This document shows, one piece after another, positions 1 through 64,000 of a DNA stretch of 64,000 nt (the stretch's first letter is position 1; each line of letters begins with the position of its first letter). The position numbers and the translations under genes are program-made. This DNA is from Cryphonectria parasitica EP155 (lineage: Eukaryota > Ascomycota > Sordariomycetes > Diaporthales > Cryphonectriaceae), in assembly GCF_011745365.1 (NCBI RefSeq), contig NW_024468913.1, forward strand, positions 4,154,001 through 4,218,000, given 5' to 3'. Under the pieces are notes generated by a model. The model had not been told where the DNA came from, ran no database searches, and saw nothing but the letters and a program-made list of their open reading frames with translations.

Positions 1-1746
1 CCCCGTAGGAGGCAGCAGCAAGTCATGCCAGGACATCCCCGTTCCCTGCCTCCTTGACGGGGCTGAAATGCTCATCTCCCACGTGGGATAGTACAGCAGT
101 GCTGTCAAAGGCGTGCGGCTGATGCTGAAACTTGGGGTGGAGACGAGAGAGGTTCTTTGCCTCGCGTGTGTTTGTGGGCATTGGTGTGGGTATGTTGAGG
201 GCATGCTTCTAGAATTCCCAGCTGAAGGGTCATGGGGATCCGACCGAACCGGGCCTTTTACAGATCGAAAACAGATCATCAGCTGTGCAATGATTCCCTC
301 GGCCTTCGACCTGTGAGCTGCCTCCGTATTCGAAGATCTCAGGACGCAAGAATATTCTGGCAGTCATACAGAGAGTGACGGGCACAGGGATTGACACACA
401 GCAGGTGGGGTGACTACACCATCCAAAGACCGCTGCCTAGAACCTCAGTGCAGCCGGCGCACTAGACGAGGAGCTTGAAAATGACGTACTACTCAAACAA
501 TGGGACAGATTGAGCAGAAGGATGGATGGACAGAGGGGGGAAGAGGGGGCAGCGTCTCGCTCCAGAAGGCTCGGGATCCGGATTGTCGTCGTTCCATTCT
601 TACATGCGCCGTGAGGGAGGGTCACGCGCCGGACTGCTGCAGCCTGCAGAGGTAGAAGATCAAAACTTTGCAAGAGGAGTATGAACACACCCCACGCGCT
701 CCCATGGGATGGGGGATGATGGAGAACATTCCAGTCATTCCATCAAGGTTTGCATAGCCCTCTCTCTTTTGGGAGAAACCCTGTTTCACCGGAGACTGGC
801 CAGTCGAAAGCGACTCGGTGGCGTTCACCTTGTCCCAGGACTCGATAGGCTCACAGTGGGATGTATGCGTGTGTGTGTTTGTGTGTGGTAGGCGAGAGCA
901 CACAATTCCCACCTCAATAAAGAACCTCGGCTTTTTTCTCTTCAATAGGGGTGGAAACAAGAGCTTCTCACTGGTCAATATGTTTGATTACGTTAAGAGA
1001 TATATTTTGGGACGTGTTTGACTAATGAAAAGGCGGTATAGTCTTCCCTGCTTCTGGCAACAACAAGCGTGTGGGTATGTCTGGGTAAGAAAGAGTTTGG
1101 CGCAAGTCAGCCTTGTAGGGCTGCAGGCAAGCTCTCTGCCTGGCACTGGCACCACGAACGTGCATGCATAACACCGGGGTATATGCGTCATCTTTTTTTT
1201 TTTTTTTTTTCGCGTTCGTCTCACCCAACCCGGAACTAGAAGTGCTCGGTCTGCGTGCATACTCCGGCGGATCCAGCCAGCCAGGATTGTGCGGATCTGC
1301 CGTGAGACTCCGCGGACCAGCTGCGCCGTCTACGATTGGTCTTCATAGAGGCCCTTCATTTTTGTCATTCGGCATTACCGTTTCCACACACACACGTTAT
1401 GCTACGCATACAGACACGATCTAAAAGGACCCTGGGACAATGAGATTTTAGGCTCTCGTGTGGTGACTCTTGCGAGCCCGATGATCCGGGTCATATGTCC
1501 GTCCCACAGCGGGTGGATGGCAATTACTTGCTGGCGGGTTCGCAGGCCGCTGTTCCCTGGACTTGCCGTCATCCCACGATGATCCACGAGGACCTGTCAG
1601 GCATGCAACACATGCATATACGGAGGCCACTTGATCGTCATGGCGTGGGGGGTGTCGCTTAGCTCTGCGATATCCGGCACTGCGGCCTTTCCATTTCTGC
1701 TCTATCGTCTCCCAAATAGGAGCCAGAGCGAGGCGACTAGCTGTTT
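1..1746. other. Gene-free left edge
   Basis: No reading frame here has a recognisable domain or a convincing splice structure. The stretch holds a TG-rich microsatellite near 869-888, an 18-base T run at 1193-1210 and a short CA repeat near 1386-1395. It probably contains the 3' region of the transporter gene that ends at 1747 on the minus strand, and flanking spacer. Confidence 0.6.
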
Positions 1747-3931
1747 CTATGCCTGGTGCTCATCGTGTCCTTCTGAACCTGCCGTGTGTCCAAACACAGG
1801 GTCGTCGGCCTCGCTACCATGGGTGTCCTCGTCATCATCCTCACCGACGAAGTCTTCACTCTCCAGGCTGTCGCCTTTGATAGCCAGAGTCCACAGCCAC
1901 CCTAACAAAGCCACGCCGCCAAACAGGCCCCAAGCGAGGAGTTCGCCTTTGGGACGGATACGTGCCGAGAGCGTGAACACGGCCCCAGAGGTGAAAGGTC
2001 CGAAGCTGCGGCCAGCAGCGGACAGGGTCTGAGCGATGCCGTTGAGAGTGCCTAAAGTCTCGTGAGATGGCGCGGAATTTGTAATCTTTGGAATGAGCAC
2101 ATGACATGGTCAGTATTCGTTCGAGGGTGAGCCTCGGCCCCCAAGGAGCCACCTGAAGGAAAGAGCCACAGCTTACCAGTAAGAGAGCACAGCTCAAGCC
2201 ACCCACAGCACTCAGATTTTTGAGGACAAGGATGACGCCAAGCTCTGCCAGCAGCGATGATCTGCCATCTGTCCACCCGAACAAGCCTCGCTGGTCCTGA
2301 TACCCAACCCATGGGATCAAGATCATGCAGAGCGCCAGGCCCAGCAAGCTCAGTCTAAAGGTGCCCAGGTTGCCCAGGCGAGCCTTGATGCGCTCAAACA
2401 AGGAGATCTGAAACACAATAGTAACCAGGCCGGCCAGACTCATGCTCACACCAATGGTCCCTGGGCCCAGATCACGTCCCGTTGGGGGTGCAGCACTTGC
2501 AAAGATGGGATACAGGCTGTTGAAGGAGATGTTGGCGACCTGAAAGATGAGGTATGTGAAGAGGATGCTCAGAGTGGTCCAGTTCAGAAGTTGACGCAGG
2601 GTCGACCGGCGAGAAGGACCACTGTCCTTGCTGTAGTCGACACCGTCGCCTGTGTTGGCATGATCCTGAGACTCAATGTCTGGATGCGTTGAGGCATGCA
2701 GGAGTGCTTGATCCTCGCCCTGGTCCGTGTCTTCACCGTCTGCGCTATGGTCGGAGCTATGTTCCTCCCAAGGACTCGAGTCGCGAGCCGAGTTGCGCCA
2801 GTGCGGTGTCCAAGAGGAGCCCCTCTTTCCCTTGTTCCGGCCGAAACATGAGCCGAGACAGAGCTTCTCCACCCAGCCCAGCCCGGTCAGAGGGCGCGTC
2901 CGTTGGACGTCTTCAAGCGTCTCCTGGAACCATATAGCCAAGACCACGACAGCCAGGAGTAATGCGGCAGCTGACATGACGTTGGGGCCTAGGTAGGGGA
3001 ATTTTTGGCCCTCGACCTCCCCAACAAGCAGCCCGCCCAGTGCGGGGCCGGTGATGCCCCCCAGGGAGTACATGACCGGCAGCCAGGTGAAAGCCCTGCT
3101 CTGGTTGCTCCTGTCGGTCAACTCGCCCAGAACGGTCGGGACCACGGCGGCGTTGCCGTTCAACAAGCCCATGGCGATGTGGACGACCATGACCTGCCAG
3201 TAGCGCTGGCAGAAGCCGAAGAAGGCGAAGCAGACCATCAGCAGGGCCGTTCCGACCAGCATGACGGGCTTCCGACCGACTCTGTCCGAGAAATAGCCCC
3301 ACAGGAAGTTCGTCAAGAGCTGGGCCAGGGCGAAGGAGGATGCCAGCAGGCCGACGTATAGGCCAACCTGCGCGTCTGGTATCTCAGGGAAAGAGGCGAC
3401 CATATTGGGCAGGTATGGACCGATGGAGTTCAGGGCAGTCTGCTCGCAAATGCTCAGGAGGGCCAGGAGAGCCAGCTGCCGGACGGGTAAGGGGGTGGCA
3501 TGGCTGTTGCTGTCTCTGCTGCCCGTGTGCCTATGTCCGTGGTGGCGGCCCCAGTAGCTCTTGCCCGCATCACCACCATCGCCATCGGAATAGGAAGTCG
3601 GAGAGAGGGTGGCGGAGGAGTCGGGCGCATCGCTAGGGGTCTTGGGCGGCTGCGTGGGGAAGGTATGGTACTTGTGGGTAGACTGCTGCCGGCGTAAGCC
3701 CCCGATGGTGCTTCGTCTGCGGCTCGAGGGATCTGCGCGCAGGCCGTATGGGGTCGGGAAGGCGGGGATGGGGGCGCCGGCATGGAACGACCCAGAGGAG
3801 GTCAGCCGCACGGGGCGGGTGAGGCCTGGGCGGGAGGAGGAGAAGGACGAAGAGGCAGCAGCGTTGGAGCCTGAGGCTGCGGTGGAAGAGGAGGCTGCCG
3901 AGCCCACGGGCGCTGGCGCTGCTCGAGGCAT
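1747..3931 (-). CDS. MFS transporter (ZIF1/YCR023C-like)
   Basis: Two exons, 3931-2177 and 2085-1747, give about 697 residues. The intron 2176-2086 has a GTAAGC donor, an AAG acceptor and phase 0. The first ATG of the open frame is at 3931; codons upstream of it offer only TTG. The N-terminal 160 residues are Ser/Ala/Pro-rich and cytosolic-looking. A typical MFS core follows, with an early helix reading ICEQTALNSIGPYLPNM and the MFS signature around GYFSDRVGRKP. An acidic Ser/Asp-rich central loop separates the two six-helix halves, and the tail is acidic and disordered. The spacing and the DRVGRKP motif resemble the fungal/plant group that includes yeast YCR023C and plant ZIF1. Substrate is unknown: drug, metal-chelate or metabolite efflux are all possible. 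It is most likely in the plasma or vacuolar membrane. Confidence 0.88.
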
Positions 3932-5225
3932 GTTGACGGCGAGGGTCAGCAACAAGAGATACTAAACGGCCCTGAGCAGTTCATACTCTCTCCCTCTCCC
4001 TCTCTTTCTCTTGTTCTCTATCTCCTTGACACGATATGTGGTGAGACAATTGCAGAGCCTCGCTTTCCAAACGTACCCTCAGACAGACAGTATAAAAGCA
4101 AGAGAATAGAGGAGAAGACCAAGATGATCTAGAATCTGCCTGCTCGTCGGCGGGTCCATGACCATGTGAGCAGATTCGTGACGTGCCCCGCGACGGAGGA
4201 GTCCTAACCTCCTGGCGCCGGTTCCTCTTTGGGGAAGGGGGGTGGATAAAAAAAAAAATTAGAGAATTCACTCCAGAAATCGTGACGCAACAGGAGACGG
4301 GCACTGACGGGCACTGACGGGCAATGATGGGGGGCGCGGCGTCGCCCGCCTCATTTTTCACGATTTGCCATTCTGGAATAGACAGGAGACTTAGCTCCGG
4401 AGGAGCTGACTCAGCGGCGACTGGGGTGGATGGTACTAGGCGTCGACAAATCGATGATGGCCCATTTCAAATCTACCTTGGATGGGTATGCAACAAGATC
4501 GAGAATACATGGCGCTGCTTTAGGCCTAGCTCTTGAGATCTTGGTCCTCGTGAGATATTTGGGAGAAGATGATTCCCCAGATGATGTTCTGAAAAGAGTA
4601 AACTATTGTTTTAAATTTCCCAGGAGTCGTCGGTGAAGAACCCAGACGTGTGGAAAAACGGGGCAGGGCTACCCTAACCCTCACTTTTGTTTCTCCATCA
4701 TATAGCAACCAATCTTCTCAACGCTATTTTCTAATTATCACGCTGGAAGACTTTCAGTTCCGACCTACTGATAGTGGAAGCTGGAAAACAAAGAGGGTCA
4801 GGAGAGAAGAAGGGGAGAAGAAATACAAAAGAAACAAGTGACTTAGAAGACAGAAAATAAGAAATGGTAATTAAGGCAAATACGAAGATGGGCGGGAAAC
4901 AGAAACGAGTGACGGCAGGGTAACATTTTAATCATACTTACAGGAACCCCATATATAAGTGAGACACGAAAAAAGAAGAGGGAGAACTGTGCCTAGCGAC
5001 GTCATTCTTCCTGCTTTCAAGGTTGAATTGTCGAATGATTCAGTAAAAATGTGCTCCACATGTATACTATGATCTAAGTGAGGCAACTTTGAATACCAGA
5101 TCCGACGCCAATAAATACAAGTATATGTGTACTCCACAGATGATGGACCATCAGAAATTATCAACCTTCCCATTCTCCCCGGGGGTAATCCCACATGCAC
5201 TCACTCATCAAACAATGTTCAGTTG
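3932..5225. other. Intergenic spacer with short tandem repeat
   Basis: No supported gene. A 10-bp unit (ACGGGCACTG) is repeated almost three times at 4297-4325. A CT-rich tract lies at about 3985-4015, just upstream of the transporter start, where it would be the GA-rich strand of its promoter. The rest is A+T-rich spacer. Confidence 0.6.
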
Positions 5226-6865
5226 CTATTCAGTCAGATCGAGAGCGGCGCAGACCTCCTCTATGCTTCTCATCTCCTGCGCCCGGTAGAGCTCCATCTC
5301 ATCTAACATTCCTTCTCCGCCGAGGACCTGCTGCAGTTGGCGTTTCGACTCCGCTGTGGCGTTCTCCGTGTCGGTCACCTCTTTGATGCTGCTTGGGTCT
5401 TGATGCAGATTGCTCTGGAAGATCCCAGCCGCCGAGAGGGGCAGAAAGTCTTCGTACTGAATAGGTGCCCATGAGACAAGTCCGTGTGAAATGGCTTGCT
5501 GAAGCGTCCTTGGTGCTGCTACTGCTTCCCTGGGCTTCCCGGATGTTGCCAAAGTCTGCCCCTTTTCTGTGAGGCTGTACTCTGCCCAGATGAGCCCCTC
5601 GGCCCTGAGAGCCTCCCAGTCATCTGGGAAAGCATTGTCGAATACTGTCTTGTACTCTGACTCTTTGCCCGCTTGAAGCAGACCCAACCGATTGACTTTG
5701 GTGATCATCTCGTCGTATATCTTTCGGCCTTTGAGGGTCAGTGCAGCGCCTCTCTGTTCAACCTCACCAAAACGGGCGCAATGGCTACCCTTCAACTCAT
5801 TACCATCAATCTCGCTGAAGAGGATACCCTCGTCGACAGCCAAAAAGCTTGTTTGCCTGAGCAGGATGTTGCACTTCCTCTCCGGCGGGCCTTCGATGCG
5901 GTCCTTGGGAACAAGTCCCACACCCGGCATCCTCTGCTGCACATCATCGATCGCCACTGTGGCAGGCGTCAGATGGTTGAGATGAGGGTTGCGGAATGCC
6001 ATGATGTCGACCAGCAAATCCCCGTTGCTGTCTGCTTTCAGGGTATCATACTCGTGCCTCGTGATGGACACCTGGTTGCGCCAGGCGAGCGTCTCGCACC
6101 CACCCTGGATAAACTCTTCGGATTCGGAAGCGGTGAGACCGCCCTGGGACTCGGCTGCCTCGACCAGCTCGACCGTCCTCTGGCTGAAGACGGGGGACCT
6201 CTGGGCGAGAAGGCTCTCTGCGAGTGGCTGCAGGGCCGGGGAGAGCAGTTCTGTCCTTAGCACGGATGTGAATAATCTGAACGGTGCTGCAGAGAGTCCT
6301 GCCTGCGTTACTGGTCGGAAGGCGGTCGCGTGTATTGGTAGGTGTGTGGCAGAGAGATTGTAATGCCCGACTGCCTTCATGCCCCTGTTCATGCCGTCAG
6401 AAAGGGTAAAAAGGAAAAGAAGAAAAAAAATATTAAAGACTTCGTCGGGGAAATTGAACGTCATCAAATCCTGACCAGTTCCACCTCGAGGGAAATTATG
6501 CAAGACGCGACAGTCCTGCGGTGAGGACGGAGATTACATCATACCAGAATATCTGGTTGTTCGAAATAGAGGCGAGGTATGGACCCGGAAAGAAGAAGAG
6601 AAGGAAAAAAAAAAAAGGGAAAACCCTCGGAAACTTACAATATGTTGAAGAACCTAGCAGCCATGTGCAACTCGGCGGTAGAAGCCAGCCGGACGGCGCC
6701 ATGGCGTGGAATGTCTGTCAAGGGTAGTGTCGCACGGTTCTGCGTATTGACCTGGTCGACTAATCTCTGCAGGACCGCATACTGTGGCACCTCTTGCTGG
6801 TACATCCGCGATAGAGCCCTAGCGAAGCGCAGACGAAGCTGCGTGGCTGAGACCAAGGAAGGCAT
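5226..6865 (-). CDS. 2-oxoadipate dioxygenase/decarboxylase-like (DUF1338, HglS/YdcJ family)
   Basis: Exons 6865-6639 and 6384-5226 encode 461 residues. The 254-bp intron (6638-6385) has a GTAAGT donor and a CAG acceptor, and it rejoins RFFNIL to GMKAVGHYNL in phase 2. The protein matches DUF1338 along its whole length: RHGAVR near residue 55, HLPIHATAFRPVT, NPHLNHLTP near 212, IEGPPERKCNILLRQTSF, ARFGEVEQRG near 282 and a C-terminal YEDFLPLSAAGIFQSNL. In bacterial HglS two His and one Glu bind Fe(II); the equivalents here appear to be His55, His212 and Glu282 or Glu284, with Arg59 as a likely substrate arginine. Known members convert 2-oxoadipate to 2-hydroxyglutarate and CO2 in lysine catabolism. 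The N-terminus aligns with bacterial members, so I see no clear mitochondrial presequence. The true fungal substrate is inferred, not shown. Confidence 0.88.
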
Positions 6866-8097
6866 TGGTCAAAGAGGACTGGCTCCAGTGTATGTGTGTA
6901 TAAAAAAAAAATAAGAAGGAAAAGGGCCTTCGATATCAGGTAACTATTGTGAGCATCCCCGCTAGATTTCTGAGGGCCTTTCTTCTTCTCCTGATTTTGG
7001 CTGGGCAGTAAGTATTGGCAGATTGACTGGTATTAGAAGAACTGAATTATTCGCATCGCTAATTATTGCTGCTAAGTTATGGGATGATGATTAACAATAA
7101 GAAGTGGGCGGTAAAGTAGACTGGCATGCACTCGATGGGACCCAGAAAAGCCTCCTGTGATGTCGGTAGACAAATGTATGACTTGTCCTTGTAATTCCAC
7201 CATGTCCAAACACATCAAAGTAGGTAGGTATATTTGGGCGGACATACCTGCCCCGTGCTCCGCGCTCCGTATAATTCGCACTGATAAAAGATCCGAAGTC
7301 TTCCGCGTCCCGATCCGCTTCCGACTCGCAGTCCTCGTGTACTTCCTAGAAGGGCAAGTCGGCAGAACATAGAGCCGGTAAGCAGCAGTAGCTTCGCTCC
7401 TTTTCCTCCTCTCTGGTTTTCTCTTTCTATCAATTTGATAATTCCGCAAAACCAAGGTCGGCATAAGTTCTTCGCGTTGTCAGCTGATTGTGGATGCACG
7501 TTGCTGACTATCTGTGGAGCGTGTCTGCAGCGGTGGCCTCATGATTCAACAGCTGGCGTGACCTGGCCTACGGTCTCATTGAATTTGGTTTTTGGTTTTT
7601 ACTGGTGTTTCTGGTGGGATATTTACGACCCCCTCCAAGGTTGTCACACAGAAGAAGAGAAGAGGCCTTTCCATTTCGGGTGGTCGTGTCATTGAATTGT
7701 TCCCTGGGTAATTATTGAAAATGAAGACAGGCTTTCTTACTGGACTTAAACAACAAATCTATGGCTCATTGGCCAGCTGCACAGTACTTACAGTAATAGG
7801 CCTCTTGATACCGCATTACATCGGCACAGCTAAGCTGCTGCTCTGCTATGAGTGGGATGATTTCTGCTTCACAAAGATTGCATGCATGAGCTTCTACCCC
7901 ACTTCATCGTCTTGACAATGGTAAGGAATCAACACCACCGCCGTCGAGAAATAATACTCAAGGCCGACCTGACCAATCCAGCCGCTTGCAACATGAAATC
8001 TATTAGAAAGGTTCTAGAAATGGAAGAGAAAAGAAAAAAAAGCCACATCCGCCCAAGGAGAGTGGGCTATCTACTACTACTTCTACTACTCCTCCTC
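6866..8097. other. Intergenic spacer
   Basis: Several short open frames have no recognisable domain. The stretch should hold the promoter of the DUF1338 gene (start at 6865, minus strand) and the 3' region of the FAD monooxygenase gene (stop at 8098, minus strand). I see no repeat or RNA gene. Confidence 0.55.
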
Positions 8098-9680
8098 CTA
8101 ACGCATCAGGCTGCTCAACTTATCCAGGGACTGTGCCAATTCCTCCTGGACATCGTGCTGCCACACCCAATCCATCCGAGTGAGAAGCGACGCCTTGAGC
8201 TTCTCCTTGTCGCAGCCGAACTCAGGGTGCTCCAAATCGTAGACCGTCCCCGTCTCGCGAGAATCCTCGACCAGCCTCTGGGTCCTCTCCCTCCTCGTTG
8301 TGTCGTACGTTCGGAACGCAGCCGAGATCGCTTTGTCCACATTCTTCTTCTGGCCCTCTCCTCCTCTTCTCGTCAACGCCTCCGCGACCAGGTTGCCCAA
8401 GATGTAGGCATCCTCGATAGCCATGCCGGCGCCCGAGCCCTTGTGAGGGGTCGTGGCGTGGGCGGCGTCGCCGATCAGACAAACCAGGCCATCGTCAGAC
8501 ACGTATGTCGAGGCGGGCGGGTGGTTGAAGAGGGCCCAGATGTCGTTTTGGCGCATCAAGCCGATAATCTTGGTCACGGTTGAGGACCAGCCCGAGAAGG
8601 AGGCCTTGAGCGTCTCGTGGTCGGCCCTGACAACCCAGTTCGGGTCTGTCCATTCTTTGGACGAGTTGAAGGCAACGACTGGAAATAGTACTTTTGTCAG
8701 CCCATGATCTCTTGTATAGGTGAATTGACCTTTTTTTTTTCCTCAATAAAAATAGGCAAAGGCTGAAGCCCAGGGACGTACCATTCATCAGCTTGGCCCC
8801 TTCGATCGGGAATGTCAAGATGTGAGCGTGCCTCCCCAAGTACATCTGTGCGTTCTTGGCCGGTTCTTCACCCAGCGCAGCCACAGCCTCCTCCATGGGA
8901 ATCAACCCACGGTAGCAGAACTTGCCGCTATACACCGCATCAGCCGCCTCAGGCCTGGGCGTCGAGGCCAGCAGCGTCTTGCGGATGTTGGACTTGATGC
9001 CATCGCAGCCAATGACAGCGTCGTGCGTCGCGGATGAGCCATCCTTGAAGTGGAGCACGACCTGGCTGCCGGCGGGCGGGGTTGTCGTCGTGTAGTGGGT
9101 AACACGTCTGCCGAACTGGGCTACGCCCTCGGGAACGTGCTTGATCAGCTCGTCGAGGAAGTCGCTCCTCTTGACGCCCCGCTGGCCGTTCTTACACTCC
9201 ACGGTCGCGATGAGCTCTCCGGTGCGGTCCTCAGGGCTCGTCTCCGCCTCGCCCTCCACTTTGTACCTGCCGTCGACGCTCTCGCCGAAGCGGAAGTCAA
9301 ACCATACGCCTTTCTTCGAGTCAAATTGGTTTGTCGTCTCCGTCTTTTCGAATGCTGCATACACCTCAGGCCCGATGCACTTCATCGCATGGCTGGCATT
9401 GGGCCCAAAAGACACTCCTGCTCCGATCTCGCCAAAGGCACTGTTATGTCGGGGACTCGCTGATTAGCAAGATCTGGGGGTTGCTGTAGGGCCATCTCAG
9501 GGGCTGCCAAAGGACGACTTACTGGGCAGACTCGTAGACTGTGACGGTATATAAGGGCGTTGTCGAGGATGAGGATTTGGACAGCTTGAGCAGGTTCAGC
9601 GCGAGGGTAAGTCCAGCGATACCGCCGCCGACAATGGCGATGGATGGGATGTGGCTGCTCTCGACTGTGGTACTCGACAT
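8098..9680 (-). CDS. FAD-dependent monooxygenase, salicylate hydroxylase-like
   Basis: Three exons, 9680-9523, 9440-8782 and 8678-8098, give 465 residues. Introns of 82 and 103 bp have GTAAGT/CAG and GTACGT/CAG borders and restore the family sequence YESAHAFGEIGAGVSFGPN. The product carries all three group A flavoprotein signatures. They are the Rossmann GxGxxG (VGGGIAGLTLAL, residues 17-28), the mid-protein DG motif (VIGCDGIKSNIRK) and the C-terminal FAD ribityl motif (IGDAAHATTPHKGSGAGMAIED). Length and motifs fit the fungal salicylate hydroxylase / 6-hydroxynicotinate monooxygenase branch, which uses NAD(P)H and O2 to hydroxylate, often decarboxylatively, a small aromatic acid. No neighbouring ring-cleavage dioxygenase is present, so the substrate cannot be named. 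It is likely cytosolic. An ATG-less upstream extension was not used. Confidence 0.9.
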
Positions 9681-12167
9681 GTTTGTGTCTTGGATTGATA
9701 TTGTCGTGAGATGTAAGGTTGCGGGCTTGGCTTTTAGGTAGGAGTATGTGAAATCAAGCAGGCAAGAGGTAGATGAATGATGCTGGAACAAAAATGGTGT
9801 CTCAAGAACAAGGGACTACTGTAGCTGTCTGTCTAGTGGGTTTTTGGATGTTGATGCTGCTCTCTCCAATTTTCGACGGTCTTGGCGAGGCCAAAGCATG
9901 GTCTAATATACTTGTTCAGAAGCCGACGATGATGCTGAGGGACGGCAAGTCGTTCTCCAGAGCGGGACCCGCACCGGGACGAGAGGCCGAGTTGCGCGCA
10001 TTGTGGCAATGCCCTCATCCAGGATGCTTCCGGATATCATACTTACCCTAGACAAATAACCAATTGGAGAGAGCGAAAAAGAAGAATAGGAGCGCATGAT
10101 TTCTCATCACTTCTCAAGGTTGATGTGATGTCTCGGGAAGAGATCCGAAGTCATCGGCTACTCGTCACTATCCATCTTGTTAAATCCGTGTTCCACAAGG
10201 CATTGATTATATTCATGTCACATCGAATAATGCGCTGTTGCACGCACTCATGTATGAAGTTTCAACCACAGCCTAGAAATAAGACTGCAGGTACTCGTGG
10301 ATGTGTTCAGCGTTTTTAGACAGAAGAGAAAGGAAGGGAGAAAGATAATCAGAAGTCATCGCTGTTTCTACTTAGGGACTTGGTATATAGGACTATGCAG
10401 GTGTGAGTGGGTGTATAGTCTGACCACCCTCTGTAAAGCTTCTCTCTCTGCGCTTAATCCCGAGCTTACATCCACTGGATATGGGGTATGGGGTACGGTA
10501 GACGCCCCTGGAATCCTGCCCGCACATAGCCTTAAACCTCGCCGGAAACAGCACCCGGAAGCCTGGACAAAATGCACGTCCTCACAGTAACTGTACCACA
10601 TCTTATTTGGCGGATATAGTCAGGTCTACGGGCCGAGGGTGATTTGCACAATACTTTGACGTATGTATGGCATGCAGGCCGACACCATCATTTGACTACC
10701 ATTGTACTACTGCTTTCTATAAATTGGGGTGTTGCACCTCTGCAAGTATTCTTCTTCTTCATCCCCGTTCTTCCTTTCGGTTCCCACCCGAAGACCTAAA
10801 TCCATTGTCTGATGATGTCATGATGTCCATCGAATGGAAAGAATGGGATTGTGCGTCCTGAGACATTGTACCATTCTTACAACACATGAAATCTCGAGTC
10901 TAGGAATAAGAGAGACTTGGTACTGGTGATGCGATAAAAGGTAGCCTTCTATTCCCATTTCTCCCATTCGAAAAGAGTAGCTCTTGGTTTGTGTTGACTT
11001 TCTTCTCTATGATTTCCCTCTTTCCCACTATCTTTTATTTTCTTTCTTACTTCCCCCACCCCGGGTCTTGGTGACAATTTTATTTTCTAGTCTTATCTCA
11101 AGTTCTGTTTCTCCTTTTTCCGTCTCTGTCCTGCCACACTCTTCCCTTCCCTTTCCCCTTCCTGGCGAGGAAATGACGAAGAAGAAGATGAAGAAGCGAG
11201 GAGAGAAGGACAAGTACGAGTTGTCTGCAATACCCAAATAAGAAGTACCCTCGAGTTCCTCCTGTTCTGGTTTGCTGGGGTGGGGGTTTGTCTACCATCA
11301 AAGTGGATGCTCTGGAGAGGCCAAGATGGATACAAGATTATATCGCACGCAATTCTTTATCAGAAGCAAAACCCCCATTCGAGAAAGGTGTGCCGTCTGG
11401 GCGTGGAGACCCCTGACCAGGGGTTAGGAATTAGGTTTGGTTGCAAGGGGCCGGATCAGCCAATTAAAGCACTCATGCTCTGGGAGTGGCTCGACTAAGC
11501 AGCCAAGTTCCAGTGGATGCGTCCCAGTGCAATGCCTGCTAGCGAGCTCAACAGACCTCTGAAACCAAGGCGGCGCTGGAGGGACCCAGACCACCTAATT
11601 TACAAACTTTGACATTCTGTCATCCCGCGCCAGCTGGGCCAGACTCCAGACCTGATCCAACCTTCAACTTCCCAACTCACGCCAACTGCCTTCATTCTTT
11701 CTTCACCGCAGGGCCTCTTTTCGATCCTGTCGTCCTGATCAATCCCTGACGGGGAGACTGGATAGTGATAGATAGCGGGGAGGCAGACGAGGGACAATCC
11801 CGTCCTTTTCTACAGGCTCCGCTATCAGCGACGTCGACATCACCCAAGACAGTCGTCAAACCTCCTCATCCCATCGCCACATGGTTGTCGCGACACAAAC
11901 GTGACACACACACAGCTGCCACTCCCACCAGATCAGCAACACGGCATAGGAGATAGGGCCGAGTACAAGTGCGCGTATACGTATAGTACGCACGCACAGA
12001 CACATATACGCACACATATACCTGGGGTACAACCCGGTCTGTGCCCTCTCTCAAGTCTCTCTCCTCGGGGTTCGACTCTCAAGAGGAGGATTTCTCTTGG
12101 CTGCGGTCCAGGTCGAACTGTCGAGTCCCATGCCACCGCGTCATCACGGACAGTCCGTAGACTTACG
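9681..12167. other. Long gene-free spacer
   Basis: About 2.5 kb without a supported gene. Short open frames show no domain and no spliced continuation. It should contain the promoters of two divergent genes: the FAD monooxygenase (start 9680) and the DUF3405 gene (start 12168). Alternating pyrimidine-purine stretches (CA and TA steps with cacac, atatac) lie at about 11905-12025, in the probable 5' leader of the DUF3405 gene. Confidence 0.55.
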
Positions 12168-14472
12168 ATGAGAGGCGCGGACAACGACGACCGCACGTGG
12201 AAAGATCATCGTCTTCGCTCCCGGAGGAAATCCTCTTCGGGTCTCAACAGCCTCCTCTCCTTGCCATCACATCATCTTGGCTCGACGTCCTCTTCCTCCT
12301 CGTCTTCCTCCTCCTCCTTCCGTTCCTACATACCCTCTTTCCTTCGGACAATGCACCCACCGTCCTTCAGGCAGCTCCTCGTTGCCTCCACCGTCCTCTG
12401 CTTCTGCCTCTTCCTCTACGGCAGGCGACTGTGGTCTACACACACGACAGGCGTCCACGACGAGTGGGCGAAACCACCACCTCCACCCCCACAACCACAG
12501 CCACCGTCGTCCCCTCCAGAACAACAAGATCAAGCATCCTCGGGTGGGGAGCATCAAACCCCTCTGCAACAGGTGCCATGGCACTGGAACGACTACACAA
12601 GGTGGGCCGCGCATCTTCCCCTCCCTCCTGCAGTTCTCTATGACTTACGACTAACCTCCCCGATCTGAAACCAGCCTCGACGCCTTCTATCATGGCATCC
12701 GCACCCTGGTCGACTACTCGAGCTGGATTCCTGAACAGAGCAAGGACTCTGGTGATGTCAGGATTCTCGACAAGGTCCCCTTTGATCCCGTTCCCGCCAA
12801 TCCTTATACCCAGCTAGAGGACGTCCAAACCTGCTACCTCGACGCCCACGACACCGTTCCTGCCCCCGATGTCTTCTCCTATCCTGGCATCCCCGCCTAT
12901 ATGCCCGCTCCTTACTTTGGTGCCTACGAGAACCTCGGCATGGCTCCCGACCAATGCTGGGAACGCTTCGGTCGCCTCGGTCCCTATGGATACTCGTACC
13001 CCAAGTCCAAAGGCGGCTTTGGCCTCGAGACGCCGCCCGCCGACGAGCCTGTTCTCGACCGCATGATCAAAAAGTACGACTACACTGACATCAACTGGGA
13101 CACGGTCCAGAAGAGGTGCCTCGAGAAGAACCGCGACCGTTTCGTCACCGGCAAGGACGCTGCCAAGGCTGCGGGGGGCCTCGGGCGTCTGTGGCCTCAA
13201 TCAGGCAAGGACACCAAGAAGCCTCTGGCCCGAAATGTCCTGATCCTGCGCGCCTGGACCGGCATCGAGTGGACACCCATGCGCATCATCAACACCAGGG
13301 CCCTGATCACTGAGCTGTCCCTCAAGTCCGGTGGTCAGTTTGATGTCCACATCCTCATGCACATTGTCGACGATTCCATCGATATTTCCAACGAGGCCAC
13401 GGCCAAGAAGATGGTTCGCGACAATGTGCCCGAGGAATTCTGGGACATCACCACGCCGTGGTCGGTCCCAGACATGGCTGCCCGCTACCCAGGGTTCCGC
13501 GACGACATGACTCTCGAGAACGACAGCCACAAGCCCATCTACAGCGTCTACCGCATCCCCCATTTTGCCCTTCAGTGGTTTGCCCAGCGCCACCCCGAGT
13601 ACGAGTATTTCTGGAACTGGGAGCTCGACCTGCGCTTCACCGGCCATTACTACGAGTTCTTCGATTCTGCCGCCAGGTGGGCCGACAAGCAGCCCCGCAA
13701 GTATCTCTGGGAGCGCAACGAGCGCTTCTGGATTCCGGGCCTCCACGGCCGCTGGCAGGATTTTGTTGATCTCGTCGAGAAGGAGACCATCGCAAGCAGG
13801 GAGGCCAGCCCCTGGGGCCCGCTCCTCAACGAGGGCATCGTCGATACTGCCACCTACCCGCCCACTACCATCGAGCGAGACAACTACGAGTGGGGTGTCG
13901 GCGAGGCCGCCGATCTCGTCTCTTTCAGCCCCCTGTTCGACCCAGCCAAGAACGCTTGGTCTCTGCGGTACGATATCACTGGCTACAACGACACTGTCCC
14001 TCCCCGTCGCACCTCCATCATTACCATCGGTCGCTTCTCGCGCCGCCTGCTACAGGCCATGCACGAGGAGGTCTCGCGCAACAAGCACACCATGTTTCCC
14101 GAGATGTTCCCTGGCTCCATTGCACTGCACCACGGCCTCAAGGCCGTCTACATACCCCATCCTATCTATTTCGACCGCCGATGGCCCCTCGACAGGCTCG
14201 ACTCCGTCTTCAACCACGCCGAGACTCCCGAGCTCAGCGTGTACTACTGGCCCTTCACCCCGGGCACCTCGGAGCACAACTTCTTGACCTCAACATACTA
14301 CTACAACACCGAGTTCGGTCCACAGCTGTGGCACCGGTGGCTCGGCCAGGAGGACGCTGGTCTGGGCGGTCCTGAGTTGGAACAGGATACAGGTCGCATG
14401 TGCTTGAGGGGCGTCTTGATGCATCCCGTCAAGTTCGACTTCACCTCGGACAAGGCTATCGGTGCGACATGA
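12168..14472 (+). CDS. DUF3405 type II membrane protein
   Basis: Exons 12168-12601 and 12675-14472 encode about 743 residues. The 73-bp intron joins HWNDYT to SLDAFYHGIRT. A short cytosolic Ser/Arg-rich head (residues 1-60) is followed by one hydrophobic segment (QLLVASTVLCFCLFLYG, about 65-82), a Pro/Gln-rich stem and a large lumenal domain. This is the usual layout of a Golgi type II membrane enzyme. Conserved DUF3405 stretches include FHILMH-like FDVHILMHIVDDS, PHFALQWFAQRHPEYEYFW, NWELDLRFTGHYYEFF, LWERNERFWIPGLHG and DLVSFSPLFDP. The family is widespread in filamentous fungi and has no established function; the acidic DLRF region and topology suggest a glycosyltransferase-like role, which is inference. 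A second in-frame ATG at 12351 would remove the Arg/Ser-rich head and leave the anchor close to the N-terminus. Confidence 0.88.
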
Positions 14473-15344
14473 TTATGTGCTACGCACCTGCATGCATGGC
14501 GGGATGAGCCCATTCAGCGGCTTTGGTTTGTCCCTGTGAAATATTACTCACGTATCCTCTTGTATACTATACATATTGTACACAGCATTGGGTACATTGC
14601 CTTGATAGACATAGCGATTCAATGACAAATTCTTGGAAGGATTTTTCTTTTTTTTTTCTTTCTTTTTTCCCGACACAAATAATCAATTTTTATTCCTCCT
14701 TTACCACCCCTCTCACAATACGAGTCTTCAAGCTCGCGCCAACGCATCTGAATCGCTAGGAGAATTGTGAGAAGCCAATTGATTGAGCCATCACAAAACA
14801 TGCATCGGAGCCATATCTAGCCAAAAGACTTGGAGTGGGCGGCTCAATTGACTGCTGTGGTGTGTAGGAAATCAGATTGAGTGGACGGAGCGACCTTCTC
14901 CGTAGACATGTGTCTGTCCCGGCGGAGATTAAGCAGGGGCTTGCATCGGCTTCAGTCATAATGCTGTGGAGCGACTCCAGCAGAAGTCTGACACCTCCTT
15001 TTCTCTAATCCCCTTCCTTTTTGGTGGTGAAAGTCGACATCACCCCAGATTTCCCTCCTGGAATGGTCTTATTACTACTCCCTCCCCCACGATGTCGTCC
15101 GATCAGCATTCTTAATTCCTGAAATTGTCTGATCCTTTTTTTTGACCCACAAGAAAAGAAGAGGGCAAGGCAGCACCAGCAAGTACTACTACACATGGGC
15201 GTATATGGACCATGTACTTGTTTGGCGCTGCGATCTTTCTGGCGACCACCCACCATCAATGAGACAAGATTATCAGGGTCACAAGCGGTTTGTGTGCCAC
15301 ACAAGCATTATCGCTTGTGAGAGGAAGCAGACTCGGGCTTCGCC
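14473..15344. other. Intergenic spacer
   Basis: No supported gene. A T-rich tract lies at 14643-14670 and T-runs occur near 15136-15144. This is the 3' region of the DUF3405 gene and the promoter side of the O-fucosyltransferase-like gene. Confidence 0.55.
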
Positions 15345-16862
15345 ATGATCCCAACAGTGGGGAGGAGCGGGAGGCTGATCTTCTGTGTCAGCCTCGCCAG
15401 CCTCGCCCTGCTTTGGAGCTGCCGCCTGCCTCGTCTCTGTATCTTTGACCAATGTCCTCAAGGCCAGAGAGACTTGTTTCTCAGCAGCAGCAGCACTGCG
15501 AACTCAGTCTCTGGGGGTCAGGTCATCATCGGCGGGCCGGATCTCTCTGCTCCGGATGCACCTTTTATCTCGTGGCCACTGGCCCGCGTCTGCACCGAGA
15601 CAACCAGGTGGACACCGGGCCTGGTGTTCCTCTGTGATAACAACTCTGGTGGCATCGGAAATATAAGAAACTTCATACTCACGTGCCTCCGATATGCCAT
15701 CGAGGCCGGCGCCACAGGCATCACCATGCCGACGATCCAGACGAGGTCGCCCAGCCGGCTAGATGACCTGTTCATCGGCAAGAAGCTGCCCTTTTCCTAC
15801 TTTTTCGATGAGGAGCACTTCCGCCAGAGCTTACACGCCGCCTGTCCCCAGATAACCATCTACGACGCGCCTGAGGACATACCAGGCTTAGACATGGGCA
15901 ACGAAGGTGAAGAAGAGGGACGCAGGGGCGATGTGAGGCCCGACATGATCACGCCTAACCGTCTGGGCCAGAGAGGCGGTTGTGACCAGCGCGATCTCAA
16001 CCGCCACGCCGACCTCTTTGGTCCCCGGTTGCACGCCTGGCTGGGCGAGAAACAGGAGCGGCTCAGCCAGGACCCCATCAGCCCGTCCAACCCGAAGCTG
16101 ATCCGCTTCAACTGGGGCGTGCAGTGGACGTTTCCCGTGTACCGAGACGGGCCCGAGTTCGTCGCCACGTTTGGTGGGTTGCTCAGATTTCGCGCCGATA
16201 TCCTGGAGCTGGGCTACAAGACGGTTGCGGCCATGAATTCACTGGCCGCCCTGTCCGCCTCGCATCCGACTACGCCAGAACAGACAGAAGAAGAAGAAGA
16301 AGAAAAGAAAGAAGCCGCCAATAATGCATCTTCTTCCTTCATCGGCATCCACCTGCGCACCGAGAGCGACGCCCTGAGCAGCTGGCCCTCGTTTCACGAC
16401 CAGACCAGCGCCTATCTCGCCAGGGCGTCCACGCTGCGTTCCCCGCCGCCCAGGTTCGCGTACCTGGCCACGGGGAACGCGACTGAGGCGGCCCGACTCG
16501 CCTCTCTCGCGCTGGAGGAGCACGGCCTGCGCGTCCTGACCAAGCACGAGCTCCTGGCTGGCCAAAAGGAGGGGGAGGAGGAGGAGAGCCGGGACCTGCT
16601 GGAGCGGCTGGGGGCTCTGAGCTGGGACCAGCAGGCCCTGGTGGACTTTGTGGTGCTGCTGCAGGCTGAGTACTTCCTGGGCGTGAGTCCTAGCTCTTTT
16701 AGCCTGAATGTTGCGCTGAAGAGGCATCTGAAGCATGACGGGCTCTACACGAGGCCTTGGAGGGTTGGTGTTGAGGGGGGTGATGGGAGGAGCTGGCTTG
16801 TGGGCAGGTTTGATGGATACTGGGATGACTGGTTGTTCATGTACGACTCTCTGTGGCCTTGA
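15345..16862 (+). CDS. O-fucosyltransferase-like protein
   Basis: A single exon encodes 505 residues. Residues 11-28 form one hydrophobic segment (signal anchor), predicting a Golgi/ER lumenal protein. A Gly-rich loop (CDNNSGGIGNIRNFILTCLRYA, shown in part, about residues 98-118) is followed by a strand and helix. IGIHLRTE at about 333-340 fits the GxHxRxE signature that binds GDP-fucose in POFUT-type enzymes. The C-terminus (FVVLLQAEYFLGVSPSSFS) resembles the conserved segment in which such enzymes check a conserved Ser/Ser-Phe element. An acidic low-complexity insert lies at about 314-327. Fungal members are generally uncharacterised and their acceptors are unknown. It lies 0.9 kb downstream of the DUF3405 gene in the same orientation, so two candidate secretory-pathway sugar enzymes are neighbours. 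Confidence 0.78.
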   Translation: MIPTVGRSGRLIFCVSLASLALLWSCRLPRLCIFDQCPQGQRDLFLSSSSTANSVSGGQVIIGGPDLSAPDAPFISWPLARVCTETTRWTPGLVFLCDNNSGGIGNIRNFILTCLRYAIEAGATGITMPTIQTRSPSRLDDLFIGKKLPFSYFFDEEHFRQSLHAACPQITIYDAPEDIPGLDMGNEGEEEGRRGDVRPDMITPNRLGQRGGCDQRDLNRHADLFGPRLHAWLGEKQERLSQDPISPSNPKLIRFNWGVQWTFPVYRDGPEFVATFGGLLRFRADILELGYKTVAAMNSLAALSASHPTTPEQTEEEEEEKKEAANNASSSFIGIHLRTESDALSSWPSFHDQTSAYLARASTLRSPPPRFAYLATGNATEAARLASLALEEHGLRVLTKHELLAGQKEGEEEESRDLLERLGALSWDQQALVDFVVLLQAEYFLGVSPSSFSLNVALKRHLKHDGLYTRPWRVGVEGGDGRSWLVGRFDGYWDDWLFMYDSLWP

Positions 16863-17148
16863 GTACATTGTACTGTTTGTCTTTGTATGACGTGGTGCAT
16901 CTATGACACGGTGCCTTGCAGTTGTTGAACCAAGCTGCTGTGCTATGCTCTTTTGCTGTCACACAGCGTGGACATCGAGGATGATAAACGTCCTTGGCCT
17001 CTAGTCAGGCGGGTAGTCAAACCCTGTCCGCAAGGCAGCATTCCCATGAGCACAGCAAAGTCTTCATCAGAGACTCTTCAGCGACTAGTCTTGACCACAG
17101 TCTCATCGCGGTCCGGTGTCCAGGCCAAGGGCACGATTAAATCCATAC

Positions 17149-17197
17149 CTTTTCTTTCTTTTTTTTTAAAAAAAAGAAAAAGAAAGAAAAAAAGCGA
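17149..17197. repeat. T-rich/A-rich inverted repeat
   Basis: A CTTTTCTTTC plus T9 arm is followed directly by A8 and an interrupted GAAAAAGAAAG arm. The arms are imperfectly complementary, giving an A:T-only hairpin or a poly(dA:dT) nucleosome-excluding element. Confidence 0.6.
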
Positions 17198-17415
17198 GAC
17201 TGTGTTCTGAGGCTTGCTTTAAAAAGTATGTAACAATTTGTAGAAGCTTGTATGAGAGGTTTCCCACTCAGATCTGAGTTGTCTACCACCCAAGGCTTCA
17301 CAAGCAATAAATCGTTGGATGCAAAGGGCGTTTGGAGGGCCGGGTGAATTCTCAGGTACTTATTAGTAGGGTGAGGATCTATTATAGTGCAGGTAGCTGC
17401 CAAGTGCCCTGGACA

Positions 17416-17442
17416 TTATCGATAAGCATAACTTATCTTATC
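17416..17442. promoter_or_regulatory. Cluster of four GATA cores upstream of RRB1
   Basis: TTATCGATAA (17416-17425) is a perfect palindrome. It is followed after seven bases by TTATCTTATC (17433-17442). Together there are four GATAA/TTATC cores in 27 bp, about 280 bp upstream of the RRB1 start codon. Clustered GATA cores are the usual binding pattern of fungal GATA factors; actual binding is inference. Confidence 0.4.
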
Positions 17443-17720
17443 GGCCCTGTAAAAATTTCCTGGAGCAGGGGTCTAAACTACTGAGGACTGCCCTAGAAGG
17501 CGTCGCCCTTTTGACCCCTCCAAACAATTCCTTACTCCAGTTCGCCCTCCACTTCAATCAGCATAAACACATCCTTGAAAAGGCTGAGCACCATCTTTAA
17601 GCGCTCACAAGCGAGAAACTGTTTCTCGATTGCTCGATTTTTCGATTTTTTTCCCGCTCCCAATCCAATTGCGACGTTTGACGTCGTCATCCCCTCTCCA
17701 CTTTCAGTGCTGTTTTCACC

Positions 17721-19232
17721 ATGTCGAAACGTGCGGGTGAGCACGAGGATGGCCCCCTCAAGGCTGGGCATCGTCCAGATGCAATGGACATGGACATTGA
17801 CACCGACAACGCCAACAACGACAAGGACATGGGGGAGTTTGAAGACGAGTTTGAGGATGAGTTCGAGAGCGAGGACGAAGTTCTTGAGGCGGGCGTCGAC
17901 GGGAGACCAGATGCCGAGAGGGAAAGAGAACAGGCCGAGATGGACGTCGACAACCCCTCGGGCTCTGCTGGACCGTCCGCCTTCATCGTTGGCAGATCCA
18001 AGCTTGAGCCTGGCCAGACCCTCGCGCCCGACCCGTCTACCTACCACATGCTCCACAACCTGTCGACGCCGTGGCCCTGCCTGTCCTTCGACATAATACC
18101 CGACGCCCTCGGCGACAATCGCAAGGTCTACCCAGCCACCATGTACACGGTCTCTGGCACCCAGGCCGAGGGCCTGCGGGCGCAGGAGAACGCCCTCATG
18201 GTTATGAAGTTTGCCGGTCTGAGCAAGATGGACCGCGGGGATGACGGCAGCGACGATGAAGAGGACGACGAGGACGACGACGAGGACGCAGAACCCATCC
18301 TCGAGTCTAAGTCCATTCCGCTGTCGTCCACGACGAACCGCATCCGCGCCCACCAGTCACCCGCTCCAGGCGCATCCTCTGGGGCCCCGACCACCCTCGT
18401 CGCGACCATGACTGAGTCCTCTCATGTCTACATCCACGACATCACCCCTCATCTGGCCAGCTTCGACACCCCTGGCACCATCATCTCCGACAAGCAGAAC
18501 AGACCGCTGTCCACTATCCGCGCACACAAGTCGGAGGGGTATGCGGTGGACTGGTCACCCCTGTCTCCTGCGGGCAGGCTTGCCACCGGTGACAACGACG
18601 GTCTCATCTACATTACTACCCGAACCGACGGTGGCGGCTGGGTCACGGACACCCGGCCCCTGACCGGCCACACAGGTAGCGTCGAGGAGATCCAGTGGAG
18701 CCCCAGCGAGGACAAGGTCTTCTCGTCTGCCTCGTCCGACGGTACAATCCGCATCTGGGACATACGGAGCAAGAGCCGCAAGCCCATGATCACCATGCAG
18801 GTCAGCAAGGCCGATGTCAACGTCATGAGCTGGAGCAAGCAGAGGTCCAACCTGCTCGCCTCGGGCGATGACGACGGTGTCTGGGGCGTATGGGACCTGC
18901 GCCAGTGGAAGCCCAACGCTACCGAGAAGCCCACCCCCGTCGCAAGCTTCGACTACCACAAGGAACAGATCACGAGTGTCGAGTGGCACCCGACCGACGA
19001 CAGCATCGTCGCCGTGGCCGCCGGCGACAACACCGTCACCCTCTGGGACCTGGCCGTCGAGTTGGACGACGAGGAGAGCAAGGACACCGCAGGCGTGCAG
19101 GATGTCCCACCCCAGCTGCTGTTTGTGCACTACCACGAGCAGGCCAAGGAAGTCCACTGGCACCCTCAGATTCCCGGTACCCTGGTGGCCACCGGCCAAG
19201 AGTTCAGCATCTTCAAGACCATCAGCGTCTAG
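17721..19232 (+). CDS. RRB1: WD40 ribosome assembly protein Rrb1 (GRWD1)
   Basis: A single exon encodes 503 residues. The N-terminal 85 residues are very acidic (EFEDEFEDEFESEDEV). The H4-binding-like motif PSTYHMLHNLSTPWPCLSFD, typical of the RbAp46/GRWD1 group, follows at about 95-117. A second acidic loop precedes a beta-propeller of about six to seven WD repeats (for example GHTGSVEEIQWSPSEDKVF...IRIWD and ITSVEWHPTDDSI...VTLWD). Yeast Rrb1 is a dedicated nuclear chaperone of ribosomal protein Rpl3 in 60S assembly, and human GRWD1 is its homologue. The length and acidic N-terminus match. The gene is intronless and its codon use is strongly C-ending, as expected for a well expressed housekeeping gene. 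Confidence 0.93.
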   Translation: MSKRAGEHEDGPLKAGHRPDAMDMDIDTDNANNDKDMGEFEDEFEDEFESEDEVLEAGVDGRPDAEREREQAEMDVDNPSGSAGPSAFIVGRSKLEPGQTLAPDPSTYHMLHNLSTPWPCLSFDIIPDALGDNRKVYPATMYTVSGTQAEGLRAQENALMVMKFAGLSKMDRGDDGSDDEEDDEDDDEDAEPILESKSIPLSSTTNRIRAHQSPAPGASSGAPTTLVATMTESSHVYIHDITPHLASFDTPGTIISDKQNRPLSTIRAHKSEGYAVDWSPLSPAGRLATGDNDGLIYITTRTDGGGWVTDTRPLTGHTGSVEEIQWSPSEDKVFSSASSDGTIRIWDIRSKSRKPMITMQVSKADVNVMSWSKQRSNLLASGDDDGVWGVWDLRQWKPNATEKPTPVASFDYHKEQITSVEWHPTDDSIVAVAAGDNTVTLWDLAVELDDEESKDTAGVQDVPPQLLFVHYHEQAKEVHWHPQIPGTLVATGQEFSIFKTISV

Positions 19233-19581
19233 GTGAACACTCAATCACGAGGTACGAAGTGGGGTGTGAGAGAGACATGTTATATTACTTGCTCTATGTC
19301 CTGGTCTGACCAGGGGAGGCCCAGGACGATAGTGTTTATGCCAGGTTGGAGGGGTGGGGGGAACACGGCGTGAACCAGGACTTGAAAGATACCATTGAAC
19401 ACAAACATGCCAGCTCACACAGTCTGGTTTTTATCAACTTTCTCACACGTCCCGACTTGATTCTCCATCTTGTATCCGCCGTGATAAATCATGACACCGT
19501 ATCGTACCCAACAACATTTCCTCTCTCATGACGACGATTTCGGTCTTTGAGACAGACATTCTGGTGACGTTCCCCCGTCTA

Positions 19582-19619
<38 letters not shown>

Positions 19620-20221
19620 TTCTCTTGGCCTCGACTTGATTCTCATGCAATATTATTGTTGTTATGAACCTTGCAAAGTCTTGACTCAGATCTATGTAAC
19701 ATAAAGCAGTGGAGCTGGCTGCGAAAGCATATTACAAGCTCGTCTCGGCTTTTCGGGTGTGGCAAGCAACCCGAACTGCTCTCGTGTGTGGGACAGCCAC
19801 ATCCATTGAAGAGAATGGATGGTTGATATCGGTAGTCTATATTGTGGAGCTGCTTCTACTCTGCTCACGAGGTGGTAACCAGGATGATTTCATCTGTACA
19901 ACAAGCCTCTCTCTTAGCTGTCACTTCGGACGTTGGACCGGAGTCTTCATGTCGACGATGGAGGAAATGGTGTCACTAAAACCCAGCCTCTGCTCCCGAT
20001 TCAGGCAATGGAAAATCAGAGGATTGCTAGAAATTTACACGTGTCGCAGTTCAAAATAATGAATTTTCACGGCGAAGGCCATTGAGTATCTTTCAACAAA
20101 ACTTGACTTGGATATCACAGGCTATAAATTAATACACCAAAATCTCTTTGTCTCCCGCTCTCTCCAAATACACACACACACACATCTCTAATTTATCTAT
20201 CCATGTGCAAACAGCAAACAT
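19233..20221. other. Spacer with (TC)n microsatellite
   Basis: No supported gene between the convergent RRB1 and old-yellow-enzyme genes. It holds a (CT)16 microsatellite at about 19585-19616 and a short CA repeat near 20170-20183. The remainder is 3' flank on both sides. Confidence 0.6.
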
Positions 20222-21343
20222 CTATGCCTTGGCTTCCAAAAACTCGTTGCTGAACGGATAATCAGTGTACCCCTCTGGCTTTTCCGGCAAATAAAACGTA
20301 TCACGATTGTAAGCCGTAAATGGGATCTCCTTGTCGACCTTGAAGACCAAGTCCGGGTTCGAGATAAAGTACCGCCCAAAGACAACCATGACATTGTTGT
20401 TCGGGAACTCCTCGTCCACAGCCGTGTGGGCAGACGCGGCGGTGAACCCACCAGCGAGCAGCACAGGGCTCTGGTTGTCCCAGATGTCCACGAGGAAGTT
20501 GAGCTTCTTGGTAGACTCGACCTCGGCAGTGTCTATGCCCTGGAACCTGGACTCGACCAGGTGGATGTACGCCAGCCCGAACTGCTTGAGCTCCCGAACC
20601 AGGTACGAGAACTGCGGCACGGGGTCGGCCATGCCCATGTCCTGGAACGACGAGTAGGGGCTCAGGCGGATGGCGGTCCTGTCGCCGCCGATGGCAGCGG
20701 CCACGGCCTTGGTGGTCTCGAGGGCGAAGCGCGCCCTGTTCTCGACGGAGCCGCCCCACCGGTCGGTGCGCTTGTTGCTGACATCCTGCAGGAACTGGTC
20801 GACCAGGTAGCCGTTGGCGCCGTGGATCTCGACGCCGTCGAACCCGGCCGCCACGGCGTTCTTGGCCGCCTGCGCGTACCAGCCGACGTACTGCCAGATC
20901 TCGTCCTCGGTCAGCGGCGAGGGCGTGGCGCCGCCCTCGAGGGCGATGTCGCTGGCGCTGACGATCCGGGCGCCCTCGCCGAGCTCCCCCTGCAGCGTGG
21001 CGGGCTTGCCGGCGCGGCCCAGGGCCCAGAGCTGCATGTAGATGACGCCCTTTTTGGCGTGGACGGCGTCGGCCACCTTGCGCCAGCTCTCGACCTGCGC
21101 GTCGGACCAGACGCCGGGGACGTTGGAGTAACCCCCGGCCTGGGGCGCGATCAAGGTCGCCTCGCTGATGAGGAGGGTGCCTGGCACGGAGGAACGCTGG
21201 GCGTAGTATTCGGAGACGATGGGTTGGATGGGGACGTGGTCCTTGTTGGCGCGTAAGCGGGTAAGGGGAGCCATGGCCAGCCGGTTGGAGAGCTCGGCAC
21301 GGCCCAGCTTGAGGGGCTTGAAGAGATTCCTAGAGGCAGCCAT
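20222..21343 (-). CDS. Old yellow enzyme family oxidoreductase (OYE/OPR-like)
   Basis: A single exon encodes 373 residues, the normal length for the family. It is an FMN-binding TIM barrel. RLAMAPLTRLRA (about 21-32) is the first FMN loop, and HGANGYLVDQF places the substrate-binding His174 and Asn177 and the proton-donating Tyr179. RTDRWGGSVENRARF and VVFGRYFISNPDL are the conserved C-terminal phosphate-binding and FMN segments. Such enzymes reduce the C=C bond of alpha,beta-unsaturated carbonyls with NAD(P)H. In fungi they act in detoxification, and some (EasA/FgaOx3) act in alkaloid synthesis. No alkaloid gene is nearby, so a general detoxification or redox role is more likely. It is cytosolic with no targeting signal. 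A T/C-rich tract lies immediately upstream of the start. Confidence 0.93.
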   Translation of the reverse strand: MAASRNLFKPLKLGRAELSNRLAMAPLTRLRANKDHVPIQPIVSEYYAQRSSVPGTLLISEATLIAPQAGGYSNVPGVWSDAQVESWRKVADAVHAKKGVIYMQLWALGRAGKPATLQGELGEGARIVSASDIALEGGATPSPLTEDEIWQYVGWYAQAAKNAVAAGFDGVEIHGANGYLVDQFLQDVSNKRTDRWGGSVENRARFALETTKAVAAAIGGDRTAIRLSPYSSFQDMGMADPVPQFSYLVRELKQFGLAYIHLVESRFQGIDTAEVESTKKLNFLVDIWDNQSPVLLAGGFTAASAHTAVDEEFPNNNVMVVFGRYFISNPDLVFKVDKEIPFTAYNRDTFYLPEKPEGYTDYPFSNEFLEAKA

Positions 21344-22653
21344 TTTTTTTTCTTTCTTCTTCTTTCTTTCTTCTTTTTCTTTCCTTCGTTAACCTATCTT
21401 CCTCTTTTGTCTTTAATGCGTACTTATTATGTACGGAGAGATCAATATTATGACAGCACACACATTCAACTGATGGAGACTTGATGTAAATGTTCTCAGT
21501 CCAGTAGATTATAGACTCTAAGGATATAACTGGTGGCGTGCGTATGGAGTACCAAGGATGGGTTGAGTGAACACTTGAGTGTCAGGAGGGTGGAATTCAT
21601 GGCTACATGTATTTATATTCGAATTATTTTGGTTTATTAACTACACTCACAGTCATTTGTTTGAATCATACAGAAACAAGCCAAGCACAGCATGGAACAG
21701 ATTATGAAGCGCTTTGAGATCCACTTCTTAGAAATCACTTTGGCTCTGTATTAGTAACCAGAGTTGGATAGTATTAGAGAGCCACGGACGGAGATGGAAT
21801 CTTATCGTTTCCCCGAGGCCTCGTCTAGTTTCAGGGGCCGGGGCGTCGAAGAAAAAATTCAAGAGAAAGAAGGAAAAGTATCCATAGCCACCTCCCTGCA
21901 CATACAGTTACAATGACCCAAGGGCAGGCGGTCTGTGGGCGACATAAGTTGCGCCCTTTTTGCACCTTGACTTCATCAGGGAGAGCCACAAGAACGATAC
22001 AGTAAGTGATCATGGTGTACTAATAAATACAGGACTTAGTATTCGGCAACTGGTGTATCGTTCATTGCCTTGGAGAAATGCAGGGGTGAAACATCCAAGA
22101 TCTACACAAGGACAAGAGAAGAAGGCAAAGGGACGGAAAGGATAGCGGCCGTCATCATCTTTCCAAATATCACGCAATGGACAGGCTCGATAAAATTGTT
22201 GTCGCCTATAAAGTTTATCACTTACATTGAGTAGAGGACCACATCTCTGACGTCAAAGAACACAACTGCCGAGGTTCCAGAACTCCGTGACCCAGAGGGT
22301 AAGAGGGTCCAGAGCTCTTACTTACTAAGGTGGGGATTGCATACTGTATTTATCTACTGTATTTAAGTACTGTACAATAGCGTGCCACTCACGCCTTTCG
22401 GCGATAACCGCCATTAGTAAAACAACGACACACAAGTTCAGTTCGTGATCAAGAACGCCCTTTTCTCTTCCTCTTTCAGCGTGTATGTACATTTTAACAG
22501 TCAATTTATAACTGTGTTCCTTTCCTCGGGAGGTATGGCATCGTGTTGCTTAAGCTGAGTTCTACAACCTGTACACATTCTCAATTTAAGAGACATAATT
22601 CATACTCAAGTACTTACAGTATCACACAATCCAAAAAATCCACAACGTTCAAA
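21344..22653. other. Divergent spacer between OYE and AsaB-like genes
   Basis: About 1.3 kb with no supported gene. A T/C-rich tract lies at 21344-21390 next to the OYE start. The remainder should hold the promoters of both divergent genes; I see no clear repeated motif. Confidence 0.55.
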
Positions 22654-23772
22654 ATGACAACCGGCGTGTTCCGCTACATCGACCCCACCGCCGTCAACCC
22701 TTGGGCCAAGGTCGACACTGATGTAACATCCTTTGAGCGTGTCGAGCGCAAACGCTCCGTGACCAATCTCCGCGACGCAGGGTCCAATTTCGGCGGCATC
22801 GACGTCTCTGGCTTCGCAGTCTACAACTCTCCCTCCGCCACCGACCCAGCCGTCTTCTTCGCCCCCGACGACACGGAACTGCGCAGGACCTACTACCCCG
22901 AGGTCGAGCGCCTGCTGCGCGACAAGCTGAGCGGTGCACCAGCAGCAGCAGCAGCAGCAGCACCCACCACCAACAACAAGGTGAAAAAGGTCGTCATCTT
23001 CGACCACACCATCCGCCGCCACGACTCGACCTCGCCACGCCAGCCCGTCCAGCAGGTGCACGTCGACCAGACCCCCAAGGCCGCCGAGGCGAGGGTGCGG
23101 AGGCATGTTCCCGCCGACGAGGCCGACGAGCTGCTCAGGGGTCGGTATCAGCTGATTAATGTCTGGCGGCCCATCGGGCATGCGGCGAGCGACTTTCCCC
23201 TGGCTGTGATCGACTGGCGCACCACGGCGCCCGAGGATCTGGTCAAGGTCGACTTGTTGTATCCCACGCGAAACAAGGATATCGGCGATGGTAACGATGA
23301 TCGTGGCAAGGAAATCCTCCCTGATCCAGACAGGGCAAAGGATATTACGGGCTATGAAGTAAGAGGTACGTGTGTGTCTCTCGCTCTCACCAAGTGAGAA
23401 AGAGACGGCGGCTCCCAAGCCGCTCACTCTCATGAATGGACTGACAGACCGACCGTATCCTTTCGACTGTATAATAATGAGCGTATGCTGACGAAGAGTG
23501 TGAGCACCTTATGTCATGTGACAGGCGAGACGTATTCGGTCGCACCTAGTCCCAGACACAAGCTGTACTACCAGAAGGACATGACCCCGGATGAGGCCAT
23601 GTTCATCAAGTGCTTTGATTCCTGGAGTCAGGGCCAGCCCAAGGGCCGGGAGGGCATCGCGGCCCTGACGCCTCACACTGCTTTCATCGACCCTGCTACG
23701 CCCAAGGACGCAAAGGAGAGGCAGAGCATTGAGGTTCGGTGTCTGGTGTTTTATGAGCCAGACGAGTCGTGA
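22654..23772 (+). CDS. AsaB/CmcJ-like non-haem iron oxygenase family protein
   Basis: Exons 22654-23365 and 23525-23772 encode 319 residues. The 159-bp intron has a GTACGT donor and a CAG acceptor, and splicing gives YEVRGETYSVAPSPRHKLYY in frame. Hallmarks of the fungal CmcJ/GA4-desaturase-like/AsaB family are present: VIFDHTIRRHD, LINVWRPIGH with SDFPLAVIDWRT, HKLYYQKDMTPDEAMFIKCFDS, and TPHTAFIDP near the end. Members (AsaB, CTB9 and relatives) act as hydroxylases or desaturases in fungal secondary metabolism, and others are outside clusters. A stretch of about seven Ala (GCA repeat near 22937-22960) lies in a variable loop before the metal region. No PKS or NRPS is in the window, so this copy is an orphan. 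The substrate is unknown. Confidence 0.85.
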
Positions 23773-24920
23773 GGCTGCTGGGGGGAGGGGGAGAGAGAGA
23801 GAGAGCGTCCTCGCATCTTTATGAGATTAATATGAGATGGTTCAACGTCTAAGAGCCATTTCGTCTGTCACTGTCTATATGAATGATTCTTTTAATTTCA
23901 ACAAAGCAAGAACTCAAGATTCAAAATGGAGGAGAACAGAACGCAAGCAATGAATATGCAGCGGGGCCTACAAAGCAATCAATGCTCTCAGCACACGGAG
24001 CTAAGTAAGGATCTACCAAAGATGTCAGTTTATAGAACATCCTCGATTAGCTTTGCGATTATGGTATGCAGTCGGCGGTACGAGGTAGAGATTGTCCAAA
24101 TGTACCGGGGGACATGTCTTCTCATGGGCAATGTAGTTAACTTGTTTATAAGTGCCTATAATTGTTCTAGGCATAGTTTAATGCAAGGATCACAATACAT
24201 AAATGCATCTTTTGTATAATTCTCATATGGAATGATACATGGCGCTGTCCTGTATCTAGCGCCTGGCAACAGAAAGTGTCACCACCCTTTCCTGGCTAAA
24301 GGGGCGAGGTTTGTCAGGTAACATCGCTCTACGGGCTTAGTTCTTAACAGGCTAAAAAGAAAATGCCGTTCCAAATCGCAACAGTCCGATAATAGACAGT
24401 CTAGATTGTCCTAGCAGAAGACGTCGGCCAGGCGCACCCAGGCAGCTCGCTTATATGCAAAGAACAACAAGCATTGGCGGTGATTGGCGGACTCATAATC
24501 CATGAGGAGAAATGACCCCAGAAATAAAAAAGTGGTGGTGCTTGATGCCATACTGTACCGGTCAATACGGACATATTTCCTCCGTTACACTGCTCTTGAT
24601 GATCCGATGGAGCATCACGCATGGGTGCTCCAAGGGCAGCACATTTCTGTTGCGGGCAAGGTATATTGCGAGGAGAGTAACGAATATCATCTGCTTCTGT
24701 ATATTCTTACATGCACTGGAAGTTAGGGAATCAAAACTCCAATTCAACTCACTTTCTCGAGGGATAGCGGAAAAATTATAACCACCAGGAGTCTTCAGTG
24801 TCATTAGCTGCCAATTTTCACACTGGCATTCCAACTCTTTCTCTAGCCGACTGCCTGCGGACCAGAAAGACTGTTGACCACCAAGGTACGGATTCTAACC
24901 AGAGACCATAACTGCCAACA
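23773..24920. other. Intergenic spacer
   Basis: No supported gene. A short GA repeat lies just after the AsaB-like stop codon (about 23793-23805). The remainder is A+T-richer spacer and the promoter of the esterase gene. Confidence 0.55.
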
Positions 24921-25868
24921 ATGTCTACCTGGACATTCCTCTCCGGCCTATTGTTGGCCGCCTCGACGGCCAGCAGAGCAGCAACCCTCCAACAGCTCAA
25001 CGTAACCCTCGCCCACAACCCAACCGACGTAGGCTTCTACATCTACGTACCAGACAACCTCCCACCGCACCCGCCCATCCTCGTCAACCCGCACTGGTGC
25101 CACGGAGACGCCCCGACGGCCTACGCTGACTCCACATTCGCCAACCTGTCCTCGGAGCACGGCTTCATCGTCATCTACCCAGACAGCCCCAACCTCGCCG
25201 ACAAGTGCTGGGACGTCTCCTCCCCGGCGACGCTCACCCACGGCGGCGGCGGCGACAGCCTGGGCATCGTCAGCATGGTGCGGTGGACCCTGGACCGCTA
25301 CCAGGCCGACGCCTCGCGCGTGTTTGTCACGGGCGTCAGCTCCGGCGCCATGATGACCAACGTCCTCGCCGGGGCGTACCCTGACGTGTTCGCGGCCGGG
25401 TCGGCGTTTGCAGGCGTGGCGCTTGGGTGTTTTGGCGTCGACATCCCGGCCAACGAGTCGGCGGTCGACTACTGGAACACGGCGTGTGCGGAGGGGCTGG
25501 TGCGGCACACGCCCGAGCAGTGGGCGGCTGTTGTGCGGGCGGCTTACCCTGGGTACCCGGACGACGGCTGGCGGCCCAAGATGCAGGTGTTCCACGGGAC
25601 GGCGGACGAGACGCTGAACTACACCAACCTGGGCGAGGAGATCAAGGAATGGACGGGTGTGTTTGGGCTGAGCGGGCAGCCGACGAGCACCTCGCTGAAC
25701 ACGCCGTTGGCGAACTGGACGAGATGGGAGTACGGCAACAGGGACTGGTTTGAGGCGTATCGTGCGTGGAATGTCACTCATAATATCCCCGTGCAGGAGG
25801 ATCTGGTGATTGACTTCTTCGATCTCGCCTGTACCGAGGGGGATTGTTTCCACTGGGGACAAGAATGA
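24921..25868 (+). CDS. Secreted CE1 esterase (acetyl xylan/feruloyl esterase, PHB depolymerase-like)
   Basis: A single exon encodes 315 residues. Residues 1-20 are a signal peptide ending SRA. The alpha/beta hydrolase core has the nucleophile in GVSSG (Ser140), the acid in HGTADETLNY (Asp229) and the His in THNIPVQEDLV (His287), in the family order and spacing. HGFIVIYPDSP, CWDVSSPATLTHGGGGDSLGI and FAGVALGCF are typical of carbohydrate esterase family 1 in fungi, in which acetyl xylan esterases remove acetyl groups from xylan; feruloyl esterases are close relatives. There is no cellulose-binding module. Several NxT/NxS sequons fit a secreted glycoprotein. It is extracellular, for plant cell-wall breakdown; which ester it prefers cannot be read from sequence. 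Confidence 0.9.
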   Translation: MSTWTFLSGLLLAASTASRAATLQQLNVTLAHNPTDVGFYIYVPDNLPPHPPILVNPHWCHGDAPTAYADSTFANLSSEHGFIVIYPDSPNLADKCWDVSSPATLTHGGGGDSLGIVSMVRWTLDRYQADASRVFVTGVSSGAMMTNVLAGAYPDVFAAGSAFAGVALGCFGVDIPANESAVDYWNTACAEGLVRHTPEQWAAVVRAAYPGYPDDGWRPKMQVFHGTADETLNYTNLGEEIKEWTGVFGLSGQPTSTSLNTPLANWTRWEYGNRDWFEAYRAWNVTHNIPVQEDLVIDFFDLACTEGDCFHWGQE

Positions 25869-26034
25869 CTGGTGACGAGAGACTCGCAGAGAAAGAAAGA
25901 GACAGAGAGAGAACACCAAAACCATGTTCACATAGCACCTTCGCCTCTATACAAGAATCAGGGTTGATGATTGGTCCGTAGATGGCTTATATTTAGGCAT
26001 TCTCCATCCCTACTACTAATATAACTCTAACCTC

Positions 26035-26763
26035 TCAGTGATCGTCACGCTTTGACCAAGGCTCGACAGCGGCAAGCAGGGCCTCGTGCACCGCAGGATC
26101 ACCCGTGCTCGTCAGGACCTCGCTGAACTTGTCGTCTCCGATGCGCCGGAAGAAGATCAAGAAGCCAGCCCACACAAAGTCGGCATAGCTGACCGTCTTG
26201 CCTATAAAGAAGGGCCCGTCGTCCTTCTCCTTGAGCCACCCCGTGACCTTTTGCAGCAGCGGTGCGGCCTTGGCGAAGCCCGCCTCCCCGCCCTCGGCCT
26301 TCTCGAGCTCGTCCAGGGACATGCCCACCTTCTCCTCGCGGGTCCTGTACCAGTAGTCCAGGCTGGGCTCCTTGAGCAGTCGCTTGGGGACGCTGAGGAT
26401 ATAGTGGCCGCGGACGGCGGCCATGATGTCGGGCATGAGGTCCTCCAGCTTCTTGAGGGCAGGGTCGTCGAGGTGCAGAGAAGGGCTTGGGTGGTCCTTC
26501 TCGAGGAGGGTTGCAATGACCCTGGAGTCGGCCACATAGCTGCCGTCGGTGTAGACAATGGTAGGGCTGGTGTAGGCGCTGGCGTTGGGGAGGTGTGGCT
26601 CGAGGCGGGTCTTGAGCTCAGGGTAGTTGAGCCAAACCGTCTCGTAGTCCAGGCCCTTGAAGTTAAGGGCGAATCGGGTCTTCCATGGGTTCAGGGACCA
26701 GCACTTGTTACTGTCACCCTTGCTGGCGAGGTCAAACAAGATGATTTTCTGGTTGGGGGCCAT
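26035..26763 (-). CDS. Glutathione S-transferase-like protein (UstS/LigE-type)
   Basis: A single exon encodes 242 residues from the ATG at 26763; a longer open frame upstream has only a TTG start. The thioredoxin-like N-domain begins MAPNQKIILFDLASKG and has the Ser-containing motif CWSLNPWKTRFALNFKG, followed by SPTIVYTDGSYVADSRVIATLLEK, the glutathione gamma-Glu binding segment. The helical C-domain includes FFIGKTVSYADFVWAGFLIF, the conserved hydrophobic staple region. This fits the fungal etherase/FuA-type GSTs, including the UstS-like group, which conjugate or cleave with glutathione. A role in detoxification is the conservative reading. It is convergent with the esterase gene, with about 165 bp between stop codons. 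Confidence 0.87.
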   Translation of the reverse strand: MAPNQKIILFDLASKGDSNKCWSLNPWKTRFALNFKGLDYETVWLNYPELKTRLEPHLPNASAYTSPTIVYTDGSYVADSRVIATLLEKDHPSPSLHLDDPALKKLEDLMPDIMAAVRGHYILSVPKRLLKEPSLDYWYRTREEKVGMSLDELEKAEGGEAGFAKAAPLLQKVTGWLKEKDDGPFFIGKTVSYADFVWAGFLIFFRRIGDDKFSEVLTSTGDPAVHEALLAAVEPWSKRDDH

Positions 26764-27787
26764 GTCGGTAGTTGTCTGGTGGTGTGTGTTGCTGACTAGG
26801 GTGGATGGAATGGAGGACAAATCGATGGATGGATGGATGGATGGATGGATGATGAGTCAACTCAGTTGGTTGGATGGGATGTGGATGGTGAAATTGGTTG
26901 TGCAAGTACCTCTAGAGTACGTAACATAAGTCGACGCGCCCTTTGCTGATGACAAGACCTGAAATGACTGTTTACTTAGTAATTATTTGTAGATAAGTAG
27001 CCCGTCAAGTGAAGGCACTGGACAAGAGGCGCTTGAGGCGCTGAAAGGACCCCTCCTGTAGTCACTACTATGACACAATAACTGTTACTTCCAGTGCTGA
27101 GTCATTGTGCTCAATACCCTTCTGCCCCTCGTGGCTCACACGACATGAGCCCCGCACTTAGCGCTCCCGAGCGAGCTTGCCTGCTTGCCACTGCCGTATG
27201 TCGCCCAAAACGCTGAGGGCTTCTACAGTGATTATTGCTCGCCGCCAACATGACTGTTACCTTGTGTCCCAACCACGGCAAGTTACTTGTTGCTGCCAGA
27301 GGCTTTACAATCATCAATTTCCTTAATTCTGCCTACCTGGAGGAGCTCGGATACTACATCTCAAAAGACACCAGAAAAGACCACGAGGAGAGAGAACCCA
27401 TCTTGGGCAGCATAGCTCGCTCCTTGCATGCAACGTCTGATTCCTGCCCACAAGAGAGCGACCAAAGAACTTGATGACAACAGCTGCGTTGCAGAGCAGT
27501 ACTTGATTGGTCTCGAACTTGGGATCAGATGAAATTTGTGCAGATGCTACCATACTGATACAGTTCTGACATTGGGGAAGGAGAGATGAGATCAATACGG
27601 ATACGAGGCTAATAAGCCCTGCATGTGTTATTTAATACTACCGGCTGAAGCTGCCTCGGTACATGCGACACCAGATGCTCTCATGCCACACACCATCACC
27701 ATCGACACATAAACACACACACACACACACATGCACACATAGAGCTCTTCGCCCAGGGATACATGATAAGTGTCATCGACGTGCGCC
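26764..27787. other. Spacer with tetranucleotide and CA repeats
   Basis: No supported gene between the divergent GST and HSL-type genes. It holds a (GGAT)n run at about 26824-26850 right next to the GST start and a (CA)n run at about 27713-27731 close to the HSL start. Confidence 0.6.
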
Positions 27788-29098
27788 ATGTCACTACGGG
27801 CACGAACTGGTAAGGGCGCCACAGCCACACCAGAAGAATCTGGAGCTGGCGGCGTGGCTGGCGGCGGCAGCAATGATGGCGGCGATGCCCCCCCTCGAAA
27901 GTCTGCAGTGGCTCTGCACAAACGTGGCCTCTTCACCATAGCTGCTTTCTCGTTACAGTACCTGGTCATTCCTGCAGCCATGGGCGTTCGGCACTTGCGC
28001 CAACGTCTCTTTCCCGACGAGACAAACCCGACGCTGATCAAGACGTATCCCGTTCGGCCACGTCTGCCCGTCAGGATCTTCTTCCCAAAGTCCTACGACA
28101 GGACTTCTCCTCAACAACTCCCGCTCTTGTTTTCCATCCACGGCGGAGGTTTTGTCCTCGGTGAACCCTCCGACAATGATCCATGGAACTCCAGCTTCTC
28201 CGAGAAGCACAAGGCCCTCGTCGTTGCCCTCCATTACGCCAAAGCCCCAGCGAACCACTACCCTGGGCCGCGCGTCGATTTGGAGGCCCTCATAGCTGCC
28301 GTCTTTGCCGACCAGGAACTCGCTGCCCATATCAATCCCGACAAGGTGGGCATCACGGGCTTCTCGGCCGGCGGCAACCTGGCCTTGACCGTCAGCGAGG
28401 TGCCCGCCGTTCGGGACAGGATCACTGCAGGCGTTGTTCCCATTTATCCCGTCACGGACTTTGCCACTTCTCCCGATGCCAAGAGGGCCACGAGGAGGTA
28501 CAAGCCCAAACTATTGGGCTCAAGGGCTAGCGAAAAGGACCCTCTGCACGGGATTGCTGCTCTATTTGACTGGGCCTGTGAGTTTTCTTCTCAAGTCTCT
28601 GTCTCTATATCTCGCTCATACAAATCCATCATTGCTCGCTTTTTCTGACTCGTTTTTTGTATTTGTGCGCCCTTAGATATCCCTGTCGGGCAGGATCTAC
28701 GTGATCCGCTGCTGTCGCCCTTGTACGCAGAGCGCGCCAGTCTGCCCCGCCGGATCTGGGTCATAGGGTGCGAACTCGACATGCTCGGCCACGAGGGCTT
28801 GAGGACAGCCTGCCGCCTGGCCGGCAAGCCCGAGCCCGGGATGGACCAACGCATCGGTCAAGAGGAGCTGGCAGCTGGGGGCGCGCTGGGGACGCTCATC
28901 ACCGAGGGGGACGAGAGGTTCACCTGGGAGGTCAAGGACCAGCACGGCGAGGTCAAGTGGCTGTGCGTACCTGACGCCGGGCATGGGTTTGATATGGATG
29001 GAGGGTTGGGTGCTGACAAGGAGGCGGCCGAGGACGGGAGGTTAAAGAGAGAGGCTTTGGTTGAGAGGACGGGAGTCTGGCTCTTTGGTGAGTCTTGA
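27788..29098 (+). CDS. HSL-family alpha/beta hydrolase
   Basis: Exons 27788-28577 and 28677-29098 encode 403 residues. The 99-bp intron (GTGAGT donor, TTAG acceptor, phase 1) joins LFDWA to YIPVGQDLRDPLLSPLY. The start is the first ATG; the frame extends a little upstream with only a GTG. Motifs are the hormone-sensitive-lipase oxyanion loop HGGGF (118-122), the nucleophile elbow GFSAGG (Ser193), Asp in GCELDMLGHEG and His in DAGHGFD. Residues 46-66 are hydrophobic (LFTIAAFSLQYLVIPAA), suggesting a membrane-associated enzyme. Members hydrolyse short acyl esters, lactones or carbamates. The cap domain is unusually Gly/Glu-rich between the acid and His motifs. The substrate cannot be inferred. 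Confidence 0.88.
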
Positions 29099-29683
29099 GG
29101 GATCTGAGAGGAGAGCTAGTAGTAGTTCTGCTATTCTCTCATGGTTGATCGAGCTTGTCTTGGATTGTCAACATATGCTTTTCCTTTTTCTTGAGTTCCT
29201 ATTTTACTTTTTCCAGATGAAAGTCCACTGGAAGTATGAGACCTGTAATCTTTCAAATATCAACATCATACCACCTTCTAGGCCTTGATGAGTATGTATA
29301 ATTGAGTATACTGCACATGTGTGCATGAGAATAAGAAAGAAAGAGTGAAAGTGAGAGGGGAACTCAGCGACAAAATAGACCTTGGGAGAATAAACTCCAT
29401 TTCCTTCTCTACAATAGATCAAATGCTGGTTATGCACCCATGGGCTCAATGTATGGTCCAAAGTCCCTGGTTGAGGCGGAGAACGTGAGGGGGAGCTCGG
29501 GAGGAGTCTAGCGTGCAACCGTCATGCCACGTCTGCTATGCTTGCGTGGTCCCTTCTCCTTCTTCCCCTTTTACATTCCATGTATGTTGTTTTTTCCTTC
29601 ACCCTCATCTTCACATCTCAAGCTTGTCAGCACCACAACGCTTTTCTTTTTCTATTTATTTGTTTGTTACAGCCTGTTAAAGA

Positions 29684-29729
<46 letters not shown>

Positions 29730-29785
29730 GTATGAGAAAGAGGGGGAGGGCAGAGTCGCACACACACTTCTGAACAGGTGAGAGG
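29099..29785. other. Spacer with (GA)n microsatellite
   Basis: No supported gene. A (GA)n run of about 17 units at 29693-29726 lies 60 bp upstream of the next start codon and is preceded by GCGCGCG. Such a tract in a 5' leader or promoter can affect nucleosome occupancy. Confidence 0.6.
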
Positions 29786-30802
29786 ATGGAGGACGATCGA
29801 GACTGGGAGGACGCGGCCTTCAACACGCGCCACCTACACAACCACAACGACCGAGGCGGCCAACTGGGGAACGTGCGCCATGAGTTCCAGGTCCGCAACA
29901 CGATGGGCACTCACCTCATCAAATGTGCTGCCCTCGATCGCCTCCTCCAGCAGCAGCAACAGCAGCAGATGAAGAAGAAGACAGGGGGCGACCGTGCCGA
30001 GACGGGAGGAGGCCGGAAGGGGAAGGCCGGTAATGGGAAGGCCATTTCAGCTGCAGGCCCAGCGGGGGTTTCTTCATCGTTCTCTTCCTCCTCCTCCAAG
30101 AAGAAGAAGAAGGGAGTGGCCGACAGCAGCCGTGGTGATGTCGTCCTAGAGATCTACCGCCTTACCGACGACGAGGACGGCCTGCTGGGCTCTCTGAGAT
30201 GCGGCAGGACCTTCGAGGCCACGGTCGCGTTTGCAGGCAGCAGGAAGACGCTTGCCAAGATCACCCACGAGCTCGGAGGCGGCGGAGGAGCTGACCCGAC
30301 ACACAATGGGGTGGCCAGAGAAGGGAAACGCCGGCGCGGGTCCCGTGATAGCAGTGGAGGAGTGAATGGCAAGGCAGAGGGCTCCAACTCACCGTCTTCA
30401 GGAGAAGAGGTGGACAGCGAGGAGGAGGAGGATGACGATGGCGATGACGATGATGATGGTGCTGCCTCTCAGCTCAGCGGAGAGGGCCGTCGCCGACAAC
30501 GCGTCGCCACCTTTGAGAAGAACTCGTTCCGGCAGCCCAAGTTCTGGTTCCGCTGGCAAGGCGTCATCGCCACCGACGGCGTACCTCTCGACACGATCGA
30601 TGGGGACGATGACGAGACCTCGGACAACAGGGCCAGCGTGCACGGGTCGGGGTACCTGGTGTTCTCTAGCAACGACTGCAAGCGCTTTCAGGGTACCATG
30701 ACCAGCGAGCAGATGGAATGGAACAATGTCAAGATGACCGGGTGGAAAACCAAGCCTCAGCCGGAGAGGGACTTTGAGATTGAGTGGGATGGTGAGTTCT
30801 GA
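29786..30802 (+). CDS. Hypothetical acidic low-complexity protein
   Basis: A single exon encodes 338 residues that I do not recognise. The conserved-looking parts are the N-terminus (MEDDRDWEDAAFNTRHLHNH, then a segment ending VRNTMGTHLIKCAALDRLL) and the C-terminus (FEKNSFRQPKFWFRWQG, then GYLVFSSNDCKRFQGTMTSE and MEWNNVKMTGWK). Between them lie poly-Gln, Lys-rich, poly-Ser/poly-Lys and an uninterrupted Glu/Asp stretch (SEEEEDDDGDDDDDG). The aromatic C-terminal block looks like a small beta domain assembled from two halves around a variable acidic linker. There is no signal peptide or membrane segment. Long low-complexity runs with stable C-ending codons in between argue that it is real and expressed, probably in the nucleus or cytosol. 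Confidence 0.7.
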   Translation: MEDDRDWEDAAFNTRHLHNHNDRGGQLGNVRHEFQVRNTMGTHLIKCAALDRLLQQQQQQQMKKKTGGDRAETGGGRKGKAGNGKAISAAGPAGVSSSFSSSSSKKKKKGVADSSRGDVVLEIYRLTDDEDGLLGSLRCGRTFEATVAFAGSRKTLAKITHELGGGGGADPTHNGVAREGKRRRGSRDSSGGVNGKAEGSNSPSSGEEVDSEEEEDDDGDDDDDGAASQLSGEGRRRQRVATFEKNSFRQPKFWFRWQGVIATDGVPLDTIDGDDDETSDNRASVHGSGYLVFSSNDCKRFQGTMTSEQMEWNNVKMTGWKTKPQPERDFEIEWDGEF

Positions 30803-31556
30803 AGAGAGAGAGAGGAAGAAAAGAGAGAGCAAAAGACAAGAAGAAGAAAGGACAAGAAAAGAGAAGATTCAGAAGAAAAAGAGCTGAGCCTGCTGTGTTA
30901 TTATAAGGGGCTGAAGCACTGGCGACTAGCGAACCAGTTTATTTCATGTGGTTTTTTCATGTGAGACCCAATAGGGAGGGAAATCTTTGTCTGCATAAGT
31001 AGGAGATGTTGCAGAGGCGAACAGATGGGGTGGAAGGAAAGCTGAAGGGCGTCTGGCTTGAGGTGGATGCGATGTGAGGTATGCTTAAGTATGGAGGGGA
31101 GCATCCAGAAGGGGTCAGCGCAAGGTTTTGCCTTCTGCTGGTAGAGCGTGGATAAGTTCTTATGTATTTTTATATTCGCGACAGACTCGACTGTAGTAGC
31201 GAGTGTGGACTTTTGCGATCTTCATGGGTATTGACATATTAATAAAACAAGTGATCGGTTTGAGGAGATTCTCAGAATCGAAGGAACCCCATATCTAAAG
31301 CAAACAGTCACTGTCTTGGGACTCACTCATGTACTTGAATGGTTGTATCGTTGTATTTATGAACAGATGGAAGAGCAGATGCATATATTGATCAATCCCA
31401 AAAAAAAGGCTCGTTTACATTTGACTTGCACACAGCAATTTCCCTATGAGCCACCATCTCATGCATTGTACAGTGTTCCACTCTCGAACCTGGGCTCTGA
31501 CAACCCATCCGATCGAGAACGTTGAACCACTCCGAAGAACCAAAAACCCCTCCTTT
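30803..31556. other. Intergenic spacer
   Basis: A GA-rich tract lies at 30803-30880, directly after the stop codon. The rest is A+T-rich 3' flank between convergent genes. No supported gene. Confidence 0.55.
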
Positions 31557-32486
31557 TCAGTTCAAGAATTTCCGAAACCAGTTAACCGCCTGCTCAAGAG
31601 CCCTCTCAGCCCCCTCATTCTCACCCGTCTCGTTCGGGTCCGCGCGCAAGGCAAAGCCATGCCCGCACTTCTCGTAGAGCCGAACCTCCAACCTCTCAGG
31701 CTCGTCTTCAAACACCCCCCGCAGGCTGGCCTCGACCTCGTGCGCCTGCTCGACAGACATCATCTGGTCCCGATCGCCCAGGGCCAGGCTGAAGGGGACG
31801 CGGAACCTGCGCGCGAACGCGGCAAACTCGTCGGGCGCGACGCTGGACGGGTGGGCGGTGAAGTGCGCATCGACCAGCTGCCCAGCGCTGTCGTCGTTGC
31901 CATCGTCGTCGCCATCGCCCTCGACCGCCGACGCGCCGCAGATGCGCGAGGACCAGTGGCCGCCGAGACAGAACCCGGCGAGCCCCAGCTTGGCCCCGAG
32001 GGGCAGCGAGGCCCTCACGGCGCGGACATAGCCCAGCACGGCAGGGTACAGGCGGCGCACCCTGAAGCTGAAGGGGAGCAGGATGGACATGAGCCGCGCG
32101 GCGGCCCAGACTCGTCGGATCTGGCCGAGGAGATTGTACCAGGCGACGGGCCTGGTCAGGGTGGCGGAGAGCGAGAGCATAACCAGGGGCACGCCGCCGC
32201 CCGGCAGGAGATCCGGCACGAGCACGCGGAGGCCCGTCCTGGCGGCGTACTGGTCGGCGAGGAGCTTGTTGTTGACCAGCTTGGTGCCGAAGCCGTCGGT
32301 GAGGAAGACGATGGTGGAGTTGGACGGGGCCGGGGCCGACAATGACGACGACGACTCCTCCCCGCGGGTGATGTAGGTGGGCACGTCATGGAGGATCTCG
32401 ACGTGGCCGACGGGCTGGGCGGTGTGAATCGTGCCGGTGAAGCAATCCGGGCAGGACCGGATCGGTGAAGAAGAAGAAGAGGTCAT
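31557..32486 (-). CDS. Dienelactone hydrolase family protein
   Basis: A single exon encodes 309 residues from the ATG at 32486; the longer frame upstream starts only with TTG. The N-terminal SCPDCFTGTIH block is typical of fungal dienelactone hydrolase-like proteins. The catalytic triad is Cys173 in GFCLGG, Asp238 or Asp240 in ALGDRDQMM, and His276 in KCGHGFALR. A Gly/Asp-rich variable loop lies at about 188-202. The bacterial enzyme opens dienelactone in chlorocatechol degradation. Most fungal members have other, largely unknown esterase or lactonase roles. It lies 0.64 kb downstream of the kynureninase stop codon in the same orientation. Confidence 0.9.
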   Translation of the reverse strand: MTSSSSSPIRSCPDCFTGTIHTAQPVGHVEILHDVPTYITRGEESSSSLSAPAPSNSTIVFLTDGFGTKLVNNKLLADQYAARTGLRVLVPDLLPGGGVPLVMLSLSATLTRPVAWYNLLGQIRRVWAAARLMSILLPFSFRVRRLYPAVLGYVRAVRASLPLGAKLGLAGFCLGGHWSSRICGASAVEGDGDDDGNDDSAGQLVDAHFTAHPSSVAPDEFAAFARRFRVPFSLALGDRDQMMSVEQAHEVEASLRGVFEDEPERLEVRLYEKCGHGFALRADPNETGENEGAERALEQAVNWFRKFLN

Positions 32487-33130
32487 GACGATTATGGAGG
32501 TGCTTGCTTGATTGCGAAGCACAAGCAGGATTGAATAATTGTAGAAAATGTGGCCCAAGTAAAAGCTGCTAAAAAAAAATAATAAAAAAAAAGTTTGAAA
32601 CGAGTCTCAATGTCTTGTAAGCAATCGTCACAGATGAGATCTAGCAATGAAGGACGATGTGACCCTGAGATTAATGATGATGATGATGATGATGATGATG
32701 ATTGAATGAGCCTTTATGTACAGGTGCGGGGCCGAGCTTATTTATGTTTATATCGGGCATGGCAGTATATACTGTATACTGTTCACCCAGCGCCACAGTT
32801 TCATTTCTGGGCGCGGCAACAAGGGCGAGGATAGCAGGAGACGGTTGGGGGGGAGGGTGTGGGGGTTTGCCGTCAAGAAACTATACAACATAACATTTGA
32901 ACTAAGTGAGAACGCCCACGAGAAATCATGGTACTGTAATCATCACTGCAGGTCGGAAAGATAGCTGTATCAAATTTGGTGTAGCTTGGGAAATACACTT
33001 TGCAAGGTCTCGCTAGGGACCCACATGCATTCTAGCCAAGGACAAGAAGATGGATGATATAGATTCGTGTGTATATATGATAAATCTATATTTTTATATG
33101 TAATCAATCTCGTGGCTCATTCCCTTTCTT
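32487..33130. other. Spacer with (GAT)n microsatellite
   Basis: A run of about ten GAT triplets lies at 32671-32702. A/T runs near 32570-32592 are just upstream of the dienelactone hydrolase start. No supported gene. Confidence 0.6.
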
Positions 33131-34417
33131 CTATTGCTTGGTTATACCAAGGGCTAATCTCAGGGCCTCCATGAACCTCCACACATCCTCAAAGCTGTTA
33201 TACATAGGCACAGGCGCCACACGGATGACATCGGGTTTGCGCTTGTCACAGATGATGGCCTTCTCCTGGAAGTCGGCCAGGATCTTGTCCAGGAGGCCCT
33301 CCCTCAGCAGCACACTGAGCTGCGCGCCTCGCTCAGCCGGGCTGGATGGCGTGATGATCATAAAGGCCGGCTTATCGTCGACGGCGTCACCCTTCTTCTC
33401 ATCGGCCAGGATGCGGTACAGCATGTACTCGGCATACGCAGTCAGCACGAGGCTCTTGCTGCGAAGGTTCTGGAACCCAGCCTCCTCAAATTTGGTCAGG
33501 GACCCGCTGAGGGCGGCGAGGTCCAGGGCGGACGGGTTTCCGGCCTGAAACCCGCTTGCTCCCGGTGTCGGCTGGAACTGCTTGGCCATCTGGAAGCGCA
33601 CGCTCTGGTCGCCGCCGTACCAGCCGCTCAAACGAGGGCGAAAGGTTGGTTTTGGCTGCCCGTCTTCGCTCTCGGCCCCAGTGGTCCACTCGACCTTGCC
33701 GTGACGGTCGTGGACAAAGGCCCCGGCGATGGAACCCGGCCCAGCGTTGATGTACTTGTAAGTGCACCACATGGCAAAATCGACGTTCCAGTCGTGCAGC
33801 TTGAGGTCGACGTTGCCGGCTGCGTGGGCGAGGTCCCAGCCGACGACAATGCCGCGGTCTTGTGCGTATTTCGTGATGGTAGGAATGTCAAAGAACTGGC
33901 CGCTGTAGTACTGGATTCCGGGAAGAAGAATGACGGCGGTCTCGTCAGCGTGCGCATCGATAGTAGCGAGGATCTGGGCCGTCGAGATGTACAGGTTCTC
34001 CTCTGGGGGCCAGACCTCGACCATGGACTGGGCAGGGTCGAGGTTGTGCCAGCGGATGTGCGAGGAGATGGCGTAGTAGTCGCTGGGGAAGGGTTTCCAC
34101 TCGAGGATGATCTTGTGGCGCTTCTGGGTAGGGCGGTAGAAGGAGGCCAGCAGCATGTGGATGTTGACGGTGAGGGTGTTCATGTAGACGATCTCGCTGG
34201 GGAGGGCGCCCATGAAGTCGGCAGACTTGCGCGCACAATCGGCAGACATGTCCTGCCAGTTCACCAGGGGCGAGTTCTCCAGGTCTACGAAGTGGCCGTT
34301 GACTCCGATGGCGGCCCACGTGTCGAGCTGTGCATTGATGAACCGGCGGGTTGTCCTGGACTGCAGGCCCAGCGAGTTTCCACAGAAGTAAATACACGAC
34401 TCATCTTCCTTCCTCTC

Positions 34418-34465
<48 letters not shown>

Positions 34466-34744
34466 CGACGAAGACGACGAAGACGATGCTGACGTGGCTA
34501 AGAACCTTGCCGTTAGCATATGCCTTTCTCTGTCTAGTTCTTTCTCCCTCTCCGTGCATGTGAACAGGGAAAGCTTACACTGCAACGACTTGCTCTTGAG
34601 GGAGGCCTTGGTGGGAAACAGGTAGTCATCACGAAGGTGTCTGAGAGAGTCTGAGGCGTCGAGTGATTGTGCATACTCCAAAGAGTCTTCGAATGCCGGG
34701 GCCTGGCCAGCGCGGATCTTGTCAGCAGTGGCGGAGATAACCAT
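33131..34744 (-). CDS. BNA5: Kynureninase
   Basis: Two exons, 34744-34579 and 34497-33131, give about 510 residues. The intron 34578-34498 is 81 bp, has a GTAAGC donor, a perfect TGCTAACG branch site and a TTAG acceptor. It is a multiple of three and has no in-frame stop, so unspliced mRNA would also be translatable. PLP-enzyme features are YFCGNSLGLQS, the Asp-x-x-His pair in VVGWDLAHAAGNVDL, and the Schiff-base Lys in WCTYKYINAGPGS (about residue 303), with ARG/FRPRLSGWYGGD after it. The enzyme cleaves kynurenine or 3-hydroxykynurenine to (3-hydroxy)anthranilate and alanine, in de novo NAD+ synthesis and tryptophan breakdown. An unusual run of about 23 Ser, encoded by a TCA microsatellite, follows the intron. 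The ATG at 34744 is preferred; the frame extends upstream without family similarity. Confidence 0.93.
34419..34466. repeat. (GAT/ATC)n microsatellite inside kynureninase coding sequence
   Basis: About 15 units, read as TCA on the coding strand, encode most of the 23-residue Ser run immediately after the intron of kynureninase. Length change in whole units would keep the frame. Confidence 0.85.
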
Positions 34745-35979
34745 GATGATGCCCGAAAGGGTTGATGAGTCAATGACAACACTTTTTCCTATGTCCTGAC
34801 GAAGCTGGTCACAAAACGAAGCGAGGAATCTATGAAGTCCCTTGGGATTTATTTTTGGCTGCTGCAGCAAGCACCATAGAAGGGGTCACTTGGATCACTT
34901 TGTAGTTGTAGGTTCGTTGCTACTCCTGGCCGACTTCGCGACTCACCCTCAGTGAAGAAACTTGCAATGTACGGAGTGTACGGGAAGGTTCTGCTGCCGT
35001 AGTCGGCCATGGCAGCCCCGGAAGCCGTAGTTGCTTGTTGTACGTACGCTACGGATACGGCGCTGAATCGCCTCGTGCCTACTGTAGCTAGGCCTTAGGG
35101 GAAGCTCCCGCCATGGGAAGCTCCTGCTCCACCTGCTGTGGTGCCGGGACCTTGATACACCGCATAGCACCTACCCTGGATTCTAGGGTCCTCATCCGAG
35201 GTTCCGTCCTTCCGTCACGCTTTCCGTCTTTAACCGCGGAACCAACGACCGTTGCCTCATCTCCAGACCTTCTTCTGCGCACATGAGCTAGGCAATAAAC
35301 TCCACTCACCTGGCACAGAAAATGAGTATCATTCACAAGGCTCCCTAGGCTGGGATTGGGGCCCGGCAAGATACATATTCGCTCAGCCCTTTCTCTTCTT
35401 CTGCCCCCCCTGGCTGCGGCGGAAGTTGGCAGTACCTCGCGCGAGCGGAAGCTGAAGGGTCCAAGAAGAGATGGACGGCCCCATCCGGATCCTCTCTCAT
35501 GGAACGAGGGAAGAAGTCAATGTCGTCTTGCTCGTGCCATCTTTCTTGTCAGTCGCCTTGATGAGGAGGTTCTGGGCATATTTCCCATTCTTGGTGGGTA
35601 CTGCCATCCATGCTTGGCTGGCATCCGTAGGTCTTCTTCCATGATTCCCCTTCTTCCTCCTCCTCCTCTTCTTCTTCTTCCTCCTCTTCCTCCCTTGGAT
35701 ATACGCTATATGATTATATTTGCAAGCCTTGTCCTCTTGGTTGCCCACTGAAAGGAACGACATTAACCTCGTGATTCTTTTTTTGTTTTTTTTTTATTCC
35801 CCTATAAAATACTTAGCCTGTCCATTCCTATTCCTGCAATTTATGCCATCACTTGATACCAATTCTTCATGAAGACGACACTATCAATCTCCTCACAATA
35901 AACTTGGCCTGCTTAATTCTGGCTTCACAAACTCAAAAACGCACTCTCACCTGCTATCTGATCTTGCCATTCTCATATC
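34745..35979. promoter_or_regulatory. Divergent kynureninase/IDO promoter region
   Basis: The 1,235 bp between the start codons of kynureninase (minus) and IDO (plus) carries no supported gene. TTCCGTC occurs three times in tandem orientation (35202-35208, 35210-35216, 35222-35228), followed by CCGCGGAACC (35234-35243), whose CGGAACC is the complement of GGTTCCG at 35200-35206. CCG/CGG triplets in such arrays are the usual half-sites of Zn2Cys6 regulators. A CT/TCC-rich tract lies at 35640-35695. Shared regulation of the two genes is inference. Confidence 0.5.
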
Positions 35980-37485
35980 ATGTCTCCGCACGCTGTCCCC
36001 CAGCAGAACGGCTACGATGAACTCCTGTCCTCCTTCAACGTCACCCGGAATGGCTTCTTACCCGCAGAAGAGCCCCTAGCACGGATTGCAAATCCTTACT
36101 ACGAGCCGTGGGAGCTCTTGATTCATAACCTCACTAGCCTCTTGTCAAACGGCACTCTCCGCCAGAGGGTCGAACGCCTCCCGATATTGTCCACAGAGAA
36201 GCTTAGGACAGAGGCAGAATGGAGGAGGGCATATGTTATACTTACGCTCTTGACCCATGGATATATCTGGGGAGGTGAAAAGGCAGCGGAGGTGAGTAAG
36301 ACTTGATAGTCTCTTTATTTTTGTTTTCATTATTCTTTTTTCTTTCATCTTATTCCTCTTTCCATCCCTTCTGCTGGTACACAAGTCTTGCTTTGACCCA
36401 ATAGAACTTCCATATTGACACTCAAACGGTTTTAGGTGCTTCCACCCCCGATAACTGTTCCTCTTCTTTCCGTATCCTCACATCTTGAGGTGCCTCCTGT
36501 GGCAACATATGCTGCCCTCAACCTGTGGAACTTCTCCTCCTCCACAGGTGACTTCACCGACATCGACAGCCTCCACTCACCACACACCTTCACCGGCACC
36601 AGGGACGAGTCCTGGTTCCTCTGCGTGTCCGTCGCCATGGAGGCCCAGGGCGCCCGCGTCATCCCCTTGATGCTCAAGGCCATCAACGCCATCCCCTCCC
36701 GGCACCTCGCCACTATCACGGCCGCCCTAGAACAGCTGGCAAGCAGCATCAAGAAAGTAGGCGCCCTTCTGGACCGAATGCGCGAGCAGTGCGACCCCAT
36801 GGTCTTTTACCACCGCATCCGGCCGTTCCTGGCAGGCTCCAAGAACATGAGCGGCGCAGGCCTGCCCAGGGGTGTGTTTTACGACGAGGGCGATGGCCGC
36901 GGGTCCTGGCAGCAGTGGCGCGGCGGCAGCAACGGGCAGTCCTCGCTGATTCAGTTCTGGGACGTGGTGCTGGGCGTGACGCATACTTCAGAAGGCAGCA
37001 ACAACCCTCATGCCCAGGTGGGCAAGCCCGAGGAGAAGAGTTTCCACGAGGAAGTGCGCGAGTATATGCCGGGCGGGCACAGGCGGCTGCTGGAGCATGT
37101 CGGGCGCTGCGGGAGCATACGGGCCCTGGCTATGCTGCCGACGAGCGGGCCGGACCACGCAAGGATGCAGGAGGCGTACACGGTTGCCGTCGGGACGCTG
37201 ACCGAGTTTAGGAACAAGCACCTAGGGATAATTACGAGCTACATTGTCATACCATCTAGGAAGCCGTGGAGTGACCAGCCCGATGACAAGAGGGCGGCGG
37301 TGAACCTAGCCACCGCGTCGTCTCGGCAGCAGAGCGAGAAGAAGGGTGCTGGCAAGGAATCGGCCGACAAGGAGCTGACGGGCACGGGAGGGACTGCTCT
37401 GCTGCCGTTCCTGAAACAGTCGAGGGACGAGACCTCGGAGGCTGGAAAGATGGTTAGGGAACGTATGGCGCAGGCTGGACGGTGA
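35980..37485 (+). CDS. BNA2: Indoleamine 2,3-dioxygenase
   Basis: Exons 35980-36291 and 36436-37485 encode 453 residues. The 144-bp intron (GTGAGT/TTTAG, phase 0) joins GGEKAAE to VLPPPITVPLL. Family features are LPPPITVPL near the start of the large domain, DESWFLCVSVAMEAQGA, FYHRIRPFLAGSKN, RGGSNGQSSLIQFWDVVLGV and the proximal haem ligand His366 in FRNKHLGIITSYIVIPS. The haem enzyme opens the indole ring of tryptophan to N-formylkynurenine, the first step of the kynurenine pathway. A C-terminal Lys/Glu/Ser-rich extension (about 395-435) is variable in fungi. It is divergent from kynureninase, so step one and a later step of the same pathway share an intergenic region. Confidence 0.95.
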
Positions 37486-38580
37486 TACAATAAGTGACTA
37501 GTACTCTACTCTGAATGCATACCTGGGTAGCGATTCATTCAGCGAGGATCAAATAGAGACCGAGGACCATCCTCATACTATGACTTTAATGGCTGTTGCT
37601 TCAACTTTACTCAGACGAAGGCTCTTGTGAGGAGTGATAGACTGCTGTGGAATCACCACTTCCTTCAGGGTACTTATTAGGAGACCAAGACCCAGAATAT
37701 TATCAGGTTGTTCATGTTCAGAATGAGCTTCAGTGAAGCACGTGCTTCTCAAGCGGTCAACTGCAAACAAGGATGTGCAAACAGGCCTAAAATCTGCTGG
37801 GATCTGATTTTACCAAGTAATAATACTCAAGAGATGAAAATCACAGTACAGAGGGGCCATATTTAGGGTCAAGCTTGGAAGCCCAGCCAAGAAACAAACA
37901 AGGAATGGTTCATGAATCAAGAAACGTTCTCCCCATCCTTCACCTTGGACCATAGAAATGGAGATCGAACAGTCATACAATACATACTTGTGTTTCCTTT
38001 TGCCCCCTGCTTACCAAGTGCCAAGATACCCCATTGTTATAATTATTTGTCCTCGTTCCAAGAACGCCCTTCATCGCCCCATAATGCAGTGGCTCGCCAC
38101 GGTGCCGAGCGCCGAGCGACGTCCGCAGGGGCCGGTCTTTGCTTGCGCATACGGAATAGACCACCCCACCTTGGGCGAGAAGGAGGATTCACCTCGTCTT
38201 AAATAGCCTTCCGCGATCCCCGGCCTCGGATCTAATCAATCTGATAATTCACAGTAATTAGCTGGAGAAGAAATCCCCACGCGTGTGCAATCCTATCCGC
38301 TTCTGTATCGCACCAAGTCTGGCCGTACCATTTCTTTTCCCTTCTCTTCTTCTCCTAATCATTTTCATCAAGAGAGTTTCCTGGAAAGCTCCGAAAGTTG
38401 CGAACAAAGATACATTCCAAAAGTTCATCCGTCTGATATAATTACACTGCCAGTCATAGTCTCTGTCGCTTGGGACAACAACTTTCACACACGAGTTTAC
38501 CGGAATAACTTTAGCGTACAGGGACAAATATTTCTGGGCCGTGGGGCACCTGCTGCACGCCTCATTGCATTGCATCGGCG
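37486..38580. other. Intergenic spacer
   Basis: No supported gene. It holds the IDO 3' region and the promoter of the Zn2Cys6 regulator that starts at 38581. Confidence 0.55.
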
Positions 38581-40566
38581 ATGAACCGACGGTCCAGGGG
38601 GGGCTGCCTTGACTGTAAAAAGTCCAAAATCAAATGTGATGGTGAGTAATGCTGTGTGTGCTATCAACTTTCGTTATCTTATATTATAGACATCTTTCCT
38701 TTCAAAGGCGGAGTGCTCGTCTGCTCCCATTATGTCTCCAGACTATGTGCGCACAGGCCGTGTATTTCGAGAGGAGAGGTGGTCATCAGCTCATCATCTT
38801 GTCTACTTAAGGTTACATAGGCTACTGGCTCCTCAAATACTGATTAAGTCCATCAAGAACTCAAGCCATTCTGTGGCACTTGTCAACGTCGGAGGCATGT
38901 CTGTCAAGGCTATGTACCGACGCCCGCCTCTTCTTCGGGTCTCTCCTCCTTCTCCTCCAAGACGAGTCGTCCGAAATGTGCCGTTGTCGAGGGACAACCC
39001 CCTGTGGATGATAGTACTGAGAATGAGACGGCACAACTACCTCAGATCGGCGAAAAGGCACTCCTGAACCGTCCCTTCTCACGATTTGACAATGTGACGA
39101 CGGGTTTCTCTTCTTCTCTGCCTATTCCCAAGGCCGGCCACCCGCTCGTCATGGACCCGAGCCTGATGACCCCGAGAGCTATCAGTCTCATCCCGCCGGG
39201 CGTGGTCGACCCGAGCGACCGCGCAACGGTGGAACTGTACTTCAGCCGACATCCCTGGGAGCTGGTCATGAGTTCAGAGTTCGTCAGCGAGATGAACGCC
39301 AACGTCCTGGCCGTGCTGCAACAGAATCCCCAGGCCACTGTCGACTCCCTCTCCGCCATCGGGCACTCGTACATAGCCGACTCGCCGCTCGCAGTGCTCA
39401 ACTACCGAGCACGGATCCTGTCCACGCTGCGGTCGATGGAGCTCTCCGAGTACAGCCTCGAGGAGATGCTGCTGATGCTGCTGGGGCTCTGCGCGGTTGA
39501 GCTGGTGGACTGTAAGCCCAACAACAATCCCGAGACGACCATTCCAGCCATCATTGCAAACTCGGCGGCTCTCCTCTCTCACTGGGTCTCGACCGGCCGC
39601 GAGGTGTCCTCGCTGGCTCGTTATTTCATTCGTGCCCTGGCCCGTCAGGACATGATCATATCCCTCTTCCACCTCCGCCGGCTCTCGATCCCAACAGAGG
39701 TCTGGCTGGACGAGACGGCCAGGACGACAGCTGACCGACTAATGGGGTACACGACCACGCTCATGCCGCTTCTTGGCGAACTCTGCGAGTTGGCTGAGGA
39801 CATGCGAGGCCTGCTGCAGGCCGGCCCTGTTGAGAGTCAGCAGCAGCAGCAGCAGCAGCAGCAGCATGAGGGAGAAGACGAGGACGAGGATGAGTTGGAG
39901 ACTTCGCAGCTGATGCTAGATATATCGAGCCACATGAACTCTTCTAACGGCACGTCCTATTATGACTTCGACCTCGAGTCACCACACCACCTGGTAGATT
40001 TTGCAGACTACATGCAGAGGGCAGAAGACCTCCGCAGGCGGATCGAGCTCTGGAAACCCACCCTCGCACACGGCCTCTCGTTCCGCAGGTCGAGACGTTT
40101 TCTCTCCCAAGCAGCCTGCTACCGAGCCGGCGCCCTGCTCTACCTATTCAGGCTGCTCAACCCTCCCCACCCGTACAATAACAACAGCACTAACATCAAC
40201 ACCAACAACAACGAGCCGCCGCCGCCGCCGCCTTCTTCTTTTTCTTCTTCGTCCATCGTAGACGAAGAAGCTACAGCCAAGGCACACGAGATCCTCATGT
40301 CGACCGTTGCGGCCGCTCACAGCCCTGACGAGGTCAAGATGCTCTTGTGGCCCGTGTTCCTCGCGGCCTGCGAGCTGTCCAAGGAGGAGGACAGGCAGGC
40401 CGTCTTGGATGTGTTTGATGCCATCATGTCGCAGAGGAAGACGGCGACGGTGCAGAGGTCGAGAGCCTTTATTCTGAATCGGGTCTGGCCCGCCAGGGAC
40501 GAGGGTAGAGAGTGGAACTGGATGGTCCTGGCGCAGCAGTATCCGAGCGAGTGCTTGCCTATATGA
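38581..40566 (+). CDS. Zn2Cys6 transcription factor
   Basis: Exons 38581-38641 and 38858-40566 encode about 589 residues. The first exon is only 61 bp and ends inside the zinc cluster. Joining it to the AAG acceptor at 38857 gives CLDCKKSKIKCDELKPFCGT followed by CQRRRHVC, a complete C-x2-C-x6-C-x6-C-x2-C-x6-C cluster with Cys at 9, 12, 19, 26, 29 and 36. The 216-bp intron is long for this window, so a small extra exon is possible. The remainder is a helical fungal-specific regulatory domain (Fungal_trans_2-like), with EYSLEEMLLMLLGLCAVELVD and LHSHWV-like ALLSHWVSTGREVSSLARYF. Poly-Gln (nine CAG-type codons near 39838-39864), acidic and Asn/Pro-rich linkers are present. It lies 1.1 kb downstream of IDO in the same orientation, so it is a candidate local regulator. 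Its targets are unknown. Confidence 0.88.
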
Positions 40567-41604
40567 GTACGCTTGGGCACTGGTTGGAGACCAAACTTGA
40601 TAATGAATAATGAACAGGTCTATCTGGACAAGTCTTGCAGCGCTTGTCGCTCACCATATATATGTCTTTGGTTTGGTAGTGAATTTTCATCATATTGTAC
40701 GCGATGTGATGACTGGGCATGAGTGTTGTGCTTGCTTATAGCATATCACTGTGTGGGAGTCTCTGCACTCATTTCGATCCTGAAAAAATCACAATGGAGA
40801 TATTCCAAACTCAGGATCTTATTTTTGACGTGCGAGCCACATTTGTTACCAGACATGAGAATGAAGCATCGCAGTTTTGATTGACATCACCAATTGCAAT
40901 CGTCGAGATTTTGTAATGTGTTGCCAAAAGATAAGTTTTTATAAATCAATGCACGTTTGGTTAGATGTCTCGGTAATTACTTGACTCCCTGCTTCCTTAA
41001 GTATTATACAACCCAAGGACGTCTCCAAGTCGTTGCGTTGCAATCACTTTGGCGGACAAAAGAAGAGATCGGCATTTTCAATATACAAAATTTAACTTTT
41101 TAATCCTGGTCGTTGTCTAGCGTCAATTCAACTTAAACTGCAATCGAGGCTTCTAGACCTTTTTTTTTTTTTTTTTTTTTTGTGGTAAAACTACAATCGG
41201 AATAGAAAGATATGGCCTATAGTGCAGTCACTTCAATACAAGCCGAAGCAGAGACGCCTAAGAGCTGAACAAAATCATTCAGAAAGCCTACTTGCCGTGT
41301 TTATGAAAAGCGCACGGGTCAGTGTTTCATGATCATCTCCATTGGCCAGTCAGTGGCGTGGTCGAATTGGGCACGCGTTTCAGAACCTCAGGATGGTGTT
41401 CGTCTCAATCATCAGGGGTTGTTTGAGAGTCGAGATTCCACTCCAGGGCTGCCCTCGCAGATGATATTCTCAAAAACAAACACACATACATCCCTCCACA
41501 TGATCAAATTTTCATCTGTTCAGCCAAAAGTCGTTCACTACGCTAAGCCCACTTGTAATTGCTCGAGTTTTATCACAAGCAAGGGCTATAGTTCATGGCC
41601 TAAG
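40567..41604. other. A+T-rich spacer with T22 run
   Basis: No supported gene. It is clearly richer in A+T than the flanking genes and holds a T22 homopolymer at 41160-41181. A longer open frame that begins near 41329 covers the signal-peptide exon of the next gene, but its upstream part looks non-coding. Confidence 0.55.
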
Positions 41605-42868
41605 ATGCCAGGCCGATTTTGTCTGAGAGTATCGTCCATCTCACGGGCCATCACGATCTTCCTTTTAATCCCTACTCGCGCCGTATCGGCTCTATATCAT
41701 CACAATGTAGTGGCTGTGTGTCCCGCGATCCCAGCTTTCCAGATTCTTCATCCCACCGTGAGTAATGTTACTGCCTCTATCGGGATGAAGGATACATATT
41801 AATTGATGAATGAAAGTGTTCACTATCGCCAGGGCTGGAGATTTTCTCACCTGAGGATGAGGCAAGGCAAGGAAAGCCTCTATGGGAGGTCAAATTGTCG
41901 CCAGGAAAAGGTCGAGGCGTGTTTGCGTCACAGCACATCAGAAAGGGGACTCTTTTGCTAGCTGAGGAGCCCCTCGTGGAGGTGGTACTTCCTGCCCTCG
42001 TGGCTGGCAAGGGCTATGATCTGGCCGCCATGACCGCGGCCCTGCTGCGAGAATACTCGGGTCTTTCTCCACAAGGCAAGGTGGAATTCGACTCGTGCCA
42101 CCAGCACCGGTTCGAAAATGACAGGCGAGACGAAGAAGGGCGCTTGATGGTCATCCTGAGAAGCAATGGGTATACGATGGAAGACGCCACAGGCCGCAGT
42201 AAGGTGGCCCTGTACCCGAAGGCCTCCTTGATCAACCACTCGTGCCAGCCAAACGTTTTGAACGGCGATGCATCAGGAACTCGAAAGATCATTGCCATGC
42301 GGGACATCTTCCCGGGAGAAGAGGTAAGCCAATTTGAAGAACGCCTGCCAGGTCTCCAAGAAGCGACATACATGGGAACGGACTCTCTCCCGACTCGACT
42401 CTTGAAATGGTCATGGAAGAAATTTACTCACAGGAAGTGCCATTCTAGATTTCGACCACATACATTCCCTTACTGATGGACACTCCCAATCGCCAAGCTC
42501 GACTCCGCCAGTACGGATTCGCCTGCACCTGCGATGCTTGCCGGGCATCAGGATTGTCCGACCACCTGCGGATCCAAGCTGGGAACAACCTGTCGGAGCT
42601 ACAACAGGCTCTGACAGCGCCGATTATGATGAAGGATTCTGGGCTCCTGCTCCACCGAGCCGAAGACCTTGAATCCTTCTTTGCAGCACAGGGGTTTGGT
42701 GATTATCTCGTCAAGACGACCCGCTTAGCCCTTCAGTATGCCATCCGAGTGCGCAACAGCACGGCTGCTAGGACTTGGGCAAGAAAGCACCTCGAGAACC
42801 TCTCCATCATTGATGCCGAGTCGACTGAGGCAGAGAGCACACGTGAGATCGTAATGAATGGAATCTGA
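41605..42868 (+). CDS. SET-domain protein with signal-peptide-like N-terminus
   Basis: Proposed exons are 41605-41757, 41841-42323 and 42449-42868, encoding 351 residues. The introns are 83 bp (GTGAGT/GGAG) and 125 bp (GTAAGC/CTAG), both phase 0. The second intron restores FPGEE-ISTTYIPLL. SET motifs are GKGRGVFASQHIRKG, LINHSCQPN, the FPGEE/TTYIP strand and the post-SET-like YGFACTCDAC zinc knuckle. This is the SMYD/SET5-like class, not the H3K4 or H3K36 methyltransferase classes. The first exon reads MPGRFCLRVSSISRAITIFL followed by LIPTRAVSA, a plausible secretion signal, which would be odd for a lysine methyltransferase. The first exon is the least certain part. A start inside exon 2 is possible, but no in-frame ATG precedes the GKGRG motif there. 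Confidence 0.75.
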
Positions 42869-43458
42869 TGTGTGAATTAACTCCATCACTTGAGCATTTG
42901 TTGGCGAATATTGTTAAGGTGCAATCAGACTCGTCCCATGGAGAGCTCAACATACCGCCACTCAACTCGATATTTTACCTTCAGGGTTGGAATAAACAAA
43001 ATCAAGAGACTAGATAATTGAATGCGCACAACCGCAGCGTCTGAGAAGATTCATACAATTAAAAACGATTGATGAATTTCAACGTGCAATGATCAAGTGA
43101 TAGAGGCTAGTCCAGATACCATTGTGAGATGATATGATCAACAAGTAGTAAAAAGAGGCTACACTACACGTTTACTTTCCAGCAGTGATTCAATACTTGG
43201 CCACAGAATTGTCAGTAGCCCAGAGCAAAGCGCCTACAGTATCTGGCTGTGGGGCCTCCCAGCAGTGGAGACAAATGAGCATGCATGCAAAGCTGCCAGC
43301 CACACAGGCCCTTGTTATCTGCTGCATATCGATCGTTGTGTCGTAATAATAGATCAAAAAGCCCACATATGAATCCATCATCATAGTCATCAGGACTCCC
43401 CGCCCACGAGATTCTGCCCAATGTAAAAAAAGAAAAGAAAAAAAAAAGAGGATCAAGG
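42869..43458. other. A+T-rich spacer
   Basis: No supported gene. An A-rich run directly precedes the ATG at 43459 (about 43425-43448). Confidence 0.55.
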
Positions 43459-45527
43459 ATGGGTCTACACGACATCTTCGACTTTGACGAACCGGCCTAC
43501 CGCGCGAAATGCGCAGAGCGCTCGACGCCCAAGCTGCAGGAGGAGGAGATCAGGAAGCTCCGACAGCACTTTGCGACAAGCGCCTCGATCGCGCTCGGCC
43601 TGTCGCACGCGGTACAGACGGCAGGGCTCACGGTGGGCGTGTCAGCCTTTGGGCTGCGCCGGTACTGGATCGCCAAGCAGAAGCTCGCCATCATCCGCGA
43701 GGAGCTCACGCGGCGCGGGGTCGCCCTGCATGACATGACCAAGCGCGACGCGGGGATCCCACTGGGCGCCTCGCTGGCGGGCATGGGTCTGGGCGCGGGC
43801 GTCGGCCATCTCGTGGGCGACGTCGTCGCGGCACCGGATGTGCCGCTGCCCGGACCACATGGGGGCGGGGGCGCGGCGCTGCATCTCGTCAACGCGAACC
43901 CCGAGGACGCGGTGCATGGGTTCGTGCAGGGCCTGTCGGACCAGGCCAACGCGGTGGGGCAGGCGATCCACGGCGCGGTGCTGAGCCATGGCGCAGAGCA
44001 GCTGGTCACGTCGGCTTCTGCCGAGGCTGGCAGTGGTCATGCTGTCGGTTATGCCGCGGGCCTCGCCGCTGCCAAGAAGATGGAGGAGTTCCTGGGCGAG
44101 TGTGTCGGCGAGGCTGTCTTTGCCTACGCCATGGAGAAGCTGCTGGATCCGGAAATTAAGCTCGAGCTGAGGCTGAAGGGGAAGTGCAGCCGCCTGCAGG
44201 GTCCCTTGGGTCAATATTGTCACGGCTGCCAACGCTCCATCAGACATGGCACCTTTGCACGTGAGTGGGCGTCTCTCAAGATGATGACGATTTCTTTTCC
44301 CTTGGAGTTCCTTGCTGGTCATTCATTCATGAGGAAACTTTCCATTACTCTGACTGACTGTTGTTGTTCGGCGTGTTAAAACAGATTGCTGTCAAGACAC
44401 TGACGACTTCGATCTCTGCAAAGAGTGTCGTGATGCTGGAAGTAAATGCGCCTGTCCCGACCAGCCAATGCTAACCTTACAGAAGTGTGTTTCCGGTGAC
44501 GTGCTGAATTCCGAGAGAGGAGATGCAAGAAGGAGACTAGCGACGGTTGCAGAGATACGGTGTAAGGTCTGCGAAAAAGGATTAACCCAAGGACGGTATT
44601 ATTGTGAGTGGAAGAACTGCCAAATTTGGTGGGTTCCCAGAGAGCTGACTCTGTTTTGCGTGCTTGCAAAAATAAAAACAAAGACTGCCCTGAGTGTGAT
44701 GAAAAATCAGGACAGTTCGATCTTTGCGAAGATTGCTATTACCAAGGGCAGACTTGTGTCTCCCCTGATGAGCATCGACTTTTTGTCTATCTCAGAGCAA
44801 ACTTTGATCGAAGTCACCCGGACTTGAATTCGGACGTAACTGTCTGCGGTACTTGCAAGAAAAAGATCATGCAAGGTCCAGTATTCGGTGAGTACATGAA
44901 AACACAGAAGATTTTGAAGAAGAAAAGAGAAACGAGAAAAGAAGGAGCAGAGGGGAAGAAATGAAAACAAGGGAGCCGAGGAGCAAAGTGTGAGGGTGTT
45001 GTGCTTGGAAAATCTGGTACACTGCTGACAGCCTCAGCCTGCAAAACTCATGACCTGAACATCTGTGACCGATGCTATGAGATGGACAAAGCTTGTGGAG
45101 ACACTAGCCATGTACTATCTCGTCAGGTCATCTATAAGGGTGAGAAACACATCAAGAGGCAGCTCACGGAAAAGGACATGTGCCGATTCTGCAAAGAGAA
45201 ACTCAGTGAGGGCCCATTTTATTGTGAGTGCTCACAGGACCCTTAACCATAGAAACCACCCTCCTCCTTGGGTCAAGAGCTGATAATGATTGCGATCTTT
45301 TAGGCTGTAGCCAGTGTGCTGGTAGTGGTGGATACTATGATCTTTGTACCAGCTGTTACGTGAAGGGGGCTGGATGTGAAGACCGGAGTCACATTCTGAA
45401 CAAGTGCATACCGGCTACGGGACTTGCAAAGAGCCACCTGCATGATGTTCTGTCCGTGGACGGCAGGGACAGACTGAAGGGGTATCTGCAAGATCAGAAA
45501 GCGCGGTTCGGTAAACTACACCAGTAA
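43459..45527 (+). CDS. Tandem ZZ-like zinc-finger protein (four fingers)
   Basis: Five exons, 43459-44260, 44385-44603, 44684-44887, 45038-45223 and 45304-45527, give 544 residues. The N-terminal half has an amphipathic segment (TAGLTVGVSAFGLRRYW, about 55-71) and a Gly/Ala-rich zipper-like stretch (GIPLGASLAGMGLGAGVGHL), so membrane contact is possible. The C-terminal half holds four fingers: CHGC...CCQDTDDFDLCKEC, CKVC...CPECDEKSGQFDLCEDC, CGTC...CKTHDLNICDRC and CRFC...CSQCAGSGGYYDLCTSC. Each ends with a Cys-x(3-6)-His/Pro tail. Finger 3 lacks about eight residues between Cys3 and Cys5 and may be degenerate. All four introns are phase 1 and fall in the codon just before the third Cys. The acceptor of intron 3 (45037) is supported by a CTGAC branch site, but 44983 is an alternative. 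ZZ domains bind proteins or degrons; partners here are unknown. Confidence 0.82.
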
Positions 45528-48500
45528 GCTGTCAAGAGGGTTAATCGGGGGGGGGGGGGGTTGCTGCTGAATAAGACAAGTTGGGTACTTTAGTACACAA
45601 TATGCATACCGTGACGACGCTACTATAATCAAGTTGATTGGTAGCAACAGTCCACTCTTAGCAACATGAAGACCGCAGTAACAATAACACACTGCACATG
45701 TTACTTGTCCGTCATGCCAGGTCATGATTTGTTTGATGAAGGCAATCAACCCACCAGCCGTGCTTATATAACGGGTGGCTCAAAACAAGTTCAGCTACTT
45801 TTCTCTCGTTGCTTTCCGCTGAACATAGCCTGCAGAATGATTTGCTACTATCACTATCGCTACTTCTACGAGAAGCTGTCTTGTACACGCTTGCTATACA
45901 AGACTTTTGCACCAGATGCTCTGTAATTAATGGCGTGGTTGTTACCATTACTACTACTTCTCCGTTGGAAGCCCTCGGCGACTCGCGAGGCGACAAAACA
46001 CAGTTTAAATCTACAATTGTGCTAAACAGGACGAGGGACGTCATGAAGAAGCATTGAAGCCGCCTGTAGCCGCAGATCCGCACGGTAATTCCAAGAAGGG
46101 CAAGGGAAAGAAAGCAAAGGCGATAAAAAAAAAATAGAAAATAAAAATCCAAGTGAAGTAAGTCTCTTTCGGGTCTCAGGACGGGGCCCACTTGGGTGGG
46201 TTCCACGGTGGATCACGTTTTGGCATCATTGGGGGCCGGAGTCAACCTTTTTCGTGTGCGGCCTCGCCTCTGATGCACCGGGCCGAGACACGAATCGAAA
46301 AAAGAGAGGTGAGAGTAAGGAAGTACATGGCGCGCCAAAAGTACGCAATAGGAAACAAAACGACAAGGCCGGCAGGAGTTCCAAAGCTCGGGGTTCCAGA
46401 ACATGTCTCTCTCCCTTTTTCTGTCCCCACCACGCGGTAAGCTCATTTCGAGCGTGGTGACATACCGATGCGCTGGTCAGTTTTTGGGGCCAGGTGATCC
46501 AGGCCTGGGGCGGTCAAGACTCGAGAGGAAAAAGGGTTGCCTGATCGGTCTTTTGCGTGGTCCACAGATGGATGCTACTACTGTAGTATGAGGTAAATAG
46601 TATAAGTGTTCATATTGATACATCATCAATATGTAATAGTGTCTTGTGCATTGCTGACTTAGCCGGCCGCCTCCGACTTGGCCGTGATCAGCCCTGCAGG
46701 TAGTGTCCTGCAGCGCTTTTCCAAGGGGAGCCACCGCCATTTGATTCCGATCAGGAGAACTATGGGTGGTGTTCTCCGCCTGGGCCTTGATGGTACATAG
46801 TATTATGGTATTCCTACATAGCAACCAGGTGCTGGAGGTTTGTTTTCTTTCTTCTTCCTTTCTTTCCTTTCCCTGCTAAAATCTAGAACGCCACAAATGG
46901 TTCCTGGCGATCGATGAGAATGTGGGTCGCAAAGAGACGTCCCGCGCAGGCTGTGCCCGGTGCTCTGAGAGAGAACTTTCTACTACTCAGTAACTCTTTG
47001 GCGGGGCGTGCTGTTTCGGGAATCTGCAAGCGGAACGGAATACGTAATAGCACCGCAGTGCAGACACACAAAAAAAATTCCTCCATGCTCTATGAATCAA
47101 GGAAACCAAGTCAGAAGGATGGTGGAAAGGAAAGAAAAGAAGAGAATAGAAAAGGTTGCAGCCAGAGATCCACTTGGGCGAGACCAAAAGGCAGAATAAG
47201 GAAGTTATGGGGTAATGATCGAGTAAGAACAATATTGAAACGTTCTTGAGGTACATACCATCAGGCTATGGCGCTTAGACGGGGCTGGGCAGAGTAGATG
47301 ACCCCTGAATACTTATGGTGTCGTGTACATAGTACATCAACCATTACGAGTACAATGTGCCACGTACATAGTACTATCGTAATGACCAAATGGCAGCAAT
47401 TACATACGACATTCCGCGCAGCTAGGAAGCCGGTGGTACAAACTGTAGTAGAACTGGGGGAGGGCCCGTCACGGATCCTGGGGAAGCGTGATCGCATTCG
47501 AGGTGACGATTGGGAAGCGGAAAATGGTGCGATCAAGTAACAAGCACATCCAATAAGGTGCCAGCATGCCATCACCTCATCACTCGTGAGTAGCTTGTCC
47601 ATGCGCGCTCCCCTGCTGCAGTGGGAGATGGATGGACGGGGATCCTTCGCGGCGCATGCAGTGGTACTGCAAGTACCGCATCTTGGATCGTGCGTCTCCT
47701 CGGAGCCAGAGCGGCTGCTGGGTGCCGGCACATCGTATCACTTGTCTGTGTCCCTCTTCTATGTGTCTCCCTCCCTTTTCCCCCCCTGCCCCAGTGGATG
47801 GTTGATGGGAATGCAGATCCTATCTACCTTCTGGATAAAACCTGCAAGCATGATGAGAACATCCCATCAAGGTCTATGGCATGATGCACGTTGTGATGTG
47901 ACCCCATCTTCCCCGGACTTTTCGTGATAAAGGATAATAGGCGGGGAAAAAGAAGCATGACTGTCGGTGAATAGCGATCACGCCCGCCATACCACTATCC
48001 TTTAGCATACCATAGTACCATACTACGTTGTCGTCGGGCACGCCCTGCGGCTCTAATCGGCCGAAGGTCGGCTTGCTCGCCCCGCGGACCGAGGACGGTT
48101 GATATTTTTTTCCTTCATTTTTTGGTCCGCAAACGAGTTGAGAGCCTACCGTCTACCTGGGAAGTAGCGTCCAAGATATCTCTCCAAAGCTTAGTGGAGG
48201 GTGGCAGGGGCCAGACGGTCTACGCCTTCTCACTGGACAATGACTTAAAAGCAAGCACCGCGTGACAGAATTGTGGCGTCTTTCCCCCGGATTTTTGACA
48301 GATTTTGATCATCGATGCAAATTGGCGACATTATTTGTCCAAGTAGCGTAATAGTACACCTGTAGTACAATTACCAAGGGAATCCTTTCATTCTAGCTGA
48401 TGAGCGATTGAGTGATATTCTTCTCGCCCTGCACGTCGTCTTGCATGCTACGTTACTGCTGCACTCGAAAGAGACAAAGCAGGAAGTGACAGTAAGTAAT

Positions 48501-51020
48501 GATGGGGAAAAAAGAAAAGAAAAGAAGACTGAGGTCCCGGGCCGGTCTGGCTTGCACGACCTGAAAATACTCTGATACAGTACGTGCTGTAAAGAAGAGG
48601 AGTACCTTGATGAGAGACCCCCCTCCCTCGTAAAGAAAGACAAGCTTTTCGGACGGGCAGCTGACCGGCACTAGCACAAGCTCTGGCAGATGTAAGGGCT
48701 GCAGCTATACGCAATGGTACATAGTACCGAATGATGTAGGTTGCTATACGTATGTATACTGGGTGCTATGTGGTTCGAGGAGGGGTCAAGAAGTAAATGT
48801 CACGAGGGCATGTGACAGTGCCGAGAAACATTAGCTATAAGTGTGAAGTGTGTGTAAGTAACAGCCTCATGTTACTTTCCTCATTTTTAGAAAAGAAAAT
48901 TCCTGTAACCCCAGAAAAGAAGAAGACCTAGGTACTTCTTTGTCGGTATGACTCCAGGCTTGCCCGTACCGGAAAGTCGTGCCGGCGTCAATGCTGCCTC
49001 AGTCTGGGACAGCCTTGCTCGAGAGAGTCATGGTCCATCATTTCATACCATAGTGCAGCAGAAACATGAATTTGTATGTGGGTTGTGGTAAAAGTCATAG
49101 GCTCTGGCTTCTTGGCTTACGCCCACACCCATGGACCCCATGCTGTGGTTCTGCGCAATGCTAACGGGACAGAGCCGCTCCTCTCGTTTCAGCCCGAGCT
49201 CACAGGGCTGGCCTTGGCCGTGGCGCCTACCATAGTGACATAGCGCCATTTGAGAGTGAAAAAATCCCAGTAGTTTGGCTGGTGGGGCGAGATCAGATCC
49301 GTTCTGCACTCTTCCCGGAGGCTGTCACCCTAGGTATGGTACTATGTACATCTTGTATGTACCGCTACTATGTACCTGATCACAACATCGTCACAGGCCT
49401 TTTCTTATTTTTATTTGAGGTGAACATTCAATATTGTCGATGGTGACGGTCACAACCTCGGCATGTTTTCAGCACACAAGTGCCTGGGGCGGTAGTGGTT
49501 ATTGTGTTGTATCTCTCATAGAATGAACGGGCGGGAGCGCCGGGGCAACAGAAACAAATGGGTGTAGTAAGGATCAACAACCGCTTCCGGGCGAGCAACT
49601 GGAATGTGTGGGGTCTGTAGTTTACTGAAGCAGTTTCCACTGACAACAACCTGCAAACAGCCTTCAACTCCTTTTTCCTTCTTCTCCTTCTTTGACGAGA
49701 CGAAGCCATCGTGAGATGGTTTTGTGCCTTTGCTGGTTAAATTCACTCAGGGCCACTTGGCTCGTCGCCGCCGTCCGGCTTAGGAGACCAATCCTGAAGC
49801 AATATGAGTAGAGAAAATTACTATGGTGCATTGGTCTTCACCTGTGCACACCGTAGCAGGATTTCCTTTACATATCATGTAGTACTGTACATAGTACTGT
49901 ACTATGTACAGACTTGCTATGGTACGAGTCATCCGGACCGGTGATGGGCTGATGTGTGATGGCCTCAGGGCGCGCGCATAGAGGTACGTACCTAGTGATC
50001 ATGTCTTGTATCCACCCCATACGGTGAAAACGTTCCAGGTCGCCCGGGCTGGGTTGGACGGGTACAACAGGCTAAGGGAGAATGGACGGACGGGGGTGTG
50101 TGGGTAGGGAGGGGAAAGGAGACAGTGTGTGAAAGAAGGAAAAAGAATGGAGGGGGGGGGGGAATGAAAAAAAAAGAAAGAAAAAAAAAAAGAATGCAGG
50201 GGTGTCCACCCTTCAAAGCCGACCATACTATGTGTCATGAATTACCTGATGGAAACGGCATGGAGCACGACGCAATGCCTGACGCTGCTTTCATAAGGAC
50301 CGTCATGGCCACGATCTATAATAAATCCAGGATTCTTTGAGAAAGCCATTGGACTCTGTGTCTTTGAGCGTAACTTTCCATACGCTTTACTTATTTTTTC
50401 CCTTCATCCTGCAAACAAAACTACAACCTCCTTTTTTTGATCCTTTGCTTTCAGAACAACAATACCCCCAGCCCTCTGCATTCCCGTTTCCTCTTCAGCG
50501 CCTTACTTGGACGACTTACACGGAAACATCCGATACGCCCCCCCTGCAGGCCTCATCAGTCCCCCTACCAACACATACCGGTCCAAGTGTATATATATTC
50601 CAAGAACATTTGACCGCGAAACGAAATCATTCGGCGCAATTTTGACGAGGCGAATACACAACTGTGCCTGTCATCTTCAACCTTCAGTCACTAATTTGAC
50701 GACAATCCCGCGGAGAATCACAATTCACACTTCCTCCGATATTCGGCAGTCCAGGGAGAAAGGAGCCTGTTGTCACAATTACTACCTTGGAAAGTCAATC
50801 AGTCAGCAGCAGACATTCAGAAGCGAAGCCAAGCGAAACCTCGGCACTCTTGACCCGAGTCACCAACCAGGAATCAGGACGAAGAAGGCGAGAAGGCGAA
50901 AGAAAGAGAAAAGAAGAAGAAGAAAAAAAGGTGGCGCCAAATCCCTGACGGCGCCAATTTATCAAAGCCTAACAAGTTTGGAAGTCGCACCCCCCCCCCC
51001 ACTGGGGGCAGGTACAAGAG
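45528..51020. other. 5.5 kb gene-free interval with repeated GTACATAGTAC motifs
   Basis: No open frame shows a domain or a believable splice pattern. The interval holds a G14 run (45547-45560), a purine tract with G12 (about 50145-50195) and a C11 run directly before the arrestin gene (50990-51000). The 11-mer GTACATAGTAC or its complement GTACTATGTAC occurs at 47325, 47364, 48717, 49339, 49887 and 49899. The last 0.7 kb should be the arrestin promoter and leader. Confidence 0.6.
47325..49909. repeat. Six exact copies of an 11-bp quasi-palindrome
   Basis: GTACATAGTAC is at 47325-47335, 47364-47374, 48717-48727 and 49887-49897. The complement GTACTATGTAC is at 49339-49349 and 49899-49909. The last two copies form a 23-bp inverted repeat with a single central base. 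Near matches occur at 46793, 48005 and 49366. I found none of the exact 11-mer elsewhere in the window by eye. Confidence 0.8.
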
Positions 51021-52712
51021 ATGCCGCACAGGGTCGCCAGTTTCTTCCGCAACCCCACCAGTTCTTTTGAGAACCAGGTCATACATCTCAAAAAATCCAC
51101 CATTCGAAGCAGAACAAAGTCACCAAACAGGATCACTGCTGGCGCAAACCAACCAGAGCGGCCCTGTGCAGAGAGGGCACCTTCATACGCAACATCCATC
51201 GAAGAGGATATAAACATGGATGAACCATCTCCCCTGTCGTCTGACACACACACCCACACTCATCCCACCACCGCCACCACTCCCACCAGCCAGCCACAAT
51301 CCCCTGCGCCGGCAGTAGGAGGAGGGAGGATCATAGACTCGCCACGGCTGCGGCCAAGAGACGGCAGTGGTGGTGGTCATGACCACAAGGAGAAGGACAG
51401 CAAGGACATCCACCACCACCGCCTCTCGTTCCCTGGCATTCACCTGGGCCGCTCACACAAGGAACAACACACCAACCCACACGCAAGCCTCTCCTGGAGC
51501 ATCGAGTCCCCGCCCATCATCTTCCATGGTGACGAAGAAAACAGCACCGGCGCCCTGGTGTCGGGACAGCTGTTCCTTGACATCAAGGACGAGTCGTACG
51601 ACATTGCCTCCTTCAAGGCCACCCTCAACATTCACGTGACCCAGAAGAAACCTTACACCGTGCACTGCTCCGACTGCGTCAACCAGTACACCCTCGTCAA
51701 GGAGTGGAAGTTCCTCCCTAGCCCAGGCCGCACTCTACACAATGGCGTGCATCCGTTCCCCTTCTCCGTCCTGCTGGATGGTCACCTGCCCGCCACCCTG
51801 GACTCGCCCCTTGTGAGCATCGCCTACGAGTTCAAGGCCGAGGCCATCCCCACCCGCGCCGGGTCGCCGCCCATCAAGCTCGAGAAGCTGTTCGACGTGA
51901 AGCGCTCCCTGCCGCCGCCCGAGCTGCCGCACCACTCGGTGCGAGTCTTCCCGCCCACCAACGTCAAGGCGTCCGTCCACTACCAGCAGGTCATCCACCC
52001 TATCGGCACCAACACCTTGACCATGCGCCTGGACGGCATCGCCAAGAACAACACGGGCACCACCACCGTCGAGTACTGGAAGCTTAAGAAGCTGACCTGG
52101 CGCCTCGAGGAGACCCTCAGGACCGTCGCCCCCGCCTGTGACAAGCACAAGCCCGCAGCAGCAGACACCACTGCCGCCGATCGGCAGAAGCGCGGCATGT
52201 CGAGGACGGAGACACGCGTTATTGGCGAGAAGACGCTGTTCAGCGGGTGGAAGTCGAGCTATGCCGGCCCCACGGACTCCAGCGTCGACCTGGAGCTCGA
52301 GTACGCCCTCAACAAGCACGCCAAGTACAGCTGCGACCTCAAGTCCCGCGACGGTACCGAGGTATCGCACCAGCTGATGCTGGAGATGGTTGTCTCCCAG
52401 GAGTGCGCCCCCACGGGGAAGCCCGGTCTCGTCACCCAGACAGGCGTGGGGAGAATCCTCAGGATGCACTTTGGCACCATCCTCACCGAGCGCGGAGGCA
52501 TTGGTATCTCGTGGGACAACGAGGCCCCGCCCATCTACCAAGACGTGCCGGCCAGCCCACCCGCCTACTGTGAGGATCTGGTGTCTGGCAGTCTTGAGGG
52601 CATCCCGGACGTTATGGAAAGTTTGGACGCTGCACCTGGGCCGAGCGGGACGGGCAGTGGGTGCGTCAGCGGAAGAACCAGTGGCAGGAGTTCGGCAGAA
52701 GGGCAGCGGTGA
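51021..52712 (+). CDS. Alpha-arrestin with two PPxY motifs (LDB19/Art1-like)
   Basis: A single exon encodes 563 residues. Residues 1-150 are Ser/Pro/His-rich and disordered. An arrestin N-domain follows (SWSIESPPIIFHG, GALVSGQLFLDI, ASFKATLNIHVTQKKPY, then HPFPFSVLLDGHLPATLDSP), and an arrestin C-domain begins near SVRVFPPTNVKASVHY. The CSDCVNQYTLVKEWKFLPS block is typical of the fungal LDB19-type arrestins. PPIY (about 503-506) and PPAY (about 513-516) are two classical PY motifs that recruit the WW domains of Rsp5-type ubiquitin ligases. Such adaptors bring the ligase to plasma-membrane transporters to trigger endocytosis. A later in-frame ATG at 51216 could also start the protein after a poorly conserved leader. 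Confidence 0.87.
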   Translation: MPHRVASFFRNPTSSFENQVIHLKKSTIRSRTKSPNRITAGANQPERPCAERAPSYATSIEEDINMDEPSPLSSDTHTHTHPTTATTPTSQPQSPAPAVGGGRIIDSPRLRPRDGSGGGHDHKEKDSKDIHHHRLSFPGIHLGRSHKEQHTNPHASLSWSIESPPIIFHGDEENSTGALVSGQLFLDIKDESYDIASFKATLNIHVTQKKPYTVHCSDCVNQYTLVKEWKFLPSPGRTLHNGVHPFPFSVLLDGHLPATLDSPLVSIAYEFKAEAIPTRAGSPPIKLEKLFDVKRSLPPPELPHHSVRVFPPTNVKASVHYQQVIHPIGTNTLTMRLDGIAKNNTGTTTVEYWKLKKLTWRLEETLRTVAPACDKHKPAAADTTAADRQKRGMSRTETRVIGEKTLFSGWKSSYAGPTDSSVDLELEYALNKHAKYSCDLKSRDGTEVSHQLMLEMVVSQECAPTGKPGLVTQTGVGRILRMHFGTILTERGGIGISWDNEAPPIYQDVPASPPAYCEDLVSGSLEGIPDVMESLDAAPGPSGTGSGCVSGRTSGRSSAEGQR

Positions 52713-53359
52713 TGAATATATGTCTACAAGCCCCTTGCTTGAATCACATTGTTCTAGGGATGGTCTTTTTTTCTTTTTCTTTTCTTTTGTACTTTCTTGC
52801 ATCTCTTGTCTTCCTGGCGATCAGCACTCCCATGAGTTGTTTTGAGGCGTGGCGCACGGGGTACCAGACCCCCCACCTTCTTCTGTTGACATAACCTGTC
52901 TGTTTCTCTTGATTTAGTTATTCAGGTTGATACCCGCATGTGCATCAAAAGCACATTCAAGATCATTTAATTAGACGGGCTAAGGTCCATTGATAACTCG
53001 ATCGAGCTATCCAATACGATACGATGACAAAACACTTGTCTCTCAATTCACCATCTTGTGTGCCTGACGTGATAATTACTCCGCCTCTGGACGATTCCCC
53101 AAAAAGGACAATGATAGAACAGAGACAGCCAAGGCAGACAAGGTGCGGAGGGAGGAATTTCATGGAAGAGCACATGGTAGTATTGCACTCAACATGTGAC
53201 ATTTGAAGTACAGAGTATCAAAAGTATGTAGTCTGATCAACCTGGAGAACACCTACACTGTGAACGCCAAGCCAAGCCAGCCCATATCTCTTGTTCATCT
53301 CCATTCCCCCAGCAACCAACACACTACACCAATAACCCCAAAGAACGCCATTGTTTTTA
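52713..53359. other. Convergent 3' spacer
   Basis: No supported gene. This is the 3' flank of the arrestin (+) and GTPBP1-like (-) genes. A T/C-rich tract at 52767-52795 lies just past the arrestin stop codon. Confidence 0.6.
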
Positions 53360-55440
53360 TCAAGAAGAAGGAGAAACCTCCACCTTGGGGCTCGTAGCTT
53401 TCCCGTTGCCCTTGGTTGTGTCACCGCTGGAACCATCCTCTTCTTCGCTCTTTGGAAATAAAGAAGGGTCGTAGCCGACAGCCTTCACAATCCCAAGACC
53501 TTTTGTCCTGCCCTCACGGAACAATAACCGGTCGCCAGGCGCTAGGTACTCGGGCCGCTGGACGAAGCGGAATGCCACGGTGGCGCGGTCACCCGTCCGG
53601 ATGAAGGGGCGGTCGACGTCGATGATGCTGCAGGTCTGCGACACGGGGCCCACGTGCAACATGGCCTGGTACTTCTTCTTGATGGTGGTGACGTGGTTCA
53701 GGATCAGGACGTCGGCCACGAACTCGTTGTACACCCTCGGCTGGGGCGCGCCGTCGGCAGGCTTGGGCAGCACGACCATCCCCTTGCGGACCTCTTTGCG
53801 CCGGATCTTCTTCAGCGCAAACGAGGCAGATTGCCCTGCCGACGCGGCGGGCACACTGATCCTCTTGCGCTCGATGGACCGGATGGAAGTCTGCGTGAAC
53901 TGGCCGAGCGAGTCGGGTCCGATGATGACATTATCACCAGCGTGAATGACACCGGACTTGATGATACCAGAGACGACAGTGCCCACGAAGGGAACGGAAA
54001 AGGTGTCGTTGACGTGGAACTCGAAGGGTGCGTCGGCATCGTATCTAGCAAGGGTGTCAACACTTTTAACACATGAAGATCGTCGGGCTTTTTTTTTTTT
54101 TTTTTTTTTTTCAAAAAAGAATGCCACGTTCTGTCTTCTTACCTTCCATGGTGCGGCAGGATGTTGAGGAACGTCCGCACAAGGTCCAGGTTCTGACCGG
54201 TGACATTGGAGACCTGAAAGATAGGCGTGATGCGCTGAGAGACAAATTGGGTCGCGGTGTTGATGCACTCATCCCGGTTGTTGATAAAGATGGGGATCTT
54301 TCTCGCGCCGGGAGATTTCAGAATCTTGGTGATCTGCGTGATGGTCTGCTCGAGGATCTGAGGCGGGCAGATGTCGATCTTGGTGATGACAACCATGACA
54401 GGGACGTTCAGAGCCAGCGCGATACCCAGGTGCTCCTTGCTCATACCAATGAGACCGTTGTTCGCCGCTACCATGAGCAGGCAGTAGTTGGGGCTGCTCG
54501 AGAGCAGGCCGAAGACGGTGGTGCGCAGGTACCGCTCATGACCTGCCAGATCGGTGAAGGTGATGACCTTGGCGCTGCGCTTGCCAATCTCCTCCCACGA
54601 CAGCTTGCGGCCAGGCGTGTCGGATGTGATGACCTGGCCGTGGGTGTCGAAGCCCATGATCTCCATCCCGACAGAGCTGGTCCGTCCGGTCTCGATCTCG
54701 TGCTTGTGGCGGAAGAGGTTGACGCGGGCCCTGCCGCGACCATCATCGAGGTCACCCTTAACCAGAACGCCCAACATGGAGCTCTTGCCGGCGTCGACAT
54801 TGCCCACCACCGCTATCCTGGTTTCTATAACATTTTCGACCGTGGCGGGGTTCTGGCGGATCAGCACCTTGGCGCTGCAGTCCTTGTCCTTCTCGCTGGC
54901 AGCAGCCCGGCTCTCAATGTCACCCCCGACGTTCTTGGTCAGCAGCAGCTGGCAGTCAGCCTTGACCTTGTGTGCAGCCTCCTGGAGGCGATTCCATGCC
55001 TTGTCCCAGCCAGGCTTGTCAAGGTGCATAGAGTCGCCATTGTGCTCGAAGCCTATGTCAAACAATGTCTCCCCATGGCCATCCTCCAGGCGCAGTGTGA
55101 TGAGCTCTACCAGCTTCTGTAATGAATCGTCATCGTCACCCAGCAGTAGTGTGTGGAGGGCCACCTGGGGCTGCTTGTCAGACAGCTCCAGGGAGTCGAG
55201 GATGCTGTCCAGCTCAGCATCGATATCATTGTGGGCAGAGGGGGCGGTAGAGGAGGCTAGGGCCGTAGTTGATGGCGATGTTGTGTTTGGTACTGTATTT
55301 GAGGTAGTGGGGGTGGCATTGGACTGTCTGGCACTGGGGAAGCGGATTGCCTGCTGCTGCTCGACAAACTCAGCAAAGTCGCTAAGGGCAGCCTCCCCTT
55401 TTCGCCGTTCATGGGGTAGCTTCGCTGATTTTGTTGCCAT
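53360..55440 (-). CDS. GTPBP1/GP-1-type translational GTPase
   Basis: Exons 55440-54143 and 54044-53360 encode 660 residues. The 98-bp intron (GTAAGA/CTAG) contains a 23-base poly-A run on the coding strand and a TTGAC branch site, and it rejoins LPHHGR to YDADAPFEFHV. The G-domain motifs are G1 NVDAGKSS (about 214-221), G3 DLAGH (297-301) and G4 TKID (353-356), with beta-barrel domains II and III after the intron (VGTVVSGIIKSGVIHAGD, VLPKPADGAPQPR, AFRFVQRPEYLAPGDRLLF). This is the eEF1A-related GTPBP1/GTPBP2 family, which acts on stalled or mRNA-bound ribosomes and can link to exosome decay in animals. The acidic Ser/Asp-rich N-terminus (about 70-120) resembles the family's variable leader. 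The fungal role is not well defined. Confidence 0.93.
54089..54111. repeat. T23 homopolymer in the GTPase intron
   Basis: The run of T on the plus strand is a run of A in the pre-mRNA, within the single intron of the GTPBP1-like gene and upstream of its branch point. Length polymorphism or slippage is expected; coding sequence is not affected. Confidence 0.9.
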
Positions 55441-56881
55441 TATGACTAGGTGGGATTACCCGATGCACTGTACAGGAGAGGGAGAGTGTGAGCCTTTGTG
55501 ACTCCAAAACAGGCCGATATACAGGTAGATAGATGGATTTCTTCTGTCATCTGATCGGTTGTAGTAGTTGCAGCAGCATACCTTGACATGTGCTTTAGTT
55601 TAGAGGCGGTGGTGTATTCGGGTGATCATGGTAGGGGGATCCTCAAGGGTAATGGGCTTGCTAATAGATAGAAGCTCTGAACGCTGTGATCGGGGCATTC
55701 CTGAGGAATAAATAGACAAAATAAGAGAGTGCCTATTGTGGTTGCCGGATGAGCAATGGGGGTAAGAGAGTGGCGATCGACATGGGGGAAGCTGTCAACT
55801 ACGAGTCATCGAGTCGAGTTTAAGTACCGCCCCTTATCCCCCGCACTGGAAACTCTTATCAGTCAGTCACCAGTCAACCTTTACCCCACCACAGCTTGCT
55901 TGCATGCCATCTACTGCAGCACTGTACTTTGAATACTGCCATGCCTGATGCAGTTCGTCTACAGGTACTTCTTTCTCCAAATCCTATGGCTCCATGGTGG
56001 CGATCATGTATTTCATTCTGTCAAATTTCTGTTTTCGAGTATCATCTTTGTTCATTGTTCACACATTGTTTTCAAAGGCTCTTGGTCATTGATGTATATA
56101 AAAATTTTCATGTCAGAAAAATAGTAACCGCGTATCTCAACTCGACCACTTGCATGAGTCCATCCCATGAGGTCGCCTCATCCCTCGTAGCTAAGTCGCT
56201 CGTTGGGGTTGTACAGGCTCACAGATATCGTTCAAATCGTGTCTGAATCCTGGTTACCTTCTTGTCTCGAGCGGCTTTACTCTCCGCTCTGCCCTTGCTT
56301 GTGTCGTGATCTTCGAGTGCTCCCAAAGACACCAGAAGGGCAATATTAGGAACAGGTAGGTAAACTTTGGAACTCTGGAATTTGGGAAAACTCTCGAAGC
56401 AATTATGTCTGGGGTGAAAGCTACCGTTTGCCCACTCCTTCTTCCTGGCCAGGCTGACAGCGCTCACCGATGCTGACCGCAGGTTTCCTTCTGACTCACC
56501 CGGCCTGTCTGCCAAGTCGCACGTCTTGATGCAAGAGCAGAGTTACCTCTACTGCTTCATTATGTCTTTCCCTTCCATCTGACCTGTGATACTTGGTCTT
56601 AGGTATCATCCTCGGCACAAAGCCTTTCAATGCCCCCCCGGAGGTAAGCTCCCTGCCAGCCTCGCCATGGATGAGAGAGGAAAACCCTGCTCAGGGTTCG
56701 ACTTTGCCGTATCTTCCCCCTCATCCGCCGGCCGCCCCTTTTCACCCACCATCAAATCCGCCTTATTCATGTCGTTTGCCAGCAGATGCCTGAGGTATCT
56801 CGACTTTCTCAGGGTGCACCAACGGTATATATGCCCCTCAGCTGACCGTCCCTTGATGCGAACCTGGGGCTAGGCCACAGA
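55441..56881. other. Intergenic spacer
   Basis: About 1.4 kb without a supported gene, holding the GTPBP1-like promoter and the LSM3 3' region. Short frames on both strands have no domain. The GGTTCGA-like string near 56694 is not part of a tRNA fold. Confidence 0.55.
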
Positions 56882-57328
56882 TCATGATTGAGACAAAGGA
56901 GAAATCAGCACGACACTATCGCCTGTTCGAAGGCGTCAGTAGGGGCTCCATCCAGGGAAGTGGTTATCGACTGACCTCGGACGAAGAGCATCTCGGACCT
57001 CTTGCTGACGGTCTTGACGTCGTCGTCATCGCCTGCATCGTCATCCACCACGTAGACAGTCTCCTCCACCTCGCCCATTACCAAGTTGCAATGGCTGTCA
57101 TAGGCCTGTCCAGCAATCGGGTCAGCGTGTATACTAGTGAAGAGAAAAGGGAGAGAGGAGGAGGTGTTGGAGTTGGGGGGGGGAGGGGTGGCATGAGCTT
57201 CTCACATGAAGTCTCCCCTTGAGCTCGCGGTCGCCTCTGAGCTTGACGAAGACGACCTCATCGAGCAGCAGACGCACGAGGTCCAGAGGCTCGGAGGCGG
57301 TGGTAGGTTCATCCCCAGCGTCAGCCAT
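56882..57328 (-). CDS. LSM3: U6 snRNA-associated Sm-like protein LSm3
   Basis: Three exons, 57328-57206, 57105-56976 and 56922-56882, give 97 residues, the expected size. Introns of 100 bp (GTGAGA/ACAG with a GCTGACC branch site) and 53 bp (GTCAGT/ACAG) join to [20 protein letters not shown] and [18 protein letters not shown]. The Sm1 motif ([15 protein letters not shown]...DSHCNLVMG) and the Sm2 motif ([13 protein letters not shown]) are complete, with an acidic loop [13 protein letters not shown] between them. LSm3 is part of the LSm2-8 ring on U6 snRNA and of the cytosolic LSm1-7 decay ring. The 41-bp last exon is too small to be found by simple frame scanning. The gene is compact and highly conserved. 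Confidence 0.96.
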
Positions 57329-57922
57329 GTTAATACCTAGCCTGTATGTCGAGTGTTTGCCAAAAGTAGAGGTAGCAGACTTATGGAATCTGGATGGAGC
57401 GATAGTATGAAGGTGGTGTACTATGTAAGTTTGGTCTGGTGCTACGTTTGTTCTCTGTAGGGATTGCCAGCGCTAGGGTTGGGAAAAGTTGAGAGCCCGT
57501 GCACACCATGGCAGGTACTGCTGCTCTCCTCTTACGACAGGGGTGGGAGGGGCCTGGTGGTCTGGAGTGGGGCTGGTAACTGGTGGCCCTAGCATGCCTT
57601 GCAGCCCTGTAGGCATACGCAGCCCCCGGGCGCCCTGAGGCTCTCTTTCGAATGAGGGGAAGCAACCCCCAAAGCTGTAGGTGGGAGCCTGGCAGGGCTG
57701 CTTCTCCAAATATGCAGGTATAGAGTAACAATGTTCCCCTTGGGCTATTCCCCCCTCCTCTCCTGAGACATGGGGCATAATTTGCAGGGTTACACACAAA
57801 AATTATCGGCCACAAAACTGAACTCGACTCCTAACTCGACTCCTCGTACAGCCCTTCCTTCGTCTTCTCTCTAGACGAGTGTGAGAGTGAGAGAGCAATG
57901 AGTCGCCAACGACCCGCCCCGG
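57329..57922. other. Divergent LSM3 / mitochondrial factor promoter
   Basis: The 594 bp between divergent start codons has no supported gene. A short upstream reading frame begins at ATG 57898 and overlaps the start of the plus-strand gene; it is annotated separately. Confidence 0.6.
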
Positions 57923-57939
57923 ATGAAAATCAGTTCTAG
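57898..57939 (+). promoter_or_regulatory. Overlapping 13-codon upstream ORF
   Basis: ATG at 57898 opens a 13-codon frame ending with TAG at 57937-57939. It is in a different frame from the main start at 57923 and overlaps it by 17 bases. If the transcript starts upstream of 57898, this uORF would reduce initiation at the main ATG. Confidence 0.45.
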
Positions 57940-60370
57940 GCCGGTGGAGGCCCGACGGCCGCTATTTGGCCCACCCGGAACCAGATCGAGCCTCCACAAC
58001 CGCTTTCGTCCTGCTCGCTTTAACACTCATCCTCCTCTTCCTCGATATCAGCCTCAACACCGCTTTACTAGCGGATTCGCCAGTCTGTCCAGGAAGGCCC
58101 TTCATAGCACGTCTGATGCAGCTTTAGACGGTGACCTCAGGAGGTTCTATTCAGGTTCTTCAGCTAGTCGCGACACCACCCATTCTCTGAGTAGATACCA
58201 GCTCTCCCTTGAATCTCTGCTCGTTGCCCTGCGGCAAAACGACCCCGTCAGGCTTTATTTCTGCCTGCTTGATCTCACCCGCGGTGCTACAGAGCTCGAC
58301 AATGACTTCTGTCATGCCGTCAAGGCTATCCCTGGTACCACCTTCTCCGAGATCCTGCGCATCTTCGACCCCGTCAACGTCCAGAAGAATGTCGACTCAG
58401 CTCCTGAGATTTGTATCTCTTACGGTGCCTCCGTCCAGACGCCCCTCGGTGAGCTCGTCAACAAGTGGGGCGTCAAAACCCTCTACGTGAGCATCTTCAA
58501 CCGCCTGCGCTTGATTCAGCAAGCCCGCCGGTCCTCGCAGGTCCGGCCCCTCCTGAACGACTATGCCGTCCTGCTAAGGTGCGCAGGTGCCACCTCCAAC
58601 ATTCAGGCCGCCAAGGAGATCTGGTTTGAGGTCAAGAGGGATGGCTACCAGCACTGGATCGATACCCAGTTGTATACCGAGTTCATCAAGGTCCGCTACT
58701 TGACAGAGGCCCTCTATGCGAATAACAACCTGGCCAGGCTCCGCTTGCGGCCGCTGGATTTATATCGCACGAGCATCTGGCTCCCAAAAGCGACGGTAAA
58801 GAGACTGAAAGCCCTCGTTTCCAACACCACGAGCCGGCAGGCACATCGTTTCGGGCAGAATCAGGGCGAGCTCTACTGGGCCGAGCCCTTGACGAGGATG
58901 CTGCGGAGGAGGTTTCCCCTGGCCAAGCTAGAGCGCTCGGCTTTCAGGCGCGGCTTTTTGCCCGCCGACGAGCTCCTCGCCTGCGCCGTTCTGAAGGCCA
59001 ATGGCCGTAATGGCCGCACCGTGGCCAGCCGTGTTCTGCTCAAGGACTGCTGGGGTATCAACGTCGTCATAGATTGGGATGCTGGCACTGTGGATGTCAG
59101 CGGCGGTGCGGACTTCCCACCGGGCTCCGCCAAAGCGCCCACCGAGGCCCTACTTGATGCGGTCGTCCACTGCTTTGGAAACCAAGGGCAGGTCGTTGTG
59201 GCTGTCAAGCTGGTGGACTTTCTGTCGACGCGGTATGGCCTCATGGTCCCTGACAAGGTCTGGTCCGACCTGTTAGATTATGCGCGAATTCAGCAGACGA
59301 GACCTGCCTCCACTGAGTGGAGGCTGGCCGGCTTTCCGAGCAGGCTAATCAAGACCGATACACTACTAGATATCTGGAACGTCTGCACCCAGCATCCGTA
59401 CAACTTCAAGCCAGGCATGAAGGACTACTACACCCTCACCAAGATCCTGATCCTGGAAACAGCATCCAAGTCGAGGCCCTTGGAGGCGATCCGACAAATC
59501 AGGCCCCTGTACCGGGACACCGTCCGGCAATTGCGTGAGGCATGGCAGGAGCTTGTCCTGACGACCCGACAGGGCGTACCGAATTATGCCGCCTACCGCC
59601 GCTACCGTGTGCTGCAGTCTAGGAAAAACTACATGTGGTACTGTTTCCACTACACAGCGCTACAACTGCTCAAGAAGACGAAGCCCGGCCGAGTCGACGA
59701 CCACAACGCGGTGAGGATTATCCCTGAGGTTGTGCGCGAGCTTGGGCCTTTCATGCCCAAGACTATCACGTACCGCATCGCAACGGGCATCGTACAGCTT
59801 CAGAATGACCACGTCTCAGTGCAATCTGTAGTGACTACACAGGCGGTGGCAGAGCCACGACCAATATCGGAGAGGCCACTACCGGAAGTCCAGGGGTCGG
59901 ACAGTGCAGCGTCGCAAGAGGGAAACGAGATCAACCAGGAAGAAGACCCGGCCAGTGAAGATGAGATAGAGGATCAGGATGACGACATGTGTGGTCATGC
60001 TACTAAAGATTTTGTCGGAGCCGTTGCCTCTGGGGAATCCGTCGTCTCTGCAGGCGACTCACCACCAAGCTCCACGGGCGTGGCGAACTTCCGTTTCCCG
60101 CCTGACTGGCCACTGGCAACACAGGTCATTGAACGGCCTGCATTCATGTACCGGCCGCCGCTCATGGCGCCCCCAGGACAAGTGTCGCTGACATGGCTCC
60201 GGGACGAAAACAAAATCTTTACGGGCTTTCACGACGATCAGAGGAAGAAGCACTATGCAGCACATAGGGTGCTTCGGACGACGGTACGCGCGGCAGCCGT
60301 GCCAGTGGATCTGGGCGCTGAGGCCACACAGAAGACACAGGTGAGGCACCTTGTGTGGATGCAGAGGTGA
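57923..60370 (+). CDS. Mitochondrial expression factor (ATP13/AEP-like, PPR-type)
   Basis: A single exon encodes 815 residues. The N-terminal 70 residues are rich in Arg, Ser and Pro and nearly free of acidic residues, a typical mitochondrial presequence. The body is helical: LLNDYAVLLRCAGATSNIQA, then AKEIWFEVKRDG, then TEFIKVRYLTEALYANNNLARLR, resembles the fungal family annotated as mitochondrial ATPase expression (ATP13/AEP). Members are needed for translation or stability of a mitochondrial mRNA such as the one for ATP synthase subunit 9. Helix pairs later in the protein (VPDKVWSDLLDYARIQQTRP and neighbours) look like degenerate PPR repeats. The C-terminal 160 residues are variable and acidic, then end in a conserved block (FRFPPDWPLATQVIERPAFM). 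Its mRNA target is not known. The family assignment is moderate; the mitochondrial RNA-factor reading is stronger. Confidence 0.7.
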   Translation: MKISSRPVEARRPLFGPPGTRSSLHNRFRPARFNTHPPLPRYQPQHRFTSGFASLSRKALHSTSDAALDGDLRRFYSGSSASRDTTHSLSRYQLSLESLLVALRQNDPVRLYFCLLDLTRGATELDNDFCHAVKAIPGTTFSEILRIFDPVNVQKNVDSAPEICISYGASVQTPLGELVNKWGVKTLYVSIFNRLRLIQQARRSSQVRPLLNDYAVLLRCAGATSNIQAAKEIWFEVKRDGYQHWIDTQLYTEFIKVRYLTEALYANNNLARLRLRPLDLYRTSIWLPKATVKRLKALVSNTTSRQAHRFGQNQGELYWAEPLTRMLRRRFPLAKLERSAFRRGFLPADELLACAVLKANGRNGRTVASRVLLKDCWGINVVIDWDAGTVDVSGGADFPPGSAKAPTEALLDAVVHCFGNQGQVVVAVKLVDFLSTRYGLMVPDKVWSDLLDYARIQQTRPASTEWRLAGFPSRLIKTDTLLDIWNVCTQHPYNFKPGMKDYYTLTKILILETASKSRPLEAIRQIRPLYRDTVRQLREAWQELVLTTRQGVPNYAAYRRYRVLQSRKNYMWYCFHYTALQLLKKTKPGRVDDHNAVRIIPEVVRELGPFMPKTITYRIATGIVQLQNDHVSVQSVVTTQAVAEPRPISERPLPEVQGSDSAASQEGNEINQEEDPASEDEIEDQDDDMCGHATKDFVGAVASGESVVSAGDSPPSSTGVANFRFPPDWPLATQVIERPAFMYRPPLMAPPGQVSLTWLRDENKIFTGFHDDQRKKHYAAHRVLRTTVRAAAVPVDLGAEATQKTQVRHLVWMQR

Positions 60371-60688
60371 TCTGCCAGAGAAGAAGCAGTGATGATGATG
60401 ATGAATTGCAGGACTATCGTACGGGTGACTTATTCAACCACCCATCGATCTTTGACTGCCTTTCATGAATATATATATGTATTTTTCGCCTTTAGCCTAG
60501 GTGTTCGAACTAGACGGCTAGATCGCATGAATATATATTTCTGACCGAGCTCTGATCCGGATCCAGATTAATGAAGAGATTCCACTCACCGCGTTTTTCT
60601 TGTGAAAAAAAAAAAACCAAAAACATCCGGAGGAGCCAACGAATGTACTATTTTCTGTTTATAGCGAAAGAAATATATATCTACATTC
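60371..60688. other. Convergent 3' spacer
   Basis: No supported gene in the 318 bp between convergent stop codons. An A-run lies near 60605-60616, and ATATATAT-type elements occur near 60468-60480 and 60671-60680. Confidence 0.6.
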
Positions 60689-61656
60689 TTACACCTTCTC
60701 TAGCCTCAAGTCATTCATGAACATGTACCGGCTCAGTGTGATCCATCCATAACGGAACCACACCATCTGGCTGAGGTGGGCCCTCGTCATCGCCTCTCTC
60801 GCCGTCAGCCATCCTCCATTACCCAAACCGTGCATGAAGACAAGTGCGGCCGGATGGTCCTTGGCGGTGGCGGATGAGGCGCCGCGCCATGCAGCCAACG
60901 CCGTCGGAACGAGGGTGGCCAACGTATCCAATATACCTGCATACTTGCGGACCACACCGACGGTGGTCAGGGTGTACAGGTCAATGGGCGAGGACCAGCC
61001 AGGCTTATGAGCGGTGAGCGAGGAGACGAAGGCACGGGCGCCGTGGTAGAGGGAGATGTGGTTGGGATGGGAGGAGACGCCCCGCCCGTCGAAGGTGATG
61101 AGGACGTCGATGGTTGCGGTGGGCTGCTGGTCGGGTTTCTTCTGGCTTGGTGCGAAGGCGTCACGGAGAAGAGAGGAGATGGATTCGGTGGGCCAGGTTG
61201 TTGTCATGGAATCTGGAAAGTCACTGCACATTTCATATTGCCGCGCGAGGATCATGTCAGCCTATCCAATTGTATGTATCCCTCCACGGCAAGAGAGAGA
61301 AGGTGGGCACAAGAGTCAACGTACGCAGGGTTGTCGACAACATAGACATCCTCAGGTTTCCTCAGGCCCAGAACGAGCCCGCTCTTGACTAGCTCTTTCT
61401 TGCGCGTATCACCCAGTCCCTCGGCGTCGCCGCTGCTGAGGCACAGGATCTTGACGTGGTTCCCGAGCTCTGGCCGTGTTAGGGCCAGGACGGTGGGCGC
61501 AAAGAACATGGCCTCATCGTCCGGGTGGGCGATCAGCAGGCAGATGCGCTTGTTGCGCAGGGCCGGAAATCTGGTCGACACGATGCCTACAGTGTAGAGG
61601 TACAGGGTGGGTATCAGCAGCACAAGCAGCGAGATGGACAAGAGAGAGGATTCCAT
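60689..61656 (-). CDS. GPI12: GPI biosynthesis de-N-acetylase (PIG-L/Gpi12)
   Basis: Exons 61656-61325 and 61223-60689 encode 288 residues. The 101-bp intron (GTACGT/GCAG) restores VVDNPADFPDSMTTTW. An N-terminal anchor (LLSISLLVLLIPTLYLYTV, about 5-23) precedes the LmbE/PIG-L fold, with the zinc-binding AHPDDE (43-48), the CLSSGDAEGLGDTRKKEL segment and the later zinc His in GVSSHPNHISLYHG. The enzyme removes the acetyl group from GlcNAc-phosphatidylinositol on the ER membrane, the second step of GPI anchor synthesis. Length agrees with the fungal family. It is divergent from the neighbour at 62080, with 423 bp between start codons. Confidence 0.94.
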
Positions 61657-62079
61657 GACGAGGAGGAGCAGGTTTGGGCCGCCATGCAGTGTGTGGCTGC
61701 GACAAGAGGCTGGAAGAGAGGAGAGGAGCCAGAAGGAGCCAAAAGGAGAGGCGCGTCGACGATGCTGCAATGGTGTAGTTACTTACTAGGAGCATGGTAG
61801 TAACGCGTAGTGAGCTTTGCACTACTGCGTTACTGTAAAACTACCCCGGGATGACGCATGGGTACCTGTATGGTAAGCTCTCGGAGCGGGGGGCTGAAGA
61901 ACAGGGGTTCCAGGGCTGGACAGGGGTTCCAAGCTGTCAGAACATCAAAATCTCAAGAGCCTAGAGAGCTTGATATTTTGGAAGCCCTTGGCAGAACCAC
62001 AACCACGACCCATTACCATCGCGAACACCACCACCCTAAGAACTGCCACAACACATCCATACGACTCTACAGTTTCAAT
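61657..62079. other. Divergent GPI12 / membrane-protein promoter
   Basis: The 423 bp between start codons has no supported gene. Open frames through it on both strands are extensions of the flanking genes with no conservation. Confidence 0.6.
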
Positions 62080-62827
62080 ATGGCTCGTCAACGAAAGGAA
62101 AAGAAGGCCAAGGACATCAAGCTCCGCCAGCCCGACCGGTCAGCCCCTACCGATAAGACGCTCCTGCAGATCGCCGAGGAGAGGAACCTGTTCAACATGG
62201 CAGACCAACAGCAGCTCAAAAACAATAAAACCAAGGTGGCGGTCGGTGAACAGAAAGAAGGACGCCAGATGAAAGCCGAGGGGGGCGAGGAGGAGGGAGA
62301 CTCCGACAATGTCCTTCCTCCCTCGGCAGACCGCTTCATGGAAACAATTCTCTACGCCGTGTGTCTGGCCATGTTGCATTTCACCCTCGACTACCTCGTC
62401 CAACATCAGTATGCCATGGAGATTGAGATGCACAAGATCATAACGAGGGCCATTCAGGCTCTAGTTGGTTCGTCACTTTCAATTCCTTTTCCCTATCGAC
62501 ACTTGCTGACCCAGCTACTTGTTTGCAGTCTTCGCCGCCCTCGTCCACGCTCTCCATCCGCATGCTGCCAACACCACCTTCATCCCCGGCCTCCCAGCGA
62601 GGTTTCACCACGCCGTACGCCAGGCCATCTTCTTCGTCACCAGCCTGGCATCTGGTTGCTACTTGATCCTGATCACAAATAAGTACACATACATGGCCGT
62701 CCTCAAACAGGCCCCGCCCGTTGGATGTTTGTGGGTTTGGTCTGTGTTGGAGATGGATCTTGCTCCGTCCGTTCTGAGCCTGGTTGGAGCCTATCTATAC
62801 TTCTGGCACAAAGGCTACAAGTTTTGA
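62080..62827 (+). CDS. Small fungal membrane protein (DUF7719-like)
   Basis: Exons 62080-62467 and 62529-62827 encode 228 residues. The 61-bp intron has a GTTCGT donor, a GCTGACC branch site and a GCAG acceptor, and it joins IQALV to VFAALVHALHP. Residues 1-80 are charged and Lys/Arg- then Glu-rich. Four hydrophobic segments follow: TILYAVCLAMLHFTLDYLVQ, VFAALVHAL, AIFFVTSLASGCYLILIT and WVWSVLEMDLAPSVLSLVGAYLYF. The LHFTLDYLVQHQYA and APPVGCLWVWSVLEMDL stretches match the uncharacterised fungal DUF7719 family as I remember it. No function is known; an ER or mitochondrial membrane is likely. Its stop codon is 2 bp from the stop of the convergent NmrA-like gene. Confidence 0.78.
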
Positions 62828-62829
62828 AT

Positions 62830-63859
62830 TCACGCCAATAGGGCTTGGATCGTCTTCTCGTACTCCTCCGGCTTCCTACCCAGAAGCTGTTCCAGGTCCT
62901 TCGTTGCCAGAGATGTCTCCCCAGCTCGGATTGCCACCCACGCGGTCGCCCACGTCCTCGCCTTCTCCTCGTCCCCAAACTGCTTCACCACCTGCGGCAG
63001 CTTGACATACTCGTCGACAGGGACCTCTCGGATCTTGAACGACTTGCCCACTGCCCTTCCTAGGACCCCCACTGTCTCGGCGAGGCTGATCTCGGTCGTC
63101 CCGGACAGCAGCACCGTCCCGTTGACCAGCTGCTGTGGAAACTGCCCGCCCACACCGCAGTATTTTGCGATGAGCTTGGCTGAGCCCTCTCCGAGCTCAT
63201 CTCGTTTGACCCAGGTCACACCAGGACCACTGCCATCGTGAGGGATGGTCACCTCCGCCCCGTCCGGTGCATTCTTGGGGTCCAGGAATGCTGTGTAAAT
63301 GGGATAAGATTCCGAGTACAGGCCTTCGCGTATCGATGTGTACGTGAAGCCTGGGTCGGATTGAGCAAGAGAGCTTAGGTATTTCTCGCTGCTCAGATGC
63401 GCCTGCATGACCACTGCCTGGGACTTGGAACTCGGCAAGCCGGAGGAAGCGTCGCCAGCGAAGCCGAGGCTGCTGTAGAAAATGTGCTTAACCCCAGCCC
63501 GGCGCGCGGCGTCGATCGCGGGCAATTGAACCTCGTGCGTGTCAGCTTCTAGCTCCGGCAAGGTCATCTCCCTGTTTCTCCCCCTTCTCACTCACCTTCA
63601 CTCTGTACTCGTGCACGTGGCTCGGGTACGAGACGAGGAACAGCACGTCGAGGCCGCTGAAGGCCACCTCGAGCTCCTGCGGCGTACACTCATACGACGC
63701 CCGGCGCACTGCCACGCCCGCCTGCCTATATTCCTCTTCTACCTTTTCCGGGTGCCGACAGATGAGAGTAACGTGGTCGTTAGGGACGAGCTTGAGCAGG
63801 TGCCGATAGGTGCTCCCGCCGAGGCCACCAGAGGCCGGGAAGATGCCGATATCCTTCAT
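62830..63859 (-). CDS. NmrA-like / atypical SDR protein
   Basis: Exons 63859-63596 and 63531-62830 encode 321 residues. The 64-bp intron (GTGAGT donor, AGCTGAC branch site, CGAG acceptor, phase 0) joins HEYRVK to VQLPAIDAARRAGVKHIFYSS. A Rossmann fold starts immediately (IFPASGGLGGSTYRHLL), with SGLDVLFLVSYPS and AGVKHIFYSSLGFAG as the usual NmrA strands. The usual catalytic Tyr-x3-Lys of SDRs is replaced by SEKYLSSL, as in NADP sensors and atypical reductases. It may act as an NAD(P)-sensing regulator like NmrA, or as an oxidoreductase; sequence does not decide. Its 3' end is almost touching that of the membrane-protein gene. Confidence 0.88.
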
Positions 63860-64000
63860 GATTTATGATTGTGGCTGCCAGGCAGTGTCGGTGGTATCGT
63901 GTTGCGAACAGTACGACTCTTTGGGCAGATGTGAAATCTTTTTGTCTTAAGTATTTTCATCAGTTCAGACGTGAATGACTCTGGTTATTCAGGGGGGGGG

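What the first reader, a model, noticed from the sequence alone, without database searches (positions are those of the whole stretch)
44221..45527. Four zinc fingers built from symmetric, phase-1 exons with introns at the same codon
In all four ZZ-like fingers the intron splits the codon directly before the third Cys, in phase 1. The internal exons of 219, 204 and 186 bp are multiples of three and each runs from the second half of one finger to the first half of the next. This is what tandem duplication of one exon unit would leave. It also means any internal exon could be skipped and still yield whole, chimeric fingers, so one gene could make one- to four-finger proteins. Fungal genes with such regular exon arrays are uncommon. 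The Gly/Ala-rich, possibly membrane-contacting N-terminal half adds to the novelty.
Basis: partly seen in the sequence, partly recalled or inferred. Interest (0 to 1): 0.75.

Follow-up and report, generated by a model that had tools for sequence, protein, structure and literature searches.

The report
Four-finger gene with repeated exons
A fungal gene encodes four small zinc-binding modules, each cut by an intron at the same spot, which is best explained by old copying of one module together with its intron; nothing found here shows that the cell uses this layout to make proteins with fewer modules.

Summary
A gene at 43459-45527 (+) has five exons. Its four GT-AG introns each split, in phase 1, the codon before the third Cys of one of four ZZ-like fingers; the internal exons are 219, 204 and 186 bp. 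The genome matches Cryphonectria parasitica EP155. The deposited EP155 model (405 aa) drops exon 2 and frameshifts finger 4. Relatives read as unspliced frames leave the family at the same codon, 12 of 12 at intron 1 and 8 of the 8 that reach it at intron 2. Fingers resemble the same-numbered finger of other species (46%) more than other fingers of the same protein (30%). So the array looks like an old duplication, with four copies in all full-length proteins seen, though the searches were capped. Skipping any set of internal exons keeps the frame (7 of 7) and the chimeric fingers score like native ones, but no call tests whether skipping happens. It is an uncharacterised member of the multi-ZZ kind and not Nbr1.

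The parts
43459..44260 (+). Exon 1: start codon, Gly/Ala-rich N-terminal half (predicted helical, low confidence), first half of finger 1
   Evidence: conserved in relatives
44261..44384 (+). Intron 1 (124 nt, GTGAGT...CAG, CTGAC starting 35 and 31 nt before its end)
   Evidence: same place in 12 of 12 read-through relatives
44385..44603 (+). Exon 2 (219 nt, phase 1-1): second half of finger 1, linker, first half of finger 2
44604..44683 (+). Intron 2 (80 nt, GTGAGT...AAG, CTGAC starting 39 nt before its end)
   Evidence: same place in 8 of the 8 read-through relatives that reach it
44684..44887 (+). Exon 3 (204 nt, phase 1-1): second half of finger 2, linker, first half of finger 3
   Evidence: the deposited model starts it at 44711
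44888..45037 (+). Intron 3 (150 nt, GTGAGT...CAG, CTGAC starting 13 nt before its end)
   Evidence: one relative compatible (P0014)
45038..45223 (+). Exon 4 (186 nt, phase 1-1): second half of finger 3, linker, first half of finger 4
45224..45303 (+). Intron 4 (80 nt, GTGAGT...TAG, CTGAT starting 24 nt before its end); a second AG 7 nt downstream (ending at 45310) is the one used by the deposited model
   Evidence: one relative leaves at the same codon (P0014)
45304..45527 (+). Exon 5: second half of finger 4, C-terminal tail, stop codon
44218..44455 (+). Finger 1 (C254 to C291), split by intron 1; second zinc site degenerate (no fourth Cys, no final His)
44561..44775 (+). Finger 2 (C327 to H371), split by intron 2; full ligand set
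44845..45111 (+). Finger 3 (C395 to H433), split by intron 3; His at the place of the fourth Cys
45181..45392 (+). Finger 4 (C457 to H500), split by intron 4; full ligand set

Best explanation
This is one gene whose main product is, most likely, a single 544-residue protein with all four fingers: a conserved Gly/Ala-rich, predicted helical N-terminal half and four ZZ-like zinc modules in a row. The array arose long ago: a finger that already held an intron before its third Cys was duplicated in tandem together with that intron. The first step must have copied a whole finger with its intron; later steps could have gone by unequal crossing-over in the introns, which adds whole symmetric exons. 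The count has been four in every full-length protein seen, and the regular exons are a fossil of that history. The fingers probably work as a protein-binding array, as the ZZ modules of Nbr1 do with their cargo. Shown: gene model by sequence and conservation, phases, conservation of the array and of introns 1 and 2. Inferred: order of duplication, constitutive splicing, protein-binding role. The binding partner and the role of the N-terminal half are unknown.
For: Junctions and phases. Donor and branch-point-like motifs. 5 of 5 full-length relatives found keep four fingers. Intron 1 position in 12 of 12 read-through relatives, intron 2 in 8 of the 8 that reach it. Same finger in other species 46% identical on average, other fingers of the same protein 30%, other fingers of other species 29%; all 6 F1 and all 6 F4 group in the tree. 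In the gene only two short, weak two-copy DNA matches remain, as expected of old copies. A profile of 15 of the 24 fingers matches solved ZZ modules, best S. pombe Nbr1 at 6.6e-10, then KCMF1, dystrobrevin, CBP and HERC2. Foldseek with the model of the relative P0003 lists ZZ-bearing structures in its first seven places; the finger half is the better predicted part of that model, mostly above pLDDT 70.
Against: Pfam finds no ZZ hit in the window's own protein; the assignment rests on relatives and on the profile. In the tree F3 is not one clade and F2 holds 5 of 6, with low support at several nodes. Foldseek has 0 matches at E <= 0.001, best 0.09. Introns 3 and 4 are checked in one relative only. 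The protein searches scored only 7994 to 7997 candidates each and only proteins of 0.55 to 1.75 times the query's length, so relatives with other finger counts may have been missed. No transcript was read here, and the deposited model splices differently.
Confidence: 0.8

Rival explanations
1. The symmetric exons are used: internal exons are skipped, alone or together, so that the gene makes proteins with one to four fingers, some of them chimeric.
For: All 7 skipping combinations stay in frame. The 6 chimeric fingers score 47 to 67 bits against 45 to 68 for the four native ones, with a profile built from the 20 fingers of the other five proteins; 20 letter shuffles score at most 3.7. The deposited model joins 44260 to 44711 and so omits exon 2.
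Against: In-frame skipping follows automatically from four introns in the same phase and is no sign of use. The deposited junction is not a clean skip: it also cuts off the first 27 nt of exon 3, with the third and fourth Cys, and the same model frameshifts finger 4. Four fingers are kept in 5 of 5 full-length relatives found. Exon skipping is rare in Fusarium graminearum: 4 genes, where 231 genes were found alternatively spliced (PMC3577648, abstract and passages).
Confidence: 0.07
2. The introns were inserted independently at the same place of four fingers that already existed (parallel gain at a favoured site).
For: Nbr1 of the same genome has a ZZ array in one uninterrupted frame, so arrays without introns exist.
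Against: Same nucleotide in 4 of 4 fingers although the flanking bases differ (C|AT, T|AC, G|CC, T|GC) and none has the AG| exon end of a proto-splice site. In the other ZZ loci of this genome that could be read, no intron sits there: the ADA2-type finger on C3 has one four codons before the third Cys in phase 0, and the fingers on C5, C9, C2 (two loci), C1 and C4 are read through; at C9:1552848 no finger could be read.
Confidence: 0.08
3. The deposited 405-residue model is the real product: one chimeric finger without its third and fourth Cys, finger 3, half of finger 4 and a frameshifted end.
For: It is the public annotation (P0002). Its two differing junctions are GT-AG, and the model is reproduced exactly.
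Against: It removes zinc ligands of two fingers that the full-length relatives conserve.
Confidence: 0.05

Closest known systems
Fungal Nbr1 (autophagy receptor with up to four ZZ modules)
   Same: Several ZZ modules in a row; S. pombe Nbr1 ZZ is the best match of the finger profile among solved structures (7dd9); protein binding by ZZ modules is reported for S. pombe and C. thermophilum Nbr1 (PMC9233695, passages).
   Different: No FW domain or PB1 found by Pfam; other N-terminal half; the complete fingers end in Cys...His; each finger is split by an intron, while this genome's own Nbr1 (C9) reads through its fingers in one frame.
Deposited 'ZZ-type domain-containing' proteins of Cytospora, Lasiodiplodia, Neofusicoccum and Schizothecium (P0010, P0004, P0016, P0018)
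   Same: Same family: shared N-terminal half (weaker in P0018); P0004 and P0018 have four fingers.
   Different: P0010 and P0016, like the EP155 model P0002, break in the alignment and are probably mis-spliced predictions (inference).
ADA2-type ZZ finger (PF25299)
   Same: P0004, P0005 and P0018 pass its cut-off.
   Different: In this genome the C3 locus has one such finger, with an intron four codons before the third Cys, phase 0.
Phase 1-1 exon arrays of animal modular proteins
   Same: Symmetric exons of one phase that can be lost or gained in frame; excess of phase 1-1 exons in metazoan genomes is noted in PMC6547436 (passages).
   Different: There exon ends tend to match domain ends; here each internal exon end cuts a zinc module in half.

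Membership tests
ZZ-type zinc finger | Two-zinc ligand pattern C-x2-C ... C-x2-C ... C-x2-C plus a last ligand pair | tested here: met
   Met in fingers 2 and 4 of the window protein, partly in 1 and 3. Eight ligand columns invariant in a hand-picked set of 15 of the 24 fingers; the 9 left out are the window's fingers 1 to 3, P0003 F1 and F4, P0004 F1, P0005 F1 and F4, and P0018 F3, of which the F1s and the window's F3 lack a ligand.
ZZ-type zinc finger | Last ligand pair H-x-H (recalled consensus) | tested here: not met
   C-x(4-6)-H instead in the complete fingers; hence 'ZZ-like'.
ZZ-type zinc finger | Pfam ZZ or ZZ_ADA2 above the curated cut-off | tested here: inconclusive
   Window protein and P0003: no. 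P0004: ZZ 28.3 against 21.4. P0004, P0005 and P0018: ZZ_ADA2 above 27.5.
ZZ-type zinc finger | ZZ fold | tested here: inconclusive
   First seven Foldseek hits of the P0003 model are ZZ-bearing structures, probability up to 1.00, but E no better than 0.09; the sequence profile gives 6.6e-10.
Nbr1 | FW domain (PF16158) | tested here: not met
   Not found in the window protein; present in the C9 gene.
Nbr1 | PB1 domain | tested here: not met
   No Pfam hit.
Tandemly duplicated symmetric-exon array | Introns at the homologous codon and in the same phase in all repeats | tested here: met
   4 of 4, phase 1.
Tandemly duplicated symmetric-exon array | Copy number varies among relatives by whole exons | tested here: not met
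   Four fingers in 6 of 6 full-length proteins; the searches that found them were capped.
Alternatively spliced exon array | Exon-skipping junctions in RNA | not testable with these tools
   No reads available.
N-degron-reading ZZ module | Asp directly after the first Cys (p62-type pocket, recalled) | tested here: not met
   H, K, G and R in the four window fingers; Asp in three P0018 and two P0021 fingers. Not decisive for binding: the S. pombe Nbr1 finger with Asn there belongs to a protein whose ZZ modules bind cargo.
Membrane-spanning protein | Hydrophobic stretch of about 19 residues with mean hydropathy near 1.6 or more (recalled threshold) | tested here: not met
   Highest value 1.39 at residues 106-124 of the window protein, up to 1.52 in relatives; peripheral or glycine-zipper contact is not excluded.

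The most novel reading that the evidence does not exclude
The array is a working splice cassette: conditions change which internal exons are included, so the fungus makes a set of one- to four-finger proteins with chimeric zinc modules of different binding specificity from one gene. I know such devices from animals (recalled); the listings showed no fungal report of one.
Probability: 0.06. Interest if true: 0.65.

Novelty: new member of a known kind. Interest (0 to 1): 0.3.

Why it matters
It is a clean fungal example of a zinc-finger array built by copying an intron-bearing module, with exon ends that cut through the module instead of flanking it. It points to an error in a deposited gene model of the chestnut blight fungus. 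It also brings out a conserved, uncharacterised family (Gly/Ala-rich N-terminal half plus four ZZ-like fingers) that, by the named relatives, spans Diaporthales, Botryosphaeriales and Sordariales (orders recalled from genus names). If skipping were found, it would be a rare fungal device for protein diversity.

Tried and rejected
Paralogues in the same genome: searches with the window protein, P0018, P0021, PF00569 and PF25299 showed no second gene of this layout; these searches score only the best candidates, exon by exon. The weak hit at C5:1674078 (E 0.003, three stops) looks like chance. Nbr1 rejected for lack of FW and PB1. The third homologue search, with profile A4, found nothing new. 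N-terminal half: two predictions, both poor there, so it was not searched on its own for similar folds; the viral and pdb_via fold libraries were not used. NCBIfam gave only sub-threshold hits. Literature: (ZZ-type with Cryphonectria) 0 papers each; the listings (17 papers; 15 shown of 4,845; 9; 1; 6) showed nothing on this gene; PMC4324775 passages gave no usable exon-skipping number. Not done: a genome-wide base rate of same-phase exon arrays (no annotation, no file of this genome), any read mapping, any DNA comparison with relatives (only their proteins were at hand).

Rows and counts: of the 20 proteins found (P0002 to P0021, P0002 being the deposited model of this gene), 5 are full length (P0003, P0004, P0005, P0018, P0021), 12 are read-through frames, and 3 (P0002, P0010, P0016) are deposited models that break in the alignment. 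The finger comparison used the 5 full-length relatives and the window. Of the 12 read-through frames, 8 return in frame at Asp-Cys-Cys after intron 1, and the same 8 reach intron 2; P0013 appears to go on in another frame; P0011, P0012 and P0020 do not come back.

Full report
Where it is. The window is G000:C5:4154001-4218000 of a 43.8 Mb genome in 17 contigs. A deposited Cryphonectria parasitica EP155 protein, M406DRAFT_331524 (P0002), is listed with a longest contig of 4337670 bases, the length of C5, and its sequence is reproduced exactly by a splice map on the window. So I take the genome to be that of the chestnut blight fungus, strain EP155.

The observation. All introns are GT-AG with donor GTGAGT; these four are the only GTGAGT on the coding strand of the gene. 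Each intron has a CTGAC or CTGAT motif starting 13 to 39 nt before its end, against 22% of random 47-mers with CTNAY and 10% with CTRAY. All four junctions are phase 1, in the codon just before a Cys, and the internal exons are 219, 204 and 186 nt. Reading through introns 1, 3 and 4 meets stops; intron 2 has 80 nt, so its retention would shift the frame.

The fingers. The pattern is C-x2-C ... C-x2-C ... C-x2-C ... C ... H. In a hand-picked set of 15 of the 24 fingers, eight ligand columns are invariant. Fingers 2 and 4 of the window protein keep them all; finger 1 lacks the fourth Cys and the last His, and finger 3 has His for the fourth Cys. Pfam gives nothing above cut-off for the window protein or P0003, but ZZ for P0004 and ZZ_ADA2 for P0004, P0005 and P0018. 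A profile of the 15 fingers matches solved ZZ modules, best S. pombe Nbr1 at 6.6e-10. Foldseek with the model of P0003 lists ZZ-bearing structures in its first seven places, with weak E-values. 'ZZ-like' is the right name because the complete fingers end in Cys...His and not in the recalled H-x-H.

The relatives. One search found 17 proteins, including the deposited copy of this gene; one search added 3, none. Each search scored only its best 7994 to 7997 candidates, within 0.55 to 1.75 times the query's length. Five are full length (P0003, P0004, P0005, P0018, P0021), and all five have four fingers. Twelve are reading frames that run on into introns, which shows where the introns are: all 12 leave the family right after Phe/Tyr-Ala of finger 1; 8 of the 12 come back in frame at Asp-Cys-Cys; the same 8 reach finger 2 and leave it right after its Tyr-Tyr or Val-Tyr. 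They include frames close to Lasiodiplodia (P0015, P0017) and to Schizothecium (P0019; 70% identical to P0018), so the two introns are shared well beyond Diaporthales (orders recalled from genus names). For introns 3 and 4 there is one relative, P0014: it leaves finger 4 at the same codon, and its shifted frame is compatible with a phase 1 donor in finger 3. Two full-length 'lgn' proteins, P0003 and P0005, are unbroken where the other 'lgn' frames are not; they may come from spliced RNA, which I could not check.

The deposited model. P0002 joins 44260 to 44711 and starts the last exon at 45311 instead of 45304. That removes exon 2 and the first 27 nt of exon 3 and frameshifts the last exon, leaving one chimeric finger without its third and fourth Cys, finger 3, and half of finger 4. 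It breaks residues that relatives conserve, so it is probably a prediction error; I cannot exclude transcript support for it.

History of the array. Across 6 proteins the same finger in different species is 46% identical on average, different fingers of one protein 30%, different fingers of different species 29%. In the tree all six F1 and all six F4 group; F2 groups for 5 of 6; F3 does not form one clade (its four-species group has support 0.000) and several other nodes are weak. Only two short, weak two-copy DNA matches remain in the gene. This points to duplications older than the split of these lineages and to a count that has stayed at four in what was sampled. A one-finger gene has no exon that runs from a second half to a first half, so the first duplication must have carried a whole finger with its intron; unequal crossing-over in introns could add whole symmetric exons afterwards (inference). 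Parallel intron insertion is unlikely: exon ends at the four sites are not AG|, and the other readable ZZ loci of the genome have no intron there, the ADA2-type finger having one four codons earlier in phase 0.

Does it get skipped? All 7 ways of skipping exons 2 to 4 stay in frame, and the 6 chimeric fingers score 47 to 67 bits against 45 to 68 for the native ones and at most 3.7 for 20 shuffles. Both follow from the shared phase and the homologous cut and do not show use. Exon skipping is rare in Fusarium graminearum (4 genes; 231 genes alternatively spliced; PMC3577648, abstract and passages). No reads could be examined.

What it does. Most likely it is a protein-binding array behind a conserved N-terminal half. 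The analogy is Nbr1, whose ZZ modules bind cargo proteins (PMC9233695, passages). It is not Nbr1: no FW or PB1 found, and the genome has its own Nbr1 on C9. None of the four fingers has the Asp after the first Cys recalled for N-degron readers such as p62. The N-terminal half is 29% Gly+Ala over residues 1-240, with a highest hydropathy of 1.39; it is predicted helical, mostly with very low confidence. Its role is open.

Verdict. The splice-cassette reading is possible but unsupported. This is a new member of a known kind, of moderate interest as an evolutionary example and as a correction of a gene model.

Noticed in passing
window 43459-45527: The deposited model of this gene (M406DRAFT_331524, P0002) skips exon 2 and uses a tandem acceptor 7 nt downstream at intron 4; it is probably wrong.
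   Followed up: yes
window 41814-42868: Just upstream, a frame with a SET domain (PF00856, E 2.7e-11) and a following Cys-bearing frame without Pfam hit that could be its next exon.
   Followed up: partly
L014 1-2736 (G000:C1:2539542): A long open frame with at least two fingers of the same Cys-rich kind, a sub-cut-off SH3 match and no Pfam ZZ hit, no intron in the fingers.
   Followed up: partly
L002 478-3042 (G000:C9): This genome's Nbr1: FW domain and several ZZ modules in one uninterrupted frame.
   Followed up: partly
L004 (G000:C3:2090461-2090553): ADA2-type ZZ finger with an intron inside the finger, four codons before the third Cys, phase 0.
   Followed up: yes
window 44218-44455: Finger 1 lacks the fourth Cys and last His in the window protein, P0003, P0004 and P0005, while P0018 and P0021 keep them.
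   Followed up: no
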